DNA of 64,000 bases. Source: Trichocoleus sp. FACHB-40. GTDB lineage: Bacteria; Cyanobacteriota; Cyanobacteriia; Cyanobacteriales; FACHB-T130. Location: NCBI RefSeq assembly GCF_014695915.1, contig NZ_JACJPF010000036.1, positions 124,001-188,000 of the forward strand. The letters run 5' to 3'. The notes beneath the pieces are model-generated. The model was not told the DNA's origin, did not search any database, and saw nothing but the letters and a program-made list of their open reading frames with translations. Both the position numbers and the translations under genes were made by a program. This document shows positions 1 through 64,000 of this stretch, in pieces; position 1 is the first letter of the stretch; each line of letters starts with the position of its first letter.

Positions 1-576
1 GTTGGACAAGCTGCCCCTGACTTTACTGCAACCGCTGTGGCAGATCAAGAATTTAAGACGATTAAACTGTCTGACTATCGTGGCAAATATGTAGTCTTAT
101 TCTTCTATCCCTTAGACTTTACATTTGTTTGCCCCACGGAGATCATCGCTTTTAGCGATCGCTATGAAGAATTTCAGAAGCTCAACACTGAAGTCCTCGG
201 CGTATCCGTTGACAGCGAATTCTCCCACCTAGCCTGGATACAAAGTGAGCGCAAACAAGGCGGCGTGGGCGACCTGAACTATCCTCTGGTTTCTGACATC
301 AAGAAAACCATCAGCGCTGCTTACAATGTTCTCGATCCTGAAGCTGGAGTAGCACTGCGCGGCTTATTCATCATTGACAAAGAAGGAATTATCCAACACG
401 CGACTATCAATAACCTCGCAGTTGGTCGCAACGTCGATGAAACCCTGCGTACCCTCAAGGCGTTCCAGTACGTGCAGTCACACCCCGATGAAGTGTGTCC
501 CGCTGGTTGGCAAGAAGGCGACAAGACGATGGTTCCTGACCCCGTTAAGTCGAAGACTTACTTTGCCGCTGTTTAA
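1..576 (+). CDS. 2-Cys peroxiredoxin, 5' end outside window
   Basis: Thiol peroxidase of the AhpC/TSA 2-Cys Prx family, which reduces H2O2 and organic peroxides using thioredoxin. The frame is open from base 1 (V-G-Q-A-A-P-D-F), so the true start lies a few codons upstream; family proteins begin with a few residues before this VGQAAPDF stretch. The peroxidatic Cys is visible in FTFVCPTE (about visible residue 44) and the resolving Cys in [10 protein letters not shown] (about 166), followed by the C-terminal YF-containing tail typical of the overoxidation-sensitive eukaryote/cyanobacterial type. The stop TAA is at 574-576 and a clear intrinsic terminator follows. Only the start is missing. Confidence 0.95.
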
Positions 577-626
577 TTTCCAGATAGCGAGTCAATTTCA
601 GGACTAATTCAGTCTTGAATTAATTT

Positions 627-668
627 AAAAACCCCAGCACAGCTTAGATAAAGCCTGCTGGGGTTTTA
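627..668 (+). terminator. Intrinsic terminator of the peroxiredoxin gene
   Basis: A 12-base stem (AAAACCCCAGCA paired with TGCTGGGGTTTT) with a 16-base loop lies 50 bases after the peroxiredoxin stop. Its A-rich 5' and T-rich 3' flanks are as expected for a factor-independent terminator. Confidence 0.85.
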
Positions 669-673
669 CTTAA

Positions 674-724
674 TTACTGTAACTGCTGTAACGTTGCTTT
701 CACGATGGCTAGGTGTTGTTGATT
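674..724 (-). pseudogene. Fossil 3' end of a TPR gene (16 codons plus stop)
   Basis: Read on the minus strand, this segment encodes NQQHLAIVKATLQQLQ and then TAA. The intact TPR protein at 1468-2361 carries NQQHLAIVKATLQQL near its C-terminus. Similarity stops upstream of the Asn codon, where the fossil has an in-frame TAA. It is therefore either the duplicated end of that gene or the relic of a paralogue. It lies immediately upstream of the PIN-like gene. The protein match is direct; the mechanism is inference. Confidence 0.75.
681..724. repeat. Left copy of a 44-bp direct repeat flanking the PIN/DUF3349 pair
   Basis: Matches 1505-1548 at 40 of 44 positions in the same orientation, 824 bp apart. 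The two copies bracket the PIN-like and DUF3349 genes. Both correspond to the last codons of the TPR gene on the minus strand. Confidence 0.85.
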
Positions 725-736
725 TTATGCGATCGC

Positions 737-765
737 TTCTTGCTTGCATCAATTTAGTGTATAAA
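737..765 (+). promoter_or_regulatory. Possible promoter of the PIN/DUF3349 pair
   Basis: TATAAA at 760-765 with a weak -35-like TTCTTG at 737-742, 17 bases apart, and a start codon 30 bases further on. Found by eye only; it is the only reasonable sigma-70-type candidate between the fossil repeat and the start codon. Confidence 0.35.
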
Positions 766-794
766 CACAAAATGGTTTTGGGTGTGAGATTGAG

Positions 795-1199
795 ATGGTT
801 AATTTGGACACCAACACAGCCTTGGCGTTCATCGCTGAAGGTTCGCCTATCCGCTATCAGTTGCGAGAATATGTCCTAGGAAAACAAATGGTGATAACTC
901 AGACAGCATTTAATGAGTTCACTCGTATTGTGCAGCGTAGTGGTGGTGTCTTAGAACAGGAAAGAACTAGCCGATTTCTACAAATACTGACTATTACTCC
1001 CGACAATCCCTCGGCTAGAGCATTAAGCCTCCGACCTACAAGAAGGTTGGAAGAAAACGATATTATTATTTTAGGAACTGGCGACCAGTTGGGCATTGTA
1101 ACCATGACGGCAGATGTTAACGCTGTTAAGTCGGCTCTAGCTCAAGGTGTAGATTTCAATGTATATATCCATTCCCCTTTTTCTCTAACAGGAAACTAA
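795..1199 (+). CDS. PIN-like nuclease domain protein, possible toxin
   Basis: 134 residues, the size of a single PIN domain. The N-terminus (LDTNTAL, Asp5) fits the first conserved Asp of PIN ribonucleases. Further acidic positions fall where the metal site expects them: Glu41 in TAFNEF, Asp89/Asp97 around the ENDIIILGTGDQLG segment, and Asp107 in TMTAD. PIN proteins usually cleave RNA and are common toxins of type II toxin-antitoxin pairs. The next gene starts 2 bases after the stop, so the two are co-transcribed. The pair sits between direct repeats, as expected for a movable cassette. The toxin role is inferred from domain and context; the sequence is divergent from classical VapC. Confidence 0.65.
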   Translation: MVNLDTNTALAFIAEGSPIRYQLREYVLGKQMVITQTAFNEFTRIVQRSGGVLEQERTSRFLQILTITPDNPSARALSLRPTRRLEENDIIILGTGDQLGIVTMTADVNAVKSALAQGVDFNVYIHSPFSLTGN

Positions 1200-1201
1200 T
1201 T

Positions 1202-1495
1202 ATGCAAATTACTATTGCACCTTATTTGCTAAGTACGTATAAGCTAATTCAGCGTGGCTTTCCTGATGGAATAGACTCCGAATCTTATTTGCCACTTTTA
1301 GCACTGCTTTCTGATGAAATGAGCCATCGCAGTCTTGCACAAGTTATCGCTCATTACACTGGAAAAGATTATTATATTGTTCTGAATGATGTGTATGGGG
1401 TGAGATCAACAGATGTGCCTCCACCTAATGCTATTGACAAAATCAAACAGCGTCTACTTGCTTGCGGTTATGAAGAGTGGCTGAAAGAGGAGTAA
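1202..1495 (+). CDS. DUF3349-like small protein, partner of the PIN-like gene
   Basis: 97 residues, mostly helical. The pattern YLPLLALLSDEM, then a short beta-like YYIVLNDVYGV, then PPPNAIDKIKQRLLACGYE resembles DUF3349 proteins, whose function is unknown. The ATG is at 1202, two bases after the upstream TAA, with AGGA about nine bases upstream, so translational coupling is likely. Its 3' end overlaps the convergent TPR gene by 28 bp. An antitoxin role is possible but unproven: antitoxins more often precede the toxin, and no DNA-binding motif is visible. Confidence 0.55.
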   Translation: MQITIAPYLLSTYKLIQRGFPDGIDSESYLPLLALLSDEMSHRSLAQVIAHYTGKDYYIVLNDVYGVRSTDVPPPNAIDKIKQRLLACGYEEWLKEE

Positions 1496-2361
1496 CGTGG
1501 CGTTAATTGCTGTAACGTTGCTTTTACGATAGCTAGATGTTGTTGATTGTACTCAAGTGCTTTTTCATAATTTCCCAATGCACAGTAAGCCTTGACCAGA
1601 TTAATTAAAGTCCTCTCTTCACCTTGGCGGTCTTGCAATTCCCGTGCAAACGTTAACCTATGCTTATAAAAATCAATAGCTTTGAGATACTTTCCTAGAG
1701 ATATATATACCTTTGCTTCACTTTCGAGCAAAAGTATTTTTAATTGCTCACAATGTTTTTCCAAGGGGATTTTCAATTGTTTGGCAATTGCTAAAGCTTG
1801 CTCACAATACTCTAGAGCTATTTCGCCAGAAATCAGATGGAGTATTGCCAAATCATAGAGAGTTATAGCCTCAAGAGACTTAGCACCAGTTTCTTGACAA
1901 ATCTCTAATGCTACCTGCAAATATTCCAGAGCTTCTGAATACTGCTCAAGTTTATAGAACGCCCAACTTCTCAAGGGAATGAGAGATTCTTCATTGATAG
2001 AAGTCTCGAAGCGAATACCTATTATTTTGGCAGCTTCTTCCCAGGCCTTTATTTGACACAGATGGTAAAACGCTTCTAAGAAACTGCCTGCCTTCTCTAT
2101 GTTAGGAATATCGGGAGAAGCTGGCTCCGGTTGATAGACCTTTAAATAATAGAAAGCTAATCGAAGGTGAGCTTTTTCTTCAATGGTTAGCTTTCTGATT
2201 GATACAGTTGATACCTCACTAGCTGTTTGAGTTGTTCCGTTCTCTTCAACAGCACAATCAGATTCAAGCAAAACCAACTTACCTACGGCGTTATAGCGCA
2301 AATTCAGAACCTCTTGCTCTGAAAGCTCTTGCAGTTGCACTTCTCTGTAGAAGCTACTCAC
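1468..2361 (-). CDS. TPR protein, C-terminal partner of the STAND NTPase
   Basis: 297 residues with tetratricopeptide-like helical pairs from about residue 85 to the end, for example WAFYKLEQYSEALEYLQ and VKAYCALGNYEKALEYNQQ. Such arrays bind proteins and serve as sensors in STAND NTPases. The start is GTG at 2359-2361, overlapping the upstream TGA stop as GTGA, so translation is coupled to the NTPase gene and the pair acts like a STAND protein split in two. The last 11 residues (TPRYSSFSHSS) are encoded antisense to the end of the DUF3349 gene. The fossil copy at 674-724 ends 11 residues earlier, so this tail looks acquired. Confidence 0.8.
   Translation of the reverse strand: MSSFYREVQLQELSEQEVLNLRYNAVGKLVLLESDCAVEENGTTQTASEVSTVSIRKLTIEEKAHLRLAFYYLKVYQPEPASPDIPNIEKAGSFLEAFYHLCQIKAWEEAAKIIGIRFETSINEESLIPLRSWAFYKLEQYSEALEYLQVALEICQETGAKSLEAITLYDLAILHLISGEIALEYCEQALAIAKQLKIPLEKHCEQLKILLLESEAKVYISLGKYLKAIDFYKHRLTFARELQDRQGEERTLINLVKAYCALGNYEKALEYNQQHLAIVKATLQQLTPRYSSFSHSS
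1505..1548. repeat. Right copy of the 44-bp direct repeat, inside the TPR gene end
   Basis: Matches 681-724 at 40 of 44 bases. This copy is functional coding sequence of the TPR gene, which makes it the likely parent of the left copy. Confidence 0.85.
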
Positions 2362-3815
2362 GCTAGTAACACCTCCTCTTCAAGCTTGGGCAAATTATCT
2401 AGTGCGACTCTACGGTTAAGACTGTGCAAACGATAGGTAATGTTTTGGGCTTTTTTTTCTGTCTCCAGAAGAAGCCGTCGTTCCAATGTTTGAAAGGCTA
2501 ATTTTTGCTCTTCGCATGGGTACTCTCCTATTAAAAGGAGCCAAGCACGGCGTTCTGTAGCACGTCTATTCATAGCTCCCATGCAGAACAATAAACACGC
2601 GACTGGGTATGCTCTATGTAAGCGCTCAAAAGTTTTTTCAATGCGCGTTTGAACCAAGTCTGTCAGTTTAGTGCTATAGCGATCTAGTCTTGGCTTATCC
2701 TCCCTAGAACTTGGTTCGGGCGCGTTTTTCATCCGTTCCACTTCTTCAATTTCATGTCCATAGTCATTCCAATAAGCTTGGACATCTCCTTGGTAGGGTT
2801 CATCTCGGATTTCACCCGCAATTACCTTTAATGCTAGTGGATGCCCTTCATAGACGCTGATGATGCGCTTGAGGTAATCCAAATCCGCGTCTTCGTGTAT
2901 CCTGACATCCCAAACTCTAAACAGCTCCTTGGCTTCTGATTCATGCAAACCCTTCAGCAGTTCTGTGTGGGATCGCTGTGAATAGCGCCCTTCAGCCATG
3001 ACTGGAGGCTGATCTTGAGAGGTCAGGATGATTCGACTAGGCATTTTATCGACTTTAACAACCCGATCCAAGAACTTTGTAAAAGCTTCCTCCTTGAATT
3101 GATGACCTGTTTTACCATCAGCCTTTAAAGCCTCCTCAATCATGTCTATGACCAGCAAACACGGTTGCGACTGTAACTCCGCTACCATTGCATCTACATA
3201 TGTTTGTAACTGCTCAGTTCTTGCTACCTGATGTCCCAAAACCTGACGTGCCAGCGCCTCAAAGTTGGGTGATTCTTGAGAGAAGCTTATTATCTTTAAT
3301 TCTGGTAATAGCTGAAGAATTTCAGGCTCTCGTGTTAGCTTTGCTGCCAGGGATGTCTTGCCAATCCCGGTTATACCTACTATTGATAAAACTCGGCAGT
3401 CTCCTTGCAACTTCTTGATCAGGCTGGTAATCAGTGTTTCACGACCTACCCACCGAGTCTCCCCATCATCAAACTCTTGACGTATTCGACCGTCATCAGA
3501 GGCAGAATCGGGTACAAGTGCAGCTGTTTGTGGGGTTGAAGCGCGTTCAACAACTTCTTCCCAGTTCAATCCTAAAACCTGACAAAAAGCCTTGAAAGCT
3601 TCAGTATTGATAGACTTTCTTTCTTGCGAAAAACGTTTCCAAGTTGCTAGTGAGACACCGTTAGCTACTTGCTCGAAGTCTTCCCAATTTTTGTCTGGCT
3701 CTAGAACCTTACTGGCTTCTTTAAGCCATCTTTCGTCGTCTACAGTCCATCCCTTTTCGTTCCTGGCTTGCTTAATTATTGCTAGTCCCGGCTGTGAAGC
3801 TCTCAGCGAAGGCAT
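2358..3815 (-). CDS. STAND-type P-loop NTPase (NB-ARC-like) with N-terminal helix-turn-helix-like domain
   Basis: 485 residues. Residues 11-90 form a small helical domain with the look of a repressor-type HTH (WTVDDERWLKEAS, VSLATWKRFSQE). The NTPase follows: VGRE at 123-126, Walker A GITGIGKTS at 147-155, Walker B LLVID at 220-224, and the sensor-like RIILTSQDQ. A winged-helix-like region completes the C-terminus. STAND ATPases are nucleotide-driven switches, many acting in signalling or antiphage defence. The protein has no sensor repeats of its own; these are on the translationally coupled downstream TPR gene. The ligand and effector are not evident. The N-terminal domain could bind DNA or mediate partner contacts. 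Confidence 0.8.
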   Translation of the reverse strand: MPSLRASQPGLAIIKQARNEKGWTVDDERWLKEASKVLEPDKNWEDFEQVANGVSLATWKRFSQERKSINTEAFKAFCQVLGLNWEEVVERASTPQTAALVPDSASDDGRIRQEFDDGETRWVGRETLITSLIKKLQGDCRVLSIVGITGIGKTSLAAKLTREPEILQLLPELKIISFSQESPNFEALARQVLGHQVARTEQLQTYVDAMVAELQSQPCLLVIDMIEEALKADGKTGHQFKEEAFTKFLDRVVKVDKMPSRIILTSQDQPPVMAEGRYSQRSHTELLKGLHESEAKELFRVWDVRIHEDADLDYLKRIISVYEGHPLALKVIAGEIRDEPYQGDVQAYWNDYGHEIEEVERMKNAPEPSSREDKPRLDRYSTKLTDLVQTRIEKTFERLHRAYPVACLLFCMGAMNRRATERRAWLLLIGEYPCEEQKLAFQTLERRLLLETEKKAQNITYRLHSLNRRVALDNLPKLEEEVLLA

Positions 3816-3984
3816 GACTACAACCTAAGTTTTTGATTGTCAAGCTCAATTTTAGCTCAGTCTCCCACTGAGCCTAATCTGCGTCTGGTGAAATTCATGT
3901 AAATCAAAGATTCTAGGGATGTGGGAGGAAGTGAACAGCATAATCGCTTCTTGCCAGTTAAAACAAACGCTCAGGAGTAAGACA

Positions 3985-4302
3985 ATGCAAGCTCAAAATT
4001 TCGTACAGATGGAACTGCCATTAAACGTAGAGAAAATCGACCCGCTTAAGCAAATGGAAAAAGCAATTCAAGATATGCTAGACCTAATCTGGAAAGGGGT
4101 AATTGTGCATATTTCGGTAAGGACTACGAAAGCGTTGATGAGTCAGCATGGGAAACTCATAGCTTTCAGTAATGAGGAAGCTTGCATTAAAGTGCGATCG
4201 CTACCTATTTTCAAACTGGCAATACAAAAGTTACCCGATGTAGAAGCAGCTTTCTTGAAAGCTTTTGGTCACAGCGTCAAAGTTAATTTAGTAGTTGGGT
4301 AA
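3985..4302 (+). CDS. Small protein resembling the C-terminal domain of cyanobacterial DnaX
   Basis: 105 residues from ATG 3985, chosen because AGGAG lies eight bases upstream; an in-frame ATG at 3919 has no such site. The segment ALMSQHGKLIAF, then IKVRSLPIFKLAIQKLPDVEAAF, then KVNLVVG resembles the domain that ends cyanobacterial DNA polymerase III gamma/tau proteins. There is no ATPase part, so it would be a free-standing version of that domain. Its role is unknown; binding to the replisome or competing with DnaX are inferences. It is divergently oriented from the STAND gene and ends before its own terminator. Confidence 0.55.
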   Translation: MQAQNFVQMELPLNVEKIDPLKQMEKAIQDMLDLIWKGVIVHISVRTTKALMSQHGKLIAFSNEEACIKVRSLPIFKLAIQKLPDVEAAFLKAFGHSVKVNLVVG

Positions 4303-4337
4303 CACTTGTAACTGAAATTACTCAGCTTAAGCTACAC

Positions 4338-4370
4338 TCGCATCCCCTAAAGTAGGAGATGCGATTTTTG
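4338..4370 (+). terminator. Intrinsic terminator of the DnaX-C-like gene
   Basis: Stem TCGCATCCCCT / AGGAGATGCGA with a 5-base loop, followed by TTTTTG. It lies 36 bases after the stop codon at 4302. Confidence 0.75.
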
Positions 4371-4466
4371 TTGGGGATGAAAGCGCGATCGCATCTTCCT
4401 CAAATCCGCTCACAAATAAGTAAAGCAATATTAAAATTACAATAATAAGAGCAAAATGGTATTACA

Positions 4467-5006
4467 ATGCTGACTTCTACCGACTTTAGCGGACTGCTGA
4501 ATCAACGCTTTTTCCAGAATTTCTTTCCGATTCCAGCAACAAATAGTCTGAATCTGGGAGAAACTACGCCAAACTTTGAATTACCGGACATCACCAATGG
4601 CGGGAAAGTCAAGTTATCAGATTACAAGGGACAACCTGTTATCGTCGCCCTTACCCGCATCTTCACTGAAAAGCAATATTGCCCTTTTTGCTTCCCGCAC
4701 ATCAAAGCGCTGAATGAAAACTACGAGCAGTTCACAAGTCGGGGGGTAGCAGTGTTGATGATTACCAGTACCGATGAGCAACAGAGCAAAATTGTTGTTA
4801 AAGACTTGGGTTTAAAGATGCCGTTGCTGAGTGACCCCAGTTGTCGGACGTTTCGGGCTTACTGCACGGGTCAAGCTTTGGGTGCGCCTTTGCCTGGACA
4901 GTTCGTTGTTGACAAAAATGGGATTTTGCGCTACAGGCATTTGTTCTCCTTCCTTGACCATAATGCCTCTGTAGAGACGCTGTTAGATGCAGTCAGCCGA
5001 TTGTAG
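4467..5006 (+). CDS. Peroxiredoxin-like thioredoxin-fold protein with CPFC motif
   Basis: 179 residues, AhpC/TSA superfamily. The thioredoxin fold begins near residue 29 (NLGETTPNFELPD) and includes KVKLSDYKGQPVIV. The active-site region has Cys72 and Cys75 as YCPFC, in place of the usual peroxiredoxin TxxC, a CXXC arrangement found in the peroxiredoxin-like branch. LPGQFVVDKNGILRYRH is the usual strand-turn-strand of the fold. Likely a thiol-dependent peroxidase or disulfide reductase. There is no evident signal peptide, so cytoplasmic. A single gene followed by a double hairpin. Confidence 0.8.
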   Translation: MLTSTDFSGLLNQRFFQNFFPIPATNSLNLGETTPNFELPDITNGGKVKLSDYKGQPVIVALTRIFTEKQYCPFCFPHIKALNENYEQFTSRGVAVLMITSTDEQQSKIVVKDLGLKMPLLSDPSCRTFRAYCTGQALGAPLPGQFVVDKNGILRYRHLFSFLDHNASVETLLDAVSRL

Positions 5007-5029
5007 ATTCAGGTGAACCTCTCCCCAAC

Positions 5030-5086
5030 CCCTCTCCTTTTGGAGAGGGACTTCCAGTTTGCTCCCCTTCCCTTGAAGGGAAGGGG
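5030..5086. repeat. Two adjacent GC-rich hairpins between convergent genes
   Basis: CCCTCTCC/GGAGAGGG with a TTTT loop at 5030-5049, and CCCCTTCCCTT/AAGGGAAGGGG with a one-base loop at 5064-5086. They separate the convergent peroxiredoxin-like and dnaJ genes and may end transcription from both sides. Similar hairpins are common dispersed sequences in cyanobacteria. Confidence 0.7.
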
Positions 5087-5105
5087 CTGGGGGTTAGGTC
5101 TACGC

Positions 5106-6119
5106 CTACAGCTTCACCTGTGACAAACTGCTGCGGGGGTTGAAGGAGCGACTGGCGCGGATTTTTTCATAATATTCGCGTTCAGTTGGGGTAATGTCTC
5201 TCGGCGTTACCAGCTGAATTTTCACTAACTGGTCGCCGCGATCGCCTTTAGGGTTGCGCCAACCTTTGCCGCGCAGTCGCAGAGATTGACCGGAACGGAC
5301 TCCAGGGGGAACGTTGACGTTGACGGTGCCATCTGGTGTCGGAACCTCTATCTGCGCCCCTAGGACGGCTTCATCGGGCGTTACAGGCACTTCGCAGACC
5401 AGATTATCGCCCTCAAATTGGAAGAAAGAGTGCGGCAGAAGTTCTACTATTAAATACAAGTCGCCCCGCTGTTGGGTGTAGGCACTGACAGAGCCTTTGC
5501 CTTTGACGCGAATGCGGCTGCCGTTTTTAGCGCCGGGAGGAATTCGCACTTCAATAGTTTCATTTCCTAAAGACAGACGCTTCTGAACGCCGTGAAATGC
5601 TTCCGATAAACCCAGTTTGATGCTGGCTTCTCTATCGGCGCTTACTCCAGAAGGCTGTTCGGCAAAACCGCCAAAGTCTGTATATCCAGTTCCCGTGGAT
5701 GTGCGATAGCTTGTCCGCCGTCCGGTGCTGCGTCCACCAGTTCTTGCACTAGCACCGCCTAAACCGCCGAGAAGATCGTTGACGAATTCATCAAAATTCG
5801 CGTACTGGCTAAAGTCAAAGCCTTCAAAGTCAACGTTAGTTCCAGCGCCGCCACCGCCGCCGCTGAATGGCGATCCTTCTCCGACTTGTCTCCAGTATTG
5901 CCCAAATTGGTCGTATTTTTGGCGTTTTTCGGGGTCAGATAACACTTCGTAGGCTTCGCTAACTTCTTTGAAGCGTGCTTCAGCCTCTTTGTTACCTGGG
6001 TTCATGTCGGGGTGGTATTTTCGTGCCAGTCGGCGGTAGGCTTTTTTAAGTTCGTCTGAACTGGCGGTTTTGTTTACTCCCAGGATGGCGTAATAGTCTT
6101 TGAAGTCGGTTGCAGCCAT
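5106..6119 (-). CDS. dnaJ: DnaJ/CbpA-type Hsp40 co-chaperone
   Basis: 337 residues. The J domain occupies residues 6-70 with the HPD motif at 36-38 (KYHPDMNPG), which stimulates the DnaK ATPase. A Gly/Phe-rich linker follows ([12 protein letters not shown] and repeated DF/GF). There is no zinc finger, so this is a class B (CbpA-like) protein. Two C-terminal substrate-binding beta domains follow, with [19 protein letters not shown] and [19 protein letters not shown] as the paired hallmark motifs. Cytoplasmic protein folding partner. The start at 6119 gives the normal [16 protein letters not shown]-terminus. Confidence 0.93.
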
Positions 6120-6204
6120 CAGCCTATCTCCTCTGCTTTAATATTTAGTTTAAGTTTTTTTATTTAGATCCCTCAGAGCTAGGCTATCAAAGGAGTCAAT
6201 GGGT

Positions 6205-6801
6205 TTAAGTTCGGTTCTTTCTCATGGATGCGATCGCAATTTCCGTACTTGTCACAGAGTACCGGATCAGACGATCCAATCCATCATTCAGGGCTGGTGG
6301 TGCGTCTTTTAGTTGTTGGTACATACTCAGTATGACTTCTTCTGGAACTTGACGCTGGCGCCTTCTATTCCTTTCTAGACACTCCTCTAGTGGCGTATCC
6401 AACCATATCCCTGTGATGTGGGTAAAACCAATGTTACGGGAAATAGCGATCACTTCCCGACGATGTTTCCTAGCCGCATTTGTAGCATCGTAAATCGCCT
6501 GATGTCTCTCCCGAAGGGCTTGGATTAATTGCCGCTGTAGCTCATGCCATATAAAATGCCACTCACCCTGCACGGCTTCATCTCCAAATAGTTGCTCTCG
6601 AATCCCATCTGTGGAAATCAGTCGCCGCTGTTCACATTCTGCAACCAGTTGTTTTGCTAAAGACGATTTGCCACTACCGGGAAGTCCGATAAGTAAAAAA
6701 AGCGCTGAATATTTAGGAGTTAAGAGTGAAGAATGAGGAGTTATGGGAGCATCAGAATTTGACAAATTAATTGCCCTCAGACTAGAATCGATGCTCCACA
6801 A
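6205..6801 (-). CDS. P-loop kinase of the AAA_33/polynucleotide-kinase-like group
   Basis: 198 residues. Walker A is GLPGSGKSSL at about residue 39; ISTDGIREQLFGDE, AIYDATNAARKHRRE and LERNRRRQRQVPEEV match the AAA_33 family (zeta-toxin/T4 PNK-like small kinases). The substrate cannot be told from sequence. The start is uncertain: residues 1-35 are encoded by repeat-like intergenic DNA (SSLRAINLSNSDAPITPHSSL), and the first codon lies inside an inverted-repeat element at 6797-6858. No ATG or GTG occurs between this start and Walker A. Either the tail is real and repeat-derived, or a rarer start codon is used. Confidence 0.8.
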   Translation of the reverse strand: MWSIDSSLRAINLSNSDAPITPHSSLLTPKYSALFLLIGLPGSGKSSLAKQLVAECEQRRLISTDGIREQLFGDEAVQGEWHFIWHELQRQLIQALRERHQAIYDATNAARKHRREVIAISRNIGFTHITGIWLDTPLEECLERNRRRQRQVPEEVILSMYQQLKDAPPALNDGLDRLIRYSVTSTEIAIASMRKNRT

Positions 6802-6858
6802 ACAAAGCCTGCCGGGAGCAGGGTATATATAAGTCTGCGAAGGTGGACTTTGTTTGTG
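6797..6858. repeat. Dispersed inverted-repeat element (ACAAAG family), copy 1
   Basis: Perfect 11-bp inverted ends CACAAACAAAG (6797-6807) and CTTTGTTTGTG (6848-6858) around two further small stems (GCCTGC-like and GTCTGC-like). It belongs with the elements at 35354-35460 and 46376-46431. The first codons of the kinase gene on the minus strand overlap its left end. Confidence 0.75.
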
Positions 6859-6946
6859 CGGTTGCGATTAGGAACATTGCCTGGTATTTTTGCTCTCATT
6901 GAGATGCGCCCGAAGCTATTAATTCAAAACTCATAACTCCTAATCT

Positions 6947-8236
6947 TTAAATCACCGTTCCATCGGCAATCACGGCATTTTTCAGCACTACAACAATACC
7001 GCTGCGGATGTAGAAACCTTCGTCTTCACGGTTGGATTCTTCCACGCGGTCTTTATTGATAATTTGGACATTGCAACCAATGTGAGCGTTTTTGTCAATA
7101 ATGGCGCGGCGAATTGTTGTTCCTGCACCGATACCCAGGGGAACCTTCCCATCTTGAGAGTTAGAGTGTCGTTCAGCGAAGGGTTGATAGTAGTCTGCAC
7201 CCATTACCAGAGTGTCTTCGATTAGACAACCGGATTCTATACGCGATCGCACTCCCAATACCGAATGCTGGATCCGGCATTCTTTTAGGATGCAGCCTTC
7301 CCCAATAATCGATTCTGTTATCTGGCAATCTAGCAGCTTACTGGGGGGTAAATAACGAGCGCGAGTATAAATCGGGGCGTTTTCATCATAAAAGCTGAAA
7401 GGAGGCTCCGGTTGCCGGGTCAGCGCCAAATTAGAGTCATAAAACGCCTCTATGGTTCCAATATCTTCCCAGTAATCATCAAACAAGTAAGCTTGAACGT
7501 TGAAATCGTTCGCCGAAGCTGGGATGATTTCCTTACCAAAATCGGTTCTATCGAGGTTAGTTTGCAGTAGGTGCATCAGCACCTCTTTTTTAAAGACATA
7601 AATCCCCATTGAGGCAATAAAGGGATTTTTCTTTGCTTGTTCTGGATCTAAACCCAGGGTAGTCGTATCGACTTCCATACTCCGCAACGCATCGCCTTTC
7701 GGCTTTTCACTGAAGTCAATCACCCGCCCGGTGTCATCAATTTTCATCAAGCCAAAATCCGATGCCCGACGCTCATCCATCGGCACAACGGAGAGGGTAA
7801 TATCAGCATTGGTATCGCGGTGGCGTTGCACGAACTGGCGATAGTCCATCCGGTAGAGATGATCTCCCGACAAAATCAGGTATTCATCAACGTCCCACTC
7901 GTCCAACAGCCAGAGATACTGGCGGACAGCATCGGCGGTGCCTTGAAACCAGTTGGGGTTTTCCGGAGTTTGCTGGGCGGCTAGCACCTCAACAAATCCC
8001 TCTGTGAACCCAGAAAAGCTATAGGCGCGGGTGATATGCCGATTGAGTGAAGCTGAGTTGAATTGAGTTAGGACGTAAATTTTGAAAATTTCTGAATTTA
8101 TGCAATTACTGACTGGGATATCGATCAAGCGATATTTTCCTGCCAGGGGTACAGCTGGTTTAGCCCGCATCTTAGTTAACGGGTAAAGACGGGTGCCTGC
8201 GCCGCCACCGAGAATAATAGCTAATACTTTTTTCAC
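6947..8236 (-). CDS. glgC: Glucose-1-phosphate adenylyltransferase (ADP-glucose pyrophosphorylase)
   Basis: 429 residues, the normal cyanobacterial length. Makes ADP-glucose from glucose-1-phosphate and ATP, the committed step of glycogen synthesis. The nucleotide-binding N-terminus reads [14 protein letters not shown] (about residues 8-21); [27 protein letters not shown] and [15 protein letters not shown] are family signatures. The left-handed beta-helix C-terminus carries the allosteric region ([12 protein letters not shown]) that binds 3-phosphoglycerate in cyanobacteria. Single gene on the minus strand; a heptamer-repeat spacer separates it from ppk1. Confidence 0.97.
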
Positions 8237-8307
8237 GCTTTAAGCCTCCCGACTGCCAATGAACTTCCAAGACCAGTGTCGGACTGTGTGGGGAAGTTTG
8301 CAAGGGG

Positions 8308-8492
8308 GGGGACTGGGGATTGGCGATTGGGGAATGGGGATTGGGGACTGGGAGAGTTATGAGTTATGAATTAGTTACTCTTGGTCTGATAACTTTTTCC
8401 TATAGCCAACACCTAGTCCCTAGTCCCCAGTCACTTAACTTTTCCCTATACCCAACACCTAGTCCCCAGTCCCCATTTCCCAGTCCCCAATC
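8308..8492. repeat. Heptamer-type repeats (GGGGATT/GGGGACT) in inverted blocks
   Basis: A left block of GGGGACT/GGGGATT-like units (8308-8352) and a right block of the complement (AGTCCCC, about 8410-8492) face each other and could fold into one long imperfect hairpin. The same sequence type recurs at 17729-17786 and inside pabB at 25437-25479. It corresponds to the short tandemly repeated repetitive sequences known from filamentous cyanobacteria. Confidence 0.75.
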
Positions 8493-10654
8493 TAAATTTG
8501 CAGTGCCATTTCCATTAAAATTTTCTGGGCGCTTTGCTCTTTTTCCTTGCCGTTGGGGTGGCGTTGGACGTATTTGCCATCAGGCTGTAAATCCCAGGCT
8601 TGACGGTTGTCTGCCAGCATGATGCCGAGTATTTCTTGCAGGTCGTTGGAGATGTCTGGGTCTTCTATGGGAGCGATCGCTTCCACTCGTCGATCTAGGT
8701 TGCGGGACATCCAGTCAGCGCTCCCTATATACACTTCTGGTTTACCGTGATTGTGAAAGTAATAAATCCGGGAATGTTCTAAAAAGCGCCCGACAACGCT
8801 AACCACCCGGATGTTTTCACTCACCCCTTCCAGGCCGGGACGCAGACAGCAAATTCCCCGCACAATCAGATCGATTTGCACTCCAGCGATGCTTGCTTGG
8901 TACAGGGTGGCAATAATTTGCGGGTCTGTGAGGGAGTTCATTTTGGCGACAATGCGACCGCTTTTACCATCCCTACAGTGTTCCATCTCGCGGCGGATCA
9001 AGGCGACAAAGCGATCGCGACAGTTGACTGGGGACACCAACAGCTTCCGATAAGAACGCTGTCGCGAGTAACCAGTCAAGTAATTAAACAAATCTGTCAA
9101 ATCCGCCCCCAAGTCTTCGCGGCAGCTTAACAGCCCCAAATCTGTGTAAATTCGCGCCGTTTTCGCGTTATAGTTCCCCGTACCAATGTGGACGTAGCGG
9201 CGAATCCGGTCTTCCTCGCGGCGCACTACCAGCACTACCTTCGTGTGAGTCTTCAAACCCACCAAGCCATAGACTACATGGACTCCAGCTTGTTCTAACT
9301 TCCGCGCCCAGTTGATATTATTCTCTTCATCAAAACGGGCTTTGAGTTCCACCAGCACCGCTACTTGTTTTCCCTTTTCCGCTGCTGTAATCAGCGCCTG
9401 AAGAATTGGCGAGTCGCCAGTAGTGCGATACAGCGTCATTTTAATCGCCAACACGTTCGGATCGTGTGCCGCTTGGGTAATGAATCGCTGCACCGTCCCT
9501 CCAAACGAGTAATAAGGATGGTGAACCATCAAATCTGCATTACGAATTACAGAAAAAAAATCTTCTTTCTCATCCGAACCCTCTTCATTGAGGCGTCGCA
9601 GGCGTGGCGGTACAACTGGAGTCCACGCAGGATCTTTGAGTTCCGGGATTGGCAATGCCATAAACGACATCAAATCTGCCTGTCCCAGCACTCCTTCCAC
9701 CTCGTAGACATCTTTTTCCGAAAGTCCCATTTCCCGAATCAGCATTCCTCGCACTGCTTCAGGCATGGAAGCTAAAATTTCCATCCGCACCACATCACCC
9801 CCAACCCGGCGTTTCCGCAGTTCCTGTTCAATCGCCAGTAGCAGGTCATCGGCTTCGTCTTCTTCCACGTCGATATCTGCATTGCGGGTGATGCGGAATG
9901 GGTGATATTCCTGAATATTCATCCCCGGAAACAGAGATTCTAAATTATGGGCGATTACCTGTTCTAACGGTATGCCAGTCCAAATGTGTCGCTGATTTTC
10001 GATGATAGATGACCGACTGCCAACTCCAGCTTCTTTTGGCAAGGGTACAAACCTGGGTAAGGTGTTCGGGACTTTGACTCTGGCAAACAATTCTTCGCCA
10101 GTGTCCGGGTCTTTCACCACTACGGCGAGATTGAGGCTAAGGTTGGAAATATAGGGGAAGGGATGGCTGGGGTCAACAGCTAGCGGAGTCAGAACTGGGA
10201 AGATTTGCTCCTCAAAATACTTTTGCAGGTAAATTCGCTGTTCCTGGTTCAAATCCACGTAGTCTAGAAGATGAATGCCCTCTGCCGCCATCAAGGGCCG
10301 CAATACTTGTTCAAAGTGTTGATGCTGTAGTGCTACTGGGGAGCGGGTCTTAATGCTAATCAGTTCTAACTGTTCAGTGGGTGTCCGACCATCGGGGGGC
10401 AGTTTGCTTACTTTCGCTTCTTCCTGTTGCTTCAGCGCCGCGACGCGCACCATGAAGTATTCATCCAGGTTAGAACAGAAAATGGCTATAAATTTTAGGC
10501 GTTCTAATAGGGGTGTCCGGGGGTCGATGGCTTCATTCAACACCCGATTGTTAAACTCTAACCAGCTGAGTTCCCGGCTGAAATAATATTGTGGATCGTT
10601 GAGATTAATTTCTTGTGTAGTTTTTTTTGATTTCGGCATAATCTTAAGGGACAC
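8492..10654 (-). CDS. ppk1: Polyphosphate kinase
   Basis: 720 residues, full length for Ppk1. Polymerises the gamma-phosphate of ATP into polyphosphate, and can run in reverse. The N-terminal domain contains YFSRELSWLEFNNRVLNEA and FFSVIRNADLMVHHPYYSF. The two phospholipase-D-like catalytic domains show LVELKARFDEENNINWA, RYVHIGTGNYNAKTARIYTD (the His here is the expected phosphorylated residue) and YIGSADWMSRNLDRRVE. Its degrading counterpart ppx lies 4.4 kb away on the other strand. The minus-strand start at 10654 (MSLKIMPKSKK) could be five codons later at MPKSK. Confidence 0.97.
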   Translation of the reverse strand: MSLKIMPKSKKTTQEINLNDPQYYFSRELSWLEFNNRVLNEAIDPRTPLLERLKFIAIFCSNLDEYFMVRVAALKQQEEAKVSKLPPDGRTPTEQLELISIKTRSPVALQHQHFEQVLRPLMAAEGIHLLDYVDLNQEQRIYLQKYFEEQIFPVLTPLAVDPSHPFPYISNLSLNLAVVVKDPDTGEELFARVKVPNTLPRFVPLPKEAGVGSRSSIIENQRHIWTGIPLEQVIAHNLESLFPGMNIQEYHPFRITRNADIDVEEDEADDLLLAIEQELRKRRVGGDVVRMEILASMPEAVRGMLIREMGLSEKDVYEVEGVLGQADLMSFMALPIPELKDPAWTPVVPPRLRRLNEEGSDEKEDFFSVIRNADLMVHHPYYSFGGTVQRFITQAAHDPNVLAIKMTLYRTTGDSPILQALITAAEKGKQVAVLVELKARFDEENNINWARKLEQAGVHVVYGLVGLKTHTKVVLVVRREEDRIRRYVHIGTGNYNAKTARIYTDLGLLSCREDLGADLTDLFNYLTGYSRQRSYRKLLVSPVNCRDRFVALIRREMEHCRDGKSGRIVAKMNSLTDPQIIATLYQASIAGVQIDLIVRGICCLRPGLEGVSENIRVVSVVGRFLEHSRIYYFHNHGKPEVYIGSADWMSRNLDRRVEAIAPIEDPDISNDLQEILGIMLADNRQAWDLQPDGKYVQRHPNGKEKEQSAQKILMEMALQI

Positions 10655-10847
10655 AAAGGGATGACTATTCCATCAATGATGGATTTATACTATCTTGAGA
10701 TATAAGAGCCAGAAACTATCTGACGGTAGGTGAAAGCCGTGTGGAGATAAAAGGAGCGATCGCTACGCCTTTGTTTCGCCTTAGACTTCACCAGCGCTGG
10801 TCGCCAAGCCTATTCCCATCGGACGATAGCCATGCGATAAGCTTTTT

Positions 10848-11057
10848 TCAACCAAATACCTCATCTTCCCTTCCCCGCCACCACTCACCCAAATTCATTA
10901 AATCCTGATAAATATCTGCTAATTCTTTGGCATATTCCTGTGGAGAAATCGTCGGGCGACGTTCTTGGAGTTTCTTTAGGCGCAATTGCACTAATAGCCA
11001 AGGCTTGGAAATGCTATCTGTTGCTTCGAGGTATTGCGCTAGCTCTTTACTATCCAT
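10848..11057 (-). CDS. Small conserved-looking hypothetical protein
   Basis: 69 residues, highly charged and helical (MDSKELAQYLEATDSISK, then LVQLRLKKLQERR and YAKELADIYQDLMNLGEWW). No recognised domain, signal peptide or membrane segment. Composition and codon use look like real coding sequence and there is no competing frame. It stands alone between ppk1 and the HTH-ClpN gene. Function unknown. Confidence 0.55.
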   Translation of the reverse strand: MDSKELAQYLEATDSISKPWLLVQLRLKKLQERRPTISPQEYAKELADIYQDLMNLGEWWRGREDEVFG

Positions 11058-11176
11058 GATTTAGCTGGTAGGAATTTTACTTTCTTTAAACTTATATCTT
11101 GCACCTGAAAAAGTGAATGTCAATTCCATGAATAAGTGTGAAACTAGGTAGCCTCAGCCAGTTTCTGTCCTGAATT

Positions 11177-11272
11177 TATAGCGGTTTTCAATTGCGTGTA
11201 ATACGAATGTTCGTAGGGACACGGCAATGTCGTGTCCCTACAGTGTCATCTAGGCAACTGAGAATTGCTATA
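11177..11272. mobile_element. MITE-like element (TATAGC-ended family), copy 1
   Basis: Inverted ends TATAGCGGTTTTCAATTG (from 11177) and CAACTGAGAATTGCTATA (to 11272) enclose a palindrome of the form TAGGGACACGG/CGTGTCCCTA. No open frame of its own. Its right end overlaps the 3' end of the HTH-ClpN gene and supplies that protein's last residues and stop codon. Related copies lie at 13805, 34286, 43757, about 46230 and 50001. Confidence 0.7.
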
Positions 11273-11935
11273 AACCGTTTCTGCTAGTTGATTATTTAGG
11301 GCATCGAAATCAATTTCGTATCTTTGAAACAGGTCACTCAGAGTAGTCCTGTCTGTTTCTGCGAGACGGACTAAACCCCACAACAGATGTTCAGTCCCAA
11401 TAGACTTATTACCCTGAAGCCGAACGACTTGCAAGGCAAGCTCTAGAACAAACTTACTCTGTGGGCTAAATCTTGGATTCTCATGGGATTCAAAAGAATT
11501 TTCATGTGTGTCGATGTCCGCTTGGCAGCCATTGGCTCGAAGTAAACTAGCACTTGTGGTGGTTGGATCAGCCAGCAAGCCAGCAAGCAGATGTTCTGGC
11601 TCGACTTGTGATTTCTGCGAATGTGTTGCCTCATTTCGTGCGAACTTAATCGCGTTGATTGCCTTTTCAGTAAACCTCTCGAAACCAAACTCGAAACCAA
11701 AATAATTTTTGAATCGCTCAACAAGTGTTTGCATAGAATTTTTTACTTTATAGATGAAAACGTCTTCAAGTGCAACGTTGAACAGACTAGCAATTTTAAA
11801 AGCCATATCTAGGCTGGGGTCAAACTTGCCAGATTCAAAACCATTGACAGCCTGACGACTGACTCCTAATTGCCTAGCAAGGTCAGATTGTGACCACTGG
11901 TGCAGTTGTCGAAGTTCTTTCAGTCGGTTTTTCAT
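11246..11935 (-). CDS. XRE-type HTH regulator fused to a ClpC-type N-terminal domain
   Basis: 229 residues. Residues 1-64 are a compact Cro/C1-type helix-turn-helix (RLKELRQLHQWSQSDLARQL, then SRQAVNGFESGKFDPSL). Residues about 78-225 are a double Clp-N repeat: FERFTEKAINAIKFARNEA with VEPEHLLAGLL, then FVLELALQVVRLQGN with IGTEHLLWGLVRL, as in ClpC/ClpA N-domains that bind adaptors and substrates. There is no AAA+ module. It may therefore be a transcription factor that senses Clp clients or adaptors, or is handed to Clp for degradation. Two matching inverted repeats in its own promoter suggest autoregulation. The last eight residues (YSNSQLPR) and the TGA stop come from a MITE-like element. 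Confidence 0.88.
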   Translation of the reverse strand: MKNRLKELRQLHQWSQSDLARQLGVSRQAVNGFESGKFDPSLDMAFKIASLFNVALEDVFIYKVKNSMQTLVERFKNYFGFEFGFERFTEKAINAIKFARNEATHSQKSQVEPEHLLAGLLADPTTTSASLLRANGCQADIDTHENSFESHENPRFSPQSKFVLELALQVVRLQGNKSIGTEHLLWGLVRLAETDRTTLSDLFQRYEIDFDALNNQLAETVYSNSQLPR

Positions 11936-11952
11936 GGCTTTGTCTGTTCTCC

Positions 11953-11969
11953 GTCAAGTATTACTTTAC
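11953..11969. promoter_or_regulatory. Operator candidate 1, upstream of the HTH-ClpN gene
   Basis: GTCAAG-TATTA-CTTTAC, an inverted repeat with one mismatch, 18 bases before the start codon. It shares GTCAAGTAT and spacing with operator 2; their centres are 35 bp apart. It overlaps a possible minus-strand -10 (TAAAGT). Confidence 0.6.
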
Positions 11970-11984
11970 ATACTCACCCGCCTT

Positions 11985-12007
11985 TTTGTCAAGTATAGCT
12001 TGACAAA
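11985..12007. promoter_or_regulatory. Operator candidate 2, perfect 9-bp inverted repeat
   Basis: TTTGTCAAG-TATAG-CTTGACAAA, perfect arms with a 5-base spacer. It contains a consensus minus-strand -35 (TTGACA, 11987-11992), so bound repressor would block RNA polymerase. Together with operator 1 it fits negative autoregulation by an XRE protein. Confidence 0.7.
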
Positions 12008-12338
12008 GCTGATTTATAGTAACGTTTAAGGTAGTATGAAATCCGCTCCAAGCGGCATAACAACCCAGTTGAAGCAGCCTGGCAAAGTTAGTCAGTATTG
12101 TGGGAAAGGTTATCGGTAGGGACAGCAGTTCAGAGGTTATGTATGCAAGCAATCTCAACTTGCTGTTTACGTAATATCACGCTTAAATATAGTTTTTTGA
12201 ATTACTTTCGCTTCCCGCAAGGTATTTTCCGCATCTGCTGTTACTTTCTTACACCACTTATTTGGGTATTAGTGGTTTATCCTAATAGGTGCAAAATATC
12301 ACTTAAAGATCCAGGCCGCCAAAGTTTACAGATAATCA

Positions 12339-12378
12339 TAAAAAAAACAGCCACTACTAAAAACGTGGCTGTTTTCAA
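12339..12378 (-). terminator. Intrinsic terminator of sodB
   Basis: Stem GAAAACAGCCAC / GTGGCTGTTTT with a 10-base loop. On the minus strand the stem is followed by a run of T. It lies about 40 bases beyond the sodB stop. Confidence 0.85.
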
Positions 12379-12417
12379 GACGATTAAATTTGACGTAGCT
12401 TAAACATCAGCAGTTAT

Positions 12418-13023
12418 TTAAGCAGCAGCCGATAAATTTTGGGCAACAAAGTCCCAGTTGATCAAGTGGTCAACAAAGTTCTGCATGAAGTTTGGACGGC
12501 TATTCTGGTAATCCAGATAGTAGGCGTGTTCCCAAACATCCATCGTCAGTAAGGGAGTTTGTCCGTAGGCAATTGGGTTTTCAGCGTTCGGAGACTTGGC
12601 TACTTTCAGGGTGTCGCCATCCTTGATCAGCCAAGCCCATCCGCTACCAAACTGGGTGCCTCCGGCGGTTTTGAACTCTTCTTTGAATTTGTCGAGGCTA
12701 CCGAAGCTGGCGTTAATCTTTTCCGCTAGTTCGCCACTAGGATTGCCGCCTCCATTTGGTTTGATGCCATTCCAATAGAAGGTATGATTCCACACCTGAG
12801 CAGCGTTGTTGAATACAGCAGCTTTGTCTGAAGCTTTGTAGGTTGCCTTGATGATTTCTTCAAGCGACTTGTCGGCTAGTTCCGTGTCCTTAACCAGGTT
12901 GTTGAGAGTGTTCACGTAAGCAGCGTGATGCTTGCCGTAATGGAACTCAAGTGTCCGCGCCGACATACCAGACGACTCTAAAGCGTCTTGATCGTAAGGT
13001 AAAGGGGGTAGTTCAAATGCCAT
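12418..13023 (-). CDS. sodB: Iron superoxide dismutase
   Basis: 201 residues from the ATG at 13023, preferred over an in-frame TTG at 13032 because AGAGGA lies nine bases upstream and the product begins MAFELPPLPY as in FeSOD. Dismutates superoxide to O2 and H2O2 in the cytoplasm. The metal ligands are the His in GKHHAAYV, the His in WNHTFYWNG, and Asp and His in DVWEHAYYLDYQN. AAQVWNH and GSGWAWL favour the iron type over manganese. Monocistronic, ended by a strong terminator. Confidence 0.95.
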   Translation of the reverse strand: MAFELPPLPYDQDALESSGMSARTLEFHYGKHHAAYVNTLNNLVKDTELADKSLEEIIKATYKASDKAAVFNNAAQVWNHTFYWNGIKPNGGGNPSGELAEKINASFGSLDKFKEEFKTAGGTQFGSGWAWLIKDGDTLKVAKSPNAENPIAYGQTPLLTMDVWEHAYYLDYQNSRPNFMQNFVDHLINWDFVAQNLSAAA

Positions 13024-13251
13024 TGTGTTCAATCCTCTGCTAACTGCTTTCTAGCTTAAAACTAATGAAGAAGTTTTTTTCTTCTTAAGCATATAAGTCT
13101 CGCCAGATCCAGGTTGCGATCGCTAGCGATATAAAACTTAACCACTGGATTGTACCTTAAAAGTCAAGAGACAGCCAAAATCAACGCTTTTTGCTAATTT
13201 AGAAGGGTCTAACCACTAATTTCTCCCGATTGCATCTATCCAAAGGGATAA

Positions 13252-13746
13252 TTAATGGTGGCTCAAAACTTCTTTAACAATTTCGATTGCCCCTGCTGGA
13301 GTATTGGCAATCAAAATAGAGTCTTCAGACAAGCTTTGGAAAAAAACTTTACTTTCTGAATGATTGGTTAACAAAATAACTTTTTTATGATTCTTCAAAG
13401 CCAGGGCAATTTCCGAAGCCGTTCCCGCACCCATGCCACAGGCAATCACAACGTTAGAGGAGAGGACATTAATATTATTTCTCGCATTTCCCATATCGGT
13501 AACAATCGCAATATCTACGGCATCAGAAACAGCGCTGGTATCGTTAGTAGGAAGAATGCCAATCGTTAAACCATTGCCAGCTTTTGCACCTTTACTCGCC
13601 GCATCCATCACACCCACATTTCTACCGCCAGTCAGCAATATCCATCCCGATTGGGCGATGAGTTTGCCTAGTTTGTAGGCATTTTGTAAGTCGGTTTCGG
13701 TGGCGTTGGCACCTGGCCCCATAACGCCAATGATGATTTTTCTCAT
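13252..13746 (-). CDS. TIGR00725/LOG-like SLOG-fold protein
   Basis: 164 residues with a Rossmann-like nucleotide-binding fold. Signatures: IIIGVMGPGANATETD, AQSGWILLTGGRNVGVMDAASKGAK, NNINVLSSNVVIACGMGAGTASEIALAL. These match the TIGR00725 group within the SLOG superfamily, related to LOG cytokinin-activating phosphoribohydrolases but lacking the classical PGGxGTxxE. It probably binds a nucleotide or nucleotide-derived ligand; the reaction is not known from sequence. No clear operon partner. Confidence 0.75.
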   Translation of the reverse strand: MRKIIIGVMGPGANATETDLQNAYKLGKLIAQSGWILLTGGRNVGVMDAASKGAKAGNGLTIGILPTNDTSAVSDAVDIAIVTDMGNARNNINVLSSNVVIACGMGAGTASEIALALKNHKKVILLTNHSESKVFFQSLSEDSILIANTPAGAIEIVKEVLSHH

Positions 13747-13804
13747 AAGAAAATTATTGAAATTTTTAACCCTTTAGTTAGCAGAAGAAATCTGCCCGTC
13801 CTTC

Positions 13805-13860
13805 AGATCCCCGACTTCTTAGAGAAGTTGGGGATCTCGCCTTCTTTAGGACTGCTATAG
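13805..13860. repeat. Dispersed palindrome (TATAGC-ended family), copy 2
   Basis: Stem AGATCCCCGACTTCT (13805-13819) / AGAAGTTGGGGATCT (13823-13837), then CGCCTTC and the end motif GGACTGCTATAG. It matches one side of the element at 43757-43860; only one terminal motif is evident here. Confidence 0.7.
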
Positions 13861-13917
13861 GCAAAGTTATAATCCCGATTGCGATCGCAATCGGATTTTA
13901 AAAACACTCATAAGCTA

Positions 13918-14802
13918 TCAGCTAAGAGATCCGGCAATCATCCCGGCGAGTACAATAAAGCCAATCCAAACATTTTGGCGGAAAGTTTCCCCGTAAACAG
14001 GTGTGGGGACATCTTTTTGGCTAATTCGGGCATATTGCCAAATCCAAGCTAAAGTAGCCACAGCCAAGGCTAACCAGAAACTCAGATGTAGTTGCATCTC
14101 GATCCCTAGCCATTCTAGTAAGATTGCGGTGCCAACAAAGAAAACCCCCACAGCTTCGGCGGCGTATTTACCAAAGAACAAAGCGCTGGAGTTAATGCCA
14201 ATTTTGCGATCGTCTTCCTTGTCGCTCATGGCGTAAACTGTGTCAAATCCCAGTGTCCAAAGTACCGTCGCCCCCCATAAAATCCAGGTGGGTTCTTCTA
14301 GCTTGGCAGTTACAGCAGTCCAACTGATCAGAACGCCAAAACCCCAGGCGATGGAAAGTATCAGCTGTGGTACTGGGAAGACGCGCTTGGCTAAGGGGTA
14401 GCATACGATAACCGGAACTGCGGCGACGCACAGCCAGAAAGTTAGCGGGTTGAGGTAAAAGGCGAGAACAGCAGCGCAACTCATCGCTATCAAGGCGACG
14501 ACGATACCAGTTGTTACTGACAAGGCGCGAGAAGCGAGGGGACGCGATCGCGTTCTTTCTACTTGTGGATCGATATCCCGATCCCACAAATCGTTAATAA
14601 CGCATCCAGCAGCGCTTGTCGCAAGAGTACCCAACACCACCACGCCAACCAACGGTAACGGTGGCGTTCCCCCTGCTGCCAAAAATACAGCCCAAAGGGC
14701 GGGAATCATCAAAATTAATCGTCCTTCCGGCTTATCCCACCTCAAAAGCCGGATGATAGTTAGCCATATTCGTTCAGATTGGGGTTCTTGTTGGGTCAGC
14801 AT
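13918..14802 (-). CDS. ubiA: UbiA-type 4-hydroxybenzoate polyprenyltransferase
   Basis: 294 residues, integral membrane with about eight or nine helices. Attaches a polyprenyl (in cyanobacteria solanesyl) chain to 4-hydroxybenzoate in plastoquinone synthesis. The two Mg/diphosphate motifs are visible: NDLWDRDIDPQVERTRSRPLA (NDxxDxxxD) around residue 66-75, and YAMSDKEDD around residue 190. WDKPEGRLILMIPALWA is the usual first helix. Chromosomal neighbours give no operon. Assignment to 4-HB rather than another aromatic acceptor rests on family resemblance. Confidence 0.9.
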   Translation of the reverse strand: MLTQQEPQSERIWLTIIRLLRWDKPEGRLILMIPALWAVFLAAGGTPPLPLVGVVVLGTLATSAAGCVINDLWDRDIDPQVERTRSRPLASRALSVTTGIVVALIAMSCAAVLAFYLNPLTFWLCVAAVPVIVCYPLAKRVFPVPQLILSIAWGFGVLISWTAVTAKLEEPTWILWGATVLWTLGFDTVYAMSDKEDDRKIGINSSALFFGKYAAEAVGVFFVGTAILLEWLGIEMQLHLSFWLALAVATLAWIWQYARISQKDVPTPVYGETFRQNVWIGFIVLAGMIAGSLS

Positions 14803-15007
14803 GATCTATGAAATTTTTAATCCTTAAGTTTCAATCCCTAATAGGGATTTTAAAGCTGACCTTGCCAAACCCCGTATAAATTCTACAAAGAATCATCAAT
14901 TTGCTAATAATTCCTATAGATATATGCGATTAATCGTGTCTTTATCCCCTATAGAATATGCTTATTCATCAAGTCTCGGCTGGGTTTAGAACCCTAGATA
15001 CGTTGCG

Positions 15008-16663
15008 ATGGTTAATTCATTTATCGCCACCAAAGATAATTCTGTGAATATTCCCTTTCCTACGATGAATCAAGATCGGATTCTTGCTGCTATTGACTTG
15101 GGTACAAATTCCCTACACATGGTGGTAGTGCGAATTCAACCTAGTCTGCCTGCTTTTAGTATTATTGCCAGAGAAAAAGATACGGTGCGACTGGGCGATC
15201 GCGATCAAAAGACGGGCGATCTGACACCGGAAGCGATGGATCGCGCGATCGCTGCTTTACGCCGCTTCCAGGGAGTTGCTAAAAGTTTGAACGCCGAACA
15301 TACTATCGCCGTTGCAACTAGCGCTGTGCGCGAAGCCCCCAACGGTCGAGACTTTCTCAAACACGTAGAATCAGAGTTAGGCTTATTTGTCAACCTAATC
15401 TCTGGTCAAGAGGAAGCCCGACGAATTTACCTGGGCGTACTTTCGGGGATGGAATTCAACAACCAGCCCCACATTATTATTGACATTGGCGGCGGTTCCA
15501 CTGAGTTAATTTTAGGGGATAGTCACGACGCGCGAAGTCTCAGCAGCACCAAAGTCGGTGCGGTGCGCCTTACAAGAGAACTTGTCACCACCGATCCGAT
15601 CAGCAATGCCGAATTTTATTACCTGCAAGCCTACGTGCGGGGACAGCTAGAACGACCCGTGGAAGAGTTGCAGGCTTACTTGCAGCCGGGGGAATTACTG
15701 CGTTTAGTGGGAACAGCTGGCACCATAGAGACTTTAGCAACAATGCAGGCGCGAGAACAGATGGGAATGGTGCCAACGCCCCTAACTGGCTACCAGCTGA
15801 GTCTGAAATACCTGCGGGATTTAGTTAATCGTCTGCGGAAGATGAACAACGCCGAACGCGCCGCAATTCCGGGAATGAGCGATCGCCGCTCAGAAATCAT
15901 TGTTGCAGGTGCAATAATTTTACAAGAAGCGATGACGCTGCTGCGCCAAGAAACGCTTACGGTTTGCGAACGAAGTCTTCGGGAAGGTGTCATCGTAGAC
16001 TGGATGCTTACCCACGGTTTAATTGAAGACAAACTGCGCTACCAAAGTTCAGTGCGTCAACGCAGCGTCATCAAAATTGCCCAAAAATATCAAGTCAACT
16101 TAGAATACTCTCAGCGAGTAGCAGAATTTGCCCTCAGTTTGTTTGACCAAACCAAGGAACATCTCCACAGTTGGGGTCTAGAAGAAAGGGAACTGCTTTG
16201 GGCTGCCGCAATTTTACACAACTGCGGACACCATGTGAGTCATTCTTCTCACCACAAACACTCGTATTACTTAATTCGCAACGGCGACCTTTTAGGCTAT
16301 ACAGAAGCTGAAATTGAAGTTATCGCCAACATCGCCCGCTATCACCGCAAAAATCCTCCTAAGAAAAAGCACGAAAACTATCAAAATCTTCCCAGCAAAA
16401 AGCATCGCCAGATGGTGACTCAACTCAGTGCATTGCTGAGACTAGCAGTTGCTCTTGACCGCAGACAAATTGGTGCTATTGAGCGGTTGCAGTGTGAATA
16501 TCGCCCGGAACAAGAACTACACTTGCACCTTTTTCCAGCTCATTTAGAAGATGACTGTGCTTTAGAACTCTGGAGTTTAGATTACAAAAAAGACGTGTTT
16601 GAAGGGGAGTTTAATGTTAAATTAGTAGCTACTTTAGAGCCTGCTGCTGTTGCGGCGGTCTAG
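15008..16663 (+). CDS. ppx: Exopolyphosphatase (Ppx/GppA family)
   Basis: 551 residues. Removes terminal phosphate from polyphosphate, or from pppGpp in the GppA branch. Actin-like ATPase-fold motifs: AAIDLGTNSLHMVVV (about residue 27), ATSAVREAPNG, SGQEEARRIYLGV and IIDIGGGSTELILG. The C-terminal half is an HD-type helical domain (AAILHNCGHHVSHSSHHKH, IARYHRK). A second possible ATG, 19 codons in (MNQDRILAAIDLG), would remove a low-complexity leader. A strong terminator follows. It pairs functionally with ppk1. Confidence 0.93.
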   Translation: MVNSFIATKDNSVNIPFPTMNQDRILAAIDLGTNSLHMVVVRIQPSLPAFSIIAREKDTVRLGDRDQKTGDLTPEAMDRAIAALRRFQGVAKSLNAEHTIAVATSAVREAPNGRDFLKHVESELGLFVNLISGQEEARRIYLGVLSGMEFNNQPHIIIDIGGGSTELILGDSHDARSLSSTKVGAVRLTRELVTTDPISNAEFYYLQAYVRGQLERPVEELQAYLQPGELLRLVGTAGTIETLATMQAREQMGMVPTPLTGYQLSLKYLRDLVNRLRKMNNAERAAIPGMSDRRSEIIVAGAIILQEAMTLLRQETLTVCERSLREGVIVDWMLTHGLIEDKLRYQSSVRQRSVIKIAQKYQVNLEYSQRVAEFALSLFDQTKEHLHSWGLEERELLWAAAILHNCGHHVSHSSHHKHSYYLIRNGDLLGYTEAEIEVIANIARYHRKNPPKKKHENYQNLPSKKHRQMVTQLSALLRLAVALDRRQIGAIERLQCEYRPEQELHLHLFPAHLEDDCALELWSLDYKKDVFEGEFNVKLVATLEPAAVAAV

Positions 16664-16693
16664 GCTTGTTGCGAATTTAATGTAAGCATTTTT

Positions 16694-16728
16694 CAAAAAC
16701 CAGTTTTATTTTATAAAACTGGTTTTTG
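16694..16728 (+). terminator. Intrinsic terminator of ppx
   Basis: A 16-base stem (CAAAAACCAGTTTTAT / ATAAAACTGGTTTTTG) with a 3-base loop, 30 bases after the ppx stop. The sequence is symmetric enough to work in both directions. Confidence 0.85.
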
Positions 16729-16797
16729 AGTTGTTACGATAATAAAAAAGAGGTAAATTTCTCGTTAATAATGTCAAGTAAAGTTACATCCTCCAAA

Positions 16798-17026
16798 TTA
16801 TGAACTTCTTAAAATCCACAGGGGTTTTTTATTCTGCCAGTATTCTTCCGCAGAACGTAAAATTTCCCGTGTTATTTGCTGCTAGCAAGGGCCAGCTTGT
16901 CTGAATATATCCGGTCTGTCATAAAATCAGAGATATCTCTTCGTCTAAGGCATCCCAATTAGCCCCAAAGTAGATGATAAATTTCATCGCTTCAGCAACT
17001 TTTCTTAAAAAGGTTTCTTCACTTTA
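16798..17026 (-). pseudogene. Decayed barstar-family gene
   Basis: On the minus strand one frame gives SEETFLRKVAEAMKFI then YFGANWDALDEEISLIL, the barstar core (typically FPDYFGxNWDALDE). The product continues in another frame as FYDRPDIFRQAGP, a TAG at 16882-16884, and then QQITREILRSAEEYWQNKK to a final TAA at 16798-16800, which matches the barstar C-terminus. The gene therefore has a frameshift near 16925, an internal stop and no N-terminal part. Barstar proteins inhibit barnase-type RNases. No partner RNase is seen nearby. Confidence 0.72.
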
Positions 17027-17031
17027 AATTT

Positions 17032-17166
17032 TTTGACCCCATAAGCTACAGCGCAAGGAGTGAGGCGAAATCCTTAGGCGTTAGCAATAATGACGGGTTA
17101 CTTGCCCTCTACCACGGCAATATAAGAATTTGTCGTACCAAAACTAATCTCAACTAATTTTGCCAT
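17032..17166 (-). pseudogene. Fossil of the dnaK 5' end
   Basis: From ATG at 17164-17166 the minus strand reads MAKLVEISFGTTNSYIAVVE, GK, stop, PVIIANA, stop, GFRLTPCAVAYG in one unshifted frame. Intact DnaK begins MAKVVGIDLGTTNS, continues PTVIANAEGFRTTPSVVAY, and so lines up throughout. Two nonsense codons and the loss of everything after about residue 45 make it non-functional. It abuts the barstar fossil directly. Confidence 0.85.
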
Positions 17167-17271
17167 GATGCTCAACTCCATCTAAGGGTGGGAGGAGCTT
17201 ATCAGTAGCTAAAATGATAGTGGCTTCCGTTATGCGCTAGAGTCAGTTTTGATTCCTGTACTCTTAAATTA

Positions 17272-17565
17272 TTAATTCCCGCGTAAATTTTGGTAACGAT
17301 AGAAGGCGTAGGTGTCGAACATCGCGCCCACAATACTGAAAGTGAAGCCGATGGTCAAAATGCCCTCTAGAGGACAGCCATTGCCGAAGACAGCGAGAAA
17401 TTGTAAAATCTGCGCCTGGGTGAACTGAGCGATCGCTTCGACTAAAGGAATGTAACTTAGCAGAGACAAACTTGCCAATACCCCGCCAAAAAGGACTATA
17501 GGGGCGGCAAAGCTAAGAAGACTCGCCAGAATCAGGGAACGGAAGAAATTAGGCAAAATGCTCAT
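17272..17565 (-). CDS. Small membrane protein, unrecognised
   Basis: 97 residues with two or three hydrophobic segments: LILASLLSFAAPIVLFGGVL near the N-terminus, a middle amphipathic part (VEAIAQFTQAQILQFLAVFG), and ILTIGFTFSIVGAMFDTYAF at the C-terminus. Probably an inner or thylakoid membrane protein. I do not recognise a family with a known function. It is transcribed divergently from the MlaE-like operon. Confidence 0.7.
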   Translation of the reverse strand: MSILPNFFRSLILASLLSFAAPIVLFGGVLASLSLLSYIPLVEAIAQFTQAQILQFLAVFGNGCPLEGILTIGFTFSIVGAMFDTYAFYRYQNLRGN

Positions 17566-17728
17566 AAGGACGTTACTGCGAAGGAACTGACCGAGAAGGC
17601 TTAAGGCAACAGTGCTTGTTTATCTCTATATACAATAGGTGCGATCGCTCAATCTGCACCGATATGTCAGAAATCTTAAATAAACCTTAAAAATCTTGGT
17701 TAAAGTCCGTAAATGTATCTCATAATTT

Positions 17729-17786
17729 CTGGGGATTGGGGGCTGGGGACTGGCGGCTGGGGATTAGGGATTGGGGAATTGGGGCT
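17729..17786. repeat. Heptamer-type GGGGATT/GGGGACT repeats
   Basis: Seven-base units GGGGATT, GGGGGCT, GGGGACT and GGCGGCT in tandem, just upstream of the MlaE-like gene. Same class as at 8308-8492 and 25437-25479. Confidence 0.75.
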
Positions 17787-17822
17787 TTTTGCCTTTTTAC
17801 TTTTGCGTAAGCGCTTTTTTAG

Positions 17823-18671
17823 GTGGTGCATCAGTTATGCTTTACGCAGTGGTTGAAGCGAGCATTAGCATCATTGAGCGAGACTACGCAAACGAACAGC
17901 TTAGGGGTGTGGGGTCAGCGGTTGCTGGCGGCGATTTTCCTGGGGGGACAGGTGATAGTTCACCTACTGACTCGGAAAATCCATCGGCGCAACACCCTCG
18001 ACCAAATGGCAGCAGTTGGCCCTGAATCTTTGCTAATTGCGCTGATAACTGCCGCTTTTGTCGGCATGGTGTTTACAATTCAGGTGGCAAGAGAGTTTAT
18101 TAATCTGGGTGCTGGAAGGGCTGTGGGAGGCGTATTGGCGCTTTCTTTGACCCGCGAACTGGCACCCGTACTGACTGCGGTGGTTTTGGCTGGGCGAGTT
18201 GGATCAGCCTTCGCTGCGGAAATTGGCACTATGCGCGTCACCGAACAAATCGACGCGCTATATATGCTAAAAACCGACCCGATAGATTACCTGGTGATTC
18301 CCCGCGCGATCGCATGCTGCTTGATGCTGCCAGTTTTAACAGTTCTTTCTATCATCACCGGGATGGCTGGGGGAATGCTAGTTGCCACAAATTTATACCA
18401 TCTTTCCGAAACCGTATTTCTAGATTCTGCCCGGAATTTCCTTCAAGTCTGGGATTTGTGTAGTGCGGCGATTAAAGCATTTTGTTTTGGGGGGCTAATT
18501 GCCACAATCGGTTGCAGTTGGGGCTTAACCACCACCGGAGGAGCAAAAGGCGTTGGTCAATCTACCACAACAGCTGTTGTCACAGCTTTACTTGCCATCT
18601 TTATTTCTAACTTTTTCTTGACTTGGGTGATGTTTCAGGGAACTGGCAGTGCCGTACTCCGGGGGGCCTGA
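17823..18671 (+). CDS. MlaE/YrbE-family ABC transporter permease
   Basis: 282 residues, integral membrane. Permease of an ABC system that moves phospholipid or other lipids between membranes. Family features: FLGGQVIVHLL, NTLDQMAAVGPESLLIALITAAFVG, VFTIQVAREF, and AFAAEIGTMRVTEQIDALYM, the EXGTM-centred cytoplasmic loop characteristic of MlaE. The start is GTG at 17823 or 17826; no ATG is available near the expected N-terminus. The cognate ATPase (MlaF) and MCE protein (MlaD) are not next to it. DUF3119 follows 57 bases later, then DUF3086 and plsY on the same strand. Confidence 0.88.
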   Translation: MVHQLCFTQWLKRALASLSETTQTNSLGVWGQRLLAAIFLGGQVIVHLLTRKIHRRNTLDQMAAVGPESLLIALITAAFVGMVFTIQVAREFINLGAGRAVGGVLALSLTRELAPVLTAVVLAGRVGSAFAAEIGTMRVTEQIDALYMLKTDPIDYLVIPRAIACCLMLPVLTVLSIITGMAGGMLVATNLYHLSETVFLDSARNFLQVWDLCSAAIKAFCFGGLIATIGCSWGLTTTGGAKGVGQSTTTAVVTALLAIFISNFFLTWVMFQGTGSAVLRGA

Positions 18672-18727
18672 GGTTAAGAACCTTTAAAATAAAAAATAGA
18701 GTGACGATTTTTTACAAAACGGGGTTT

Positions 18728-19126
18728 ATGCCTGTGACTACTGCTGCGTCTTCTTCTTTACCGTCACAAACTATTGAACTGTCACCTAGTTACACACTAC
18801 CTTTGGGATTGTTAGTAGTTGCGGTTCCATTATTGCTCTTTTCACCTTGGCTGGCAAGCGCGATCGCTATTTTCGGGTTGTTCCTGCTGTTTCAGGCGGC
18901 AACAATCCGCTTGCAATTCACCCCAACAGCATTAGATGTTTATCGCTCTGATAAAATGATTCGGCGCTTTCCTTACCAGGAATGGCAAAATTGGAAGATT
19001 TTTTGGACACCAGTGCCAATTCTGTTTTACTTCAAAGAAGTTAACAGCATCCACTTTTTGCCGATGTTGTTTGATCCCAAGATGCTAAGGACTTGCCTGG
19101 AAGAACGCTGTCCCATTAGGAATTAG
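18728..19126 (+). CDS. DUF3119 family membrane protein
   Basis: 132 residues from ATG 18728, chosen because an upstream in-frame start at 18623 lies inside the permease gene and would add a non-conserved leader. A hydrophobic hairpin (LPLGLLVVAVPLLLFSPWLA, AIAIFGLFLLF) is followed by a PH-like soluble region (LQFTPTALDVYRS, MIRRFPYQEWQNWKIFW, ILFYFKEVNSIHFLPMLFD). This is the DUF3119 pattern shared by cyanobacteria and plastids. Function unknown. The genomic link to an MlaE permease suggests a role in membrane lipid handling (inference). Confidence 0.8.
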   Translation: MPVTTAASSSLPSQTIELSPSYTLPLGLLVVAVPLLLFSPWLASAIAIFGLFLLFQAATIRLQFTPTALDVYRSDKMIRRFPYQEWQNWKIFWTPVPILFYFKEVNSIHFLPMLFDPKMLRTCLEERCPIRN

Positions 19127-19300
19127 TTATTAGGAATTAGTTATTAGTTATTGGTGCTGGTAACTAGAAACTAATGACTATTTACTAAAGGCTAATGAAT
19201 TTAGTCATTAGTCTTTGGCGCTGCCAATTAGGGACTAATGACTAAAAACTAACCAGTAGAAGCTAAAAACTAAGGATTACCGACTACGGACTACGGACTA
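19127..19300. repeat. Degenerate short repeats (GACTAATGA/TTAGTTATTA type)
   Basis: Many imperfect copies of GGACTAATGACTA and its complement TTAGTCATTAG fill the gap between DUF3119 and DUF3086. No open frame or terminator is evident, so the genes may still be co-transcribed. Confidence 0.6.
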
Positions 19301-20533
19301 ATGAATTCAGACGAAATCCATACCCAAGAAGATCAAGAGCCAACTGTTAAGCCATTGGATAATTTAGACTCGGAAACAGAAACGGTTGTTGAAGTACCCG
19401 AAGAGGACAATGTAGAATTACAAACGGCAACTATTGTTGAAGCATCCGATGACAATTTAGAGGAACAAACGGTAATTGTTGTTGAAGTATCCGGCGAGAA
19501 TTTAGAGCCGGAAATGGCAACCGTTGCGCCCACAACCTCCGATGTAGAGAACTCTATAGCAGAGTTAGAGCAACGAGTAGCCGAGCTACAACGCCAAGAA
19601 CAGTTTTTGATACAGGAAATTGCCGCTCAAAAAGCTGCTCACAATAAAATGCTGCAAGAGCAGGTAGTACAAACTCAAACGGTAATGAATCGCTTAATGC
19701 AAGAGTCTTTAGGCGAACTGGAGCAACGCAAACAAACCCTACAAATTGCCGTGGAACAACTGGAACGACGGCGCGATCGCATCCGTGAGGAAATGCGAAG
19801 AACTTTTGCTGGCACTTCTCAAGAACTAGCGATTAGAGTGCAAGGCTTTAAAGATTATCTCGTCGGTAGCTTACAGGATTTAGTGCTGGCGGCTGAAGAA
19901 TTGCAATTACAGAAAGAATCGGAAACGCCAAAGCCAGTTGTTGAAGAGTCAAAAGCGGCTGTTGCACCGCCGACAAATCCTAAATTTACGGAACAGGGTT
20001 TTCAATCGACATCGAAACAAATTCGCAGTATTTTAGACCAGTATCGGACGCGACCAGACTATTATGGACCTCCGTGGCAATTGCGCCGGACTTTTGAACC
20101 AGTTCATGCGGAACGAGTTGCTAACTGGTTTTTCACTCAGGGGGGACGAGGAGCGCTGCGGACGATGGGAAGCCGCTTGCAAAATATTCTGGTCGCCTCG
20201 GCGGTGACTTCTGTGCTAAATACGCTGTATGGCGATCGCGTCCGCGCTTTAATTCTTGCTAACTCTCCCGAACGCCTGGGAGAATGGCGGCGGGGTTTGC
20301 AGGACTGTCTGGGCATTTCCCGCGCTGATTTTGGCCCAGAGCGAGGGATTGTTCTATTTGAGGCGGCAGAAGCCCTTGTACAAAAGGCAGATCGACTGGT
20401 TAAGGAACGGCAGATGCCTTTGATTATCATTGATGAGACAGAAGACTTGATCAATCTGTCGCTGCTGCAATTTCCTCTGTGGTTAGCTTTTGCGCCCGAT
20501 CCTCAACAGATGTCCCCTGATATGAGATATTAA
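19301..20533 (+). CDS. DUF3086 family protein with acidic N-terminus and coiled coil
   Basis: 410 residues. Residues 1-85 are acidic and contain about three degenerate 20-residue units (VVEVPEEDNVELQTATIVEA, then VIVVEVSGENLE). Residues 85-200 are a coiled coil (SIAELEQRVAELQRQEQFL, ELEQRKQTLQIAVEQLERRR). From about 245 the conserved DUF3086 domain runs (QIRSILDQYRTRPDYYGPPW, EPVHAERVANWFFTQGGRGA, FEAAEALVQKADRLVKER). The family is cyanobacterial and of unknown function. plsY follows 32 bases later, suggesting an envelope or lipid link. Confidence 0.8.
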   Translation: MNSDEIHTQEDQEPTVKPLDNLDSETETVVEVPEEDNVELQTATIVEASDDNLEEQTVIVVEVSGENLEPEMATVAPTTSDVENSIAELEQRVAELQRQEQFLIQEIAAQKAAHNKMLQEQVVQTQTVMNRLMQESLGELEQRKQTLQIAVEQLERRRDRIREEMRRTFAGTSQELAIRVQGFKDYLVGSLQDLVLAAEELQLQKESETPKPVVEESKAAVAPPTNPKFTEQGFQSTSKQIRSILDQYRTRPDYYGPPWQLRRTFEPVHAERVANWFFTQGGRGALRTMGSRLQNILVASAVTSVLNTLYGDRVRALILANSPERLGEWRRGLQDCLGISRADFGPERGIVLFEAAEALVQKADRLVKERQMPLIIIDETEDLINLSLLQFPLWLAFAPDPQQMSPDMRY

Positions 20534-20565
20534 CAATCGAGCTACAGGTAAGAGGCACGCTTGCG

Positions 20566-21213
20566 ATGATGCTACAGTACGCTGTCAGTGGAGGATTGTT
20601 AATAGCAGCCTATCTACTAGGCTCGCTTCCTACGGGTTATTTGGCGGGACGCTGGCTTAAAGGGATTGATATTCGAGAACAGGGATCGGGTTCGACTGGT
20701 GCTACCAATGTGCTGAGGACTTTGGGCAAAGGCCCAGCAGCGATGGTGTTACTGATTGATATGTTGAAGGGGATAGGCGCGATCGCTCTGGTTTACGCTT
20801 TGTATACCTTTGCTCCCACGCCTCTTTTACCTGCCACCTGGGAACCTTGGCTAGTCGCTGGTACCGCCTTAGGCGCACTCTTGGGTCACAGCAAATCTAT
20901 CTGGCTTTCCTTCAGGGGTGGAAAATCAGTTGCCACTAGCATTGGCGTTTTATTAGCCATGTCGGTGCCAGTAGCATTAGGCACTGTGGCGGTATTTGGC
21001 GTATTTCTTGCCTTCTCTCGAATAGTTTCCCTCAGTTCCATTGCCGGAGCGATCGCAGTTACTCTGCTGATGATTCTCCTGAAACAGCCCTTACCCTACC
21101 TGCTATTTGCGATCGCTGGCGGGATATACGTTATCTGGCTACACAGGGGCAACATTGAACGCCTACTTGCCGGAACCGAACCTCAATTAGGGCAAAAGTT
21201 ACAGCAAGAGTAG
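20566..21213 (+). CDS. plsY: Acyl-phosphate:glycerol-3-phosphate acyltransferase
   Basis: 215 residues, about five membrane helices. Transfers the acyl group of acyl-phosphate to glycerol-3-phosphate, the first step of phospholipid synthesis. Conserved loops: AAYLLGSLPTGYLAGRW, IDIREQGSGSTGATNVLRTLG, ALLGHSKSIWLSFRGGKSVAT, which carry the PlsY motifs 1 and 2, and IWLHRGNIERLLAGTEP near the end. It is the last gene of the MlaE-like/DUF3119/DUF3086 run. Confidence 0.95.
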   Translation: MMLQYAVSGGLLIAAYLLGSLPTGYLAGRWLKGIDIREQGSGSTGATNVLRTLGKGPAAMVLLIDMLKGIGAIALVYALYTFAPTPLLPATWEPWLVAGTALGALLGHSKSIWLSFRGGKSVATSIGVLLAMSVPVALGTVAVFGVFLAFSRIVSLSSIAGAIAVTLLMILLKQPLPYLLFAIAGGIYVIWLHRGNIERLLAGTEPQLGQKLQQE

Positions 21214-21310
21214 GAATTGCTAATTTGAGGAAGCCACAGCCATGAATACATCTCGGTTAATGTTGTGATGCAAATTTAATCCCCCCAACCCCTTAAAAAA
21301 GAGAGTTGAG

Positions 21311-21443
21311 CAGGGTGGTTTCATACAACCCTTAGAAAATATCGAAAATTGCAACATTTTGCAGGGGCATGGCATTGCCATGCCCCTACCACCAAGCAAA
21401 ATCAACGTTACAAAATTTTCTTTTAATAAATGAAACCACCCTG
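21311..21443. mobile_element. MITE-like element with CAGGGTGGTTTCAT ends (133 bp)
   Basis: Perfect 14-bp inverted ends, CAGGGTGGTTTCAT at 21311-21324 and ATGAAACCACCCTG at 21430-21443, extendable to 16 bp. Near-identical direct flanks lie outside: TTAAAAAAGAGAGTTGAG to the left and CTAAAAAAGGAGAGTTGAG to the right, which looks like a long target duplication or insertion into a repeat. A palindrome (AGGGGCATGGCA/TGCCATGCCCCT, 21363-21387) sits inside. No coding capacity. The whole spacer 21214-21532 contains no gene. Confidence 0.75.
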
Positions 21444-21532
21444 CTAAAAAAGGAGAGTTGAGGGTATCAAGCCTTATCGCTTGACGTATTGCCATATACT
21501 CCTCTTTTACTATTAGCCATTAGCCATTGCGA

Positions 21533-22357
21533 CTATTTTCCCAACTCCTGCGATCGCCGGGAAGCTGCCACAACTGCTTCAATCAAAGCTGAACGGAAAC
21601 CCGAACGCTCTAACTGTGCGATCCCAGCAATAGTAGTACCGCCGGGACTGGTAACGCGGTCTTTCAACTCGGCGGGATGTAGCCCGGATTCGTGCAAAAG
21701 TTGGGCTGTACCCAGTACAGTTTGGAGAGCTAACGAAGACGCGATCGCTCTTGGCAACCCAGCAGCGACGCCCCCATCCGTAAGAGCTTCCACCATAATT
21801 GCCACATAGCCGGGCCCTGAACCAGAAAGCCCAGTCACCGCATCCATTAAGGATTCTGGCACCTCCACCACTTCCCCTACCGCCTGGAAGATAGCTTTTG
21901 CCTCTTCCAGGTGGTGATTAGTGGCGTGTTTGCCGCGTGCTAAAGCAGTCATTCCCGCCCCCACCGTCGCCGGAGTATTCGGCATGGCGCGCATCGCCCC
22001 TGAAAGCGAGAAAGCCGCTTCTAACTGGCTCAAAGAAACACCCGCCATAATTGAAATCACCAACGGCGGTGATTCGGCACGCTCGTCATCCGCCAAGTCT
22101 GCCACCACCGCCTCAAACACCTGCGGTTTAACCGCCAACAACAGCACATTACTTGCTGCTGCTACCGCCCGATTGTCTGCCGTCACCTGTACGCCGTACT
22201 GCTGCGCCAAAAAATCGCGCCGATGTAGTTGCGGGTCACTCACCAAAATCTCCTCAGCCGGATAAATCTGCTGAGCTATCAGGCGAGATAACAGAGCTTC
22301 TCCCATTACCCCGCCGCCAATCATGCCAAACTTGATGGACAACCTTGCCCCCATCAC
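21533..22357 (-). CDS. proC: Pyrroline-5-carboxylate reductase
   Basis: 274 residues. Last step of proline synthesis: reduces P5C to proline with NAD(P)H. The dinucleotide fold starts at FGMIGGGVMGEALLSRL (about residues 9-25). The C-terminal domain has the family signature DAVTGLSGSGPGYVAIMVEAL and HPAELKDRVTSPGGTTIAGI. Full length. It is the last of four minus-strand genes pipX, pipY, sepF and proC, an order widely kept in cyanobacteria. Confidence 0.96.
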   Translation of the reverse strand: MMGARLSIKFGMIGGGVMGEALLSRLIAQQIYPAEEILVSDPQLHRRDFLAQQYGVQVTADNRAVAAASNVLLLAVKPQVFEAVVADLADDERAESPPLVISIMAGVSLSQLEAAFSLSGAMRAMPNTPATVGAGMTALARGKHATNHHLEEAKAIFQAVGEVVEVPESLMDAVTGLSGSGPGYVAIMVEALTDGGVAAGLPRAIASSLALQTVLGTAQLLHESGLHPAELKDRVTSPGGTTIAGIAQLERSGFRSALIEAVVAASRRSQELGK

Positions 22358-22411
22358 TTAAATTAATTTTGAATTTTGAATTTTGAATTCATAACTCAAA
22401 ACTCATAACAT

Positions 22412-22999
22412 TTACTGCGCCATCCGCGTCTGTTCTGCTGACCAAGCTGGAGCGGGAGCTGCGGGACGAGAAATGCGGACTTGCGGTTGGGGAGCTTCGT
22501 GAACTACGCCCGTCTGGGTACTTACCTGAACACAGCTTGGTGTAAACAGAAAAATACTTTCCCCAATTCGCTCTTGATGTCCATCAATGGCGTAGGTGCC
22601 TCCAGCAACAAAATCCACAGCTCGTTGCGCCTGATCTGGATCCATAATCGTCAGGTTTAACACAACTGACTTCCGCTCCCGCAAAGCTTGTATCGCCTGG
22701 GGCATTTCTTCAAAAGAACGCGGTTCCATCACTACCACTTCAGAAATGCCATTTACGGCTCCGGGCATCCCAATCACATTATTCATTGTTGACCCCATTT
22801 CTACTTCTCGTACAACAGCTCTTGTATCCCGTGTCCGACGACTCTGGCGGCGTTCTTCCTCTGGTGTTTGCTGAGGATGCTGTTCCTGATAGATGTTTTG
22901 GTACTCTTCGCCGTCTGGTTCTTCGTACTCATCGTACTCATAACTGGCAGGCTCGTTGAGTCCCACGAAATCTCGCAGTTTGGAAAAAATATTATTCAC
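22412..22999 (-). CDS. sepF: Cell division protein SepF
   Basis: 195 residues. Anchors FtsZ to the membrane and organises the Z-ring. The N-terminus ([14 protein letters not shown]) forms the expected amphipathic membrane helix. An acidic, proline/glutamine-rich linker follows ([13 protein letters not shown]). The conserved DUF552 domain is [20 protein letters not shown], then [20 protein letters not shown] and [12 protein letters not shown] short variable tail closes the protein. Downstream of pipY, upstream of proC. Confidence 0.96.
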
Positions 23000-23192
23000 A
23001 GTTCACGCTCCATCACAACTTCAGGTTTACTCTGGGGATTATTTTACATAGCACCCTTGAGACAGAAGTCTTGGTTAAAGAAACGACAATAACAATCATA
23101 TAGTCGTGTTGGCAATATAATAGCTGATGTCTTATCCCTTACCCTACCCTTATCTTCAGAATTCTTGTCTTCTTCAGGCGTGGAAAGGCTTC

Positions 23193-23879
23193 TCAAGGAT
23201 TCCGTTGGCCAAAAATAATTCTCCCCAAACGCACCATCGTCGCCCCAGCTTCCACAGCTAGAGGGTAATCATCTGACATCCCCATCGATAGCTGCTGCAT
23301 TTGAATATTTGACCAGTTTTGTTGCCCGATTTTATCAGCTAATTCGCTGGTACTCTCAAATACTGAGCGAATTTCTGGCGGCTTTAGTGCGAAAGGCGGA
23401 ATTGTCATCAAACCTTGAATTTGCAGATTGTAGCACTGATTTAGGGCTGGTAAATCGGCAAGCAGTTCCGGAACACTCCAGCCATACTTGTTGGGATCAG
23501 GCAGAATTTTGACTTGCAGGCAGACTTGTGGCGACAAGGACAGCTCGTTAGCCAGTTGATTGAGTCGCTGGGCTAATTTTAAGCTATCCACGGAGTGAAT
23601 CCACTGAAATAACTCTAGGGCTTTTCGGGCTTTATTGCTCTGGAGATGTCCTATTAGATGCCACGTGATGTCTGGTAAGTCTTGGAGTTCGGCTTGTTTG
23701 AGTTCGGCTTCTGGTGTGCGACTTTCGCCAAAATCTCTTACTCCAGCAGCATAAGCTTCCCGCATGGCATCTACCGACACTTGTTTAGTGACGGCGATCA
23801 GGCGAACAGATTCTGGTAATTGTTGACGAATCTTGACAATTCGTTGCGCTAAGTCTCCGGTCATTAGACCTATCTTCAA
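23193..23879 (-). CDS. pipY: PLP-binding protein PipY (YggS/COG0325)
   Basis: 228 residues. PLP homeostasis protein with an alanine-racemase-like TIM barrel but no known enzymatic activity. The PLP Lys is in RLIAVTKQVS (about residue 32). DITWHLIGHLQSNKA, WIHSVDSLKLAQRL, and SMGMSDDYPLAVEAGATMVRLG bind the phosphate and pyridine ring. In cyanobacteria it is adjacent to and functionally linked with pipX. Start M1 or M5 (MTGDLAQRI). Confidence 0.94.
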   Translation of the reverse strand: MKIGLMTGDLAQRIVKIRQQLPESVRLIAVTKQVSVDAMREAYAAGVRDFGESRTPEAELKQAELQDLPDITWHLIGHLQSNKARKALELFQWIHSVDSLKLAQRLNQLANELSLSPQVCLQVKILPDPNKYGWSVPELLADLPALNQCYNLQIQGLMTIPPFALKPPEIRSVFESTSELADKIGQQNWSNIQMQQLSMGMSDDYPLAVEAGATMVRLGRIIFGQRNP

Positions 23880-24074
23880 AAGGGACTAGGGGTTAAAAAA
23901 CGCTTTCATGTTCAAAATGAATTTTTCACTTTTTGCATGAAAGCCTTTTTAAAGTGCATGGGGATCGTACTTAAACATCGGCAGGGCAGCTTTAGGAGAT
24001 AAAATTAAAAATGTATAATTATAAATCAAAAAAGTTTATTTTTAATTTTAATTGTTAATTTTTAATTTTATATC

Positions 24075-24344
24075 TTAGCAAAATGTTTGCTTGTGAATAA
24101 CCTGAAGCTTATCGTACTCCTGTAATTGACTGCTGCGACGGAGCATCCGCATACGGTTTTCTACCATAAGACGAGCATCGTTGCGACCAATTGGTTCAAA
24201 TTTAATTCCCGTGGGTGTGGTGTTGACCAAAAAAAATAGACGCTGTGCATACAGGGTGGTGAATAGTTCCTGGTTGTCTTCCAGTAAACAGACTCTGTAA
24301 AGTAGACCAAATGTTGGGTGATTCAGATAGGTTTCGGTACTCAT
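24075..24344 (-). CDS. pipX: PII-interacting protein PipX
   Basis: 89 residues from the second ATG (MSTETYLNHPTFG), matching the usual N-terminus; a start two codons earlier is possible. PipX swaps between PII (GlnB) and the nitrogen regulator NtcA according to 2-oxoglutarate and energy state, and coactivates NtcA. The Tudor-like part reads NHPTFGLLYRVCLLEDNQEL, FTTLYAQRLFFLV and GIKFEPIGRNDARLMVENR, and two C-terminal helices follow (LRRSSQLQEYDKLQ). Length and sequence are standard. Confidence 0.96.
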   Translation of the reverse strand: MSTETYLNHPTFGLLYRVCLLEDNQELFTTLYAQRLFFLVNTTPTGIKFEPIGRNDARLMVENRMRMLRRSSQLQEYDKLQVIHKQTFC

Positions 24345-24588
24345 TAACATTCACATAAGGAATACCCATCCCTAGCTTGGGGATTGGGAAGAGTCAAAGA
24401 GTGGAGATGGCAGTTTGACTCGCGCCAGCCCCCCTCTTTTTATACTCAGGGAGTTGATTCCGTTTAAAACTATGCAGATGATAGCTTGATTTGGAGCCAC
24501 TGGGATGAAGTGGTAGTTGTCATATTTGTGTTATCTGTCGGTAGTTGTTTTTCCAGCGATCGCTGACAGACAGGATCTCCGTCCTATC

Positions 24589-26004
24589 CTACCCACTGAT
24601 ATTAAAACTGTTCAGTGCTGCCAGCAGAGCTTGAGCTTTGTATAAAGACTCATGCCATTCTCGCTCAGGATCGCTATCCGCAACGATCCCTGCCCCAACT
24701 TGCCCGTAAACAACAGCTTTATTGTCGCGCTGGGTATAAAGGAGGGTGCGGATCAAAATATTTAAGTCTACGTGTCCCCGCCAATCAAGATAACCACAGG
24801 AACCGTAGAACAAGCTGCGACGCACGGGTTCAAGTTCTTCAATGATTTCCATACACCGGACTTTGGGGCAACCTGTGATGGTGCCTCCGGGGAAGAGGGC
24901 GCGAATTAAGTCAACAGTATCGTAGTTTGGGCTAATCGTGCCGATAACGTTGCTGACGAGGTGCATAACATGGCTGTACCGCTCTATAGTGAAAAGTTCA
25001 TTGACTTTTACAGAACCCCACTGACAAACGCGCCCCAGGTCGTTACGCTCTAGATCCACCAGCATGATGTGTTCAGCTCTTTCTTTGGCGTTGGCGATCA
25101 AGTCACGAGCTAGTTGTTCGTCGAGGGTTGGGGTGGTGCCGCGCGATCGCGTCCCGGCAATTGGTCGCGTCTGCGCTTCTCGCTCCCAGAGTTGTACCAA
25201 TCGTTCTGGAGAACAGCTAATTACCGCTCCCCAAGGCGTCTGCCAATAGCTAGCGAAGGGGGAAGGATTAATGTGCTGCAACGCCTGATAAATATCCCAC
25301 GGGCGGGCATTGGTGGGCTGCTCAAATCGGAGGGAAAGATTTGCCTGAAAGATATCTCCAGCCTGGATATACTTTTTGGCTTGGCGCACAGCGTCTTCGT
25401 AATCAGTTTGGGATGAAAAGAGATGGACGTGAGGGGGCTGGGGATTGGGGATTGGGGATTGGGGATTGGGGAATTTTCCTTCCCTGTTTTCCCAGCTTTT
25501 CTGTTCTAGCTGGCTTTGCCACAAGTCGAGTTCCGAGGGGTCGCTAGCTGCTAACCAAAGGGTTTGTTCCCAGTGGTCGAGAACGGCGAAAGACGCTGGT
25601 TCATACCAATAAGCGACTGGGAACGGCAACGGGTCGGTTTTGAGATTGGGTAATTGCTCAATCTCCCAAGCGAGGTCATAACCTAACCACCCCAGCCAGC
25701 CACCAGTAAAAGGAAGGGCTTCGGCTGAGGTGGGGCCTGCTTTCCCTGATTGTTGCAGCTTCCGGCGTAGGAAGGGGAGAATTTTGCCTATAGGTGGTGT
25801 CCACATCTGAGGTTGTCCATCCACAATTCGGGGGACACCAGCACAGATGGAATATCGAGTTAAGGAGTTTTTAGTTTGGTTGGAGCTTTCAGTATAGGGA
25901 CTTTCTAGAAGGGTAGCAATTTGAGAATCCAGAAATAATGCAGCGAATACTATTGATCCAGTTCGATGTTGTAGAGGAAGCGATCGCCAGTACCAAGGTT
26001 GCAT
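24589..26004 (-). CDS. pabB: Aminodeoxychorismate synthase component I
   Basis: 471 residues. Converts chorismate and ammonia to 4-amino-4-deoxychorismate for folate. The chorismate-binding domain (about residues 200-465) has QANLSLRFEQP, VISCSPERLVQL, TRPIAGTRSRG, MLVDLERNDLGRVC, GGTITGCPKVRCMEIIEELE and GAGIVADSDPEREWHE. PIAGTRSRG resembles PabB more than TrpE. An internal stretch at residues about 176-189 is encoded by GGGGATT heptamers and lies between the N-terminal and chorismate-binding parts. No pabA is adjacent. Confidence 0.9.
   Translation of the reverse strand: MQPWYWRSLPLQHRTGSIVFAALFLDSQIATLLESPYTESSNQTKNSLTRYSICAGVPRIVDGQPQMWTPPIGKILPFLRRKLQQSGKAGPTSAEALPFTGGWLGWLGYDLAWEIEQLPNLKTDPLPFPVAYWYEPASFAVLDHWEQTLWLAASDPSELDLWQSQLEQKSWENREGKFPNPQSPIPNPQPPHVHLFSSQTDYEDAVRQAKKYIQAGDIFQANLSLRFEQPTNARPWDIYQALQHINPSPFASYWQTPWGAVISCSPERLVQLWEREAQTRPIAGTRSRGTTPTLDEQLARDLIANAKERAEHIMLVDLERNDLGRVCQWGSVKVNELFTIERYSHVMHLVSNVIGTISPNYDTVDLIRALFPGGTITGCPKVRCMEIIEELEPVRRSLFYGSCGYLDWRGHVDLNILIRTLLYTQRDNKAVVYGQVGAGIVADSDPEREWHESLYKAQALLAALNSFNISG
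25437..25479. repeat. GGGGATT heptamers inside the pabB coding sequence
   Basis: Four to five tandem 7-bp units inside pabB. Read on the gene strand they give the low-complexity linker NPQSPIPNPQPP while keeping the frame. Confidence 0.85.
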
Positions 26005-26067
26005 CTTTAGTCATTAGCCATTATCTAGGAGTAGGAGGCGAGGAGTTATTAATTCAAAACTCATAAC

Positions 26068-27033
26068 TTATGTTTCCCATCCCCAAATCAGCCGCGCTCC
26101 CCATAGTACAACCAAACTCACCAACGCCACCAGATCGCCCCTCTTGAGGCGCAGCTGGTGCCACTGAACGCGATGCCGATCGGGACTGGTGAAGCCGCGT
26201 ACGTTCATGGCACTGGCGATTTGATCGGCTCGTAGGAGGAGATTTTCCAGTAGTCGTTCGGCTACCAGCAACCAGACTTGCAGACTTCTGCGGAGACCTA
26301 ACTTTTTCCAGTTTATCGCCCGCGTCCGCACGGAACGAATTAAATTTTGTATTTCTTCTAAAACTAGGGGAATGAAGCGTAGGGAAAGGGTTAAGGTGAG
26401 GGCAATTTCTGTTACGGGCAGTTTGAAGCGCCGCAGAGGTCGCATTAAGCTTTCCATACCAGCAGTAATTTCTTCTGGTGCGGTTGTGAGCAAAAAGAGG
26501 TTGGTGCTGTAAATCAGGATGAACAGTAAGGTGCTGACGCTTATTGCTAGATCCAGGGACTTGCGAGTAATTTTAATCGGCCCTTGGTGAAACAGGATGT
26601 AGCGGTAGTTTTTGGAGTTTTTTGCTTGGGACTGTAAGGGCGAAGCATTCTGGTTATTCTTTGTCGGCTGTTGTCCAGATTGCTCACCTGAAGGCTTCGC
26701 CTCTACTGTAAAGGCTATTTCATCTGATGGAAGGCGACGCTGATAGTCAGATGCTAATGCGTCGGGGGCGATCGCGCTCAGGATGAAGACAAAAAAACTT
26801 ACCATTAATAGCCAACCCATTTGCTGTCGCCAAACGCGCAAGGGGATAGCCGCACTGAAAGTAATAATAATTAGTATGAGTACTAAGCCTATACGCCAGT
26901 AGGGATTTGCTAGGACTGGCGCTATGAGAAAGCTCATCAACCAAGCTATTTTCACCCGTGGGTCAAGGTTATGCAGCCAGGTAATCGGTTGTTCAAGGTA
27001 CAGTCCCAGTGGCAGACTTCGCAGTAAATCCAT
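26068..27033 (-). CDS. CbiQ/EcfT-family transmembrane protein
   Basis: 321 residues. Resembles the T component of energy-coupling-factor transporters. N-terminus PITWLHNLDPRVKIAWLMSF, then several hydrophobic helices, a cytoplasmic insert rich in Ser/Gln (about residues 110-145, unusual low-complexity PSGEQSGQQPTKNNQN), and the EcfT signature region near the C-terminus (LTLSLRFIPLVLEEIQNLI, then ADQIASAMNVRGF). No ATPase or substrate-binding gene is adjacent, so the transported vitamin or metal is unknown. It follows der on the same strand, a pairing often seen in cyanobacteria. Confidence 0.85.
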   Translation of the reverse strand: MDLLRSLPLGLYLEQPITWLHNLDPRVKIAWLMSFLIAPVLANPYWRIGLVLILIIITFSAAIPLRVWRQQMGWLLMVSFFVFILSAIAPDALASDYQRRLPSDEIAFTVEAKPSGEQSGQQPTKNNQNASPLQSQAKNSKNYRYILFHQGPIKITRKSLDLAISVSTLLFILIYSTNLFLLTTAPEEITAGMESLMRPLRRFKLPVTEIALTLTLSLRFIPLVLEEIQNLIRSVRTRAINWKKLGLRRSLQVWLLVAERLLENLLLRADQIASAMNVRGFTSPDRHRVQWHQLRLKRGDLVALVSLVVLWGARLIWGWET

Positions 27034-27035
27034 AT

Positions 27036-27085
27036 TCCGATTTTAGATTTTAGATTTTAGATTTTAGCTTTTAGATTTTAGATTC
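27036..27085. repeat. ATTTTAG heptamer repeats
   Basis: Six or so tandem GATTTTA/GCTTTTA units in the der-cbiQ spacer. A shorter relic of the same unit lies at about 56981. Confidence 0.75.
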
Positions 27086-27208
27086 TCTTCCCAGTCCAAA
27101 ATCTTTGCATCCAAAATCAGGCGCTGTTTTGGGAAGAACGGGAGGTTGGAGGAAGAACCAGTAATGGTTCAACTCCCCGATCGATCTCCCCAAAAATCGC
27201 TTTAAAAT

Positions 27209-28570
27209 TTATACACGGGTGGCTCGGTTTCGGTTCCCTGCTTCGACTTCGCGGACTTTTTTGCCTCGCCACATCAAGCGCAACGGTGTTCCCTTAAAGC
27301 CTAGCTGTTGTCGGAATTGACGTTCGATGTAGCGACGGTAGTTGTCGTTAAAGCGCTTGGGTTCGTTAACAAATAGCGCGATCGCAGGCGGTTGACTGCT
27401 TACCTGAGTGCCGTAGTAGATTTTACCTTGTTTCCCTTGCCTGGTGGTTGGGGGCGAGTGCCAGGAAATCGCTTCTTGTAGCACTTCGTTAATCACGGCG
27501 GTGGTTACTCGTCGCTTGTGTTCTTCGGCGGCTACGTTCACCAACTCTAGAATTTTCTCTACTCGTTGTCCAGTGTGAGCGCTGACAAAGATTGTTTCTG
27601 CCCACTCGATAAAACTCAGTCGTTGTTTGAAGATTTCTTCAAACTCGTAGATCGTGTGAGAGTCTTTTTCAATAGCGTCCCACTTGTTAACAACAATTAC
27701 ACAAGCTCGCCCTTCTTCGTCAATGCGTCCTGCTAGTTTTTGGTCTTGTTCGGTGACACCATCAACTGCGTCAATTACTAACAGAACCACGTCTGCACGG
27801 CGGATAGCTTTGAAGGCGCGATTAATTCCAAAAAATTCTGCGCCGTACTCAACGTTTTTCTTTCGGCGAATTCCTGCTGTATCGATCAAGCGGTAGGTTT
27901 TCTCGTCTCGTTCCACAACGGTATCGATAGCATCGCGGGTGGTGCCTGAAATTGGGCTAACGATGGAGCGATTTTCGCCGACAAAGGCGTTCAACAAGCT
28001 GGATTTGCCGACATTTGGTCGTCCGACAATGGCAACTTTAATTTCGTCGGTTTCTTCGATTTCTTCTGCACTCGGCAAGTATTTAATTAGTTCGTCAAGT
28101 AACTCGCCTGTACCGTTGCCATGAATGCCAGAGACGGGGAAAGGTTCACCTAATCCTAGTTGCCAAAATTCAGAGGCTTGGGTTAAACCTTGTTCTGGTG
28201 ACTCGCATTTATTGACGGCTAACACTACAGGTACGGTTTGTTGACGCAACCATCGGGCGATCGCTTCATCTGAGGTGGTTAATCCGGCTTGACCGTCCAC
28301 CACAAATATCGCCGCTTTTGCCTCTGTAAGCGCCAGCATTGCCTGTTCCCGAATCATTGGGAGAAATTCGGTGTCATCATCAAACACTAATCCGCCAGTG
28401 TCCACGACTACATACTCCCGATCTTGCCAGAAGGCGCGGCGATAAGTGCGATCGCGTGTCACTCCAGGCTCGTCATGCACAATGGCATCTTGTACACCTG
28501 CCAAACGATTGACAATAGTAGATTTGCCCACGTTTGGGCGACCGATAATAGCGACAATTGGCAGGGACAT
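27209..28570 (-). CDS. der: Ribosome-assembly GTPase Der (EngA)
   Basis: 453 residues. Essential 50S assembly factor with two tandem GTPase domains and a KH-like C-terminus. G1 motifs [10 protein letters not shown] (about residues 10-19) and [10 protein letters not shown] (about 184-193); G3 DTGG and DTAG; G4 NKCE and NKWD. The C-terminal domain carries [20 protein letters not shown] and [20 protein letters not shown]. Complete, with the normal start [13 protein letters not shown]. Divergent from the WD40 gene. Confidence 0.97.
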
Positions 28571-28664
28571 AACGGGGTATAGTCATCCAACGGGATGATG
28601 AAAGTTCCAAATTTCCATTGTAACAATCCGGAATAAACCTGCTGTTATTCTTGGGTGCGTTGCA

Positions 28665-29723
28665 ATGAATTCAAAGCCTAAGTCTGGGAAAGTGGTAAGG
28701 GCGATCGCATATGCAGCAGTAGTAGCTGTTACTGGGTGCATACCCCAATCTTCTGCAAAACTCGTCAGCTTGGAAAACTCCAGCTTAAATCTTAGTGCGA
28801 TCGCGGAGTCTGAACCAACCGCCAAGCCTGTTGCCATCCTTACTGGACATCCTAGCTATGTTCAGGCGATCGCTATCACCTCCGATGGGCAGATTCTTGC
28901 CAGTAGCGGCGATGACAACAGCATCAAAATTTGGAATTTGGCACAAGGGATACGCATCCGCACCCTCACCGGGCATTCTAAACCAGTTCATGCGATCGCC
29001 ATTAGCCCATCAGATGTCAGCAAGATGCCTGCGTTACTAGCCTCTGGCAGTTATGATGGCAGCATCAAAATTTGGAATCTCGCCACCGGAGAACTCATCC
29101 GTACCCTGACTGGCGATTCCGATTCAGTTCTCTGTCTCGCCATCAGCCCAGATGGGCAAACATTAGCTAGTGGTGGTTTAGACAAAACTATCAAGATTTG
29201 GAACCTCCGCACTGGGACACTTATTCGCACCCTGAGTGGGGATTTAGATGCAGTTAATACTGTCAGCTTCAGCCCAGATGGGCGAACATTAGCCAGTGGG
29301 AGTGCCGATCAAACTATTAAGCTTTGGAATCCCAACAACGGCATCCGCATTCGCACTCTCGCCGGGCATTCCGACTGGGTTAATTCTGTCACCTTCAGTC
29401 CGGATGGGCAAACATTAGCTAGTGGTAGCAATGACGGCACGATCAAGATTTGGAATCTTGTCACCGGAGAACTGCAAAGCACTCTCAAAGGAAAGGCAGT
29501 TATGGTTAATTCCGTCGCCTTCAGCCCCAAGGGGCAGACGTTAGCCAGTGGCAGTTTAGATAATACTATCAAGCTGTGGAATTCTCGCACTGGCGAACTC
29601 AAAAGCACTCTGGCAGGAGATGACAGCCAAGTAAATTCCTTTGCCTTCAGTCCCGACGGGCAAATAGCGAGTGGCAGTAATGACGGCAGCATTAAGATTT
29701 GGCAAGTGCCTGCTCAAGAATGA
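28665..29723 (+). CDS. WD40-repeat lipoprotein
   Basis: 352 residues. Residues 1-25 look like a lipoprotein signal (Lys/Arg-containing start, IAYAAVVAVTGC, Cys25 as lipidation site), so the protein is probably exported and membrane-anchored. From residue about 54 seven WD40 repeats follow (for example VQAIAITSDGQILASSGDD with IKIWN), enough for one closed seven-bladed propeller. WD40 propellers mediate protein contacts; the partner is unknown. The last blade is a little short (FSPDGQIASGSNDG). Confidence 0.85.
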   Translation: MNSKPKSGKVVRAIAYAAVVAVTGCIPQSSAKLVSLENSSLNLSAIAESEPTAKPVAILTGHPSYVQAIAITSDGQILASSGDDNSIKIWNLAQGIRIRTLTGHSKPVHAIAISPSDVSKMPALLASGSYDGSIKIWNLATGELIRTLTGDSDSVLCLAISPDGQTLASGGLDKTIKIWNLRTGTLIRTLSGDLDAVNTVSFSPDGRTLASGSADQTIKLWNPNNGIRIRTLAGHSDWVNSVTFSPDGQTLASGSNDGTIKIWNLVTGELQSTLKGKAVMVNSVAFSPKGQTLASGSLDNTIKLWNSRTGELKSTLAGDDSQVNSFAFSPDGQIASGSNDGSIKIWQVPAQE

Positions 29724-29919
29724 CAAGGAAGGTTTTTCGAGATTAAAAATTTTAACTACCTAACGTGCTAACTTTTGACACGCTTGCTGCCTTGTCCTTT
29801 GCAGTTCAAATTCAAAAACGCGATCGCCCATTTAAATAATTTACTCTTCTGGCCGTTAGCAACTACACTTTAGATTTTGAGGGTCAGACGTAAATACCTG
29901 CAACAGAGGTGAGTGAGCC

Positions 29920-30627
29920 ATGTACGTATTGATTGGTGGAGCAGGACTGGTCGGGCTGAACTTAGCCCAACAATTAGTAGAATTGGGACACACGGTTGCC
30001 GTCATCGATACCGATCCCACCGCCTGCCGCTATGCTCGCGAACAAGTAGGAGCGATGGCTTTTGAAGGCAGTGCTGTCAGTACGCAAGTGCTAATGGAAG
30101 CAGGAATTCGCAAGGCAGATGCGCTTGTTGCTGCCCTCCGCAATGATGCTTTAAATTTGGCAATGGTGACACTTGCCAAGCACTATGGCGTCTCCCATAT
30201 CGTGACTCGGATGCGCCAAAGTGATTTTGCCGAACCTTATCGGATTGCCGGAGCGCATCATGTCATCAGTACGGTTGACTTAGCCGTGACCACGATGGTG
30301 AATGCTATCGAATATCCCCAAGTAGAATCGATGATGCACTTTGAGCAGGGTCAGGTAGAAGTCTTCAAACTCAAAGTGCCACCGGAGTCTGACATTGCGG
30401 GTCGTACCGTGTTACAAGTCGCTCAGGATTCCCGGTTTCCCAGTGGTTCCTTAATTATTGGCTATCAATCCCATTCCCAAACCGATCTCGTAATTCCGAA
30501 TGGCAAGACAGTGCTAGAGGCGGGAGCAACCGTGCTAGTAGTCACTAAATCGGAAAAGTTACATCAGGTGATTGATTTCCTAGGTTTGTGTTCTAGTCAT
30601 CTTCCAAACTTAGAAGTTGCTCGTTAA
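29920..30627 (+). CDS. TrkA-family K+ transport regulatory protein
   Basis: 235 residues. An RCK_N Rossmann domain that binds NAD(H) (MYVLIGGAGLVGLNLAQQL, VAVIDTDPTACRYAR) followed by an RCK_C domain (about residues 140-225: VEVFKLKVPPESDIAGRTVL, ATVLVVTKSEKL). Gates K+ channels or Trk/Ktr transporters. No transporter gene is next to it, but it is convergent with a cation/proton antiporter and overlaps its 3' end by 35 bp. Confidence 0.85.
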   Translation: MYVLIGGAGLVGLNLAQQLVELGHTVAVIDTDPTACRYAREQVGAMAFEGSAVSTQVLMEAGIRKADALVAALRNDALNLAMVTLAKHYGVSHIVTRMRQSDFAEPYRIAGAHHVISTVDLAVTTMVNAIEYPQVESMMHFEQGQVEVFKLKVPPESDIAGRTVLQVAQDSRFPSGSLIIGYQSHSQTDLVIPNGKTVLEAGATVLVVTKSEKLHQVIDFLGLCSSHLPNLEVAR

Positions 30628-32209
30628 TGGTTTTGATGCGTTCTTGCACCACTTCTTCTGAGAGAATTCGCCTGCGGAGGGCGTCATTGAGTACCTGCTT
30701 TTCTGCCAACAGTAATTGCCGACGAATCGTGTCTAATTTTAGGCGATCGCTACTTTCATTAGCAGCATCTTCTGGACGTTGATTATATATCTCCCGCAAC
30801 GTTCTTTCAGAAGCTGCCACTCGCACCTGATAAGCGGCTCGCATCTCTTCGTAGATTGATTTTGGTAAAACTCCCGATTTCAGGAGACTTTCTAATTCAT
30901 CCTGCGCTGCTTTGGAAGTCATCAATTGAGCTTGCAATTCTTCGATTTGCTGTCGTGATTCGGAATGGCGATCCAGTTTTAAACGTCGTACAAACCCAGG
31001 TAAACTTACTCCCTGTCCCACCAACGACAGCAGCACAATCCCTAAGACAATGACAACCAGCTTATCTCGCCCTGGCAAATTAGCTGGTAAGCTTAACGCC
31101 AAGGCAGTTGAAAGCGAACCTTTAATATTGCCCGAAAAGAGAACGTGCCGCCATTTCACCGGAATCGGTTTGTCAAAAAAACGCACTAAATCCAAGAGTG
31201 GATAAACGGTAAGCGCCCTCCCGACTTGGTAGGCAATTAGTGCGAGAAGAACGGCGGGTAGCGTCTGCCAAAGGGTGATGAGATTAATCTCTAAGCCGAT
31301 GAGTAAGAAAATAAAGGTATTGACACCAAACCCGGCGAATTCCCAGAAACTGAACAAAGTGACTTGAGTGGAAGCAGAGGTACTGCGAGAAACCCCCAGG
31401 TTGCCTACAATCAGTCCTGCCACCACAACCGCAACCACGCCGGATACGTGGAAAAATTCGCCTAATTGGAAGGCTCCCAGCGCTACGGCAATCGTGAGTA
31501 GAATCACGCTGAGAGGATCGTCTGCTTGGCTAAATAAACCAATACTTAGGTAGCCCAAGGCTAAGCCAACTAAGATTCCGCCGACAATCACGAACAAAAA
31601 TGCTTGTACGACATCGAGGGGCGTTAGTGACCCAGTTGAATTTGCAGTCAAAATCAGGCTAAATAAAACCAGCGCCACATCATCGTTGACTAAGCTTTCA
31701 CCTTCTACGAGCGTGACCAGTCGGTGGGGAACAGACACTTCCTTGAAAACCGCAATCACTAAGGCGGTATCTGTAATTGACAAAATGACCCCAACCAGCA
31801 GGGCGGGAACCCAATCTAAGCCCAGTTCTAGTTTCAGCAAGACTGAGGTGATGGCAGCGCAGAGGGGAAATCCCACTCCTGCTAGCAAGGCAATCGGTTT
31901 AAACGTGCTGCGTAGGCGACTGATATCGGTATTAATTGCCGATTCAAAGAGTAGAATCGGCAAAAAAAGATTAAAAATTAGGGCGGAATCCAGACGGATG
32001 CGACCTGGCAAAAGCTCTGTAATCGCCAACCCTGCCAATACTAAACCTGTAATGTAGGGAATCCGTAATCGTCGAGATAGTAGGGCAACCCCGGTGGCAA
32101 CCAACAACAAGACGATCAGAAAAATTACTAATTCAGCAACAGTTCCCTGATTCTCGCTGCCTGCGACCGTTGGGACTGCCATGAGCGATCGCTCGCTTAG
32201 CCACTGCAT
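30593..32209 (-). CDS. CPA1-type cation/proton antiporter
   Basis: 538 residues; about 12 membrane helices (residues 20-410) and a cytosolic, charged, coiled-coil-like tail (EELQAQLMTSKAAQDELESL, QLLLAEKQVLNDALRRRI). Exchanges Na+ or K+ for H+. The ion-binding region reads ILSITDTALVIAVFKE where NhaP-type proteins usually have ATDPVAV, so the Asp is kept but the following Pro is replaced by Thr. EGESLVNDDVALVLF is the second conserved site. The start could be MAVPTVAG, nine codons in. Confidence 0.9.
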   Translation of the reverse strand: MQWLSERSLMAVPTVAGSENQGTVAELVIFLIVLLLVATGVALLSRRLRIPYITGLVLAGLAITELLPGRIRLDSALIFNLFLPILLFESAINTDISRLRSTFKPIALLAGVGFPLCAAITSVLLKLELGLDWVPALLVGVILSITDTALVIAVFKEVSVPHRLVTLVEGESLVNDDVALVLFSLILTANSTGSLTPLDVVQAFLFVIVGGILVGLALGYLSIGLFSQADDPLSVILLTIAVALGAFQLGEFFHVSGVVAVVVAGLIVGNLGVSRSTSASTQVTLFSFWEFAGFGVNTFIFLLIGLEINLITLWQTLPAVLLALIAYQVGRALTVYPLLDLVRFFDKPIPVKWRHVLFSGNIKGSLSTALALSLPANLPGRDKLVVIVLGIVLLSLVGQGVSLPGFVRRLKLDRHSESRQQIEELQAQLMTSKAAQDELESLLKSGVLPKSIYEEMRAAYQVRVAASERTLREIYNQRPEDAANESSDRLKLDTIRRQLLLAEKQVLNDALRRRILSEEVVQERIKTINEQLLSLEDD

Positions 32210-32387
32210 AGCACGTACTCACAAGTGATTAACGATACATATAGGGCCAGGTTCTACAGAACTGCCCTTAGTATCTTAAAGGATGAGCTACGATGCTTTT
32301 GTTCTAAGTTATAGCGATCGCTTTAAATGCCAAATTGAAGGGAACAAAGCGATCGCCCGTTTAGTGGCAGAACTAATCAGCCGATTA

Positions 32388-33791
32388 CTATACCATTTCC
32401 TCCAGTTCTTTACCTTTAGTTTCCTTAATCAGCAGCAAAACGAAGAACAGGGAAATCGCCGCAGCAGTCGTATACAAGCCATAGGCAAAACCTAAACCCA
32501 CATCCTTGAGAGGCGGAAAGCTGGTGGATACCGCAAAGTTGGCAATCCACTGGGCGGCGGCAGCTAATGATAGGGCAGCCCCGCGAATTCTATTGTTAAA
32601 CATTTCTCCTAGCATCACCCAAACGACTGGCCCCCAAGAGAAGCCGAAGCAGAAGACGTAGAGGTTAGCCGCTACCAGAGCAATTATGCCAGAGTTTCCG
32701 GTTAGGGCGGGATTCCCAGCAGCATCTAGGGGCGCGCTGCCAAAGGTTGTCGCCAGCGTTCCTAGGGTCAGAGTCATGCCCAGAGAACCCAGAATTAGCA
32801 GAGGTTTGCGTCCAAACTTGTCCACGAAAGCGATCGCTACTAGCGTTGTCACAATATTGGTGACACTGGTAATCACCGTAATCCACAACGAATCCTTCTC
32901 GGAAAAGCCTACCGCCTGCCACAGCACGCTGCTGTAGTAGAAAATCACGTTAATCCCCACCAACTGTTGTAGTACAGATAACCCAATACCAATCCAGACA
33001 ATCGATAGTAAACCATGCCTGCCTACTAAATCGGACAGTTGAGGTTTGCGTTCCCGCAATACCGTCTGCCGGATCTCCTGTATTTTAGCCTGAACATCTC
33101 CACCCAAAACCTTTGCCAAAACGGAAGCCGCTTCTGCTTCCCGGCCTTGGGCGACCAAGTAGCGGGGTGACTCTGGAATCCGCAGTGCGCCTACTGCGTA
33201 GGCAATGGCAGCTGGGATCTCAGTCCAGAACATCCAACGCCAAGCCGGGACTCCGAACCAGAAGGGCGCTTCAGCGGAACCAGCAGCGACAGCGATGAAG
33301 TAGTCGCACAGCAAGGCGATGAATATCCCGGTAACGATCGCAAGTTGCTGGAGAGAACCGAGTCGTCCGCGCAAGTGTGCAGGGGAAACTTCGGCAATGT
33401 ATGCGGGAGCAATCACACTGGCAGCACCGACAGCCACTCCACCTACTAATCGCCAAACCATGAAATCCCAAATATTAAACGCAATACCGGAACCTACGGC
33501 GCTGATAAAAAACATAATAGCTGCGACGATCATCGTTTTTACCCGCCCGTAACGATCGGCAAGCTGCCCGGCAAAGAAGGCTCCCACCGCCGAACCCAGT
33601 AGTGCGGAGGAAACGGCGAATCCCGTTGCTACACTACCCGCTTGAAAATCTTTTCCCAAAGCTGCTACTGCACCATTAATTACGGCAGTATCAAAACCAA
33701 ACAAAAAACCGCCAATTGCAGCTACCAGCGCCAGCATCAGCACATAGGATGTGCTGGCTTTAGGCATAACAGGTTTGTTGTGAATAGTCAT
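32388..33791 (-). CDS. Sugar porter family MFS transporter
   Basis: 467 residues, 12 membrane helices. H+- or facilitator-type monosaccharide uptake (GlcP/XylE/GalP group). Signatures: GFLFGFDTAVINGAVAAL, GQLADRYGRVKTM after helix 2, PESPRYLVAQGREAEA between helices 6 and 7, FVDKFGRKPLLILGS, and the final KETKGKELEEM. The exact sugar cannot be told. Single gene; a strong hairpin lies about 90 bases upstream of the start codon. Confidence 0.93.
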   Translation of the reverse strand: MTIHNKPVMPKASTSYVLMLALVAAIGGFLFGFDTAVINGAVAALGKDFQAGSVATGFAVSSALLGSAVGAFFAGQLADRYGRVKTMIVAAIMFFISAVGSGIAFNIWDFMVWRLVGGVAVGAASVIAPAYIAEVSPAHLRGRLGSLQQLAIVTGIFIALLCDYFIAVAAGSAEAPFWFGVPAWRWMFWTEIPAAIAYAVGALRIPESPRYLVAQGREAEAASVLAKVLGGDVQAKIQEIRQTVLRERKPQLSDLVGRHGLLSIVWIGIGLSVLQQLVGINVIFYYSSVLWQAVGFSEKDSLWITVITSVTNIVTTLVAIAFVDKFGRKPLLILGSLGMTLTLGTLATTFGSAPLDAAGNPALTGNSGIIALVAANLYVFCFGFSWGPVVWVMLGEMFNNRIRGAALSLAAAAQWIANFAVSTSFPPLKDVGLGFAYGLYTTAAAISLFFVLLLIKETKGKELEEMV

Positions 33792-33880
33792 TTGTTAATT
33801 CCTAAGTCAAACGCCAATGCAAAGCTAAATTGATTTCGATTTGCTCATCCATGCGAACTTGGAAACGCAAAGCCTGCCAA

Positions 33881-33916
33881 GGGATAGAAAGCAACTTATA
33901 GGTTGCTTTCTATCCC
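33881..33916. promoter_or_regulatory. Perfect 15-bp hairpin upstream of the sugar porter gene
   Basis: GGGATAGAAAGCAAC / GTTGCTTTCTATCCC with a 6-base loop. There is no T-run on either side, so it is not an ordinary terminator. It would sit in the 5' leader of the sugar porter mRNA or be a protein site. No repeat copy was noticed elsewhere in the window. Confidence 0.45.
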
Positions 33917-34285
33917 GGCAATCTCTCATGTACGAGGGCAATTTTTACTTTTGTTAACTATGGTGACAATGAGCGGATTTGTGTGATACTTCAGCTTCCG
34001 TGTTTAATGGGAGAACTGATATAAACTGGATTATGAAAAGAATGTAAATTTATTCGTCACCATAAGAACATTGTTTGACCTCATACCGTTACTAGCATCA
34101 ATCTTTAGGATTAAAGCAGCGAACGTGTAAGAAACTGTAAGATTCAGTGAAGAAACTTAACACAACAGCCTGATTTAAGTAAATGTCAGAAAATACAGAA
34201 TCTTCAGGTTGTAAATTATATTTTCAATTAGAGATAAGAAGAGGGATTTATCTAGAAACAAACCCTCCCCTCAAAAATACACCAT

Positions 34286-34401
34286 CTATAGCAATCCTAT
34301 TTGAGTTGTAAGGTGCCAGCCTTTCAGATACCTGACTTCTTTAGAAAAGTCGGGTATCTCGCCTTCAGAAAGCAGTTTTACAACTCAATTATGATTGCTA
34401 C
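34286..34401. mobile_element. MITE-like element (TATAGC-ended family), copy 3
   Basis: Inverted ends TATAGCAATCCTATTTGAG (from 34287) and CTCAATTATGATTGCTA (to 34400) enclose a central palindrome AGATACCTGACTTCT/AGTCGGGTATCT and the CGCCTTC motif. Most complete copy of the family in the window. Non-coding. Confidence 0.75.
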
Positions 34402-34475
34402 ATCACAATTACCAATTAGTATCACAAGAGTTAGTACCTTTATAATGAGGGCATTATAAATATATTCATGTTGCA

Positions 34476-35345
34476 ATGAAGAAACTATTAGTCACAGGTG
34501 CCAGTGGTTTTTTGGGATGGCATCTTTGCCAAGCCAAACAAGAATGGGAAATTTATGGAACCTATTTTTCCCATGCAATAGACATTCCCGGCGTAAACCT
34601 GTTGAAAGTTGACTTAAAAGATTTTCAGGAACTAAAGCGTATTTTTAGCCAAATTAAACCAGATGCAGTTATTCATACTGCTGCACAATCTAGCCCAAAT
34701 TATTGTCAAAATAATCCTGAAGAAACCCACTTAATCAACGTAACAGCATCTGCCAATATTGCCGGACTTTGCGCGGATTATTCTATACCTTGCGTTTTTA
34801 CTTCAACCGACCTAGTTTTCAATGGCTTAAACCCTCCCTATAAAGAAACAGATTCGGTGTCTCCTGTCAACCTATACGGCGAACAAAAAGTCATGGCAGA
34901 GTCAGGAATGTTAGAACGTTATCCGATGACCGCAGTTTGCCGTATGCCTTTAATGTTTGGGAATGCGACACCCACAGCTATCAGCTTTATTCAGCCATTT
35001 ATCCAAACTTTGAAGGAGGGAAAAGAGCTACGTTTATTTATAGATGAATTCCGCACTCCAGTTAGTGGGGTAACTGCGGCTCAAGGGCTTTTATTAGCAT
35101 TAGATAAAGCCCGTGGTATCATTCATTTAGGTGGGAAAGAACGAATATCGCGTTATGATTTCGGTCGCTTATTAGTGGAGGTGTTTAAGCTTCCTGACGT
35201 AGGGCTTAAATCCGGCAAGCAAAAAGATGTGAAAATGGCTGCACCACGACCACCAGATGTTTCTTTAGATAGTTCAAAAGCTTTTTCGCTAGGATATTCG
35301 CCTTTATCTGTGCGGGAAGAATTAGAGGCGTTACGGGAGAAGTGA
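34476..35345 (+). CDS. RmlD-like NAD(P)-dependent sugar reductase/epimerase
   Basis: 289 residues, extended short-chain dehydrogenase. The nucleotide fold is KKLLVTGASGFLGWHL (about residues 2-17); PDAVIHTAAQSSPNYC and FTSTDLVFNG match dTDP-4-dehydrorhamnose reductase-type proteins; the catalytic Tyr-Lys pair is in LYGEQKVMAE. The C-terminal IHLGGKERISRYDFGRLL is the usual substrate-domain motif. No rhamnose or capsule genes are adjacent, so the substrate is undetermined. Confidence 0.85.
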   Translation: MKKLLVTGASGFLGWHLCQAKQEWEIYGTYFSHAIDIPGVNLLKVDLKDFQELKRIFSQIKPDAVIHTAAQSSPNYCQNNPEETHLINVTASANIAGLCADYSIPCVFTSTDLVFNGLNPPYKETDSVSPVNLYGEQKVMAESGMLERYPMTAVCRMPLMFGNATPTAISFIQPFIQTLKEGKELRLFIDEFRTPVSGVTAAQGLLLALDKARGIIHLGGKERISRYDFGRLLVEVFKLPDVGLKSGKQKDVKMAAPRPPDVSLDSSKAFSLGYSPLSVREELEALREK

Positions 35346-35353
35346 TAAATGTC

Positions 35354-35460
35354 CTGGCGAATAGAATTCGCGGCTACACATACCAAACCCGCCGGCGCGG
35401 GTTTCAATTTATTAGTCCGCGACGGCGGAATTTGCCTGTATAGATGCGATTTATAATCGC
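35354..35460. repeat. Dispersed inverted-repeat element (ACAAAG family), copy 2
   Basis: TGGCGAATAGAATTCGCGGC at the left and GCGATTTATAATCGC at the right surround two hairpins, AAACCCGC/GCGGGTTT (35385-35404) and TCCGC/GCGGA (about 35422-35436). It may also end transcription of the RmlD-like gene. Confidence 0.65.
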
Positions 35461-35482
35461 GTATTAATTTATAAATACTTCA

Positions 35483-35995
35483 CTAACGAGCTTGATATGC
35501 TTGCCAAAAATAAAGCCCATTTGTGACCAAAAACACTGGCATTACTACAGAGAAAAAATCGACGCTCAATTCAGCCGAATGTCCCAAGCTTACCTGGATA
35601 ATCTGCCATTCTATAAATGCAAGTATCCACATAAACTCTGCCTTATTCCAGTCTAATAAATTAACAGCTAGCTGATATTGTTTGGCGACATTCTGCTCTG
35701 TAATTCCCCAAGTATAATTAAAAGTATGGGGAAACTGACGCAGCACTGTAAACGCTACATAAACTAAAATAGCTAAGCTGGGGAAAAGCCAGATTAATTT
35801 TTTGCTACCCGTAGCATCTGGTTTGCCTCCCATCTCAAAATGGATGGGAATACTGTTGGGTAGATTTGCCCAAGATTGCAGGGTGATTACAATGATGCAG
35901 AAAATCCCTGCAACTGCGGCTATTTCTAGTACCCAACCAATAGGCGATCGCGCTATCGTCAAAATCGGTCGTTGATTTGATGGATTCCTAGTCAT
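35483..35995 (-). CDS. DUF1648 membrane protein
   Basis: 170 residues from the ATG at 35995; a longer in-frame start at 36055 adds a leader that does not look conserved. The first helix (VLEIAAVAGIFCIIVITLQSW) is followed by the DUF1648 motif ANLPNSIPIHFEMGGKPDATGSK. Further hydrophobic segments are LIWLFPSLAILVYVAFTVL, FMWILAFIEWQIIQVS and VVMPVFLVTNGLYFW. Some DUF1648 proteins belong to the SdpI immunity family; whether this one protects against anything is unknown. Confidence 0.8.
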   Translation of the reverse strand: MTRNPSNQRPILTIARSPIGWVLEIAAVAGIFCIIVITLQSWANLPNSIPIHFEMGGKPDATGSKKLIWLFPSLAILVYVAFTVLRQFPHTFNYTWGITEQNVAKQYQLAVNLLDWNKAEFMWILAFIEWQIIQVSLGHSAELSVDFFSVVMPVFLVTNGLYFWQAYQAR

Positions 35996-36159
35996 AGGGT
36001 AAATTGCTAGGCGATAACGGCATATATTTAAAACACAGTTTATCTCTAAAGTCAATCGTCCTAATTAGAGAAAAGTTAGTAAAGCCATCAATCTTAACAT
36101 TGGCAGATAGAGGGTTGATGGGCTACAACAAAATGGCAAGCATAGCCAACCTGTGACAG

Positions 36160-36561
36160 ATGGTACTTGGATTTACAGCAGCAAAGATTGCAGAAATTGC
36201 CTTTGGCGGAATGATAGAAGGTGGCGCTGGTAAGTTGACGGAAATCGCCATTGAAAAGTTAAATCTGCTACGCCAGAAGATTTGGAATCAATTATGGGGT
36301 AATCCGGAGGCAGAAAGAGCCATTAAAGCCGTTGAGCAAGGCTCGAAGTCCGAATTAGTGCAGGTTACTGAATATTTGCAGGCTTGCATGGATAAAGAGC
36401 CAACCTTTGCCCAAGAGATTCAAGCACTTGCCAGGGAAATTAATGACAGCAACCTGGAAGACAACAGCAGCATGAATCAGAGTAACTACGACAGCAGTAA
36501 AGGCTATCAAGTCAAAGCTGATACAGTTGGGCATATTGGTGACGTTATCCATAACCCCTGA
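36160..36561 (+). CDS. N-terminal part of the STAND/TPR protein, ending at an in-frame TGA
   Basis: 133 residues. The helical start (LGFTAAKIAEIAFGGMIEGG, LTEIAIEKLNLLRQKIW) and the end YQVKADTVGHIGDVIHNP look like the N-terminal region that precedes the NTPase in cyanobacterial STAND proteins. The TGA at 36559-36561 is the only stop between this start and 39240; the downstream NTPase is in the same frame. It is therefore either the amputated N-terminus of one protein, a separate small protein, or the short product of a read-through site (TGA followed by C). Confidence 0.75.
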   Translation: MVLGFTAAKIAEIAFGGMIEGGAGKLTEIAIEKLNLLRQKIWNQLWGNPEAERAIKAVEQGSKSELVQVTEYLQACMDKEPTFAQEIQALAREINDSNLEDNSSMNQSNYDSSKGYQVKADTVGHIGDVIHNP

Positions 36562-36636
36562 CTGCTGGTAGTCAACCAGGGAATAAACCCTCAACCAGTT
36601 CAAAACTCAGCTAACCTCGATGAAAGGCACCCCAGC

Positions 36637-39240
36637 TTGGATTATTGGCAAGGGCGCACGGAGGAAAGGCAGAAAATCCGGGAATGGATGGCGGATGGAA
36701 ATATCCGACTGATCGGTATTACGGGTTTGGGTGGCTTTGGCAAATCTACTTTGGCTGTCAAAATCTACGAAGAAGATAGCGCAGAGTTTATCCGAATAGG
36801 TTGGGTAGATATCAATCGCCGCGTGACTTTTACCGAGTGGGCGCGACGAGTCTTGCAGCGCTTGGGACTTTCCCCGCCAACTGTGGAGGCAATTCCAGAA
36901 TTGTCGCTGGTGGATGTGTTGGTGAACCATCTGCGGGAGGGGCGGTATTTACTTGTCATAGACAACCTAGAAAGTCTGTTGCAACCAGATGGGCAATGGT
37001 TGGATACTATCTACGAGCAGTTTTTTCACGGTTGGTTGGGATGTGGCGGTAAGAGTGTCATTCTGGTAACGACGCGGGAACGCCCGGATTTGCCAGAAAT
37101 TAGGTTGCAATGGCTTCCTTTGCCGGGATTGTCACCAGCAGAGGGGGCTAATTTGTTGAGGGCTTTGGGGATTCTGGGGACTGAGACAGAATTGCAAGAG
37201 TTTGCGAAAAAGGCAGAGGGGCATCCCTTGCTGCTGACGCTGGTAGCAAATTTTTTGATAAAAGAGGAAGAACCAAATCCGCACATTAGCTACTTACAGA
37301 AGTATGGTTTGGCTAACGTACCCCAGCTAGTGACTGACGAGAAGCTGAAAGGGTTGCACCGGGGCAAAATTGATATTTGGATGCGCCTGGTGTTAGATGC
37401 CAGCTTTAACCGACTCAGTGACAAGTTGCAAAGACTGCTACTAAATTTGAGTGTCTATCGGATTCCTTTTAATACTGCCGCAGCAGATGCCCAGTTGCCG
37501 GGAGAGAATGTATCGGAGCAGGATCTAAGGCAGTTGGCTAGGCGTTCTCTGTTACAGGAGGAAAGGGACAACAAAGGGGGGCGATGGTTTCAGTTTCACC
37601 CGTTCATTTTGGTGTATGTCAAACAAAAGGCGGGCGATCTAACCGAGGCGCACCAAAAGGCAATTGCATACTACAAAGAAAATGCCAAATCAGAACCCTG
37701 GCAGACAAAAAGTGATGTAGCAGAATACTTAGAAGTTTTCTATCACTGTTATCAGTTGGGAGAGTATGATGACGCCTTCAAGACTATTCGCCTGTGTGAC
37801 TATTTTCTAAGTTTACGAGGTTACAACACTGACCTAGTTGAACTGTACGGGAAGTTAGTTGAAACATGGCAGCAAAATAACTCCAAGAGTTGGGAATTCG
37901 CAGCTTCTCTGGCTAGTTTGGGCAATGCTTACGATTTTCTGGGACAATCCCAACTAGCAATTGATTACCATCAGCAGTCCCTGGCAATAACACGGGAGAT
38001 TGGATATCGCGATGGGGAGGTGGCTTATCTCAATAATTTGGGCAATGCTTACGATTTTCTGGGACAATCCCAACTAGCAATTGATTACCATCAGCAGTCC
38101 CTGGCAATAACACGAGAGATTGGCGATCCCGATGGGGAGGTGGCTTATCTCAATAATATGGGCAGTGCTTACCGTTCTCTGGGACAATACCCACTAGCAA
38201 TTGATTACCATCAGCAGTCCCTGGCAATAACACGGGAGATTGGCAATCGCGATGGGGAGGCGGCTTCTCTCAATAATTTGGGCAATGCTTACAATTTTCT
38301 GCGACAATACCCACTAGCAATTGATTACTATCAGCAGTCTCTGGCAATATTCCGGGAGATTGGCGCTCGCAATAGGGAAGCCCATTCTCTCAATAATTTG
38401 GGCAGTGCTTACGATTTTCTGGGACAATCCCAACTAGCAATTGATTACCATCAGCAGTCCCTGGCAATAACACGGGAGATTGGATATCGCGATGGGGAGG
38501 CGGCTTCTCTCAATAATTTGGGCGATGCTTACCGTTCTCTGGGACAATACCCACTAGCAATTGAATACTATCAGCAGTCCCTGGCAATAACACGGGAAAT
38601 TGGCAATCGCAATGGGGAAGCGACTTATCTCATAGGTTTGGGCAGTGCTTACCATTCTCTGGGACAATACTCACTGGCAATTGAATACTATCAGCAGTCC
38701 CTGGCAATAAAGCGGGAAACTGGCAATCGCAAGGGAGAAGCGATTTCTCTCATAGGTTTGGGCAATGCTTACCGTTCTCTGGGACAATACTCACTGGCAA
38801 TTGAATACTATCAGCAGTCTCTGGCAATATTCCGGGAGATTGGCGATCGCAATGGGGAAGCTGTTTCTCTCGGTAATTTGGGCGCTGCTTACGATTCTCT
38901 GGGACAATCCCAACAAGCAATTGATTACCATCAGCAGTCTCTGGCAATATTCCGGGAGATTGGCGGCCGCAATGGGGAAGCGACTTCTTTATTTAATTTA
39001 GGAACGACCTTGGCAAAGCTAGGTCGAAAATTAGAAGCCCTTGCTGCTTACCAAAATGCCTGCGATCTGTATCAAGTAATGGGACTGGGTGCAGATGTCC
39101 AAAATGCTAACAATGCAATTCAAAGCCTTTTCAGAAAGACTAACATTTGGATGAGTTTGCCAAAAGCTATAGTTAACTTTTTATTACGATGGGTTAATCG
39201 CCTATGGCGACTACTACACACTTTCCTTCGGCAGCGATGA
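36637..39240 (+). CDS. STAND NTPase (NB-ARC-like) with nine near-identical TPR repeats
   Basis: 867 residues if TTG 36637 is used; no ATG or GTG lies in frame between the TGA at 36559 and this point, and the next ATG is 17 codons on, just before Walker A. The NTPase domain has Walker A GLGGFGKST (30-38), Walker B YLLVIDN (104-110), VILVTTRERPDL and GHPLLLTLVANFL. A winged-helix part follows. Residues 429-788 are nine 40-residue kinesin-light-chain-type TPRs (LNNLGNAYDFLGQ, AIDYHQQSLAI), then a degenerate tenth. The tail (VNFLLRWVNRLWRLLHTFL) is basic and amphipathic, possibly membrane-seeking. Likely a ligand-sensing switch; in related proteins this architecture serves defence or signalling. 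Confidence 0.85.
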   Translation: MDYWQGRTEERQKIREWMADGNIRLIGITGLGGFGKSTLAVKIYEEDSAEFIRIGWVDINRRVTFTEWARRVLQRLGLSPPTVEAIPELSLVDVLVNHLREGRYLLVIDNLESLLQPDGQWLDTIYEQFFHGWLGCGGKSVILVTTRERPDLPEIRLQWLPLPGLSPAEGANLLRALGILGTETELQEFAKKAEGHPLLLTLVANFLIKEEEPNPHISYLQKYGLANVPQLVTDEKLKGLHRGKIDIWMRLVLDASFNRLSDKLQRLLLNLSVYRIPFNTAAADAQLPGENVSEQDLRQLARRSLLQEERDNKGGRWFQFHPFILVYVKQKAGDLTEAHQKAIAYYKENAKSEPWQTKSDVAEYLEVFYHCYQLGEYDDAFKTIRLCDYFLSLRGYNTDLVELYGKLVETWQQNNSKSWEFAASLASLGNAYDFLGQSQLAIDYHQQSLAITREIGYRDGEVAYLNNLGNAYDFLGQSQLAIDYHQQSLAITREIGDPDGEVAYLNNMGSAYRSLGQYPLAIDYHQQSLAITREIGNRDGEAASLNNLGNAYNFLRQYPLAIDYYQQSLAIFREIGARNREAHSLNNLGSAYDFLGQSQLAIDYHQQSLAITREIGYRDGEAASLNNLGDAYRSLGQYPLAIEYYQQSLAITREIGNRNGEATYLIGLGSAYHSLGQYSLAIEYYQQSLAIKRETGNRKGEAISLIGLGNAYRSLGQYSLAIEYYQQSLAIFREIGDRNGEAVSLGNLGAAYDSLGQSQQAIDYHQQSLAIFREIGGRNGEATSLFNLGTTLAKLGRKLEALAAYQNACDLYQVMGLGADVQNANNAIQSLFRKTNIWMSLPKAIVNFLLRWVNRLWRLLHTFLRQR
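37921..39000 (+). repeat. Nine tandem 120-bp units encoding TPRs
   Basis: Units start at 37921, 38041, 38161, 38281, 38401, 38521, 38641, 38761 and 38881, all exactly 120 bp. Unit 1 and unit 5 differ at 3 of 120 bases; unit 1 and unit 2 at 5. Such identity between non-adjacent units indicates recent duplication or gene conversion. Copy number should be variable between strains. Confidence 0.97.
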
Positions 39241-39285
39241 GTCAAGGACGATACCCCTTTTTCGTTCTCTGCGCCTATGCGGTTT

Positions 39286-39338
39286 AAAAAAAGATGCGAT
39301 CGCACTCACCAATCAATAAGTGCGATCGCGTTTTCTTT
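39286..39338. terminator. Bidirectional terminator between the STAND gene and gcvP
   Basis: GCGATCGCACT (39296-39306) / AGTGCGATCGC (39319-39329), each arm holding a HIP1 site, with an A-run before and TTTTCTTT after. Suitable for both convergent genes. Confidence 0.7.
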
Positions 39339-39347
39339 CAAACAATA

Positions 39348-42275
39348 CTAGCCTTGTGAATAAGCTTCCATTGGGAGACAAGAGCAAACTAAATTGCGAT
39401 CGCCAAAAGCATTATCGATACGTCCGACAGCAGGCCAAAACTTGTGTTCGCGTGTCCAAGGCGCAGGGTAAGCCGCTTGTTCGCGAGAGTAAGGATGGTT
39501 CCATTCGGAAGTTATCAGACTTTCTGCGGTATGAGGTGCATTCTTCAAGACATTATCTTGAGCATCTACTTTACCCGATTCAATTTCCTCTATCTCTTGA
39601 CGAATAGATATCATTGCATCGCAAAAACGGTCTAACTCTTCTTTCGATTCGCTTTCCGTTGGTTCCACCATCATCGTACCCGCGACAGGCCAAGAGACAG
39701 TAGGCGCGTGGAAACCGTAGTCCATCAGACGCTTAGCGATGTCATCTACTTCGATTCCGGCGGATTTTTTAAGCGATCTCAAGTCTAAAATACACTCATG
39801 CGCCACTAAACCCGCTTTCCCCTTGTATAAAACCGGGTAGTAACTTTCTAAACGACGGGCGATGTAGTTAGCATTCAAAATTGCCACCTTGGTTGCATCC
39901 GTCAAACCCGCGCCACCCATCATGGCGATGTACATCCAAGAAATCGTCAAGATGCTGGCGCTACCCCAAGGCGCAGCAGAAACAGCGCCCATCGATTTTG
40001 GATTATTCGCATCCATTTTGACAACAGAATGTCCAGGTAGGAATGGTACTAGATGCGGTGCGACACCAATTGGCCCCATACCAGGGCCACCGCCGCCGTG
40101 AGGGATGCAGAAAGTTTTATGCAAATTTAGGTGACAAACATCCGCCCCGAAGTCTCCCGGACGGCACAGCCCGACTTGAGCGTTCATATTCGCCCCGTCC
40201 ATATAGACTTGTCCGCCGTTAGCATGGATGACATTGCAGATTTCCCGAATCGGTTCCTCGAATACGCCGTGAGTGGAGGGATATGTCACCATCAAGGCGG
40301 CGAGTTCTGACTTGTGTTTCTGGGCTTTAGCTTTAAGATCGTCTAAGTCCACATTGCCTTGAGTGTCGCAGTTAACTGGCACTACTTTCATCCCACACAT
40401 CACCGCACTTGCAGGATTTGTTCCGTGCGCTGATTGGGGAATTAGACAGATATTGCGGTGTGTTTCACCGCGACTTTCGTGATACTGACGAATTACTAAA
40501 AGTCCTGCATATTCCCCTTGAGAACCAGCATTCGGTTGCAGAGAAATTCCCGCAAAACCTGTGATTTCCGCTAACCATTCCTCAAGCTGCTGGAAGAGAA
40601 CTTGATAACCCCGCGTTTGCGACTGGGGGGCGAAAGGATGAATTTTGCCAAATTCAGACCAAGTTACAGGTAGCATCTCAGATGTTGCATTCAGCTTCAT
40701 CGTGCATGATCCCAAGGGAATCATAGATGTAGTTAAAGACAGATCCTTTGCTTGCAAACGGTGCATATAACGCAAAAGTTCTGTTTCCGAGTGATAGCGG
40801 TTAAAGACGGGATGAGTGAGATAGTTGCTGGTACGGGAGAAGGGGGAGTTAGATTTTGGTGCTAACTCTTCAACTGTGAAGGGTAGGGAATCGGAAAGGG
40901 CGAAAATCTCTAATAAATCGATGACATCTGAGAGTGTAGTTGTTTCGTCTAGAGTAATCCCGATAGTTGTATCTATCCGCAGGTTAATTTGACGGGCTTG
41001 GCAACGTTGGAGAATTTCTTCTAAGTTGCGAGCGCGTAAGCGATGCGTAGCATTATCGCCTAATTCTACTCGCAATGTATCAAAATAATTCTCACTACCA
41101 ATGCTGTAACCTAGTCGCTTCAGTCCTTCTGCCAGAAGTACCGTCAGATTATGAATATTTTCGGCAATATTTCTCAATCCTGCTGGCCCATGATAGACCG
41201 CATACATACCCGCCATCACCGCCAGTAGAACTTGGGCGGTACAAATATTACTCGTAGCTTTATCGCGGCGGATATGCTGTTCGCGGGTTTGCAAGGCGAG
41301 ACGCAGTGCAGGGTTTCCTTGGGAATCTTTAGAAACGCCGACAATTCGCCCCGGAACTTGTCGCTTATACTCTTCTTTGGTGGCGAAGTAAGCGGCATGA
41401 GGCCCCCCATAGCCCAAGGGAATACCGAAGCGCTGAGTGCTTCCTACCGCGATATCAGCCCCAAATTCTCCAGGGGGTGTAAGCAGAGTTAAACTCAAGG
41501 GGTCGGCTGCGACTGTAACTAAGGCACCGACTGCATGAGCTTTTTCGACAAAACTCCGGTAGTCGTAAATTGTGCCATCGCTGGCGGGATATTGCAAAAG
41601 TACGCCGAAAACAGGTTGCTGGAAGTCAAAGGTTTGAAAGTCGCCGACAATGACATCAATACCCAACGGTATAGCCCGTGTTTGCACGACTTCGATAGTT
41701 TGGGGATGGCAGTCTTTTGAGACGAAGAACGCATTTGCCTTATTTTTGCAGATGCCATAACTCATCGTCATCGCTTCGGCGGCGGCGGTTGCTTCATCGA
41801 GTAAGGAAGCATTGGCAATTTCCAAACCTGTGAGGTCTATAATCATTGTCTGGAAATTCAGCAACGCTTCCAGACGACCTTGGGCAATTTCTGCTTGATA
41901 GGGAGTGTATGCTGTGTACCAGCCGGGATTCTCTAGGATATTGCGCTGGATGACAGGCGGGGTGATACAGTCGTGATAGCCCATGCCGATGTATGAGCGG
42001 AATACCTGATTTTTCGAGGCGATTTGTTTGAGGAGCGCGATCGCTGCGTACTCGCTTTTTGGTTCTGGTAACTGTAGACTTCCCTTAAGGCGAATCGTCT
42101 GCGGAACCGTCTTCTCAACCAGCGCATCAAGGTCTTTCAGCCCCAACACCTCCAGCATTTGCCCCACTTCATCGGGGTTTGGGCCAATATGCCTGTCTGC
42201 AAAAGAAATCGATTGCCTTATTCCTTCCATCACTTGCTGACGGCTAGACTGCGTTTGAGCGGTATAATATGCCAT
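39348..42275 (-). CDS. gcvP: Glycine dehydrogenase (decarboxylating), P protein
   Basis: 975 residues, full-length single-chain P protein of the glycine cleavage system. Decarboxylates glycine using PLP and passes the aminomethyl group to lipoyl GcvH; in cyanobacteria part of photorespiration. N-terminal half begins [20 protein letters not shown]; the C-terminal half has [20 protein letters not shown] with the PLP Lys and a glycine-rich loop, and [12 protein letters not shown]. The start is ATG 42275. It lies downstream of gcvH with a palindrome in the 143-base gap. Confidence 0.97.
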
Positions 42276-42384
42276 TTGCTCTCCAGAATTGTCTGCTTAT
42301 TACTTTGTAACAGTAATTTCAGAGTCAGGAGTTGGGAAAAGTTTGAAGTTTGAATGAAGAGAATGTTTTCAAAACTCAAAACTA

Positions 42385-42406
42385 GAGACGCGATATATCG
42401 CGTCTC
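42385..42406. repeat. Perfect 22-bp palindrome between gcvH and gcvP
   Basis: GAGACGCGATA/TATCGCGTCTC with no spacer. A common dispersed palindrome type in cyanobacteria. It may separate or process the gcvH-gcvP transcript. Confidence 0.7.
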
Positions 42407-42418
42407 CATGTAAAACTC

Positions 42419-42808
42419 TTATTCCCCTTCCACCTGGACTCGATACTCATCCGCCGTCAGCGCTTCATCCAGTTCATCGGGGTCATTGATGCGAACTTTC
42501 AACAACCAACCCTCTCCATAAGGGTCTTCTCCCAGATGCTCTGGAGCTTCTACAATGACATCATTGCGCTCAATAACCGTACCGCTGATTGGCGCATACA
42601 TATCTTCAACCGCTTTCACTGATTCAATTGTGCCAAAGCTGGCTCCCTTTTGTAGGGCATCGCCCACGTCTGGCAACTCCAAAAACACTATATCGCCCAT
42701 CTGATCGACAGCAAAGGCACTAATGCCAATTGTGGCAATTTCGCCTTCTAGCCGCACATACTCGTGGGAGTCTAAATACTTCAAGTCATCAGGGTATTCC
42801 AGAGCCAT
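42419..42808 (-). CDS. gcvH: Glycine cleavage system H protein
   Basis: 129 residues. Lipoyl carrier that shuttles the aminomethyl group between GcvP and GcvT. The lipoylated Lys is in [39 protein letters not shown] and [18 protein letters not shown] are the conserved beta strands, and the acidic tail [16 protein letters not shown] is usual. Start at 42808 ([12 protein letters not shown]). Upstream of gcvP, and separated from gcvT by the divergent hydrolase gene. Confidence 0.97.
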
Positions 42809-42889
42809 CTCACTTCCTCATCAGTACGCTGAAACTAGCTTAAGTTAGCCATTAAGTTTACAGCTTTCAGACTTAGAATCAGCACAATT

Positions 42890-43720
42890 ATGGATAAACA
42901 AAAGCTCTATCGTCTACTATTTGGCGAATTTTCCTTGAAAAGACTGGCCTTTTCCGCAATCTTTATCTATGCTTTTCTTTGCTTCTATGCCTACTTTTTT
43001 TCAGACCGGATGATTTTTTTGCCGCAACCTTCTAGCTATCAAGACAGTGGGGAGATTATCAAGCTAACGACTGCGGATGGCGTGAAAATCTCAGCGGTGC
43101 ATCTGCCTAATCCTAGCGCTACCTACACAATGCTATACAGCCACGGCAATGCGGAAGACCTGGGAGACAGTCTACCGGGTTTAAGAGAACTGCGGGATAT
43201 GGGCTTTGCTGTCTTTAGCTACGATTATCGCGGTTATGGCACCAGTCAGGGAACTCCCACTGAAGCCAATGTTTATCGGGATATTGATGCCGCCTATAAT
43301 TATCTAACTCAGCAGTTGGGTGTCCTGCCAAATCGGATTATTGTCTATGGGCGTTCTGTGGGTAGTGGCCCGGCTGTTGATTTGGCTTCTCGCAAGGCTG
43401 TTGCTGGTTTAATTTTGGAAACTCCGTTTCTTAGCGCGTTTCGGGTGCTGACGCGGATTCCGATTGTGCCTTTTGATAAGTTTAATAATATTAGCAAGAT
43501 TAAAAAGGTGCTTTCTCCAGTGCTGGTGATGCACGGGAGGCTGGACGAAGTTGTACCATTTTGGCACGGGGAGCAACTTTTTGCCGCAGCAAATGAACCC
43601 AAGCGCTCTTTTTGGGTGGATACTGCACGTCACAATGATCTAGCGTGGGTTGCTGGCGAGTCGTATGCGAAAACTTTGCGGGAGTTTGCCCAGTCTATTT
43701 CTCTGGTTAAGAGTTTCTGA
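42890..43720 (+). CDS. Membrane-anchored alpha/beta hydrolase (ABHD17/Bem46-like)
   Basis: 276 residues. A single N-terminal membrane segment (RLAFSAIFIYAFLCFYAYFF) is followed by a serine hydrolase fold. The nucleophile elbow is YGRSVGSGPA, the acid is in VMHGRLDEVVPFWHG, and the His is in DTARHNDLAW. YSHGNAEDLGDS and FSYDYRGYGTSQG are family motifs. Substrate unknown; eukaryotic relatives remove lipid from proteins. It lies divergently between gcvH and gcvT, with a MITE-like element after it. Confidence 0.88.
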   Translation: MDKQKLYRLLFGEFSLKRLAFSAIFIYAFLCFYAYFFSDRMIFLPQPSSYQDSGEIIKLTTADGVKISAVHLPNPSATYTMLYSHGNAEDLGDSLPGLRELRDMGFAVFSYDYRGYGTSQGTPTEANVYRDIDAAYNYLTQQLGVLPNRIIVYGRSVGSGPAVDLASRKAVAGLILETPFLSAFRVLTRIPIVPFDKFNNISKIKKVLSPVLVMHGRLDEVVPFWHGEQLFAAANEPKRSFWVDTARHNDLAWVAGESYAKTLREFAQSISLVKSF

Positions 43721-43756
43721 TTCTTAACGAGTAACGAGTAACTATTCCACTCAGCA

Positions 43757-43860
43757 CTATAGCAGTCCTAAATGATTCGTGAAGGCGAGATCCCCGACTT
43801 CTCTAAGAAGTCGGGGATCTGAACTGCTGGCATCTCACAACTTAAATAGAATTGCTATAG
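43757..43860. mobile_element. MITE-like element (TATAGC-ended family), copy 4
   Basis: Ends CTATAGCAGTCCTAAAT and ATTTAAG-related CTATAG at 43855-43860, 104 bp in total. The centre is the stem AGATCCCCGACTTCT/AGAAGTCGGGGATCT, the same as copy 2. Non-coding, between the convergent hydrolase and gcvT genes. Confidence 0.75.
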
Positions 43861-43874
43861 AAGCCGAGGCACTT

Positions 43875-45014
43875 TTACTTGCTGGAGAGACGAGTAGGGG
43901 AACGATAAAAAGGTTTCTTGACAACAACCGCTGGATATGATTTACCCCGGACTTCGACCTCTAGCTGCTGCCCAATCTGCGCTAAATTCGTGGGAACATA
44001 AGCCAGGGCAATTGGTTGCCCTAAAGTTGGTGCCAGCGTACCGCTAGTGACAACACCCACAGCTTCACCATTATGCAGCACCGGGTAGCCATGACGGGCG
44101 ATGTAACGCCCTTGCATTTGCAACCCTACCAGACGGCGTTCTACTCCATTAGCTTTTTGTTGTTCCAGCGCCTCTCGCCCGATAAAGTCGCCTTTGCTAT
44201 CGAGGTGAACTACCCAACCCAAACCAGCTTCTAAGGGCGTGGTGCTTTCATCAATATCTTGCCCATAAAGTGCCATTGCTGCTTCTAGGCGCAGGGTATC
44301 TCTAGCGCCGAGTCCGCAGGGAACCACACCAGCTGCTACAAGATTTCGCCACAATTCTACCCCTACTTCTGGGTCTACCATCACTTCAAACCCATCCTCG
44401 CCTGTATAGCCAGTGCGGGCAATAAAGGCTGGCTGTTCGAGTATGGTTGTATCGAGATGCCCAAATGCCTTAATCGGTGTCAAATCATCTTTGACAAATT
44501 GCTGTAAAAATGCGATCGCTTTCGGCCCCTGAACAGCAATCAAAACTTTCGCTAGTGACAAATCCTCGAAATCAACTGGGTAAGATTCCAACTGTGCAAA
44601 CATCCAAGCTTTGTCTCTGGATCTGGTGGCGGCGTTGACTATCATTACTCCCCGCTGTTCGCCGTTGTCTTCGCCTTGATAGTAGAAAATTATGTCGTCC
44701 AAAATCCCACCTTGAGGATTTAGCAGCACGCTATACTGAGATTCACCGGGTTTCAGACGGCTAAGATCCGAGGGAACTAGCGGCTGGAGGTGGGAAATTA
44801 GCTGTTTCCCTTTGAAGGTAAATTTGCCCATGTGGGAGATGTCAAACATCCCCGCTGAGGTGCGAACTGCCTGGTGTTCTTGGGCAATGCCGATGTATTG
44901 TACTGCCATTTCCCACCCGGCAAAGGCGGTGAGTCGGGCTTTTTGTTCTAGGGCGAGTTGATATAGGGGAGTTCGGGCGATCGCTGTCTCTGGATGCAGT
45001 TCTTCGGTAGCCAC
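43875..45014 (-). CDS. gcvT: Aminomethyltransferase, T protein of glycine cleavage
   Basis: 379 residues. Transfers the methylene group from lipoyl GcvH to tetrahydrofolate, releasing ammonia. Conserved regions: TPLYQLALEQKARLTAFAGW, MFDISHMGKFTFKG, FIARTGYTGEDGFEVMVD, LGARDTLRLEAAMALYGQDI and VTSGTLAPTLGQPIALAYV. The start at 45014 is ATG. Part of the gcv cluster but with its own promoter region (45015-45160). Confidence 0.96.
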   Translation of the reverse strand: MATEELHPETAIARTPLYQLALEQKARLTAFAGWEMAVQYIGIAQEHQAVRTSAGMFDISHMGKFTFKGKQLISHLQPLVPSDLSRLKPGESQYSVLLNPQGGILDDIIFYYQGEDNGEQRGVMIVNAATRSRDKAWMFAQLESYPVDFEDLSLAKVLIAVQGPKAIAFLQQFVKDDLTPIKAFGHLDTTILEQPAFIARTGYTGEDGFEVMVDPEVGVELWRNLVAAGVVPCGLGARDTLRLEAAMALYGQDIDESTTPLEAGLGWVVHLDSKGDFIGREALEQQKANGVERRLVGLQMQGRYIARHGYPVLHNGEAVGVVTSGTLAPTLGQPIALAYVPTNLAQIGQQLEVEVRGKSYPAVVVKKPFYRSPTRLSSK

Positions 45015-45130
45015 AGCTGGTTATTCCGTCGCAGGTGATTATCTTTATCCTACGAGATGCCTGCATCTTCATCAGTGTAGAAAAAGGATTAATGTAACGG
45101 TTTTCAGCAGATTTGCTTTTGATGAAAGCC

Positions 45131-45153
45131 CCGGCGATTACAAACATCGCCGG
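45131..45153 (-). terminator. Hairpin after the patatin gene
   Basis: CCGGCGAT / ATCGCCGG with a 7-base loop, 8 bases beyond the patatin stop. The T-run is weak, so terminator function is tentative. Confidence 0.5.
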
Positions 45154-45160
45154 ATATTTA

Positions 45161-46138
45161 TTAACTAGCTGCTGATAACAACTGATTGCTAAGCATCTGC
45201 AAAATCTCTTCATTATCATTAATGATGCTTTCAGCTTGCAGTTTTAAGGCGCGAATATTTTCCTTACTTGCATCATCCATGTGATCGCCGCGTTCGGTCA
45301 GCCTTGTCTGAAAGCGATAGTAACGACGTTGATCTCTTACCGGAGGAAGTAACTCTTTGAGTTGGTAATGTACGGTGTCGCTGACCCCATCAAAAGTTAC
45401 ATGGATTATCGGCTGCGCCCATTGGAGAAGTCCCCAGTCTTTCACCTTCTCATAGGGCAGAATTGTGGTTAGTTCTCCAGTACCAATTGAGACAATTAGA
45501 AAATCATTTGCATCTGGATAGTTAATTTTTGCTTGAACATATGCACACATGGCGGGATTGTTAGCAAAAACGCCACCGTCAATTAAGGCATAGTAATCTG
45601 TCAAGTCATTTGTTTCCAGTTTTAGGGGTTCAAAATATGTTGGGGCGGCGGAAGTTGCCCGTGCCACTTTTTTCATGGGAAAATTGTGGCAGTCTGGGGT
45701 TTTTCTAGCTTTGGTGCGTTTGAAGAAGTAGGGACGGCGCAATTCAATGTCATAGCTAGGAATCAATATTTCTGTCAGCGCTTCGCCAATCATGGTTTCG
45801 CCAAAGTATTCTTGTAAAACTCTTTCTATCCCATGTGAGGGATATTTTTCGTCTTGTAAATTTTTGAGTTTAGTAAAATTAGACTGAGGAAAAATGCGGA
45901 TTCCTTCTTTTTCGTACAGTCTGACTAAATTTGCGGCAGGATGTTCAGGCTTGCCTCCCCCATTGGGTTTAGTAAGACCTAAAGCCAAAATCCCCCCGGT
46001 TGAAGTACCCGCAATCAGATGGAAAAGCTCTGCAATCGGCTTTGATGTTATCTGTTCAATCTCGGCTAAAATCATAGCCGGAATGATGCCGCGAATACCG
46101 CCTCCATCAATTGACAAGACTTTGATTAATCTAGACAT
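45161..46138 (-). CDS. Patatin-like phospholipase
   Basis: 325 residues, cytosolic Ser-Asp dyad lipid acyl hydrolase. Oxyanion motif LSIDGGGIRGIIPAMIL at residues 8-24, nucleophile FHLIAGTSTGGILALGL (GxSxG, about residue 47), and the Asp in LIDGGVFANNPAM. Related patatins act as cell-killing effectors in CBASS defence (CapV), but no cyclase, Cap2 or Cap3 gene is adjacent, so a housekeeping lipase is as likely. Monocistronic, with repeats upstream. Confidence 0.88.
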   Translation of the reverse strand: MSRLIKVLSIDGGGIRGIIPAMILAEIEQITSKPIAELFHLIAGTSTGGILALGLTKPNGGGKPEHPAANLVRLYEKEGIRIFPQSNFTKLKNLQDEKYPSHGIERVLQEYFGETMIGEALTEILIPSYDIELRRPYFFKRTKARKTPDCHNFPMKKVARATSAAPTYFEPLKLETNDLTDYYALIDGGVFANNPAMCAYVQAKINYPDANDFLIVSIGTGELTTILPYEKVKDWGLLQWAQPIIHVTFDGVSDTVHYQLKELLPPVRDQRRYYRFQTRLTERGDHMDDASKENIRALKLQAESIINDNEEILQMLSNQLLSAAS

Positions 46139-46569
46139 GATGCACTCCTAATTCTCTTAGTATTAAATCATTTATTTACAGGAAATGGTATGAGTCGCAG
46201 ATAATGCGATCACAATTTAATTTTTGTTATATAAATTCAAGGTGTGGATGCAATACATCTGTAGGGATATGGCATTGCCATGTCCCCGAACATCAGAACA
46301 CTGAGAAAAGCTATAGTTTATTCAGCAAAAGATAAAATTAAGTAAAAATGTCCGACTAAAGTCAAGGGCGAACCAACAAAGCCTGCCAACGCAGGCTAAT
46401 AATATAAAGCCGTTGCGTTAGCAGGCTTTGTTCTTCCAGGCTTCTAGCCTGTAGACTTATATTTGCTCTCATAGGTATGCTCCCTATTCATTTACGCATG
46501 GTAGTATTAAATATTTCAATATAACCTGTTGAGCTTTGCTGGACGCTATCTATTGAGGATGATTGGGTT
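46139..46569. other. 431-base intergenic region with two repeat elements
   Basis: Holds a partial TATAGC-family element (about 46230-46316, core TAGGGATATGGC/GCCATGTCCC, right end CTATAG at 46311) and an ACAAAG-family element (46376-46431). No gene seen. Confidence 0.6.
46376..46431. repeat. Dispersed inverted-repeat element (ACAAAG family), copy 3
   Basis: Perfect 11-bp inverted ends ACAAAGCCTGC and GCAGGCTTTGT. The left half also forms GCCTGC-CAAC-GCAGGC. Confidence 0.75.
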
Positions 46570-47049
46570 TTGGCAGTTTTAAAAATTTCCCCTCACCATT
46601 TGCAAGCCATTCGGACTCATGCTGAAAGCAGTTATCCTAACGAGTGCTGCGGCTTGTTGCTGGGATTGGCTGGGGATGAGAAAATTGTGGCGGAAGTGAT
46701 ACCAACCCAGAACAGTTGGGATGCGGAAGCCGCCCAAGCGTTTGCTGCGATCGCGGGTTCGGATAAACTAGGTAGTAGCAAAAGAGATAGATACGCGATC
46801 GCACCACTAGATATGCTAAAAGCTCAGAGGGAAGGACGCGATCGCTCTTTTGATATCATCGGCATATACCATTCCCACCCCGACCATCCCGCAGTTCCCT
46901 CAGAATTTGATCGAGCCTGCGCCTGGTCAGTATACTCTTATATTATTGTCTCTGTGCTACAAGGCAAATCTGGCGACCTGTGTAACTGGAGTCTGGACGA
47001 TGCACACCAGTTTCAGCCAGAAGAAATGATTACGGTAGAAATAACCTAG
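46570..47049 (+). CDS. JAMM/M67-family metallopeptidase (Mec+-like)
   Basis: 159 residues. JAB1/MPN+ zinc peptidase: Glu in NECCGLLLG and the metal motif IYHSHPDHPAVPSEFDRA (His-x-His, then Ser and Asp at the canonical spacing). In bacteria such enzymes trim ubiquitin-like sulfur carriers so that their C-terminal Gly-Gly can be activated. The MoeB-like E1 gene follows 84 bases later on the same strand, as expected for that role. The start is TTG at 46570, with GAGG upstream; no ATG fits the conserved N-terminus. Confidence 0.9.
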   Translation: MAVLKISPHHLQAIRTHAESSYPNECCGLLLGLAGDEKIVAEVIPTQNSWDAEAAQAFAAIAGSDKLGSSKRDRYAIAPLDMLKAQREGRDRSFDIIGIYHSHPDHPAVPSEFDRACAWSVYSYIIVSVLQGKSGDLCNWSLDDAHQFQPEEMITVEIT

Positions 47050-47133
47050 ATTAAAAACTATTAAGACACAAAGATACAAAGACTATTGTATTTTTGATAG
47101 GCTGTTAACTCTGTCTGCCCTCACTGAAAGGTC

Positions 47134-48306
47134 ATGCTTAATCCCAATCTGGATGAAATCCAGTTAACGAAAGAAGAATACGAACGCTATTCCCGCCACC
47201 TCATCCTGCCCAAAGTGGGACTAGAAGGACAAAAACGCCTGAAAGCAGCAAGCGTCCTGTGTGTTGGCACTGGGGGACTGGGTTCGCCACTATTGCTGTA
47301 TCTTGCCGCTGCTGGTATCGGACGCATCGGCATTGTCGATTTTGATGTCGTTGATAGTTCCAACTTACAACGGCAAGTAATTCACGGCACCTCTTGGGTA
47401 GGTAAACCAAAAATTGAATCGGCAAGAAACCGGATTTTAGAAATAAATCCTGATTGCCAAGTTGACTTATACGAAACCCGCCTGACTTCAGAGAACGCCC
47501 TGGACATTCTCGAACCCTACGATGTTGTAGTGGATGGCACCGATAACTTTCCCACACGTTATCTAGTTAACGATGCCTGCGTACTGTTAAATAAACCCAA
47601 CGTTTACGCCTCTATCCTCTTCTTTGAAGGTCAGGCTACCGTATTTAACTACGAAGGCGGCCCCAATTACCGCGACCTCTACCCCGAACCACCACCACCC
47701 GGATTGGTTCCCTCTTGTGCTGAAGGCGGCGTTTTGGGTGTTTTGTGTGGCGTTATTGGCACCATTCAGGCAACTGAAGCCATTAAAATTATCTTGGGTC
47801 AGGGTAATACTCTGAGTGGGCGACTGCTGTTGTATGATGCCCTGCAAATGAAGTTTCGGGAACTGAAACTGCGTCCGAACCCAGAAAGACCAGTTATTGA
47901 AAAATTGATAGATTACGAACATTTCTGCGGGATTCCACAAGCAAAAGCAGAGGAGGCAAAGCAGCAGATGGAAATGTCAGAAATGACGGTTAAGGAATTG
48001 AAGGAATTGATAGACAGGGGTACAGATGATTTTGTGCTGCTTGATGTCCGCAACCCCAATGAATACGAAATTGCCCAAATTCCCGGTTCAGTTTTAGTGC
48101 CGTTACCGGATATTGAAAGTGGCGCTGGTGTTGCCAAAGTTAAGGAATTACTCAATGGTCATCGCTTAATTGCACACTGCAAAATGGGTGGACGTTCTGC
48201 GAAGGCGTTGGGAATTCTGAAAGAAGCTGGCATTGAAGGCACCAACGTGAAAGGTGGGATTACTGCTTGGAGTCGAGAAATTGACCCTTCAGTGCCGGAA
48301 TACTAA
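47134..48306 (+). CDS. moeB: MoeB/ThiF-type adenylyltransferase with C-terminal rhodanese domain
   Basis: 390 residues. The E1-like domain (1-265) activates the C-terminus of sulfur carriers such as MoaD or ThiS: VGTGGLGSPLLLYLAAAGIG (nucleotide loop), DFDVVDSSNLQRQ, NKPNVYASILFFEGQATVFN, and a Cys in VPSCAEGGVLGVLCGVIG. The rhodanese domain (about 285-390) has VLLDVRNPNEYEIAQIPGS and the active Cys in IAHCKMGGRSAKAL, which carries persulfide. The fused form supplies sulfur for molybdopterin, thiamine, or cysteine via carrier proteins. mobA lies nearby, which favours molybdenum cofactor. Confidence 0.93.
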   Translation: MLNPNLDEIQLTKEEYERYSRHLILPKVGLEGQKRLKAASVLCVGTGGLGSPLLLYLAAAGIGRIGIVDFDVVDSSNLQRQVIHGTSWVGKPKIESARNRILEINPDCQVDLYETRLTSENALDILEPYDVVVDGTDNFPTRYLVNDACVLLNKPNVYASILFFEGQATVFNYEGGPNYRDLYPEPPPPGLVPSCAEGGVLGVLCGVIGTIQATEAIKIILGQGNTLSGRLLLYDALQMKFRELKLRPNPERPVIEKLIDYEHFCGIPQAKAEEAKQQMEMSEMTVKELKELIDRGTDDFVLLDVRNPNEYEIAQIPGSVLVPLPDIESGAGVAKVKELLNGHRLIAHCKMGGRSAKALGILKEAGIEGTNVKGGITAWSREIDPSVPEY

Positions 48307-48526
48307 AAAATTGTGTGGGGTGCGAAGCGCGACAGCGTAACGTACCCTACGCTGCTACATTGCTGGATTAAATTCGGTGGCATACTTTGGCTTAATTGTC
48401 AACAGGTGTATTTTTGCTTTGTGGCATTGTCTTAAGCTGCTGGAAAGCATCAGTGGCAGTGTAAAGTGCAAAGTGTGTGCAAAGTACAAGTAGGATAGCT
48501 TTTGAGCGACTTGTATAGAAATCAAA

Positions 48527-49153
48527 ATGCAAAACAAAAGTAGCGATAAGTTTACTGCGATCGCGCTAACAGCAGGATTTTTTGCAATTATCATCCCCAG
48601 CAATCCTGCCGCCGCCACCCATCTGAGTCCATTTCAATACTGTGCCGCCGACTTGCGGAATGTTGGTATTTCCGTAGAACAAGCTGCCTCAGCTTGTTCA
48701 GACGCACTCGATCCTCAGCAATTATCCGCTTGCGTGTATTATATTAACCAAGAAACTCAGCTTGCCGCGCAAGACGTTCTGCCTGCCTGTACCCGCGTGC
48801 GCCGCCCGATAGAGTTAGGCAGGTGTGTAATTAATATTAACAACGACACCAGAAATGCGGCAGCGCTTGATGTTCTTGATAATTGTCGCCGCAGCCTGCT
48901 GCCAATCCGCTTTGCTGAATGCGTCGTTGGCTTGACTCGCCAACTGGAAATCACCGCCAGCACCGCAATGAATCGCTGCATTTCGGCGGAAGATTATCCT
49001 ACCAACTTGTCCCCCACCTTTGCGCCACCGCCTGCCCCAAATCCAACGCCGCAGTTTACACCTCCGGTAGCACCTCCGCCGGGGCTGACACCTCTGCCTA
49101 ATTTGGACGCAAATCCAGTTATCCCGGCTAGACCAAGACCAGTTAATCCTTAA
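48527..49153 (+). CDS. Secreted cysteine-repeat protein with proline-rich tail
   Basis: 208 residues. A signal peptide (about 1-30: DKFTAIALTAGFFAIIIP, cut near AAA) is followed by about three tandem units of roughly 36 residues, each with paired cysteines and the pattern A-x-x-VL-x-x-C followed by P-I-x-L/F-x-x-CV (DVLPACTRVRRPIELGRCV; DVLDNCRRSLLPIRFAECV). The last 50 residues are rich in Pro (FAPPPAPNPTPQFTPP). Probably an exported, disulfide-linked cell-surface or periplasmic protein. I do not recognise a family of known function. Confidence 0.75.
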   Translation: MQNKSSDKFTAIALTAGFFAIIIPSNPAAATHLSPFQYCAADLRNVGISVEQAASACSDALDPQQLSACVYYINQETQLAAQDVLPACTRVRRPIELGRCVININNDTRNAAALDVLDNCRRSLLPIRFAECVVGLTRQLEITASTAMNRCISAEDYPTNLSPTFAPPPAPNPTPQFTPPVAPPPGLTPLPNLDANPVIPARPRPVNP

Positions 49154-49160
49154 ATACTTA

Positions 49161-49299
49161 GAGGATGTCCCAGAAGTGTCAAAAGTTAGCTTGATCCCCC
49201 GTTTCAAGGGGGATCAAGTCTTAGTCCCGCTTTTTAAGGGGGATGCAAGGGGGATCTCCACCATCTAAGCGTGTGGATTATGACTTTTCAGACATCCTC
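49161..49299. mobile_element. MITE-like element with GAGGATGTC ends (139 bp)
   Basis: Inverted ends GAGGATGTCCCAGAAGT (49161-49177) and the complement of GAGGATGTCTGAAAAGT (ending 49299), 14 of 17 matching. Inside is a hairpin CTTGATCCCCC/GGGGGATCAAG (49190-49218) and further CCCCC/GGGGG runs. No coding capacity. No clear target duplication. Confidence 0.7.
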
Positions 49300-49348
49300 T
49301 CAGTAGTCATTTTCGCATTCCCCAGCCCAGCCAGGGAATGCGGGTAAA

Positions 49349-49954
49349 TTAATTTCCCAGTGCTTCCAAATCAGCGGGAGTGTTGCAATTAAACAATACT
49401 TGTGGTTGAGTTACGGGTAGTTCCTGTACAGAATGCTCCGCCAACCAATGCTGAAAGGATCTGCCGCCTCGATTGATATATTCAGACAGTAGCGGCAAAC
49501 AGCAACGGCGGTAAAAACCACACAAGGGTTCCCAGCCTTTCGGGTGTCGGGGAAGAAGCGCGATAGCATCTTCTGGCACTGGCAACTGCTGTAACCAACT
49601 CTGCAAAACTTCCACTTTTAAATTTGGCAAATCGCAGGCAAGTAACAGCACCCAATCTGTTTGCACCAATTCTAAAGCTTGTCTAAACCCAATTAAAGGC
49701 CCGTGAGTTTTCCCTGCTTCCAAGTCATAAACTTCTCGAATTAATTGGCAGTTAGGTGGCAATATATCTTGATATCTTTCAATCCAAGGTGTCACCACAT
49801 AAACTACAGAAGCACACTCTTGGGCAACTTCACAAACCTGCCGAATCAACGGCACATTATTAACAGAAATTAAGGCTTTATCCCTTCCCATCCGCGAACT
49901 TTGTCCGCCAGCCAACACAATTGCTGTCACCGATTCAGCTTGGGAAATGTTCAT
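49349..49954 (-). CDS. mobA: Molybdenum cofactor guanylyltransferase
   Basis: 201 residues. Attaches GMP to molybdopterin to give the bis-MGD type cofactor. GTP-binding start TAIVLAGGQSSRMGRDKALI (about residues 9-28), then PLIRQVCEVA, VLLLACDLPNL (metal-binding Asp) and GFYRRCCLPLL. It is close to the MoeB-like gene but on the opposite strand. Nitrate reductase in cyanobacteria needs this cofactor. Confidence 0.92.
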   Translation of the reverse strand: MNISQAESVTAIVLAGGQSSRMGRDKALISVNNVPLIRQVCEVAQECASVVYVVTPWIERYQDILPPNCQLIREVYDLEAGKTHGPLIGFRQALELVQTDWVLLLACDLPNLKVEVLQSWLQQLPVPEDAIALLPRHPKGWEPLCGFYRRCCLPLLSEYINRGGRSFQHWLAEHSVQELPVTQPQVLFNCNTPADLEALGN

Positions 49955-50000
49955 TATCTTGCACCAATTGCGATCGCCCGCCTTGGATTTGAATCTAACG

Positions 50001-50126
50001 CTATAGCGTTTCTCAGTTGGGTGGAATATATCGCGTTTCTGACGTTCTCCCTACCAAGGTTAGGGACATGGCAATGCCATGTCCCTACATATGTATCGCA
50101 CCCAACTCTTGCATAGGACGATAGCA
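50001..50126. mobile_element. MITE-like element (TATAGC-ended family), copy 6
   Basis: Ends CTATAGCGTTTCTCAGTTGG and CCAACTC...GATAG, with the palindrome TAGGGACATGGC/GCCATGTCCCTA at 50061-50087 inside. Non-coding spacer between mobA and the amidase gene. Confidence 0.65.
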
Positions 50127-50210
50127 ATCCAGAAAAAACCAGAGATTTCAGTCGATTAAAATGGACTTTAGCTATTAGCCCGGAACTTAAGTTCCGGGCT
50201 AATAGAGAAT

Positions 50211-51041
50211 TTATTTTGCGCTTAAAATAACCGTCCGAGAGGGATTATCCCATTTAATAGACACATCCAACTGCTGTAAATCAACCGCTTTGATATATTC
50301 AAGATTGCGGTGAGTAACTTTGGGAAAATTGGCAACTTTACTCGGATCGATCTTCAACGAATTCAGAAAAACAACGGGAATAGAGGCATTACCGTTAACC
50401 AGAATACCCTGATTATTATAAAGCTGGTCGTTGATTTTGACGCTGATAACTGGGTATGACCGAGGAGGCGGGGGAGTCATGCCTTGTCGCTGCGCTTCTC
50501 GCGTACTCCAAGCTTGCAGTCCGTCAGCTAGTCCACGGGCGAACTCTTTACGTTTACTTTGCAGTAAAGCGCGATCGCCTGCACTGGTAAGAAACCCCAA
50601 CTCCAACAACATTGAAGGAATATCCACTTGACGGCAGAAACCCAAACTCCCAACTCCGGTGCTAGTATCTGGTTTAGTTGCACGAGAAGGTAATCCCGGA
50701 ACTACTCTGAGCAAAGATTGCAGTACCAACTGGGCATCGGCTTGCCGCTGAGCGTTGCCAGCGACGTAGAAGATGCTGGCACCCCGCACGTTAAGATTAT
50801 TAACAGCATCGGCGTGAATTTCTAGCGCCACATCGCCACGACGCGATCGCACGTTAATCCAGGTAATAGTTTCCTTTAAACTCAGCGTGTCGGGAACAGA
50901 GGTGACATCTAAACCACGCGATCTCATTTCGGCTACAGCAGCATCACGGGTGAGTCTCATTTCCCTGTCTTCCGTAGTGCCTCCTGCGATCGCGCCCGGA
51001 TCTCCAGCACCATGTCCAGCGGAAAGAAAAATCCTTACCAT
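50211..51041 (-). CDS. N-acetylmuramoyl-L-alanine amidase (Amidase_3)
   Basis: 276 residues. Zn-dependent peptidoglycan amidase that cuts between MurNAc and L-Ala. The catalytic domain starts at the very N-terminus: FLSAGHGAGDPGAIAGGTTE (first His and Glu ligands), GDVALEIHADAVN (second His), and IPSMLLELGFLTSAGD (catalytic Glu). A second domain (about residues 195-276, VISVKINDQLYNNQGILVNG) resembles the small beta domain of copper-amine-oxidase type. There is no signal peptide, so export would need another route; phage-lysin-like release is an alternative. Single gene. Confidence 0.88.
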   Translation of the reverse strand: MVRIFLSAGHGAGDPGAIAGGTTEDREMRLTRDAAVAEMRSRGLDVTSVPDTLSLKETITWINVRSRRGDVALEIHADAVNNLNVRGASIFYVAGNAQRQADAQLVLQSLLRVVPGLPSRATKPDTSTGVGSLGFCRQVDIPSMLLELGFLTSAGDRALLQSKRKEFARGLADGLQAWSTREAQRQGMTPPPPRSYPVISVKINDQLYNNQGILVNGNASIPVVFLNSLKIDPSKVANFPKVTHRNLEYIKAVDLQQLDVSIKWDNPSRTVILSAK

Positions 51042-51199
51042 TATAATTATCTCCCCAAAATTCTATTATTTCTGGACGTTATAGTTATTCATTGTGCTTC
51101 ATCCCCATAAAGCTTGAATCCGGAGGAGCAAGTGATACTTTCTTGTTCGCGTATCCAGGCTATGATACGCCGTATTCTAACTTAGCGTTTTAAGAATCG

Positions 51200-52408
51200 A
51201 TGGAGCGGGTAATTTCAGCAGTTGGGTTGGCTGTTTTTATTGGGTTGTCCTACGCCTTCTCGATAAATCGCCGTGCGGTGCGCTGGCGTCCGATATTGTG
51301 GGGGATGGGATTAGAATTTATTGTGGCGCTTCTAATTCTTAAAACACCAGGCGGTTTAGCGATATTTAAGGCAATAGGCGATGTGGTGAGTCGCTTTCTA
51401 TCATTTTCTGATGTCGGTGCGAAATTTGTCTTTGGGGAAAAATACGAAGATCACTTTTTTGCCTTCAAAGTGCTGCCGACAATTATCTTTTTCTCTGCCT
51501 TCATCAGCGTACTCTACCACTACAAGATTTTACAGCGCGTGGTGAATGGATTGGCGTGGGTGATGATGAAGACAATGGGAACATCGGGGGCTGAGTCTTT
51601 ATCTTGTGCTGGCAACATCTTTTTAGGGCCAACTGAGTCACCCCTGCTAATTAAACCTTATGTAGCGACAATGACCCAATCAGAACTGCACGCAGTAATG
51701 ACTGGGGGCTTTGCCACAATTGCGGGTGGAGTATTAGGCGCATATCTGTCCTTTGGAATTCCCGCCGAACACCTGATAGCTGCTTTTTTTATGACTGCGC
51801 CCACCTCACTCGTTGCCTCAAAATTGCTTTATCCGGAAACAGAAGAACCGAAGACCGTTGGCAAAGTGCAAATAAACGTGGAAAGCACCTATGAGAATGT
51901 CATTGATGCAGCGGCTGTGGGAGCGGTGGACGGGACGAAAATAGCAATTAACGTCGCGGCGATGATTATTGCTTTTTTGGGGTTGCTGGCGTTTGTGAAT
52001 GCCGTTTTGGGATGGTTAGGGGGACTGGTGGGGATGGCAACCCTGTCGCTGGAGTCGATTTTATCTTATGTAATGGCACCCGTGGCGTGGTTGATCGGGG
52101 TGCCTTGGGTTGATTGTAGGGAAGTTGGGGTGTTGTTGGGCAAAAAGACTATTTTGAATGATTTTATCGCTTACCTGGATTTGAAGACGCTGATTGAAAC
52201 TCAGGCGATTTCCCAAAGGGCAGTAATTATTGCTACCTATGCGCTGTGCAACTTTGCCAATATTGGCTCGATTGGCATTACGATTGGCGGGATTGGCGCG
52301 ATCGCACCGAATCGTCAGAAAGATTTGGCGCGAATGGGTGTAAGGTCGATGATTGGGGGTTTGTTGGCGGGTTTGATGACAGCTGCGATCGCGGGTATGT
52401 TGTTGTAG
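51200..52408 (+). CDS. nupC: NupC-family concentrative nucleoside transporter
   Basis: 402 residues, about ten membrane segments. H+- or Na+-coupled uptake of nucleosides. Characteristic stretches: AESLSCAGNIFLGPTESPLL, MTGGFATIAGGVLGAYLSFG, ETQAISQRAVIIATYALCNF, and GSIGITIGGIGAIAPNRQKD. Begins ATG at 51200 (MERVISAVGLAVF). Single gene, convergent with the CcmS-like gene. Confidence 0.94.
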   Translation: MERVISAVGLAVFIGLSYAFSINRRAVRWRPILWGMGLEFIVALLILKTPGGLAIFKAIGDVVSRFLSFSDVGAKFVFGEKYEDHFFAFKVLPTIIFFSAFISVLYHYKILQRVVNGLAWVMMKTMGTSGAESLSCAGNIFLGPTESPLLIKPYVATMTQSELHAVMTGGFATIAGGVLGAYLSFGIPAEHLIAAFFMTAPTSLVASKLLYPETEEPKTVGKVQINVESTYENVIDAAAVGAVDGTKIAINVAAMIIAFLGLLAFVNAVLGWLGGLVGMATLSLESILSYVMAPVAWLIGVPWVDCREVGVLLGKKTILNDFIAYLDLKTLIETQAISQRAVIIATYALCNFANIGSIGITIGGIGAIAPNRQKDLARMGVRSMIGGLLAGLMTAAIAGMLL

Positions 52409-52448
52409 ATTTGAACCACGACCGATCACACAGAAAAAGTTAGAAGAG

Positions 52449-52877
52449 TTAGTCTATCTGTTCTGCCATTCCTTGCTCTATTCGTTCTAGCAATGTATCA
52501 ACATCTGCGCCGACCTGCTCAAAGCAAATGGGTGGTGGGGGATCTGGTTCAAACTGAATTATCTTTAATTGTCCCTCGCCAATTCCAATAATCAGAACTT
52601 CCACTTCCGGTTTATGAGCATCCACAACTCCCAATATTTCCTGAAGTTTATTTTCAACTTGGTTATTTAGTGCTTCTATAGCTTGTTTGGGACAATAAAC
52701 GAAATGCGGTTTTGGTTTGATATCCAGCCCTAAAGTACCTTTAGTGTCTCCATTTTCTAACCACAATCCCCAAGCAAGTGCTGCTAATTCTTGCTGATTT
52801 GCTTTAACAAATTGATTTAGCTGGTTTCGCCAGTTCTTTTCCCCAGAATCAGGGGAGGTACTACCAAATTGAATCAT
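52449..52877 (-). CDS. Conserved cyanobacterial protein, CcmS-like candidate
   Basis: 142 residues, soluble. NWRNQLNQFVKANQQELAALAWGLWLENG, TLGLDIKPKPHFVYCPKQAI and PPPICFEQVGADVDTLLERI give a compact alpha/beta protein that resembles the beta-carboxysome assembly chaperone CcmS as I remember that family. CcmS binds the C-terminus of shell protein CcmK1 in Anabaena. No carboxysome genes are adjacent here. Named from memory of the family pattern only; otherwise unassigned. Confidence 0.5.
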   Translation of the reverse strand: MIQFGSTSPDSGEKNWRNQLNQFVKANQQELAALAWGLWLENGDTKGTLGLDIKPKPHFVYCPKQAIEALNNQVENKLQEILGVVDAHKPEVEVLIIGIGEGQLKIIQFEPDPPPPICFEQVGADVDTLLERIEQGMAEQID

Positions 52878-52953
52878 TTTACGTTCAGTTATTGTGCATT
52901 TAATGTGTTGATAGCGATCGCCCTTGCCAAAAATCGAGCGATCGCTAGTAAAG

Positions 52954-53433
52954 TTATTTTTCCGGAGATTTTAGCGCCTCGTCTAGCACCGCACGCGCTT
53001 CCTCTGCTTTAGATCGAGCTTCCAGGTAGCGCTGATTAACTTGGGCAAAGTTTTTGAGAACCTTAAAACCGTCCTTGAGGCTGGAGATTTCCTCCTCACT
53101 TACCGGCTGCTCTGTAAATAGGATATCTACCTGAGCGCGAATTTTCAGAGCTTCGGAGCGTGATTCCTGCACCTTTAGCTTCAGAGTGGCAAGGTTGCTG
53201 AGAACTTGTACAGCTTGGGTTACAGCGTCCTCATCGCTCTTTTCATCTGCTTGGAGTTCTTTAACTTCAATCAGCTGTTGCGGACTAAATCCCTCTTCGA
53301 GATCGGTGGGTAGCTCCTCCGCATCCATGAGTTCCATAAGCTGCTCCATCGCTTTCTCACGGGCTTTTTTTGAATCTTTGCCTGGAACAGTCAGGATGAC
53401 TTCTGGGCTTTGAGCGAGAGTGTACTGAACCAT
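52954..53433 (-). CDS. Conserved-looking coiled-coil protein, unrecognised
   Basis: 159 residues. The first 60 (MVQYTLAQSPEVILTVPG, EKAMEQLMELMDAEELPTDL) are mixed; residues 65-159 are helical with heptads (ATLKLKVQESRSEALKIRAQ, YLEARSKAEEARAVLDEAL). No signal peptide or domain I can name. Same strand as the CcmS-like gene and 76 bases upstream of it, so possibly co-transcribed. Confidence 0.65.
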   Translation of the reverse strand: MVQYTLAQSPEVILTVPGKDSKKAREKAMEQLMELMDAEELPTDLEEGFSPQQLIEVKELQADEKSDEDAVTQAVQVLSNLATLKLKVQESRSEALKIRAQVDILFTEQPVSEEEISSLKDGFKVLKNFAQVNQRYLEARSKAEEARAVLDEALKSPEK

Positions 53434-53611
53434 AGTTTTGCCGGAGAACTTGTCGAAAGACCTTATGGGCTGGTTATTTGAACCAAGCCGACAGGATTAT
53501 TTTAGGGTAAAAGAAAGCGATCGCCCAACAGAATATATCCTAAAAGGCGCTAGCTTATGGACAGAGCAGTAACACTCCTACCACTTGCGCGATCGCCTGA
53601 AACTCAAACTT

Positions 53612-55048
53612 ATGGATGCAAATACTTCCACCGCCCTTGAGCAAGCTTTAACAGCGATGTCTCACCAAGAGCTGTTGAACTTGATTATAAACCTTTCCAG
53701 CATTGAAGCTGACTTTCGCCGCATTCTGTTAGCAAATGTCAGTATTTCACCCCAAATTCTCCAGCAACAGCCTGTATCCCCTCAAGTAGTCAAGCAATTT
53801 AAACGAGACATCAGCAAATTTTTTGACGAACTTGAAGAACGTGGTCGCTACGATGATTATTACGATAATGAATATGACGAAAGTGAAGAGTATTCTGAAT
53901 TAGAGATTTTGTTAGAAAATGCCAGAACTTTGAATCTTGTCGATCAAATCGAGGTTTTTTGGCATATTGCAATTTGCGGCAATGAAGTTTTTGAGGAAGG
54001 AGAGTTTTTCATTGGTACGCCACAAATTGAAGAAGCAATTTGCTTATACGGCGAAGCTGTCACTAAATTAGATTTACCTCATCAGCAAAAGCACAATTAC
54101 TTTGACGTGCTAATTGATGCTCTTAGTTGGGCTATTTGCGGCTACGGTGAAGTTACTGAAGCGATTGAAGAGGCGCTGGACAAAATTTGTACTGGCCCAG
54201 AAGATTTTCGCTATCTTATTCAAAAGTTTGAAAATAACGATTACGAGAGAAGCTCCGATTTGATTGCCCAATATTATCTTGAATTAGGAGATGATGAAAA
54301 CTATCTCCGAGTTCGGCAAGCTAATCTGGAAAAAGAGAAAGACTATTTACAGTTAGCAGAATTTTGGCAGCAAAAGGGAGATAGGAAAAAACACCTGGAG
54401 ACGTTAGAGCAATGGGTATCTGATTTAGTTAACAGAAAAGCTCCTCCTCAGAGTCAGTTAAATTATCTTTTTGCTCCCCGTTATTCATCTTTAGAAGACA
54501 GCCCGATTTTAAAGAGATTAGCGGAACATTATCGCCAGCAACAGGATGATGAAAACTACTGTCGCATTTTGATGACTTTGGCTCAATTCGGTAAAACCAC
54601 GTTAGATTTATATAAACAAATTGAAACGCTTGGTGGCAAGTTAGGTAACTGGCAAGAACTGAAACTTAAGCTGATAGAATTTGCTCAAGTAAGTAGCACT
54701 AATCTGGCGGAAATTCATCTTTACGAGCAAGATTGGGATGCGGCTGTTCAACTTGCACAGCAAAAAGCCAATTCTTATTATGAGGAGTCGTTGCGAATTT
54801 TAGTTGCAGAAGGGGTGAAGCAACACCGCACGGAAGCATCTATTCAAATTTATCAGCAACTCGTGCAGAGCCATATTGACAGTAAAAACCGCGAACATTA
54901 CAGCATTGCGGCTCGTCATGCTAGTGCAATCAAATCAATTTATTTGTCCGTTTTGAATGATTCAGCGGCTTGGCAACGCTATATTACTGATATCCGGCAG
55001 CGTTATCCTCGTCATCGGGCATTGCAAGAAGAATTTCGGGGGTTGTAA
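53612..55048 (+). CDS. Helical-repeat protein, unrecognised
   Basis: 478 residues from ATG 53612 (MDANTSTALEQALTAMSHQE); an in-frame upstream start at 53585 is possible. The first 60 residues (LLNLIINLSSIEADFRRIL) resemble the helical region found in SWIM-zinc-finger-associated or DUF6880 proteins. An acidic segment follows (YDDYYDNEYDESEEYSELE, about residue 88). The rest is TPR-like helical pairs (QLAEFWQQKGDRKKHLETLE, NWQELKLKLIEFAQ). No zinc-binding SWIM motif is seen. Function unknown. Confidence 0.7.
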   Translation: MDANTSTALEQALTAMSHQELLNLIINLSSIEADFRRILLANVSISPQILQQQPVSPQVVKQFKRDISKFFDELEERGRYDDYYDNEYDESEEYSELEILLENARTLNLVDQIEVFWHIAICGNEVFEEGEFFIGTPQIEEAICLYGEAVTKLDLPHQQKHNYFDVLIDALSWAICGYGEVTEAIEEALDKICTGPEDFRYLIQKFENNDYERSSDLIAQYYLELGDDENYLRVRQANLEKEKDYLQLAEFWQQKGDRKKHLETLEQWVSDLVNRKAPPQSQLNYLFAPRYSSLEDSPILKRLAEHYRQQQDDENYCRILMTLAQFGKTTLDLYKQIETLGGKLGNWQELKLKLIEFAQVSSTNLAEIHLYEQDWDAAVQLAQQKANSYYEESLRILVAEGVKQHRTEASIQIYQQLVQSHIDSKNREHYSIAARHASAIKSIYLSVLNDSAAWQRYITDIRQRYPRHRALQEEFRGL

Positions 55049-55056
55049 GGAATTTT

Positions 55057-55089
55057 TTCTCGTTCCTAGGGTCAGCCTGGGAACGAGAA
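55057..55089 (+). terminator. Hairpin terminator between convergent genes
   Basis: TTCTCGTTCCTAGG / CCTGGGAACGAGAA with a 5-base loop, then TTTAATATT, directly after the helical-repeat gene. It also belongs to a common dispersed palindrome type in cyanobacteria. Confidence 0.65.
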
Positions 55090-55096
55090 TTTAATA

Positions 55097-55603
55097 TTAA
55101 GTTCCCCAAGTCTTAAACAAGTTATTCCAAATGGTGTTAATTGATTGTTTAATTTGGTTTTGGCGATACCATCTTTGAAAGGCTTTTTCGTAATCTTCGC
55201 CTTCAGATTGATAGGTATTCCAGGCATTGAGTCCTAGCCCTAGTCCCCAGAATAATAAAATATACAAAGACCAAGTAAGCTCGCCTCCATTAACTAGATT
55301 CAGCCCCATAAAGAATGAGTTTACGATCGCAAAATTGCCAGCGTGTTTCTGTAATCTTCCATGTCGATAAATATTAAAATCTTGCCGCTTTTGGATTTCT
55401 CCTTGCTTCTGTAGCCACTGTTGTTCTGCTACTTGAAGACATTCTGGGGAGATTTCTAACTCGGCGGCGATTTCTAATAGCTGTTCGCGAGTAAATTCTG
55501 TGTCATCAGCTTGACGCGCAATCGCTATCTGCAAAATCTGCTGTATATCTTCTTGATTGTAAGAACGAATCATTTGGGTTTGGGTGACGGGCATAATCAG
55601 CAC
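55097..55603 (-). CDS. 2TM domain protein
   Basis: 168 residues (or from MPVTQ, three codons in). A short soluble N-terminus predicted helical (YNQEDIQQILQIAIARQADD, FTREQLLEIAAELEISPECL) precedes the 2TM domain: HAGNFAIVNSFFMGLNLVNG, LYILLFWGLGLGLNAWNTY, YEKAFQRWYRQNQ. 2TM domains occur on bacterial sensor and membrane proteins; function here unknown. Confidence 0.8.
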   Translation of the reverse strand: MLIMPVTQTQMIRSYNQEDIQQILQIAIARQADDTEFTREQLLEIAAELEISPECLQVAEQQWLQKQGEIQKRQDFNIYRHGRLQKHAGNFAIVNSFFMGLNLVNGGELTWSLYILLFWGLGLGLNAWNTYQSEGEDYEKAFQRWYRQNQIKQSINTIWNNLFKTWGT

Positions 55604-55856
55604 CTGCGGTCGATGTTGGGAAAGCTTTTCTGCCCTTAAAATTCCAGAGCAGTGCTGATTCTATTATGCCGAGGCAAGCCGGGGAACGGCATAGAACAAT
55701 ATTCCCAAAACCGAACCTGAATGGACGGATACTACGATAGCAAAAAGATTAAGACACTCGTTACATTCCGTTACGATAAGGATATGCGAGAGGTTCAGTT
55801 AAGCCTCTCAAAGAAAAGACGTGATCGCTTGCGTCTGTAAAATTAGAGGTGGCGTA

Positions 55857-56978
55857 ATGAACGGCACAATTCGCGTCGGCAATCTTTTTGGAATTCCCTT
55901 CAACGTGCATCCGTCCTGGTTTTTCGTCCTGGGTTGGGTGACTTTGAGTTATGGTAGCGGGCTAGCGGCTCAATTTCCTTCCCTTAGCTTGGGATTACCC
56001 TGGTTACTGGGATTGATCGCAGCGCTACTGTTGTTTGCTTCGGTATTGGCGCACGAACTAGGACATAGTTTTGTCGCCATCCGGCAGGGAATTGAAGTTA
56101 AATCCATCAATCTGTTTCTGTTTGGTGGTCTGGCAAGTCTAGGTAAAGAACCAAAGACTCCAGCAGGAGCATTCTGGCTGGCGATCGCAGGGCCTTTAGT
56201 TAGTTTGGCGCTTTTTGGTCTAATTAGCGTTATTAGCTTTAGCTCAGGCATTTCCGGGCCATTTGCCGCAATTTTAGGAGTGCTGGGTTACGTCAATTTG
56301 GCGCTGGCATTGTTTAACCTGATTCCAGGCTTACCCCTAGATGGTGGTAATGTTCTCAAAGCGATAGTTTGGAAGATTACTGGCAATCCTTACAAAGGTA
56401 CTGTCTTTGCTGGTCGCGCTGGTCAAATCCTGGGATGGATTGCGATCGGATCAGGACTGTTACCTCTACTAATGGGTAGCTTCAGCGGTGTCTGGAATAT
56501 ATTAATCGGTTGGTTCTTGCTGCAAAATGCTGGTCGTGCAACCCAAGGTGCCAGAGTGCAGGAGCAGTTAGCAAATTTGACCGCCCAAGATGCAGTAATG
56601 CCGGATAGCCCGATTGTATCTGAGGCGCTTTCTGTGAGAGAGTTTGTTAACGACTACATTATTGGCAAACCCCAAGCGCAACGGTTCTTAGTGACTAACG
56701 AGCAGGGAAAATTGGTGGGCGCGATCGCAGTTGACGATCTCAAAACCATCCCGACATCTCAATGGCCCGAAATATCTGTTAGTCAGCTAACGCAACCTAT
56801 CGAATTCTCCACAACTGTCAAACCCGATCAATCGTTGCTGGAAGTGGTGACGCTGCTAGAAGAACAAAAGCTCACTCAGCTTCCCGTCATTCGTGACAAC
56901 GGCGTGCTAGTAGGACTTCTGGAAAAAGCTTCTGTTCTCCAGTTGCTCCAAAAAAGAGCGCAAGCAAACCCCGCTTAA
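55857..56978 (+). CDS. Site-2 protease (M50) with CBS domains
   Basis: 373 residues from ATG 55857, chosen for AGAGGTGG just upstream and the usual start MNGTIRVGNLFGIPFNVHPS. An intramembrane zinc protease: VLAHELGHSF (66-70 HELGH) and the second metal site LIPGLPLDGGNVLKA. About six hydrophobic segments, then two CBS repeats (about residues 240-370, for example TQPIEFSTTVKPDQSLLEVV, LTQLPVIRDNGVLVGLLEK) that bind adenosine nucleotides and regulate. Targets of this class in cyanobacteria include anti-sigma factors, but none is adjacent. Confidence 0.92.
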   Translation: MNGTIRVGNLFGIPFNVHPSWFFVLGWVTLSYGSGLAAQFPSLSLGLPWLLGLIAALLLFASVLAHELGHSFVAIRQGIEVKSINLFLFGGLASLGKEPKTPAGAFWLAIAGPLVSLALFGLISVISFSSGISGPFAAILGVLGYVNLALALFNLIPGLPLDGGNVLKAIVWKITGNPYKGTVFAGRAGQILGWIAIGSGLLPLLMGSFSGVWNILIGWFLLQNAGRATQGARVQEQLANLTAQDAVMPDSPIVSEALSVREFVNDYIIGKPQAQRFLVTNEQGKLVGAIAVDDLKTIPTSQWPEISVSQLTQPIEFSTTVKPDQSLLEVVTLLEEQKLTQLPVIRDNGVLVGLLEKASVLQLLQKRAQANPA

Positions 56979-57012
56979 TCGATTTTAGATTTTGGATTAT
57001 CAAATCTAAAAT

Positions 57013-57058
57013 AAAACCTCCCTCGGACAATGAGATGCTTGTCAGGGGGAGTTTTTTT
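57013..57058 (+). terminator. Intrinsic terminator of the site-2 protease gene
   Basis: AAAACCTCCCTCGGACA pairs with TGTCAGGGGGAGTTTT, followed by a T-run. Confidence 0.75.
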
Positions 57059-57160
57059 GTGCGCCATCTCTTCCAGACCTGGGAATGCGTTGCTTCTTTC
57101 CCACAGTTCTCCCTCTATCGGCACAATAGAATTAAACTGCTCTGAACACAAGGCGCTTCA

Positions 57161-58540
57161 ATGGAACTCACTAACAGTTTGCCTAAAGGGCCAAACACTC
57201 CGCGATCGCTGCGGTTAATAAAGTTTATTTTTCAGCCCATAAAGTACCTGGATGATAATGCCAAAGCCTATGGTGACACCTTCACCATCAGGGGAAGCAA
57301 AAATACTCCGATTGTGTACTTCAGCCAACCACAAGCACTGCAAACGATTTTTACTGCTGATGACCGCCAGTTAGACGCTGGAAGAGGGAACAGCGGTTTA
57401 GAGTTTTTAATGGGAGAAAATTCTCTGCTACTGCTAGATGGCGATCGCCATCAGCGCCAACGACAGATGTTAACCCCTCCCTTTCACGGGGAACGGATGC
57501 GGGCTTACGGTCAGATTATCTCTGAAATTGCCCAGCAGGTGATGAATCAATGGACGGTTGGCAAACCCTTCAACATCCGTGTGTCGATGCAAGAAATCGC
57601 CCTGCGCGTCATCTTACGAGTGGTGTTTGGACTGGATGAAGGGTCGCGTTTGGAAAAACTACGCAGCTTAGTCGGTTCAACCCTGGACTTGATGACTTCC
57701 CCCTTCAACTCCAGCGCCTTCTTTTTTGAGTTTCTTAAACAAGATTTAGGCGGTTGGAGTCCTTGGGGTCGGATGCAGCGCCAAATAAAACAAATTGACG
57801 AACTGATTTATGCTCAGATTGCGGAACGTCGAGCAGAATCTAACCCGAATCGCGAAGATATCCTCAGCTTAATGATGTCTGCTCGTGATGAAGCGGGTCA
57901 ACCGATGACGGATGTGGAGTTACGCGATGAGTTAATGACTCTGCTAGTCGCCGGACATGAAACCACCGCTTCTGCGCTGACGTGGGCTTTGTACTGGGTT
58001 GACCAATTACCCCAGGTGCGGGACAAACTGCTCCAAGAGTTGGATGTTGATACCACAGCAGATCCAAGTATCATTGCCAAACTGCCCTATCTAACTGCGG
58101 TTTGCTCTGAAACGCTTCGCATTTACCCAATTGCTCCAAATACTTTTATTCGGGTTGTGCGATCGCCAATCGAGATAACGGGCTACAAATTAGAGCCGGG
58201 TACAGTAGTAGTCCCCAGTATCTATTTAGCCCACCATCGCGAGGAAACTTTCCCAGAGCCGAAGCAGTTCAAGCCAGAACGCTTTTTGGAACGGCAATTT
58301 TCTCCATACGAGTATTTGCCCTTTGGTGGCGGGAATCGTCGCTGTATCGGCATGGCATTTGCCATGTATGAAATGAAATTGGTTCTCGCAACAATTCTGT
58401 CGCGTTTTCAAGTGTCGCTGGTTGATAAGCGTCCGGTTATTCCGGTGCGTCGGGGCTTAACTTTAGCAGCACCAGGAGGCATGAAAATGGTTGCTACTTC
58501 TCGGCTGAAGAAGCCTGCAAATACTCCAGTCTCAGTTTAA
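57161..58540 (+). CDS. Cytochrome P450 (CYP110-like)
   Basis: 459 residues. Haem monooxygenase. I-helix LVAGHETTASALTWALYW, K-helix SETLRIYPIAP (ExxR), PERF region FKPERFLERQFS, and haem loop FGGGNRRCIGMAFA with the Cys ligand. The overall sequence is like cyanobacterial CYP110, whose substrates may include fatty acids, alkanes or terpenes. No membrane anchor is obvious. Electron donors and terpene or lipid genes are not adjacent. Ended by a terminator at 58559. Confidence 0.92.
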   Translation: MELTNSLPKGPNTPRSLRLIKFIFQPIKYLDDNAKAYGDTFTIRGSKNTPIVYFSQPQALQTIFTADDRQLDAGRGNSGLEFLMGENSLLLLDGDRHQRQRQMLTPPFHGERMRAYGQIISEIAQQVMNQWTVGKPFNIRVSMQEIALRVILRVVFGLDEGSRLEKLRSLVGSTLDLMTSPFNSSAFFFEFLKQDLGGWSPWGRMQRQIKQIDELIYAQIAERRAESNPNREDILSLMMSARDEAGQPMTDVELRDELMTLLVAGHETTASALTWALYWVDQLPQVRDKLLQELDVDTTADPSIIAKLPYLTAVCSETLRIYPIAPNTFIRVVRSPIEITGYKLEPGTVVVPSIYLAHHREETFPEPKQFKPERFLERQFSPYEYLPFGGGNRRCIGMAFAMYEMKLVLATILSRFQVSLVDKRPVIPVRRGLTLAAPGGMKMVATSRLKKPANTPVSV

Positions 58541-58558
58541 TTAGGTTTTTGACGGCTT

Positions 58559-58596
58559 AAACTCCAACTCCTTCAGATTAGCTGGGGGAGTTTTTG
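58559..58596 (+). terminator. Intrinsic terminator of the P450 gene
   Basis: AAACTCC / GGAGTTT stem, with a pyrimidine-rich 18-base interior, and TTTTT directly after. Confidence 0.7.
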
Positions 58597-58600
58597 TAAG

Positions 58601-58622
58601 TAGGGGCATGGCAATGCCCCTA
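58601..58622. repeat. Dispersed palindrome TAGGGGCATG/GCCCCTA
   Basis: TAGGGGCATGGCAATGCCCCTA, 22 bp, the same palindrome type as at 21363, 46261, 50061 and 11213, without the surrounding element ends. Confidence 0.75.
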
Positions 58623-58687
58623 GGCAGGAAATTGGGGGTTAATAAATCCATGCTCCTAAGCACCCCATCAGTGTCAATAAACGTAAT

Positions 58688-58885
58688 TTAATAGCTGTCT
58701 TCGCCCGCAACCAGGTCGCTATCACTAGGCACGCAAAAGTCTTGATTTAGGGAGGCATCACGGATTGCTTGCCACTGACAAAGGAGTTCATCACCCCTTA
58801 GATCGTTGACTATGTATTGTTTAACAGCCTGTTCCAATTCTTGCGGGGTTTTGGGAACGGGAACAGTACAGGTAAGTTCTGGCAT
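58688..58885 (-). CDS. Small hypothetical protein
   Basis: 65 residues: MPELTCTVPVPKTPQELEQA, helical middle (VKQYIVNDLRGDELLCQWQA) and an acidic tail with a second Cys (NQDFCVPSDSDLVAGEDSY). Three cysteines in all. An AGAGG sequence lies upstream of the ATG. No family recognised. A short peptide that is processed, or a metal-binding protein, are guesses. Confidence 0.5.
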   Translation of the reverse strand: MPELTCTVPVPKTPQELEQAVKQYIVNDLRGDELLCQWQAIRDASLNQDFCVPSDSDLVAGEDSY

Positions 58886-59173
58886 AAGGAAACCTCTGCT
58901 GAAAGGACGGATATCAGGGTTAAGACCCTATAAGTCATATTTTAATGACATTTAAGAGAAAAGTAGCGAAAGTTACATTTTTAAAACATAACTTAGGTTA
59001 TGAACTGGGAGAAGTACCTAGCCTGTAGCGATCGCTCCCAGCATTTTGCAGATAGCAAGTCCCCTTGTTCGAGCTTAGGTTGGGTAAAGCGATGACTCTC
59101 GAACAGCCAATCATTTTCCAGAAATGCTACAAGGAAAAAGCAACTGTTGTAGCTCAAATCGGAATCTCTGGGG

Positions 59174-60133
59174 ATGTTGATAAAAAAAATTTTGGTGGCT
59201 ACGGCTGGAGCAGCGATCGCTTTCTTCACAGTTTTGGGCTTTCCCAAGGAAGTTTCAGCGCAGAATTTTGATGAGATTTATGTCTTTGGCGACAGCATCT
59301 CGGATGTTGGCAATGCCTATAAAGTTACAAGAGGGGAAAGTCCCTCAAACCCTCCCTACTTTCGCGGACGCTATTCTAATGGTTTAGTTTGGGCGGACTA
59401 TCTCGCAGCTAAGCTGAAATTAAAATCCAGTACAGAGACTAACTTCGCCTTCGGAGGTGCAAAAACAGGTAATTCTAGGCAACTTCCCCCAGGATTGCTG
59501 ACGCAAATCGAAACTTTTAAAGCAACCCATTCTTCCGCAGATCCGAAAGCTCTGTATATTGTCTGGGCTGGTGCTAATGATTACCTGGGTGGCGCTACTG
59601 ACTCTACCGCGCCAGTTAATAATTTAAGCGTAGCAGTGAAGTCTCTCGCTGACGCTGGCGCTAAAAATATCGTAGTAGTTAATTTGCCAGATTTAGGAAA
59701 ACTTCCAGGTACGCGCATCAGTGAACGTTCCAACTCGCTCAACAATTTGACTCAGAAGCATAACTCTGCATTAGCTGCATCTCTCAACAATTTGCGCCAG
59801 CAACTAAGTGATATTAAGATCACCTACCTTGATGTGAATTCTCTCTTTAATCAAGTCGTCAACAATCCAGAAAAATTTGGTTTCACGAATGTAACTAACG
59901 CCTGTCTAAGCCAAGCTAAGATATGCGATAATCCCAACGAATATTTATTTTGGGATAACATCCATCCGACAACCGCCGCGCATAAATTACTCGTAGAATT
60001 AGCTTTTGCATCGTCCAAACCTGCGCCCCAACCTGTTTCTATCTCTACCCCTATTCCTTTTGTAATGGGCGCGATCGCATTTGGTGCAGGTACAGGTTTT
60101 ATCATCAAGCGCCAAAAAGCCGTCAAAAACTGA
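59174..60133 (+). CDS. Secreted GDSL/SGNH esterase with C-terminal anchor-like tail
   Basis: 319 residues. Signal peptide 1-29 (LIKKILVATAGAAIAFFTVL, cut near SAQ). SGNH hydrolase blocks: FGDSISDVGNAY (Ser), FAFGGAKTGN (Gly), VWAGANDYLGG (Asn), FWDNIHPTTAAHKLL (Asp, His). Resembles the thermolabile haemolysin/lecithinase-type secreted lipases. The C-terminus (PQPVSIST, then a hydrophobic helix FVMGAIAFGAGTGFI and a basic KRQK end) looks like a PEP-CTERM or LPXTG-type sorting tail, although no exact motif is present. Confidence 0.85.
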   Translation: MLIKKILVATAGAAIAFFTVLGFPKEVSAQNFDEIYVFGDSISDVGNAYKVTRGESPSNPPYFRGRYSNGLVWADYLAAKLKLKSSTETNFAFGGAKTGNSRQLPPGLLTQIETFKATHSSADPKALYIVWAGANDYLGGATDSTAPVNNLSVAVKSLADAGAKNIVVVNLPDLGKLPGTRISERSNSLNNLTQKHNSALAASLNNLRQQLSDIKITYLDVNSLFNQVVNNPEKFGFTNVTNACLSQAKICDNPNEYLFWDNIHPTTAAHKLLVELAFASSKPAPQPVSISTPIPFVMGAIAFGAGTGFIIKRQKAVKN

Positions 60134-60247
60134 TTTTAAATTCGGTAGGCTATGTTAGCAAAAATAGTAGGGTGGGCAAAGCCAACCAAATCTTTCGATG
60201 GTAGGCAATCCCCGCCCTACAAAATTATTCTTTGAATGTACACCTAT

Positions 60248-60850
60248 TTATAGTAACCAAGTCTTTGCGGCAAAATCCGCAGGCTCATCTGCGTGTTTGA
60301 AAACTGGTCGTTGTTGCCGCACGAATGATTGGGTTAGTTGTCCTTTGCTAGGTGGCTTATCTTGCTTGTCTTGCTTATCTTGCTTATCTTGCTTATCTTG
60401 CCTGCCTTTTTTCAGAGCATTAACTTCATCACTCAGTTGAGAATTCGCTTCTGCAAGTTGCATAGCTGCATTTTTAGCTTGCTCAAGTTCTGCCTTTACT
60501 TTGTTTAGTTGTTTAAGCTCTTTCTGAAGCTTTTGTACTAATTCTTTTTGCTCATCAAGATTGGCTTCCAAATTAGACATTTTTTCCATTAGAGAGCTTT
60601 CGTTTTGACGCGATCGCTCTATAGTTGCTTTCAAGTCCGTCACCATTGCTTCTAAATCAGCTTTGGTTGGATTTGTCCGCTTAGCAGTAGTTTGTTCAGA
60701 GGTATCTGTTGACGATTCCTCCTCCTCAGCTTGCAACTCTGATTCTGAAACTTTATGGGCGGTGACTTCTATAACAGTTTCACCTTCTTCTTTGTCTGGT
60801 AAATTTTGTGCTTCTTCGCGTAGCAAATCTGAGAGACGTTTTTTAGTCAT
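60248..60850 (-). CDS. Coiled-coil partner of ParA, McdB-like candidate
   Basis: 200 residues from ATG 60850, which overlaps the ParA stop (TAATG) with GGAGG six bases upstream. A charged N-terminus (TKKRLSDLLREEAQNLPDKE) and acidic region precede a central coiled coil (about 75-150: LKATIERSRQNESSLMEKMS, LQKELKQLNKVKAELEQ). Then comes a Gln/Lys/Asp repeat, and the C-terminus ends FAAKTWLL with a single Trp. These features, and its position after a ParA gene, match the description of McdB, which places carboxysomes over the nucleoid with McdA. The match is by architecture, not by direct sequence. Confidence 0.6.
   Translation of the reverse strand: MTKKRLSDLLREEAQNLPDKEEGETVIEVTAHKVSESELQAEEEESSTDTSEQTTAKRTNPTKADLEAMVTDLKATIERSRQNESSLMEKMSNLEANLDEQKELVQKLQKELKQLNKVKAELEQAKNAAMQLAEANSQLSDEVNALKKGRQDKQDKQDKQDKQDKPPSKGQLTQSFVRQQRPVFKHADEPADFAAKTWLL
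60352..60405 (-). repeat. 9-bp tandem repeat in the McdB-like gene
   Basis: CTTGCTTAT units (361-369, 370-378, 379-387, 388-396, with degenerate edges) encode DKQ repeats. Each copy is a multiple of three, so changes in copy number leave the frame intact. Confidence 0.9.
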
Positions 60851-61482
60851 TATTTCCTCCAATCACGTTGTAATTCATTAGCCACACGGCGGTAGTCTGC
60901 CTGAGCCTCCCGTCCATTCGTCCCGCGCCATTTAGTAATAGGCACCCCCTCTAGCGCCGCTCGTTCGTGGGCTTTGTAGGCGCGAATAAACGCATTACAG
61001 GTGGGTATTCCTAGCTCCATGAGAGTGTTTTGAGCCTCCAGTGCTTCCCCTACACTCCGCCCATCCACCTTAGTTAGCAGCACCCGATGGGCGACTCCCA
61101 CGGGCATAACGGCTTCCCGCACTGTTTCAATAAGTACAGCCAGATCCATTGCTGATGGGGGTGTAGGCAAAACCAGATAATCTGCGATCGCTACTACCGC
61201 CGCTAATGCTTCGGAGTGCAACGCCGGAGGCGTATCCACTACTACTAAATCGTAGCCTTCTATCTCGCATAAATTACTCAAAAGTTTTGGGTCAGTCTCT
61301 TGGGCTAGGTCAAAGCCCATCCCTTTCTCACTACGCCCAACCCACCAACTCGCCGAACCCTGAGAGTCTGTATCGACCAGAAGAACCCGTTTGTTTTCCG
61401 AGAAGGTAGCCGCCAGATTGACTGCTGTCGTGGTCTTACCTACTCCTCCCTTCCCGTTGAGAATAGCGATTATTCTTGGCAC
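60850..61482 (-). CDS. ParA/MinD-family ATPase, McdA (type 2)-like candidate
   Basis: 210 residues. Walker A is KGGVGKTTTAVNLA with both lysines (residues about 11-19), Walker A' LVDTDSQGSASWW, and Walker B DLVVVDTPPA. No N-terminal DNA-binding domain, so it is the short ParA type. In cyanobacteria such proteins next to a coiled-coil partner move carboxysomes (McdA), plasmids or chemoreceptor arrays. Type 2 McdA has the full KGGxGKT loop, as here. The downstream McdB-like gene is coupled. ParB is absent, which argues against chromosome or plasmid partition. Confidence 0.75.
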   Translation of the reverse strand: MPRIIAILNGKGGVGKTTTAVNLAATFSENKRVLLVDTDSQGSASWWVGRSEKGMGFDLAQETDPKLLSNLCEIEGYDLVVVDTPPALHSEALAAVVAIADYLVLPTPPSAMDLAVLIETVREAVMPVGVAHRVLLTKVDGRSVGEALEAQNTLMELGIPTCNAFIRAYKAHERAALEGVPITKWRGTNGREAQADYRRVANELQRDWRK

Positions 61483-61614
61483 TGTTCGCCTTTGATGCTG
61501 ACCTTAGAAAAATATACCGCTTTATCGGCTATGAATTTTTTTTTTTGCCTTATTTCTTTGGCTGCGAACATATATCATGCCATTGATATATATCTTCAGA
61601 AAGAATCGACACCA

Positions 61615-62697
61615 TCACTTCAGTCTGAAAACATCGGCAAAAATACTATGCGACTCCAGTATTCTGTTCTCGTCAGGTGAATCATAAACCACCATAAGAG
61701 AATTTTGCTGTCCTAAACAAGGAAAGAGTGCCAACCCCTCAGCATGATCTGAACCGAACCTGAAAGGCAAATCTAAAACTACTTCCAAGTCTCCCTCTTC
61801 CTGCCCAGATATACTGTTTTCAGGATAATCTAAGCCATTCTTTAACCGAAAAACTCGCAAAGCACCTTCTAGATCCATAGTAGGGCCCGCGAGTATTAAT
61901 AAGTCTTCACCATCTAGACACAGTTCCCGTACACCTAAGCCATTCAGATTCAGAAAATGTTTTTTGTATTGCTCCCCTTCTTTACCGATTTTTTTCAGGG
62001 TTAAAATCCCCGGCTCTGTTTCTTCAACTTCTATCTCTAAAATTAGCGCCCAGCCTCTGAGTACAGGGCCTCGCAAGCCGATGAAAATTTTATCTCCTCG
62101 AACAGCTAATCCCTCAATATCAAATCCATTTTCTTTAGAGGGAATAGAACTTGTTATAAAATGCCCTATGTGGCGGTCTTCTTTTAGGGCTTCCATCAAC
62201 ACATTGGTATTATCGTCTATCTTTTGCAGACAACCTGCTGTCATTTTTTTCTCTGGATTATCTGGATGGGAGCATACTTTAAATAACTCCTTCCCCACTA
62301 CCGGGATACGAGCTAGTACATAACGATTTAGCTCCCTTTCTACTGTGGCTAGTTTCTCTAAATCTTTTGCTAAATCTTTACCTTTTACTTTTTTCCGCTT
62401 TGTACTATGCGAACCAATTATCCATAGATAATTGTTGGCATAATCCATTCCTTCTATATCAATTTCGCCTTCTTGATTAAATAAATCAATAAAATTCTTA
62501 ACAAAGAATTGCTGATGATCGCCGAAAATATATGGCTCAATAGGTGATAAACGCTCAATAGTTCTGGTTTCATCAGAACCTACCCACAAGCTACCATCAG
62601 GTGTGAAAGCAGCCGCAGATAAATCTTGTCCGAGAGGTTCATCTGCTTTGCCATTGAAGCGAATTAGCACGCGACTTAGTAGAAAACTTTCTGGCAT
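61615..62697 (-). CDS. DUF3616 family protein
   Basis: 360 residues, beta-propeller-like. Recognisable DUF3616 stretches: LGQDLSAAAFTPDGSLWVGS, GEIDIEGMDYANNYLWIIGS, NGFDIEGLAVRGDKIFIGLR, FGSDHAEGLALFPCLGQ and VVYDSPDENRI. Soluble, no signal peptide. Function of the family is not established. Starts ATG 62697; no operon partner. Confidence 0.85.
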   Translation of the reverse strand: MPESFLLSRVLIRFNGKADEPLGQDLSAAAFTPDGSLWVGSDETRTIERLSPIEPYIFGDHQQFFVKNFIDLFNQEGEIDIEGMDYANNYLWIIGSHSTKRKKVKGKDLAKDLEKLATVERELNRYVLARIPVVGKELFKVCSHPDNPEKKMTAGCLQKIDDNTNVLMEALKEDRHIGHFITSSIPSKENGFDIEGLAVRGDKIFIGLRGPVLRGWALILEIEVEETEPGILTLKKIGKEGEQYKKHFLNLNGLGVRELCLDGEDLLILAGPTMDLEGALRVFRLKNGLDYPENSISGQEEGDLEVVLDLPFRFGSDHAEGLALFPCLGQQNSLMVVYDSPDENRILESHSIFADVFRLK

Positions 62698-62804
62698 AAT
62701 GCTTACTTCCTAAAATTGTTGGGGAGCGTTACAATTCTGTATTAGCATATCCCCATGCAAGTTTCATACCCTCTATCGGAATAAATAATTATCTATATAA
62801 ATAA

Positions 62805-62838
62805 AAAATAGGGTGGGAAATATCCCCCGCCCTATTTT
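62805..62838 (-). terminator. Intrinsic terminator of the SRAP gene
   Basis: AAAATAGGGTGGG / CCCGCCCTATTTT stem with an 8-base loop, followed on the minus strand by a T-run. It lies 20 bases beyond the SRAP stop. Confidence 0.8.
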
Positions 62839-62856
62839 AGTTATGTTGTTAGTTGC

Positions 62857-63525
62857 TCACAAACTATTAATCAACTCCGCCGAGTCATTCACTGGCTTAT
62901 TCACCTTCGTGCTAACTGGATAAGCTGTCATTTCTTCGGCTGAGTACGAACGCAACAAAGGCTGCAATAACTCTGGCTTTTTTACCTCTGTATCAAGCCA
63001 TAAATCGTAGTCTTTTGGATCAATAATTACAGGCATCCGGTTATGGACGGGGCGCATTAAATCATTAGGTTCTGTTGTCAAAATCGTACAAGAATCAATC
63101 ACCTCCCCATCGCCACTTTTCCAATGCTCCCAAAGCCCAGCAAAGGCAAAGGGATGCTCATCGTTCATCCGAAAATAAAAAGGTTGCTTGTTCTTTTCTT
63201 GCTGCTCCCACTCATAAAAGCCATCAGCCAAAATTAGACACCGGCGCTGTTTAAAAGCTGCCCGAAAAGAAGGCTTTTCGGCTACTGTTTCCGCCCGTGC
63301 ATTAATCATCCGCGCCCCCATTTTTGGATCTTTTGCCCAACTGGGAATCAGCCCCCAATGTAACATTTGAAACTCCCTTTGAGACTGTTCTGCATTCTGT
63401 AAAATCGTCTGAATTTGCTGGGTAGGTGCAATGTTGTAACGGGGCGTTAAGGGAGGAACATTATTTACCTGGAATACTTGGGCAATTGTTTCTGCTGATT
63501 TACTTTGACTGAATCTTCCACACAT
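62857..63525 (-). CDS. SOS response-associated peptidase (SRAP, HMCES/YedK family)
   Basis: 222 residues. Crosslinks to abasic sites in single-stranded DNA through Cys2 and protects them. The catalytic Cys2 is in MCGRFSQS (start Met removed); MINARAETVAEKPSFR (Asn), DGFYEWEQ (Glu) and VHNRMPVIID (His) are the other conserved active-site parts. Complete. The gene is next to a DNA-nuclease-like gene on the other strand. Confidence 0.95.
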   Translation of the reverse strand: MCGRFSQSKSAETIAQVFQVNNVPPLTPRYNIAPTQQIQTILQNAEQSQREFQMLHWGLIPSWAKDPKMGARMINARAETVAEKPSFRAAFKQRRCLILADGFYEWEQQEKNKQPFYFRMNDEHPFAFAGLWEHWKSGDGEVIDSCTILTTEPNDLMRPVHNRMPVIIDPKDYDLWLDTEVKKPELLQPLLRSYSAEEMTAYPVSTKVNKPVNDSAELINSL

Positions 63526-63708
63526 GATTTTATCCCACGCGACTAATTACAAAGTGGCGAGCTAATTTTCTTTACTTAATAGTATCTATGTACTATTTTA
63601 AGCCAAAATTATAAATTTTTATCTTCTTGTACTTGAATATGCAGAACTGGAAAAAAGTTTACTGTAGAGTTAATATTTTTTTAGGATGTACCGTCTCGGT
63701 TGGAAAAG

Positions 63709-64000
63709 ATGATGACTCAGGGCGGCAGAGCAAATCGGTCTGGTAAAGTTTTAGAAAGAACTGTAGAAGCAACCCTGCGAGAACATGGATATTTCCAAGT
63801 CGCTAATAATTTACCGAATAAGCAGCGACGCGACTACATCTTAAACGGTTGTCTGCTACCTAAACGCTATGCAAGACAGGTTTATATTGGCAACGGCATT
63901 TATGGAACTGACATCTATGTAGACTTCTATATTATTGGTTTAGCTGCCTTTCCTTCGGGGTTAATTATTGAATGCAAGTGGCAACAAAGCGGGGGTTCTG
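63709..64000 (+). CDS. PD-(D/E)XK nuclease, 3' end outside window
   Basis: 97 residues visible from ATG 63709 (a second ATG follows at 63712, and TTG 63700 is in frame). N-terminus RSGKVLERTVEATLREHGY is helical; a predicted core strand GTDIYVDFYIIG and then LIIECKWQQ give the Asp and Glu-x-Lys catalytic pair of PD-(D/E)XK nucleases. This resembles cyanobacterial restriction-endonuclease-like proteins. No methylase is visible within the window; one could lie downstream. Confidence 0.7.
   Translation, partial: MMTQGGRANRSGKVLERTVEATLREHGYFQVANNLPNKQRRDYILNGCLLPKRYARQVYIGNGIYGTDIYVDFYIIGLAAFPSGLIIECKWQQSGGS

What the first reader, a model, noticed from the sequence alone, without database searches (positions are those of the whole stretch)
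11246..12007. XRE regulator fused to a Clp N-terminal domain, with two operators
A DNA-binding HTH joined to a full double Clp-N repeat without an AAA+ motor is an unusual architecture. It suggests a transcription factor that reads the state of Clp adaptors or substrates. Two inverted repeats of the form GTCAAG-N5-CTTNAC, 35 bp apart, overlap its own promoter elements, so autoregulation is likely.
Basis: partly seen in the sequence, partly recalled or inferred. Interest (0 to 1): 0.7.

Follow-up and report, generated by a model that had tools for sequence, protein, structure and literature searches.

The report
XRE regulator with ClpC N-domain
Some cyanobacteria carry a small DNA-binding protein joined to the docking domain of the ClpC protease motor, with two conserved binding sites over its own promoter, so it probably switches itself on when something binds that docking domain; here the gene sits in a small jumping-gene cassette.

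Summary
ORF 11246-11935(-) encodes 229 aa: an XRE helix-turn-helix plus a Clp_N domain, no AAA+ motor. Two GTCAAG-N5-CTTNAC palindromes, 35 bp apart, cover a -35/-10 pair. It is no frame accident: a scan found 37 loci, 36 labelled cyanobacterial, and 34 of 35 usable upstream regions keep both operators. A relative with a similar HTH but pentapeptide repeats instead of Clp_N has the same kind of operator pair, so the HTH most likely reads it. The own promoter holds the sites in 16 of 17 carriers; no convincing second target emerged. The Clp_N part is ClpC-like and mostly keeps its ligand-groove and phospho-arginine-site residues. Best explanation: a self-only autorepressor whose ClpC-mimic domain binds a ClpC ligand (toxin, adaptor or substrate) and derepresses itself, as shown for mycobacterial ClpC2, but with a different DNA-binding part. 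Autorepression is strongly inferred; the ligand is unknown. Also new here: the gene is cargo of a 1,212-bp transposase-less IS cassette (11091-12302) with IS-type ends, a TTAAA duplication and two clean empty sites. A longer related family adds a Uma2 nuclease-like domain.

The parts
11246..11935 (-). XRE-Clp_N regulator gene, 229 aa (HTH residues 5-58; low-confidence linker 62-85; ClpC-type N-domain about 86-223)
11953..11969 (-). proximal operator; on the gene's strand GTAAAGTAATACTTGAC at -34; its left arm holds the -10 element TAAAGT
11988..12004 (-). distal operator; on the gene's strand GTCAAGCTATACTTGAC at -69; its right arm holds most of the -35 element TTGACA
11963..11992 (-). sigma-70-like promoter TTGACA-18-TAAAGT
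11091..12302 (.). transposase-less IS cassette carrying the gene; precisely absent from a same-species genome (G005) and from G003 of another genus
11091..11106 (+). left terminal inverted repeat CTTATATCTTGCACCT
12287..12302 (-). right terminal inverted repeat (AGGTGCAAAATATCAC on the + strand)
11086..11090 (.). TTAAA, left copy of the target duplication
12303..12307 (.). TTAAA, right copy of the target duplication

Best explanation
The protein is a dedicated autorepressor. Its XRE HTH, probably as a dimer, binds two 17-bp palindromes that cover the -35 and -10 of its own promoter and keeps its level low (strongly inferred from conservation; binding not shown). Its C-terminal domain is a copy of the ClpC N-terminal domain cut loose from the motor. 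It offers the surfaces that ClpC uses for cyclic peptides, unfolded segments, phospho-arginine and adaptors. Ligand binding there would loosen the HTH from DNA, so the cell makes more of the protein, which then soaks up the ligand and spares ClpC (inferred by analogy with mycobacterial ClpC2). Since no other target or partner gene is clearly conserved, the protein itself would be the effector. In this genome it came as the cargo of a small IS-derived cassette.
For: Both operators in 34 of 35 upstreams; spacing 35 in 27, 34 in 6, 33 in 1. An HTH-pentapeptide protein has the same kind of pair, 34 bp apart. Perfect palindrome only at the own promoter in this genome; own promoter hit in 16 of 17 carriers, the exception being a 5'-truncated copy. 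No neighbour family shared by more than 4 of 37 loci within 3 kb (families in 3 or more loci were printed). Clp_N matches own-genome ClpC (43% over 112 aa) and solved ClpC NTDs (Z up to 16.8). Groove and site residues in 34 homologs: F85 29, F156 28, E165 33, K161 28, E114 30, E182 34, counterparts of ClpC2 F96/F172/E181 and ClpC K85, E32/E106. ClpC2 works this way: twin CGTCAAC-n5-GTTGACG operators over -35/-10, relieved by cyclomarin, acting as a sponge. dN/dS 0.022-0.084 in the HTH and 0.135-0.228 in Clp_N over six comparisons.
Against: No ligand is shown. The groove residues belong to a conserved fold and could be kept for stability. F85 is G in L123-L126 and S in L122, F156 is L or I in 6 of 34, K161 is N in 6 of 34. 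Repeat 1 lacks its last helix. ClpC2 itself is thought to touch DNA with its Clp domain through R185/R189; those columns are Q169/L173 here, though an arginine one place earlier, R172, is R in 28 of 34, so a DNA contact by Clp_N is not fully excluded. Fold matches to ClpA, ClpB and Hsp104 N-domains are only a little lower (Z 12.7-13.9). The gene is rare and patchy (5 short-type carriers in 386 genomes of the phylum), and 3 of the 37 named loci have broken or truncated copies (L104, L105, L128).
Confidence: 0.55

Rival explanations
1. Proteostasis autoregulator: the Clp_N domain binds endogenous adaptors (ClpS, NblA) or unfolded chains, and the protein rises under heat or starvation as a buffer or holdase, with no toxin involved.
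For: The ClpC groove also takes unfolded segments and adaptors; ClpC2 also rises mildly in heat and a holdase role was suggested; in L062 and L064 the gene follows a clpB gene on the same strand.
Against: Patchy distribution and a precise empty site in the same species suit an optional trait better than core proteostasis; a clpB-like neighbour was seen in only 2 of 37 named loci.
Confidence: 0.3
2. Proteolysis-coupled repressor: Clp_N docks the protein on ClpC or on the ClpP/R core, so repressor half-life reports Clp protease activity.
For: The fold also matches plant ClpT1/ClpT2 (Z 15.4 and 15.7), accessory subunits of the Clp core; K161 and E182 match ClpC contact residues.
Against: I did not look for a degron or a ClpP-binding loop, and fold similarity alone does not show binding.
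Confidence: 0.15
3. Passenger of a mobile element: the regulator only limits its own expression inside a selfish cassette and does nothing for the host.
For: The gene sits in an IS-derived cassette with a precise empty site in the same species.
Against: Homologs and 15 other than the window's and G004's show no such pair of ends within the fetched flanks; purifying selection on both domains; the ClpC-like groove is mostly kept.
Confidence: 0.1

Closest known systems
Mycobacterial ClpC2 (PMC10030653; abstract, passages, sections 7 and 13 seen)
   Same: Motor-less ClpC N-domain as C-terminal half; represses its own promoter; twin palindromes GTCAA-N7-TTGAC over -35/-10; groove Phe/Phe/Glu
   Different: Different N-terminal domain (four-helix dimer bundle versus XRE HTH); ClpC2 DNA contact is ascribed to Arg185/Arg189 of the Clp domain, whose columns are Q and L here; a cyanobacterial rather than actinobacterial family; IS cargo in this genome
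Small XRE/PbsX repressors: CylR2 (1utx), D. radiodurans dr_2454 (9k3w)
   Same: HTH domain superimposes (rmsd 0.7 A to 9k3w, 1.2 A to 1utx)
   Different: Those chains are 63-66 residues long, with no C-terminal ligand domain
HTH-Clp_N-Uma2 proteins of cyanobacteria (long family, e.g. L034, L067)
   Same: HTH plus double Clp_N; palindromes upstream of the gene (16 bp, in 10 of 10 looked at, two of them 21 bp apart in 4)
   Different: Extra Uma2 nuclease-like domain (Pfam E 4.2e-24 and 8.9e-23 in two members); palindrome one base shorter
Passenger genes and mobile insertion cassettes of IS4-type elements (PMC2266710, passages)
   Same: IS ends enclosing a gene that is not a transposase, short target duplication
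   Different: IS701/IS4-like ends of a cyanobacterial IS; the cargo is a transcription regulator and there is no transposase gene

Membership tests
XRE (HTH_3) DNA-binding proteins | HTH_3 domain over the curated cut-off | tested here: met
   58.7 bits versus cut-off 23; model 0.7 A to 9k3w
Clp_N domain proteins | Clp_N over the curated cut-off and ClpC-NTD fold | tested here: met
   46.6 bits versus 20.7; Z up to 16.8 to ClpC NTDs; repeat 1 shortened
Clp ATPases | AAA+ motor domains | tested here: not met
   229 aa, no AAA match in Pfam at E up to 1
ClpC2 (mycobacterial type) | motor-less ClpC NTD as C-terminal half | tested here: met
ClpC2 (mycobacterial type) | four-helix N-terminal dimer domain without ClpC homology | tested here: not met
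   an XRE HTH takes its place (the ClpC2 domain is described)
ClpC2 (mycobacterial type) | Arg185/Arg189 of the Clp domain for DNA contact | tested here: not met
   Q169 and L173 in those columns; R172, one place earlier, is R in 28 of 34
ClpC2 (mycobacterial type) | twin palindromic operators over own -35/-10 | tested here: met
   sequence only:
ClpC2 (mycobacterial type) | derepression by a ClpC-binding peptide | not testable with these tools
   needs EMSA and a reporter
Mobile insertion cassette (IS ends without transposase) | terminal inverted repeats plus target duplication plus empty site | tested here: met
Mobile insertion cassette (IS ends without transposase) | ends shared with a transposase-bearing IS | tested here: met
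   left 48 bp 85-90%, right about 134 bp 69-71% to the IS in L171 and L172; weaker but matching ends in L180
Mobile insertion cassette (IS ends without transposase) | moves when transposase is given in trans | not testable with these tools
   needs a mobility assay

The most novel reading that the evidence does not exclude
An 'integrated decoy' immune regulator: a copy of the attacked domain of ClpC fused to a repressor, so that any molecule aimed at ClpC (a cyclic peptide of a competitor, or a phage protein) is bound, sensed and sponged by one self-inducing gene, and this one-gene defence can move between cyanobacteria as a transposase-less IS cassette; the long family would couple the same sensor to a Uma2 nuclease.
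Probability: 0.25. Interest if true: 0.8.

Novelty: new variant of a known kind. Interest (0 to 1): 0.6.

Why it matters
ClpC N-domain binders are antibiotic leads, and sensing of such a compound by a ClpC-like regulator is described for mycobacterial ClpC2; I found no second case in my searches. Cyanobacteria make many cyclic peptides (general knowledge); a conserved, self-regulated ClpC mimic there would be a ready biosensor for ClpC-directed compounds and for native Clp adaptors. It would also show the sponge-and-sensor logic of ClpC2 built from a different DNA-binding domain.

Tried and rejected
Rejected: a frame accident (37 loci; purifying selection). Largely rejected: the Clp_N domain reads the operator, as proposed for ClpC2; a similar operator pair goes with the HTH in L033, which lacks Clp_N, the long family with another HTH version has 16-bp palindromes, and the two ClpC2 arginine columns differ.

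Regulon looked for and not found. GTNAAG-N5-CTTGAC gave 83 strand hits in 17 genomes against 69 for the reversed control (sums); by my count 43 of the 83 are at the gene's own promoter. Results against 'self only': the perfect palindrome GTCAAGTTTACCTTGAC recurs in G021 and G133 (one genus), inside a clpB coding sequence in both; I take it for coding conservation. Another 17-mer recurs in G133 and G237 but lies inside unrelated ORFs. Of ten loci with a site outside the own promoter that I read, seven sites are inside ORFs, one is between two 3' ends (L141), and two are intergenic (L045; L048, 56 bp before an infA-like ORF of the window's genome). Two weak sites lie upstream of clpC (L132 in an acetyltransferase-like ORF; G000:C69:19788 at 1 mismatch, its gene not read). 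Gene names here are from my reading of the translations.

Operator control: 7 of 200 other ORF upstreams had a site at 2 mismatches or fewer, 3 of them two; by their coordinates six look into the regulator's own promoter from the other side, and L103 is the one stray. Rows dropped: L128 (5'-truncated) and L105 (too little upstream) from the footprint; L104, L105, L128 from the pocket count (34 of 37 used). L096 has one operator only. One search printed 34 of 36 because it still counted L128.

Other: the protein search of plasmids gave 614 records, none covering 80% of the query. dN/dS for G004 is uninformative (dS 0.02 in the HTH, ratio 0.556) and several values for L121, L124 and L126 are saturated. 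The genome search scored at most 7 candidates per genome, so carriers may have been missed.

Literature: the rows listed by searches (8 to 15 rows each, of up to thousands of papers) show none on an XRE-Clp_N regulator; the cyanobacterial Clp review PMC7966870 has no occurrence of 'XRE' or 'helix-turn-helix' (passages). That is a statement about these searches only. Other papers seen: PMC12583610 passages, PMC2701414 passages, PMC7159879 one passage, PMC2266710 passages. The meaning of 'mobile insertion cassette' is recalled; the term appears.

Full report
WHAT IS THERE. The ORF at 11246-11935 on the minus strand encodes 229 aa. Residues 5-58 are an XRE helix-turn-helix (HTH_3, E 5.8e-16) and the C-terminal half is a Clp_N domain (E 3.8e-12, two stretches); no AAA+ motor was matched. 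A ten-sequence AlphaFold2 model has mean pLDDT 79 and pTM 0.62, with a poorly defined stretch at 62-85. The HTH superimposes on D. radiodurans dr_2454 (9k3w, 0.7 A) and CylR2 (1utx, 1.2 A), and residues 81-227 on ClpC N-domains (best Z 16.8; the ClpC rows listed run from 12.9 to 16.8, rmsd 2.5-4.6 A); ClpA, ClpB and Hsp104 N-domains follow at 12.7-13.9. Repeat 1 of Clp_N has three helices and repeat 2 four, so it is a slightly shortened double repeat. The window's genome has four full-length ORFs with Clp_N (829-902 aa) plus this protein; the only one of them that matches this protein at E 1e-10 is the 829-aa ClpC (43% over 112 aa).

OPERATORS. The palindromes at 11953-11969 and 11988-12004 are 35 bp apart start to start, and no other place in the window matches with at most one mismatch. 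On the gene's strand the distal operator ends in the -35 box TTGACA (its last base lies just outside) and the proximal one begins with the -10 box TAAAGT (10 of 12 matches, spacer 18). In named homologs the distal consensus is GTCAAG-N5-CTTGAC at about -69 and the proximal one GTAAAG-N5-CTTGAC at about -34. Of 35 usable upstreams 34 hold both with at most 2 mismatches; spacing is 35 in 27, 34 in 6 and 33 in 1. Shuffled upstreams gave both sites 0.0 times on average. The proximal left arm has A at position 3 in 33 of 34 sites, where the distal arm has C in 28 of 35; this fits its double duty as a -10 element (inference).

WHICH DOMAIN READS THEM. L033 is a protein with a related HTH (72% over residues 1-82) and pentapeptide repeats instead of Clp_N; it has GTCAAGTGCTACTTGAC at -67 and GTAAAGTAATACTTGAC at -33, 34 bp apart. 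The long family, with another HTH version, has a 16-bp palindrome (4-bp centre) in 10 of 10 upstreams looked at with a rule made after seeing them, and two of them 21 bp apart in 4 of 10. The sites therefore go with the HTH.

TARGETS. In the window's genome the perfect palindrome occurs only here. Across 17 carriers searched for GTNAAG-N5-CTTGAC the own promoter is hit in 16 (the 17th, G172, has a 5'-truncated copy); all hits together are 83 against 69 in the reversed control, and 40 of the 83 lie elsewhere by my count (sums). Of ten such places read, seven are inside ORFs. One perfect palindrome recurs inside clpB of two species of one genus; I count it as coding conservation, though that does not prove the absence of a target. 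Neighbouring gene families are shared by at most 4 of 37 named loci within 3 kb, mostly close relatives (only families in 3 or more loci were printed), and the 17 longer loci agree. Two Pleurocapsales loci have clpB upstream. The regulator seems to control only itself.

THE CLP_N DOMAIN AS A CLPC MIMIC. Mycobacterial ClpC2, also a motor-less ClpC N-domain protein, binds cyclomarin through F96, F172, E181 and Q94. The counterparts of the first three are F85, F156 and E165, kept in 29, 28 and 33 of 34 homologs; Q94 is F83 here and is not kept as Q. The counterpart of K85, which cyclic peptides touch and which anchors the ClpC resting state, is K161 (28 of 34). The glutamates of the phospho-arginine sites (E32/E106 in S. 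aureus ClpC; I equate E32 with E31 of the own-genome ClpC) correspond to E114 (30 of 34) and E182 (34 of 34). Structural conservation could account for part of this. In the long family the E165 position is kept in 1 of 9.

HOW IT MOST LIKELY WORKS. ClpC2 represses its own promoter at twin CGTCAAC-n5-GTTGACG sites over -35/-10; cyclomarin releases it, and the extra ClpC2 acts as a sponge that protects ClpC1. The cyanobacterial protein has the same layout (self-control, twin operators of similar form, a motor-less ClpC ligand domain) but a different DNA-binding part. The half-sites GTCAA/TTGAC are shared by both systems, which may partly reflect the -35 box; I do not claim a common origin of the operators. 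So it works like ClpC2 but is not a member: the N-terminal domain differs, and so do the two arginine columns. Steps supported by sequence: fusion, operators, HTH reading, no clear regulon, mostly kept groove. Steps inferred: repression, ligand, release, sponge effect.

DISTRIBUTION. In the order, 29 of 388 genomes match at E 1e-15: 18 have the short fusion (one of them truncated; one, G216, has a long one too), 9 only a long one, 1 the HTH-pentapeptide protein, and 1 an ordinary ClpC (types by ORF length and translations, Pfam run on five). In a phylum-wide sample 7 of 386 match at E 1e-20, 5 short and 2 long. In 84,980 species genomes a scan limited to two HTH peptide patterns gave 37 loci; the matched stretch covers both domains in all of them, from residue 29 on in L128. 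Three copies are broken or truncated (L104, L105, L128). A tree of 39 rows puts the window protein with G004 (100/99), nearest by path to Scytonema and Tolypothrix; 14 of 36 inner branches are open. dN/dS against six homologs is 0.022-0.084 in the HTH and 0.135-0.228 in Clp_N.

THE CASSETTE. A genome of the same species (G005) and one of another genus (G003) lack exactly window 11091-12302; the flanks abut at a single TTAAA, which stands on both sides of the insert here. The ends are 16-bp imperfect inverted repeats, CTTATATCTTGCACCT and AGGTGCAAAATATCAC. Two Nostoc plasmids carry an IS of about 1.37-1.39 kb with the same ends (left 48 bp 85-90%, right about 134 bp 69-71%) around a 373-aa DDE transposase, closest to IS701 and IS4 models but under their cut-offs. 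G004, which carries the same cassette in another genus (98% protein identity), also has a copy of such an IS with similar ends, in which the search reported stop codons; G000 has a copy whose transposase matches in three frames. G004's cassette has lost its right end. The cassette is thus best read as IS ends with the transposase gene replaced by the regulator. The other homologs show no such pair of ends within the fetched flanks; the named loci were not scanned for ends. So the mobility is indicated for this lineage only.

VERDICT. It is a new variant of a known kind: ClpC2-like logic in a different construction, with an unknown ligand.

Noticed in passing
L034-L042, L044, L067, L068, L069: A second cyanobacterial architecture, HTH-Clp_N(x2)-Uma2 (394-417 aa in those translated), with 16-bp palindromes upstream: a ClpC-type sensor joined to a nuclease-fold domain. 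Domain content checked by Pfam in two members.
   Followed up: partly
L033:976-1746 (-): A similar HTH and operator pair followed by pentapeptide repeats instead of Clp_N; the promoter-plus-HTH unit seems to be recombined with different C-terminal domains.
   Followed up: partly
window 11175-11274: A dispersed palindromic repeat (core GTAGGGACACGGCA..TGTCGTGTCCCTAC) overlaps the 3' end of the gene; the window and G004 proteins are 8 residues longer than the common 221; similar repeats occur at many places in relatives.
   Followed up: partly
G000:C19:24252-25330 (L179): A decayed copy of a related IS, its transposase matched in three frames, between perfect 16-bp inverted repeats CTCACATCTTGCACCA.
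   Followed up: partly
L095 / G242:C149: A contig labelled Tatlockia (Legionellaceae) MAG holds the fusion; a contig of the same length (11,359 bases) lies in G242, a genome of the window's order, so the label is probably wrong.
   Followed up: partly
L104, L105: Two named copies have an early stop in the reading frame, after 13 and after 129 codons: decaying or missequenced copies.
   Followed up: no
L062, L064: In two Pleurocapsales loci the gene stands downstream of clpB on the same strand (about 650 and 145 bp apart).
   Followed up: no
L148 and L182 (clpB); L132; G000:C69:19788; L048: Operator-like sites inside clpB of two species, upstream of clpC in two genomes, and before an infA-like ORF; probably coding conservation or chance.
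   Followed up: partly
window 10848-11057 (-): A 69-aa ORF between ppk and the cassette, also present in G004; function unknown.
   Followed up: no
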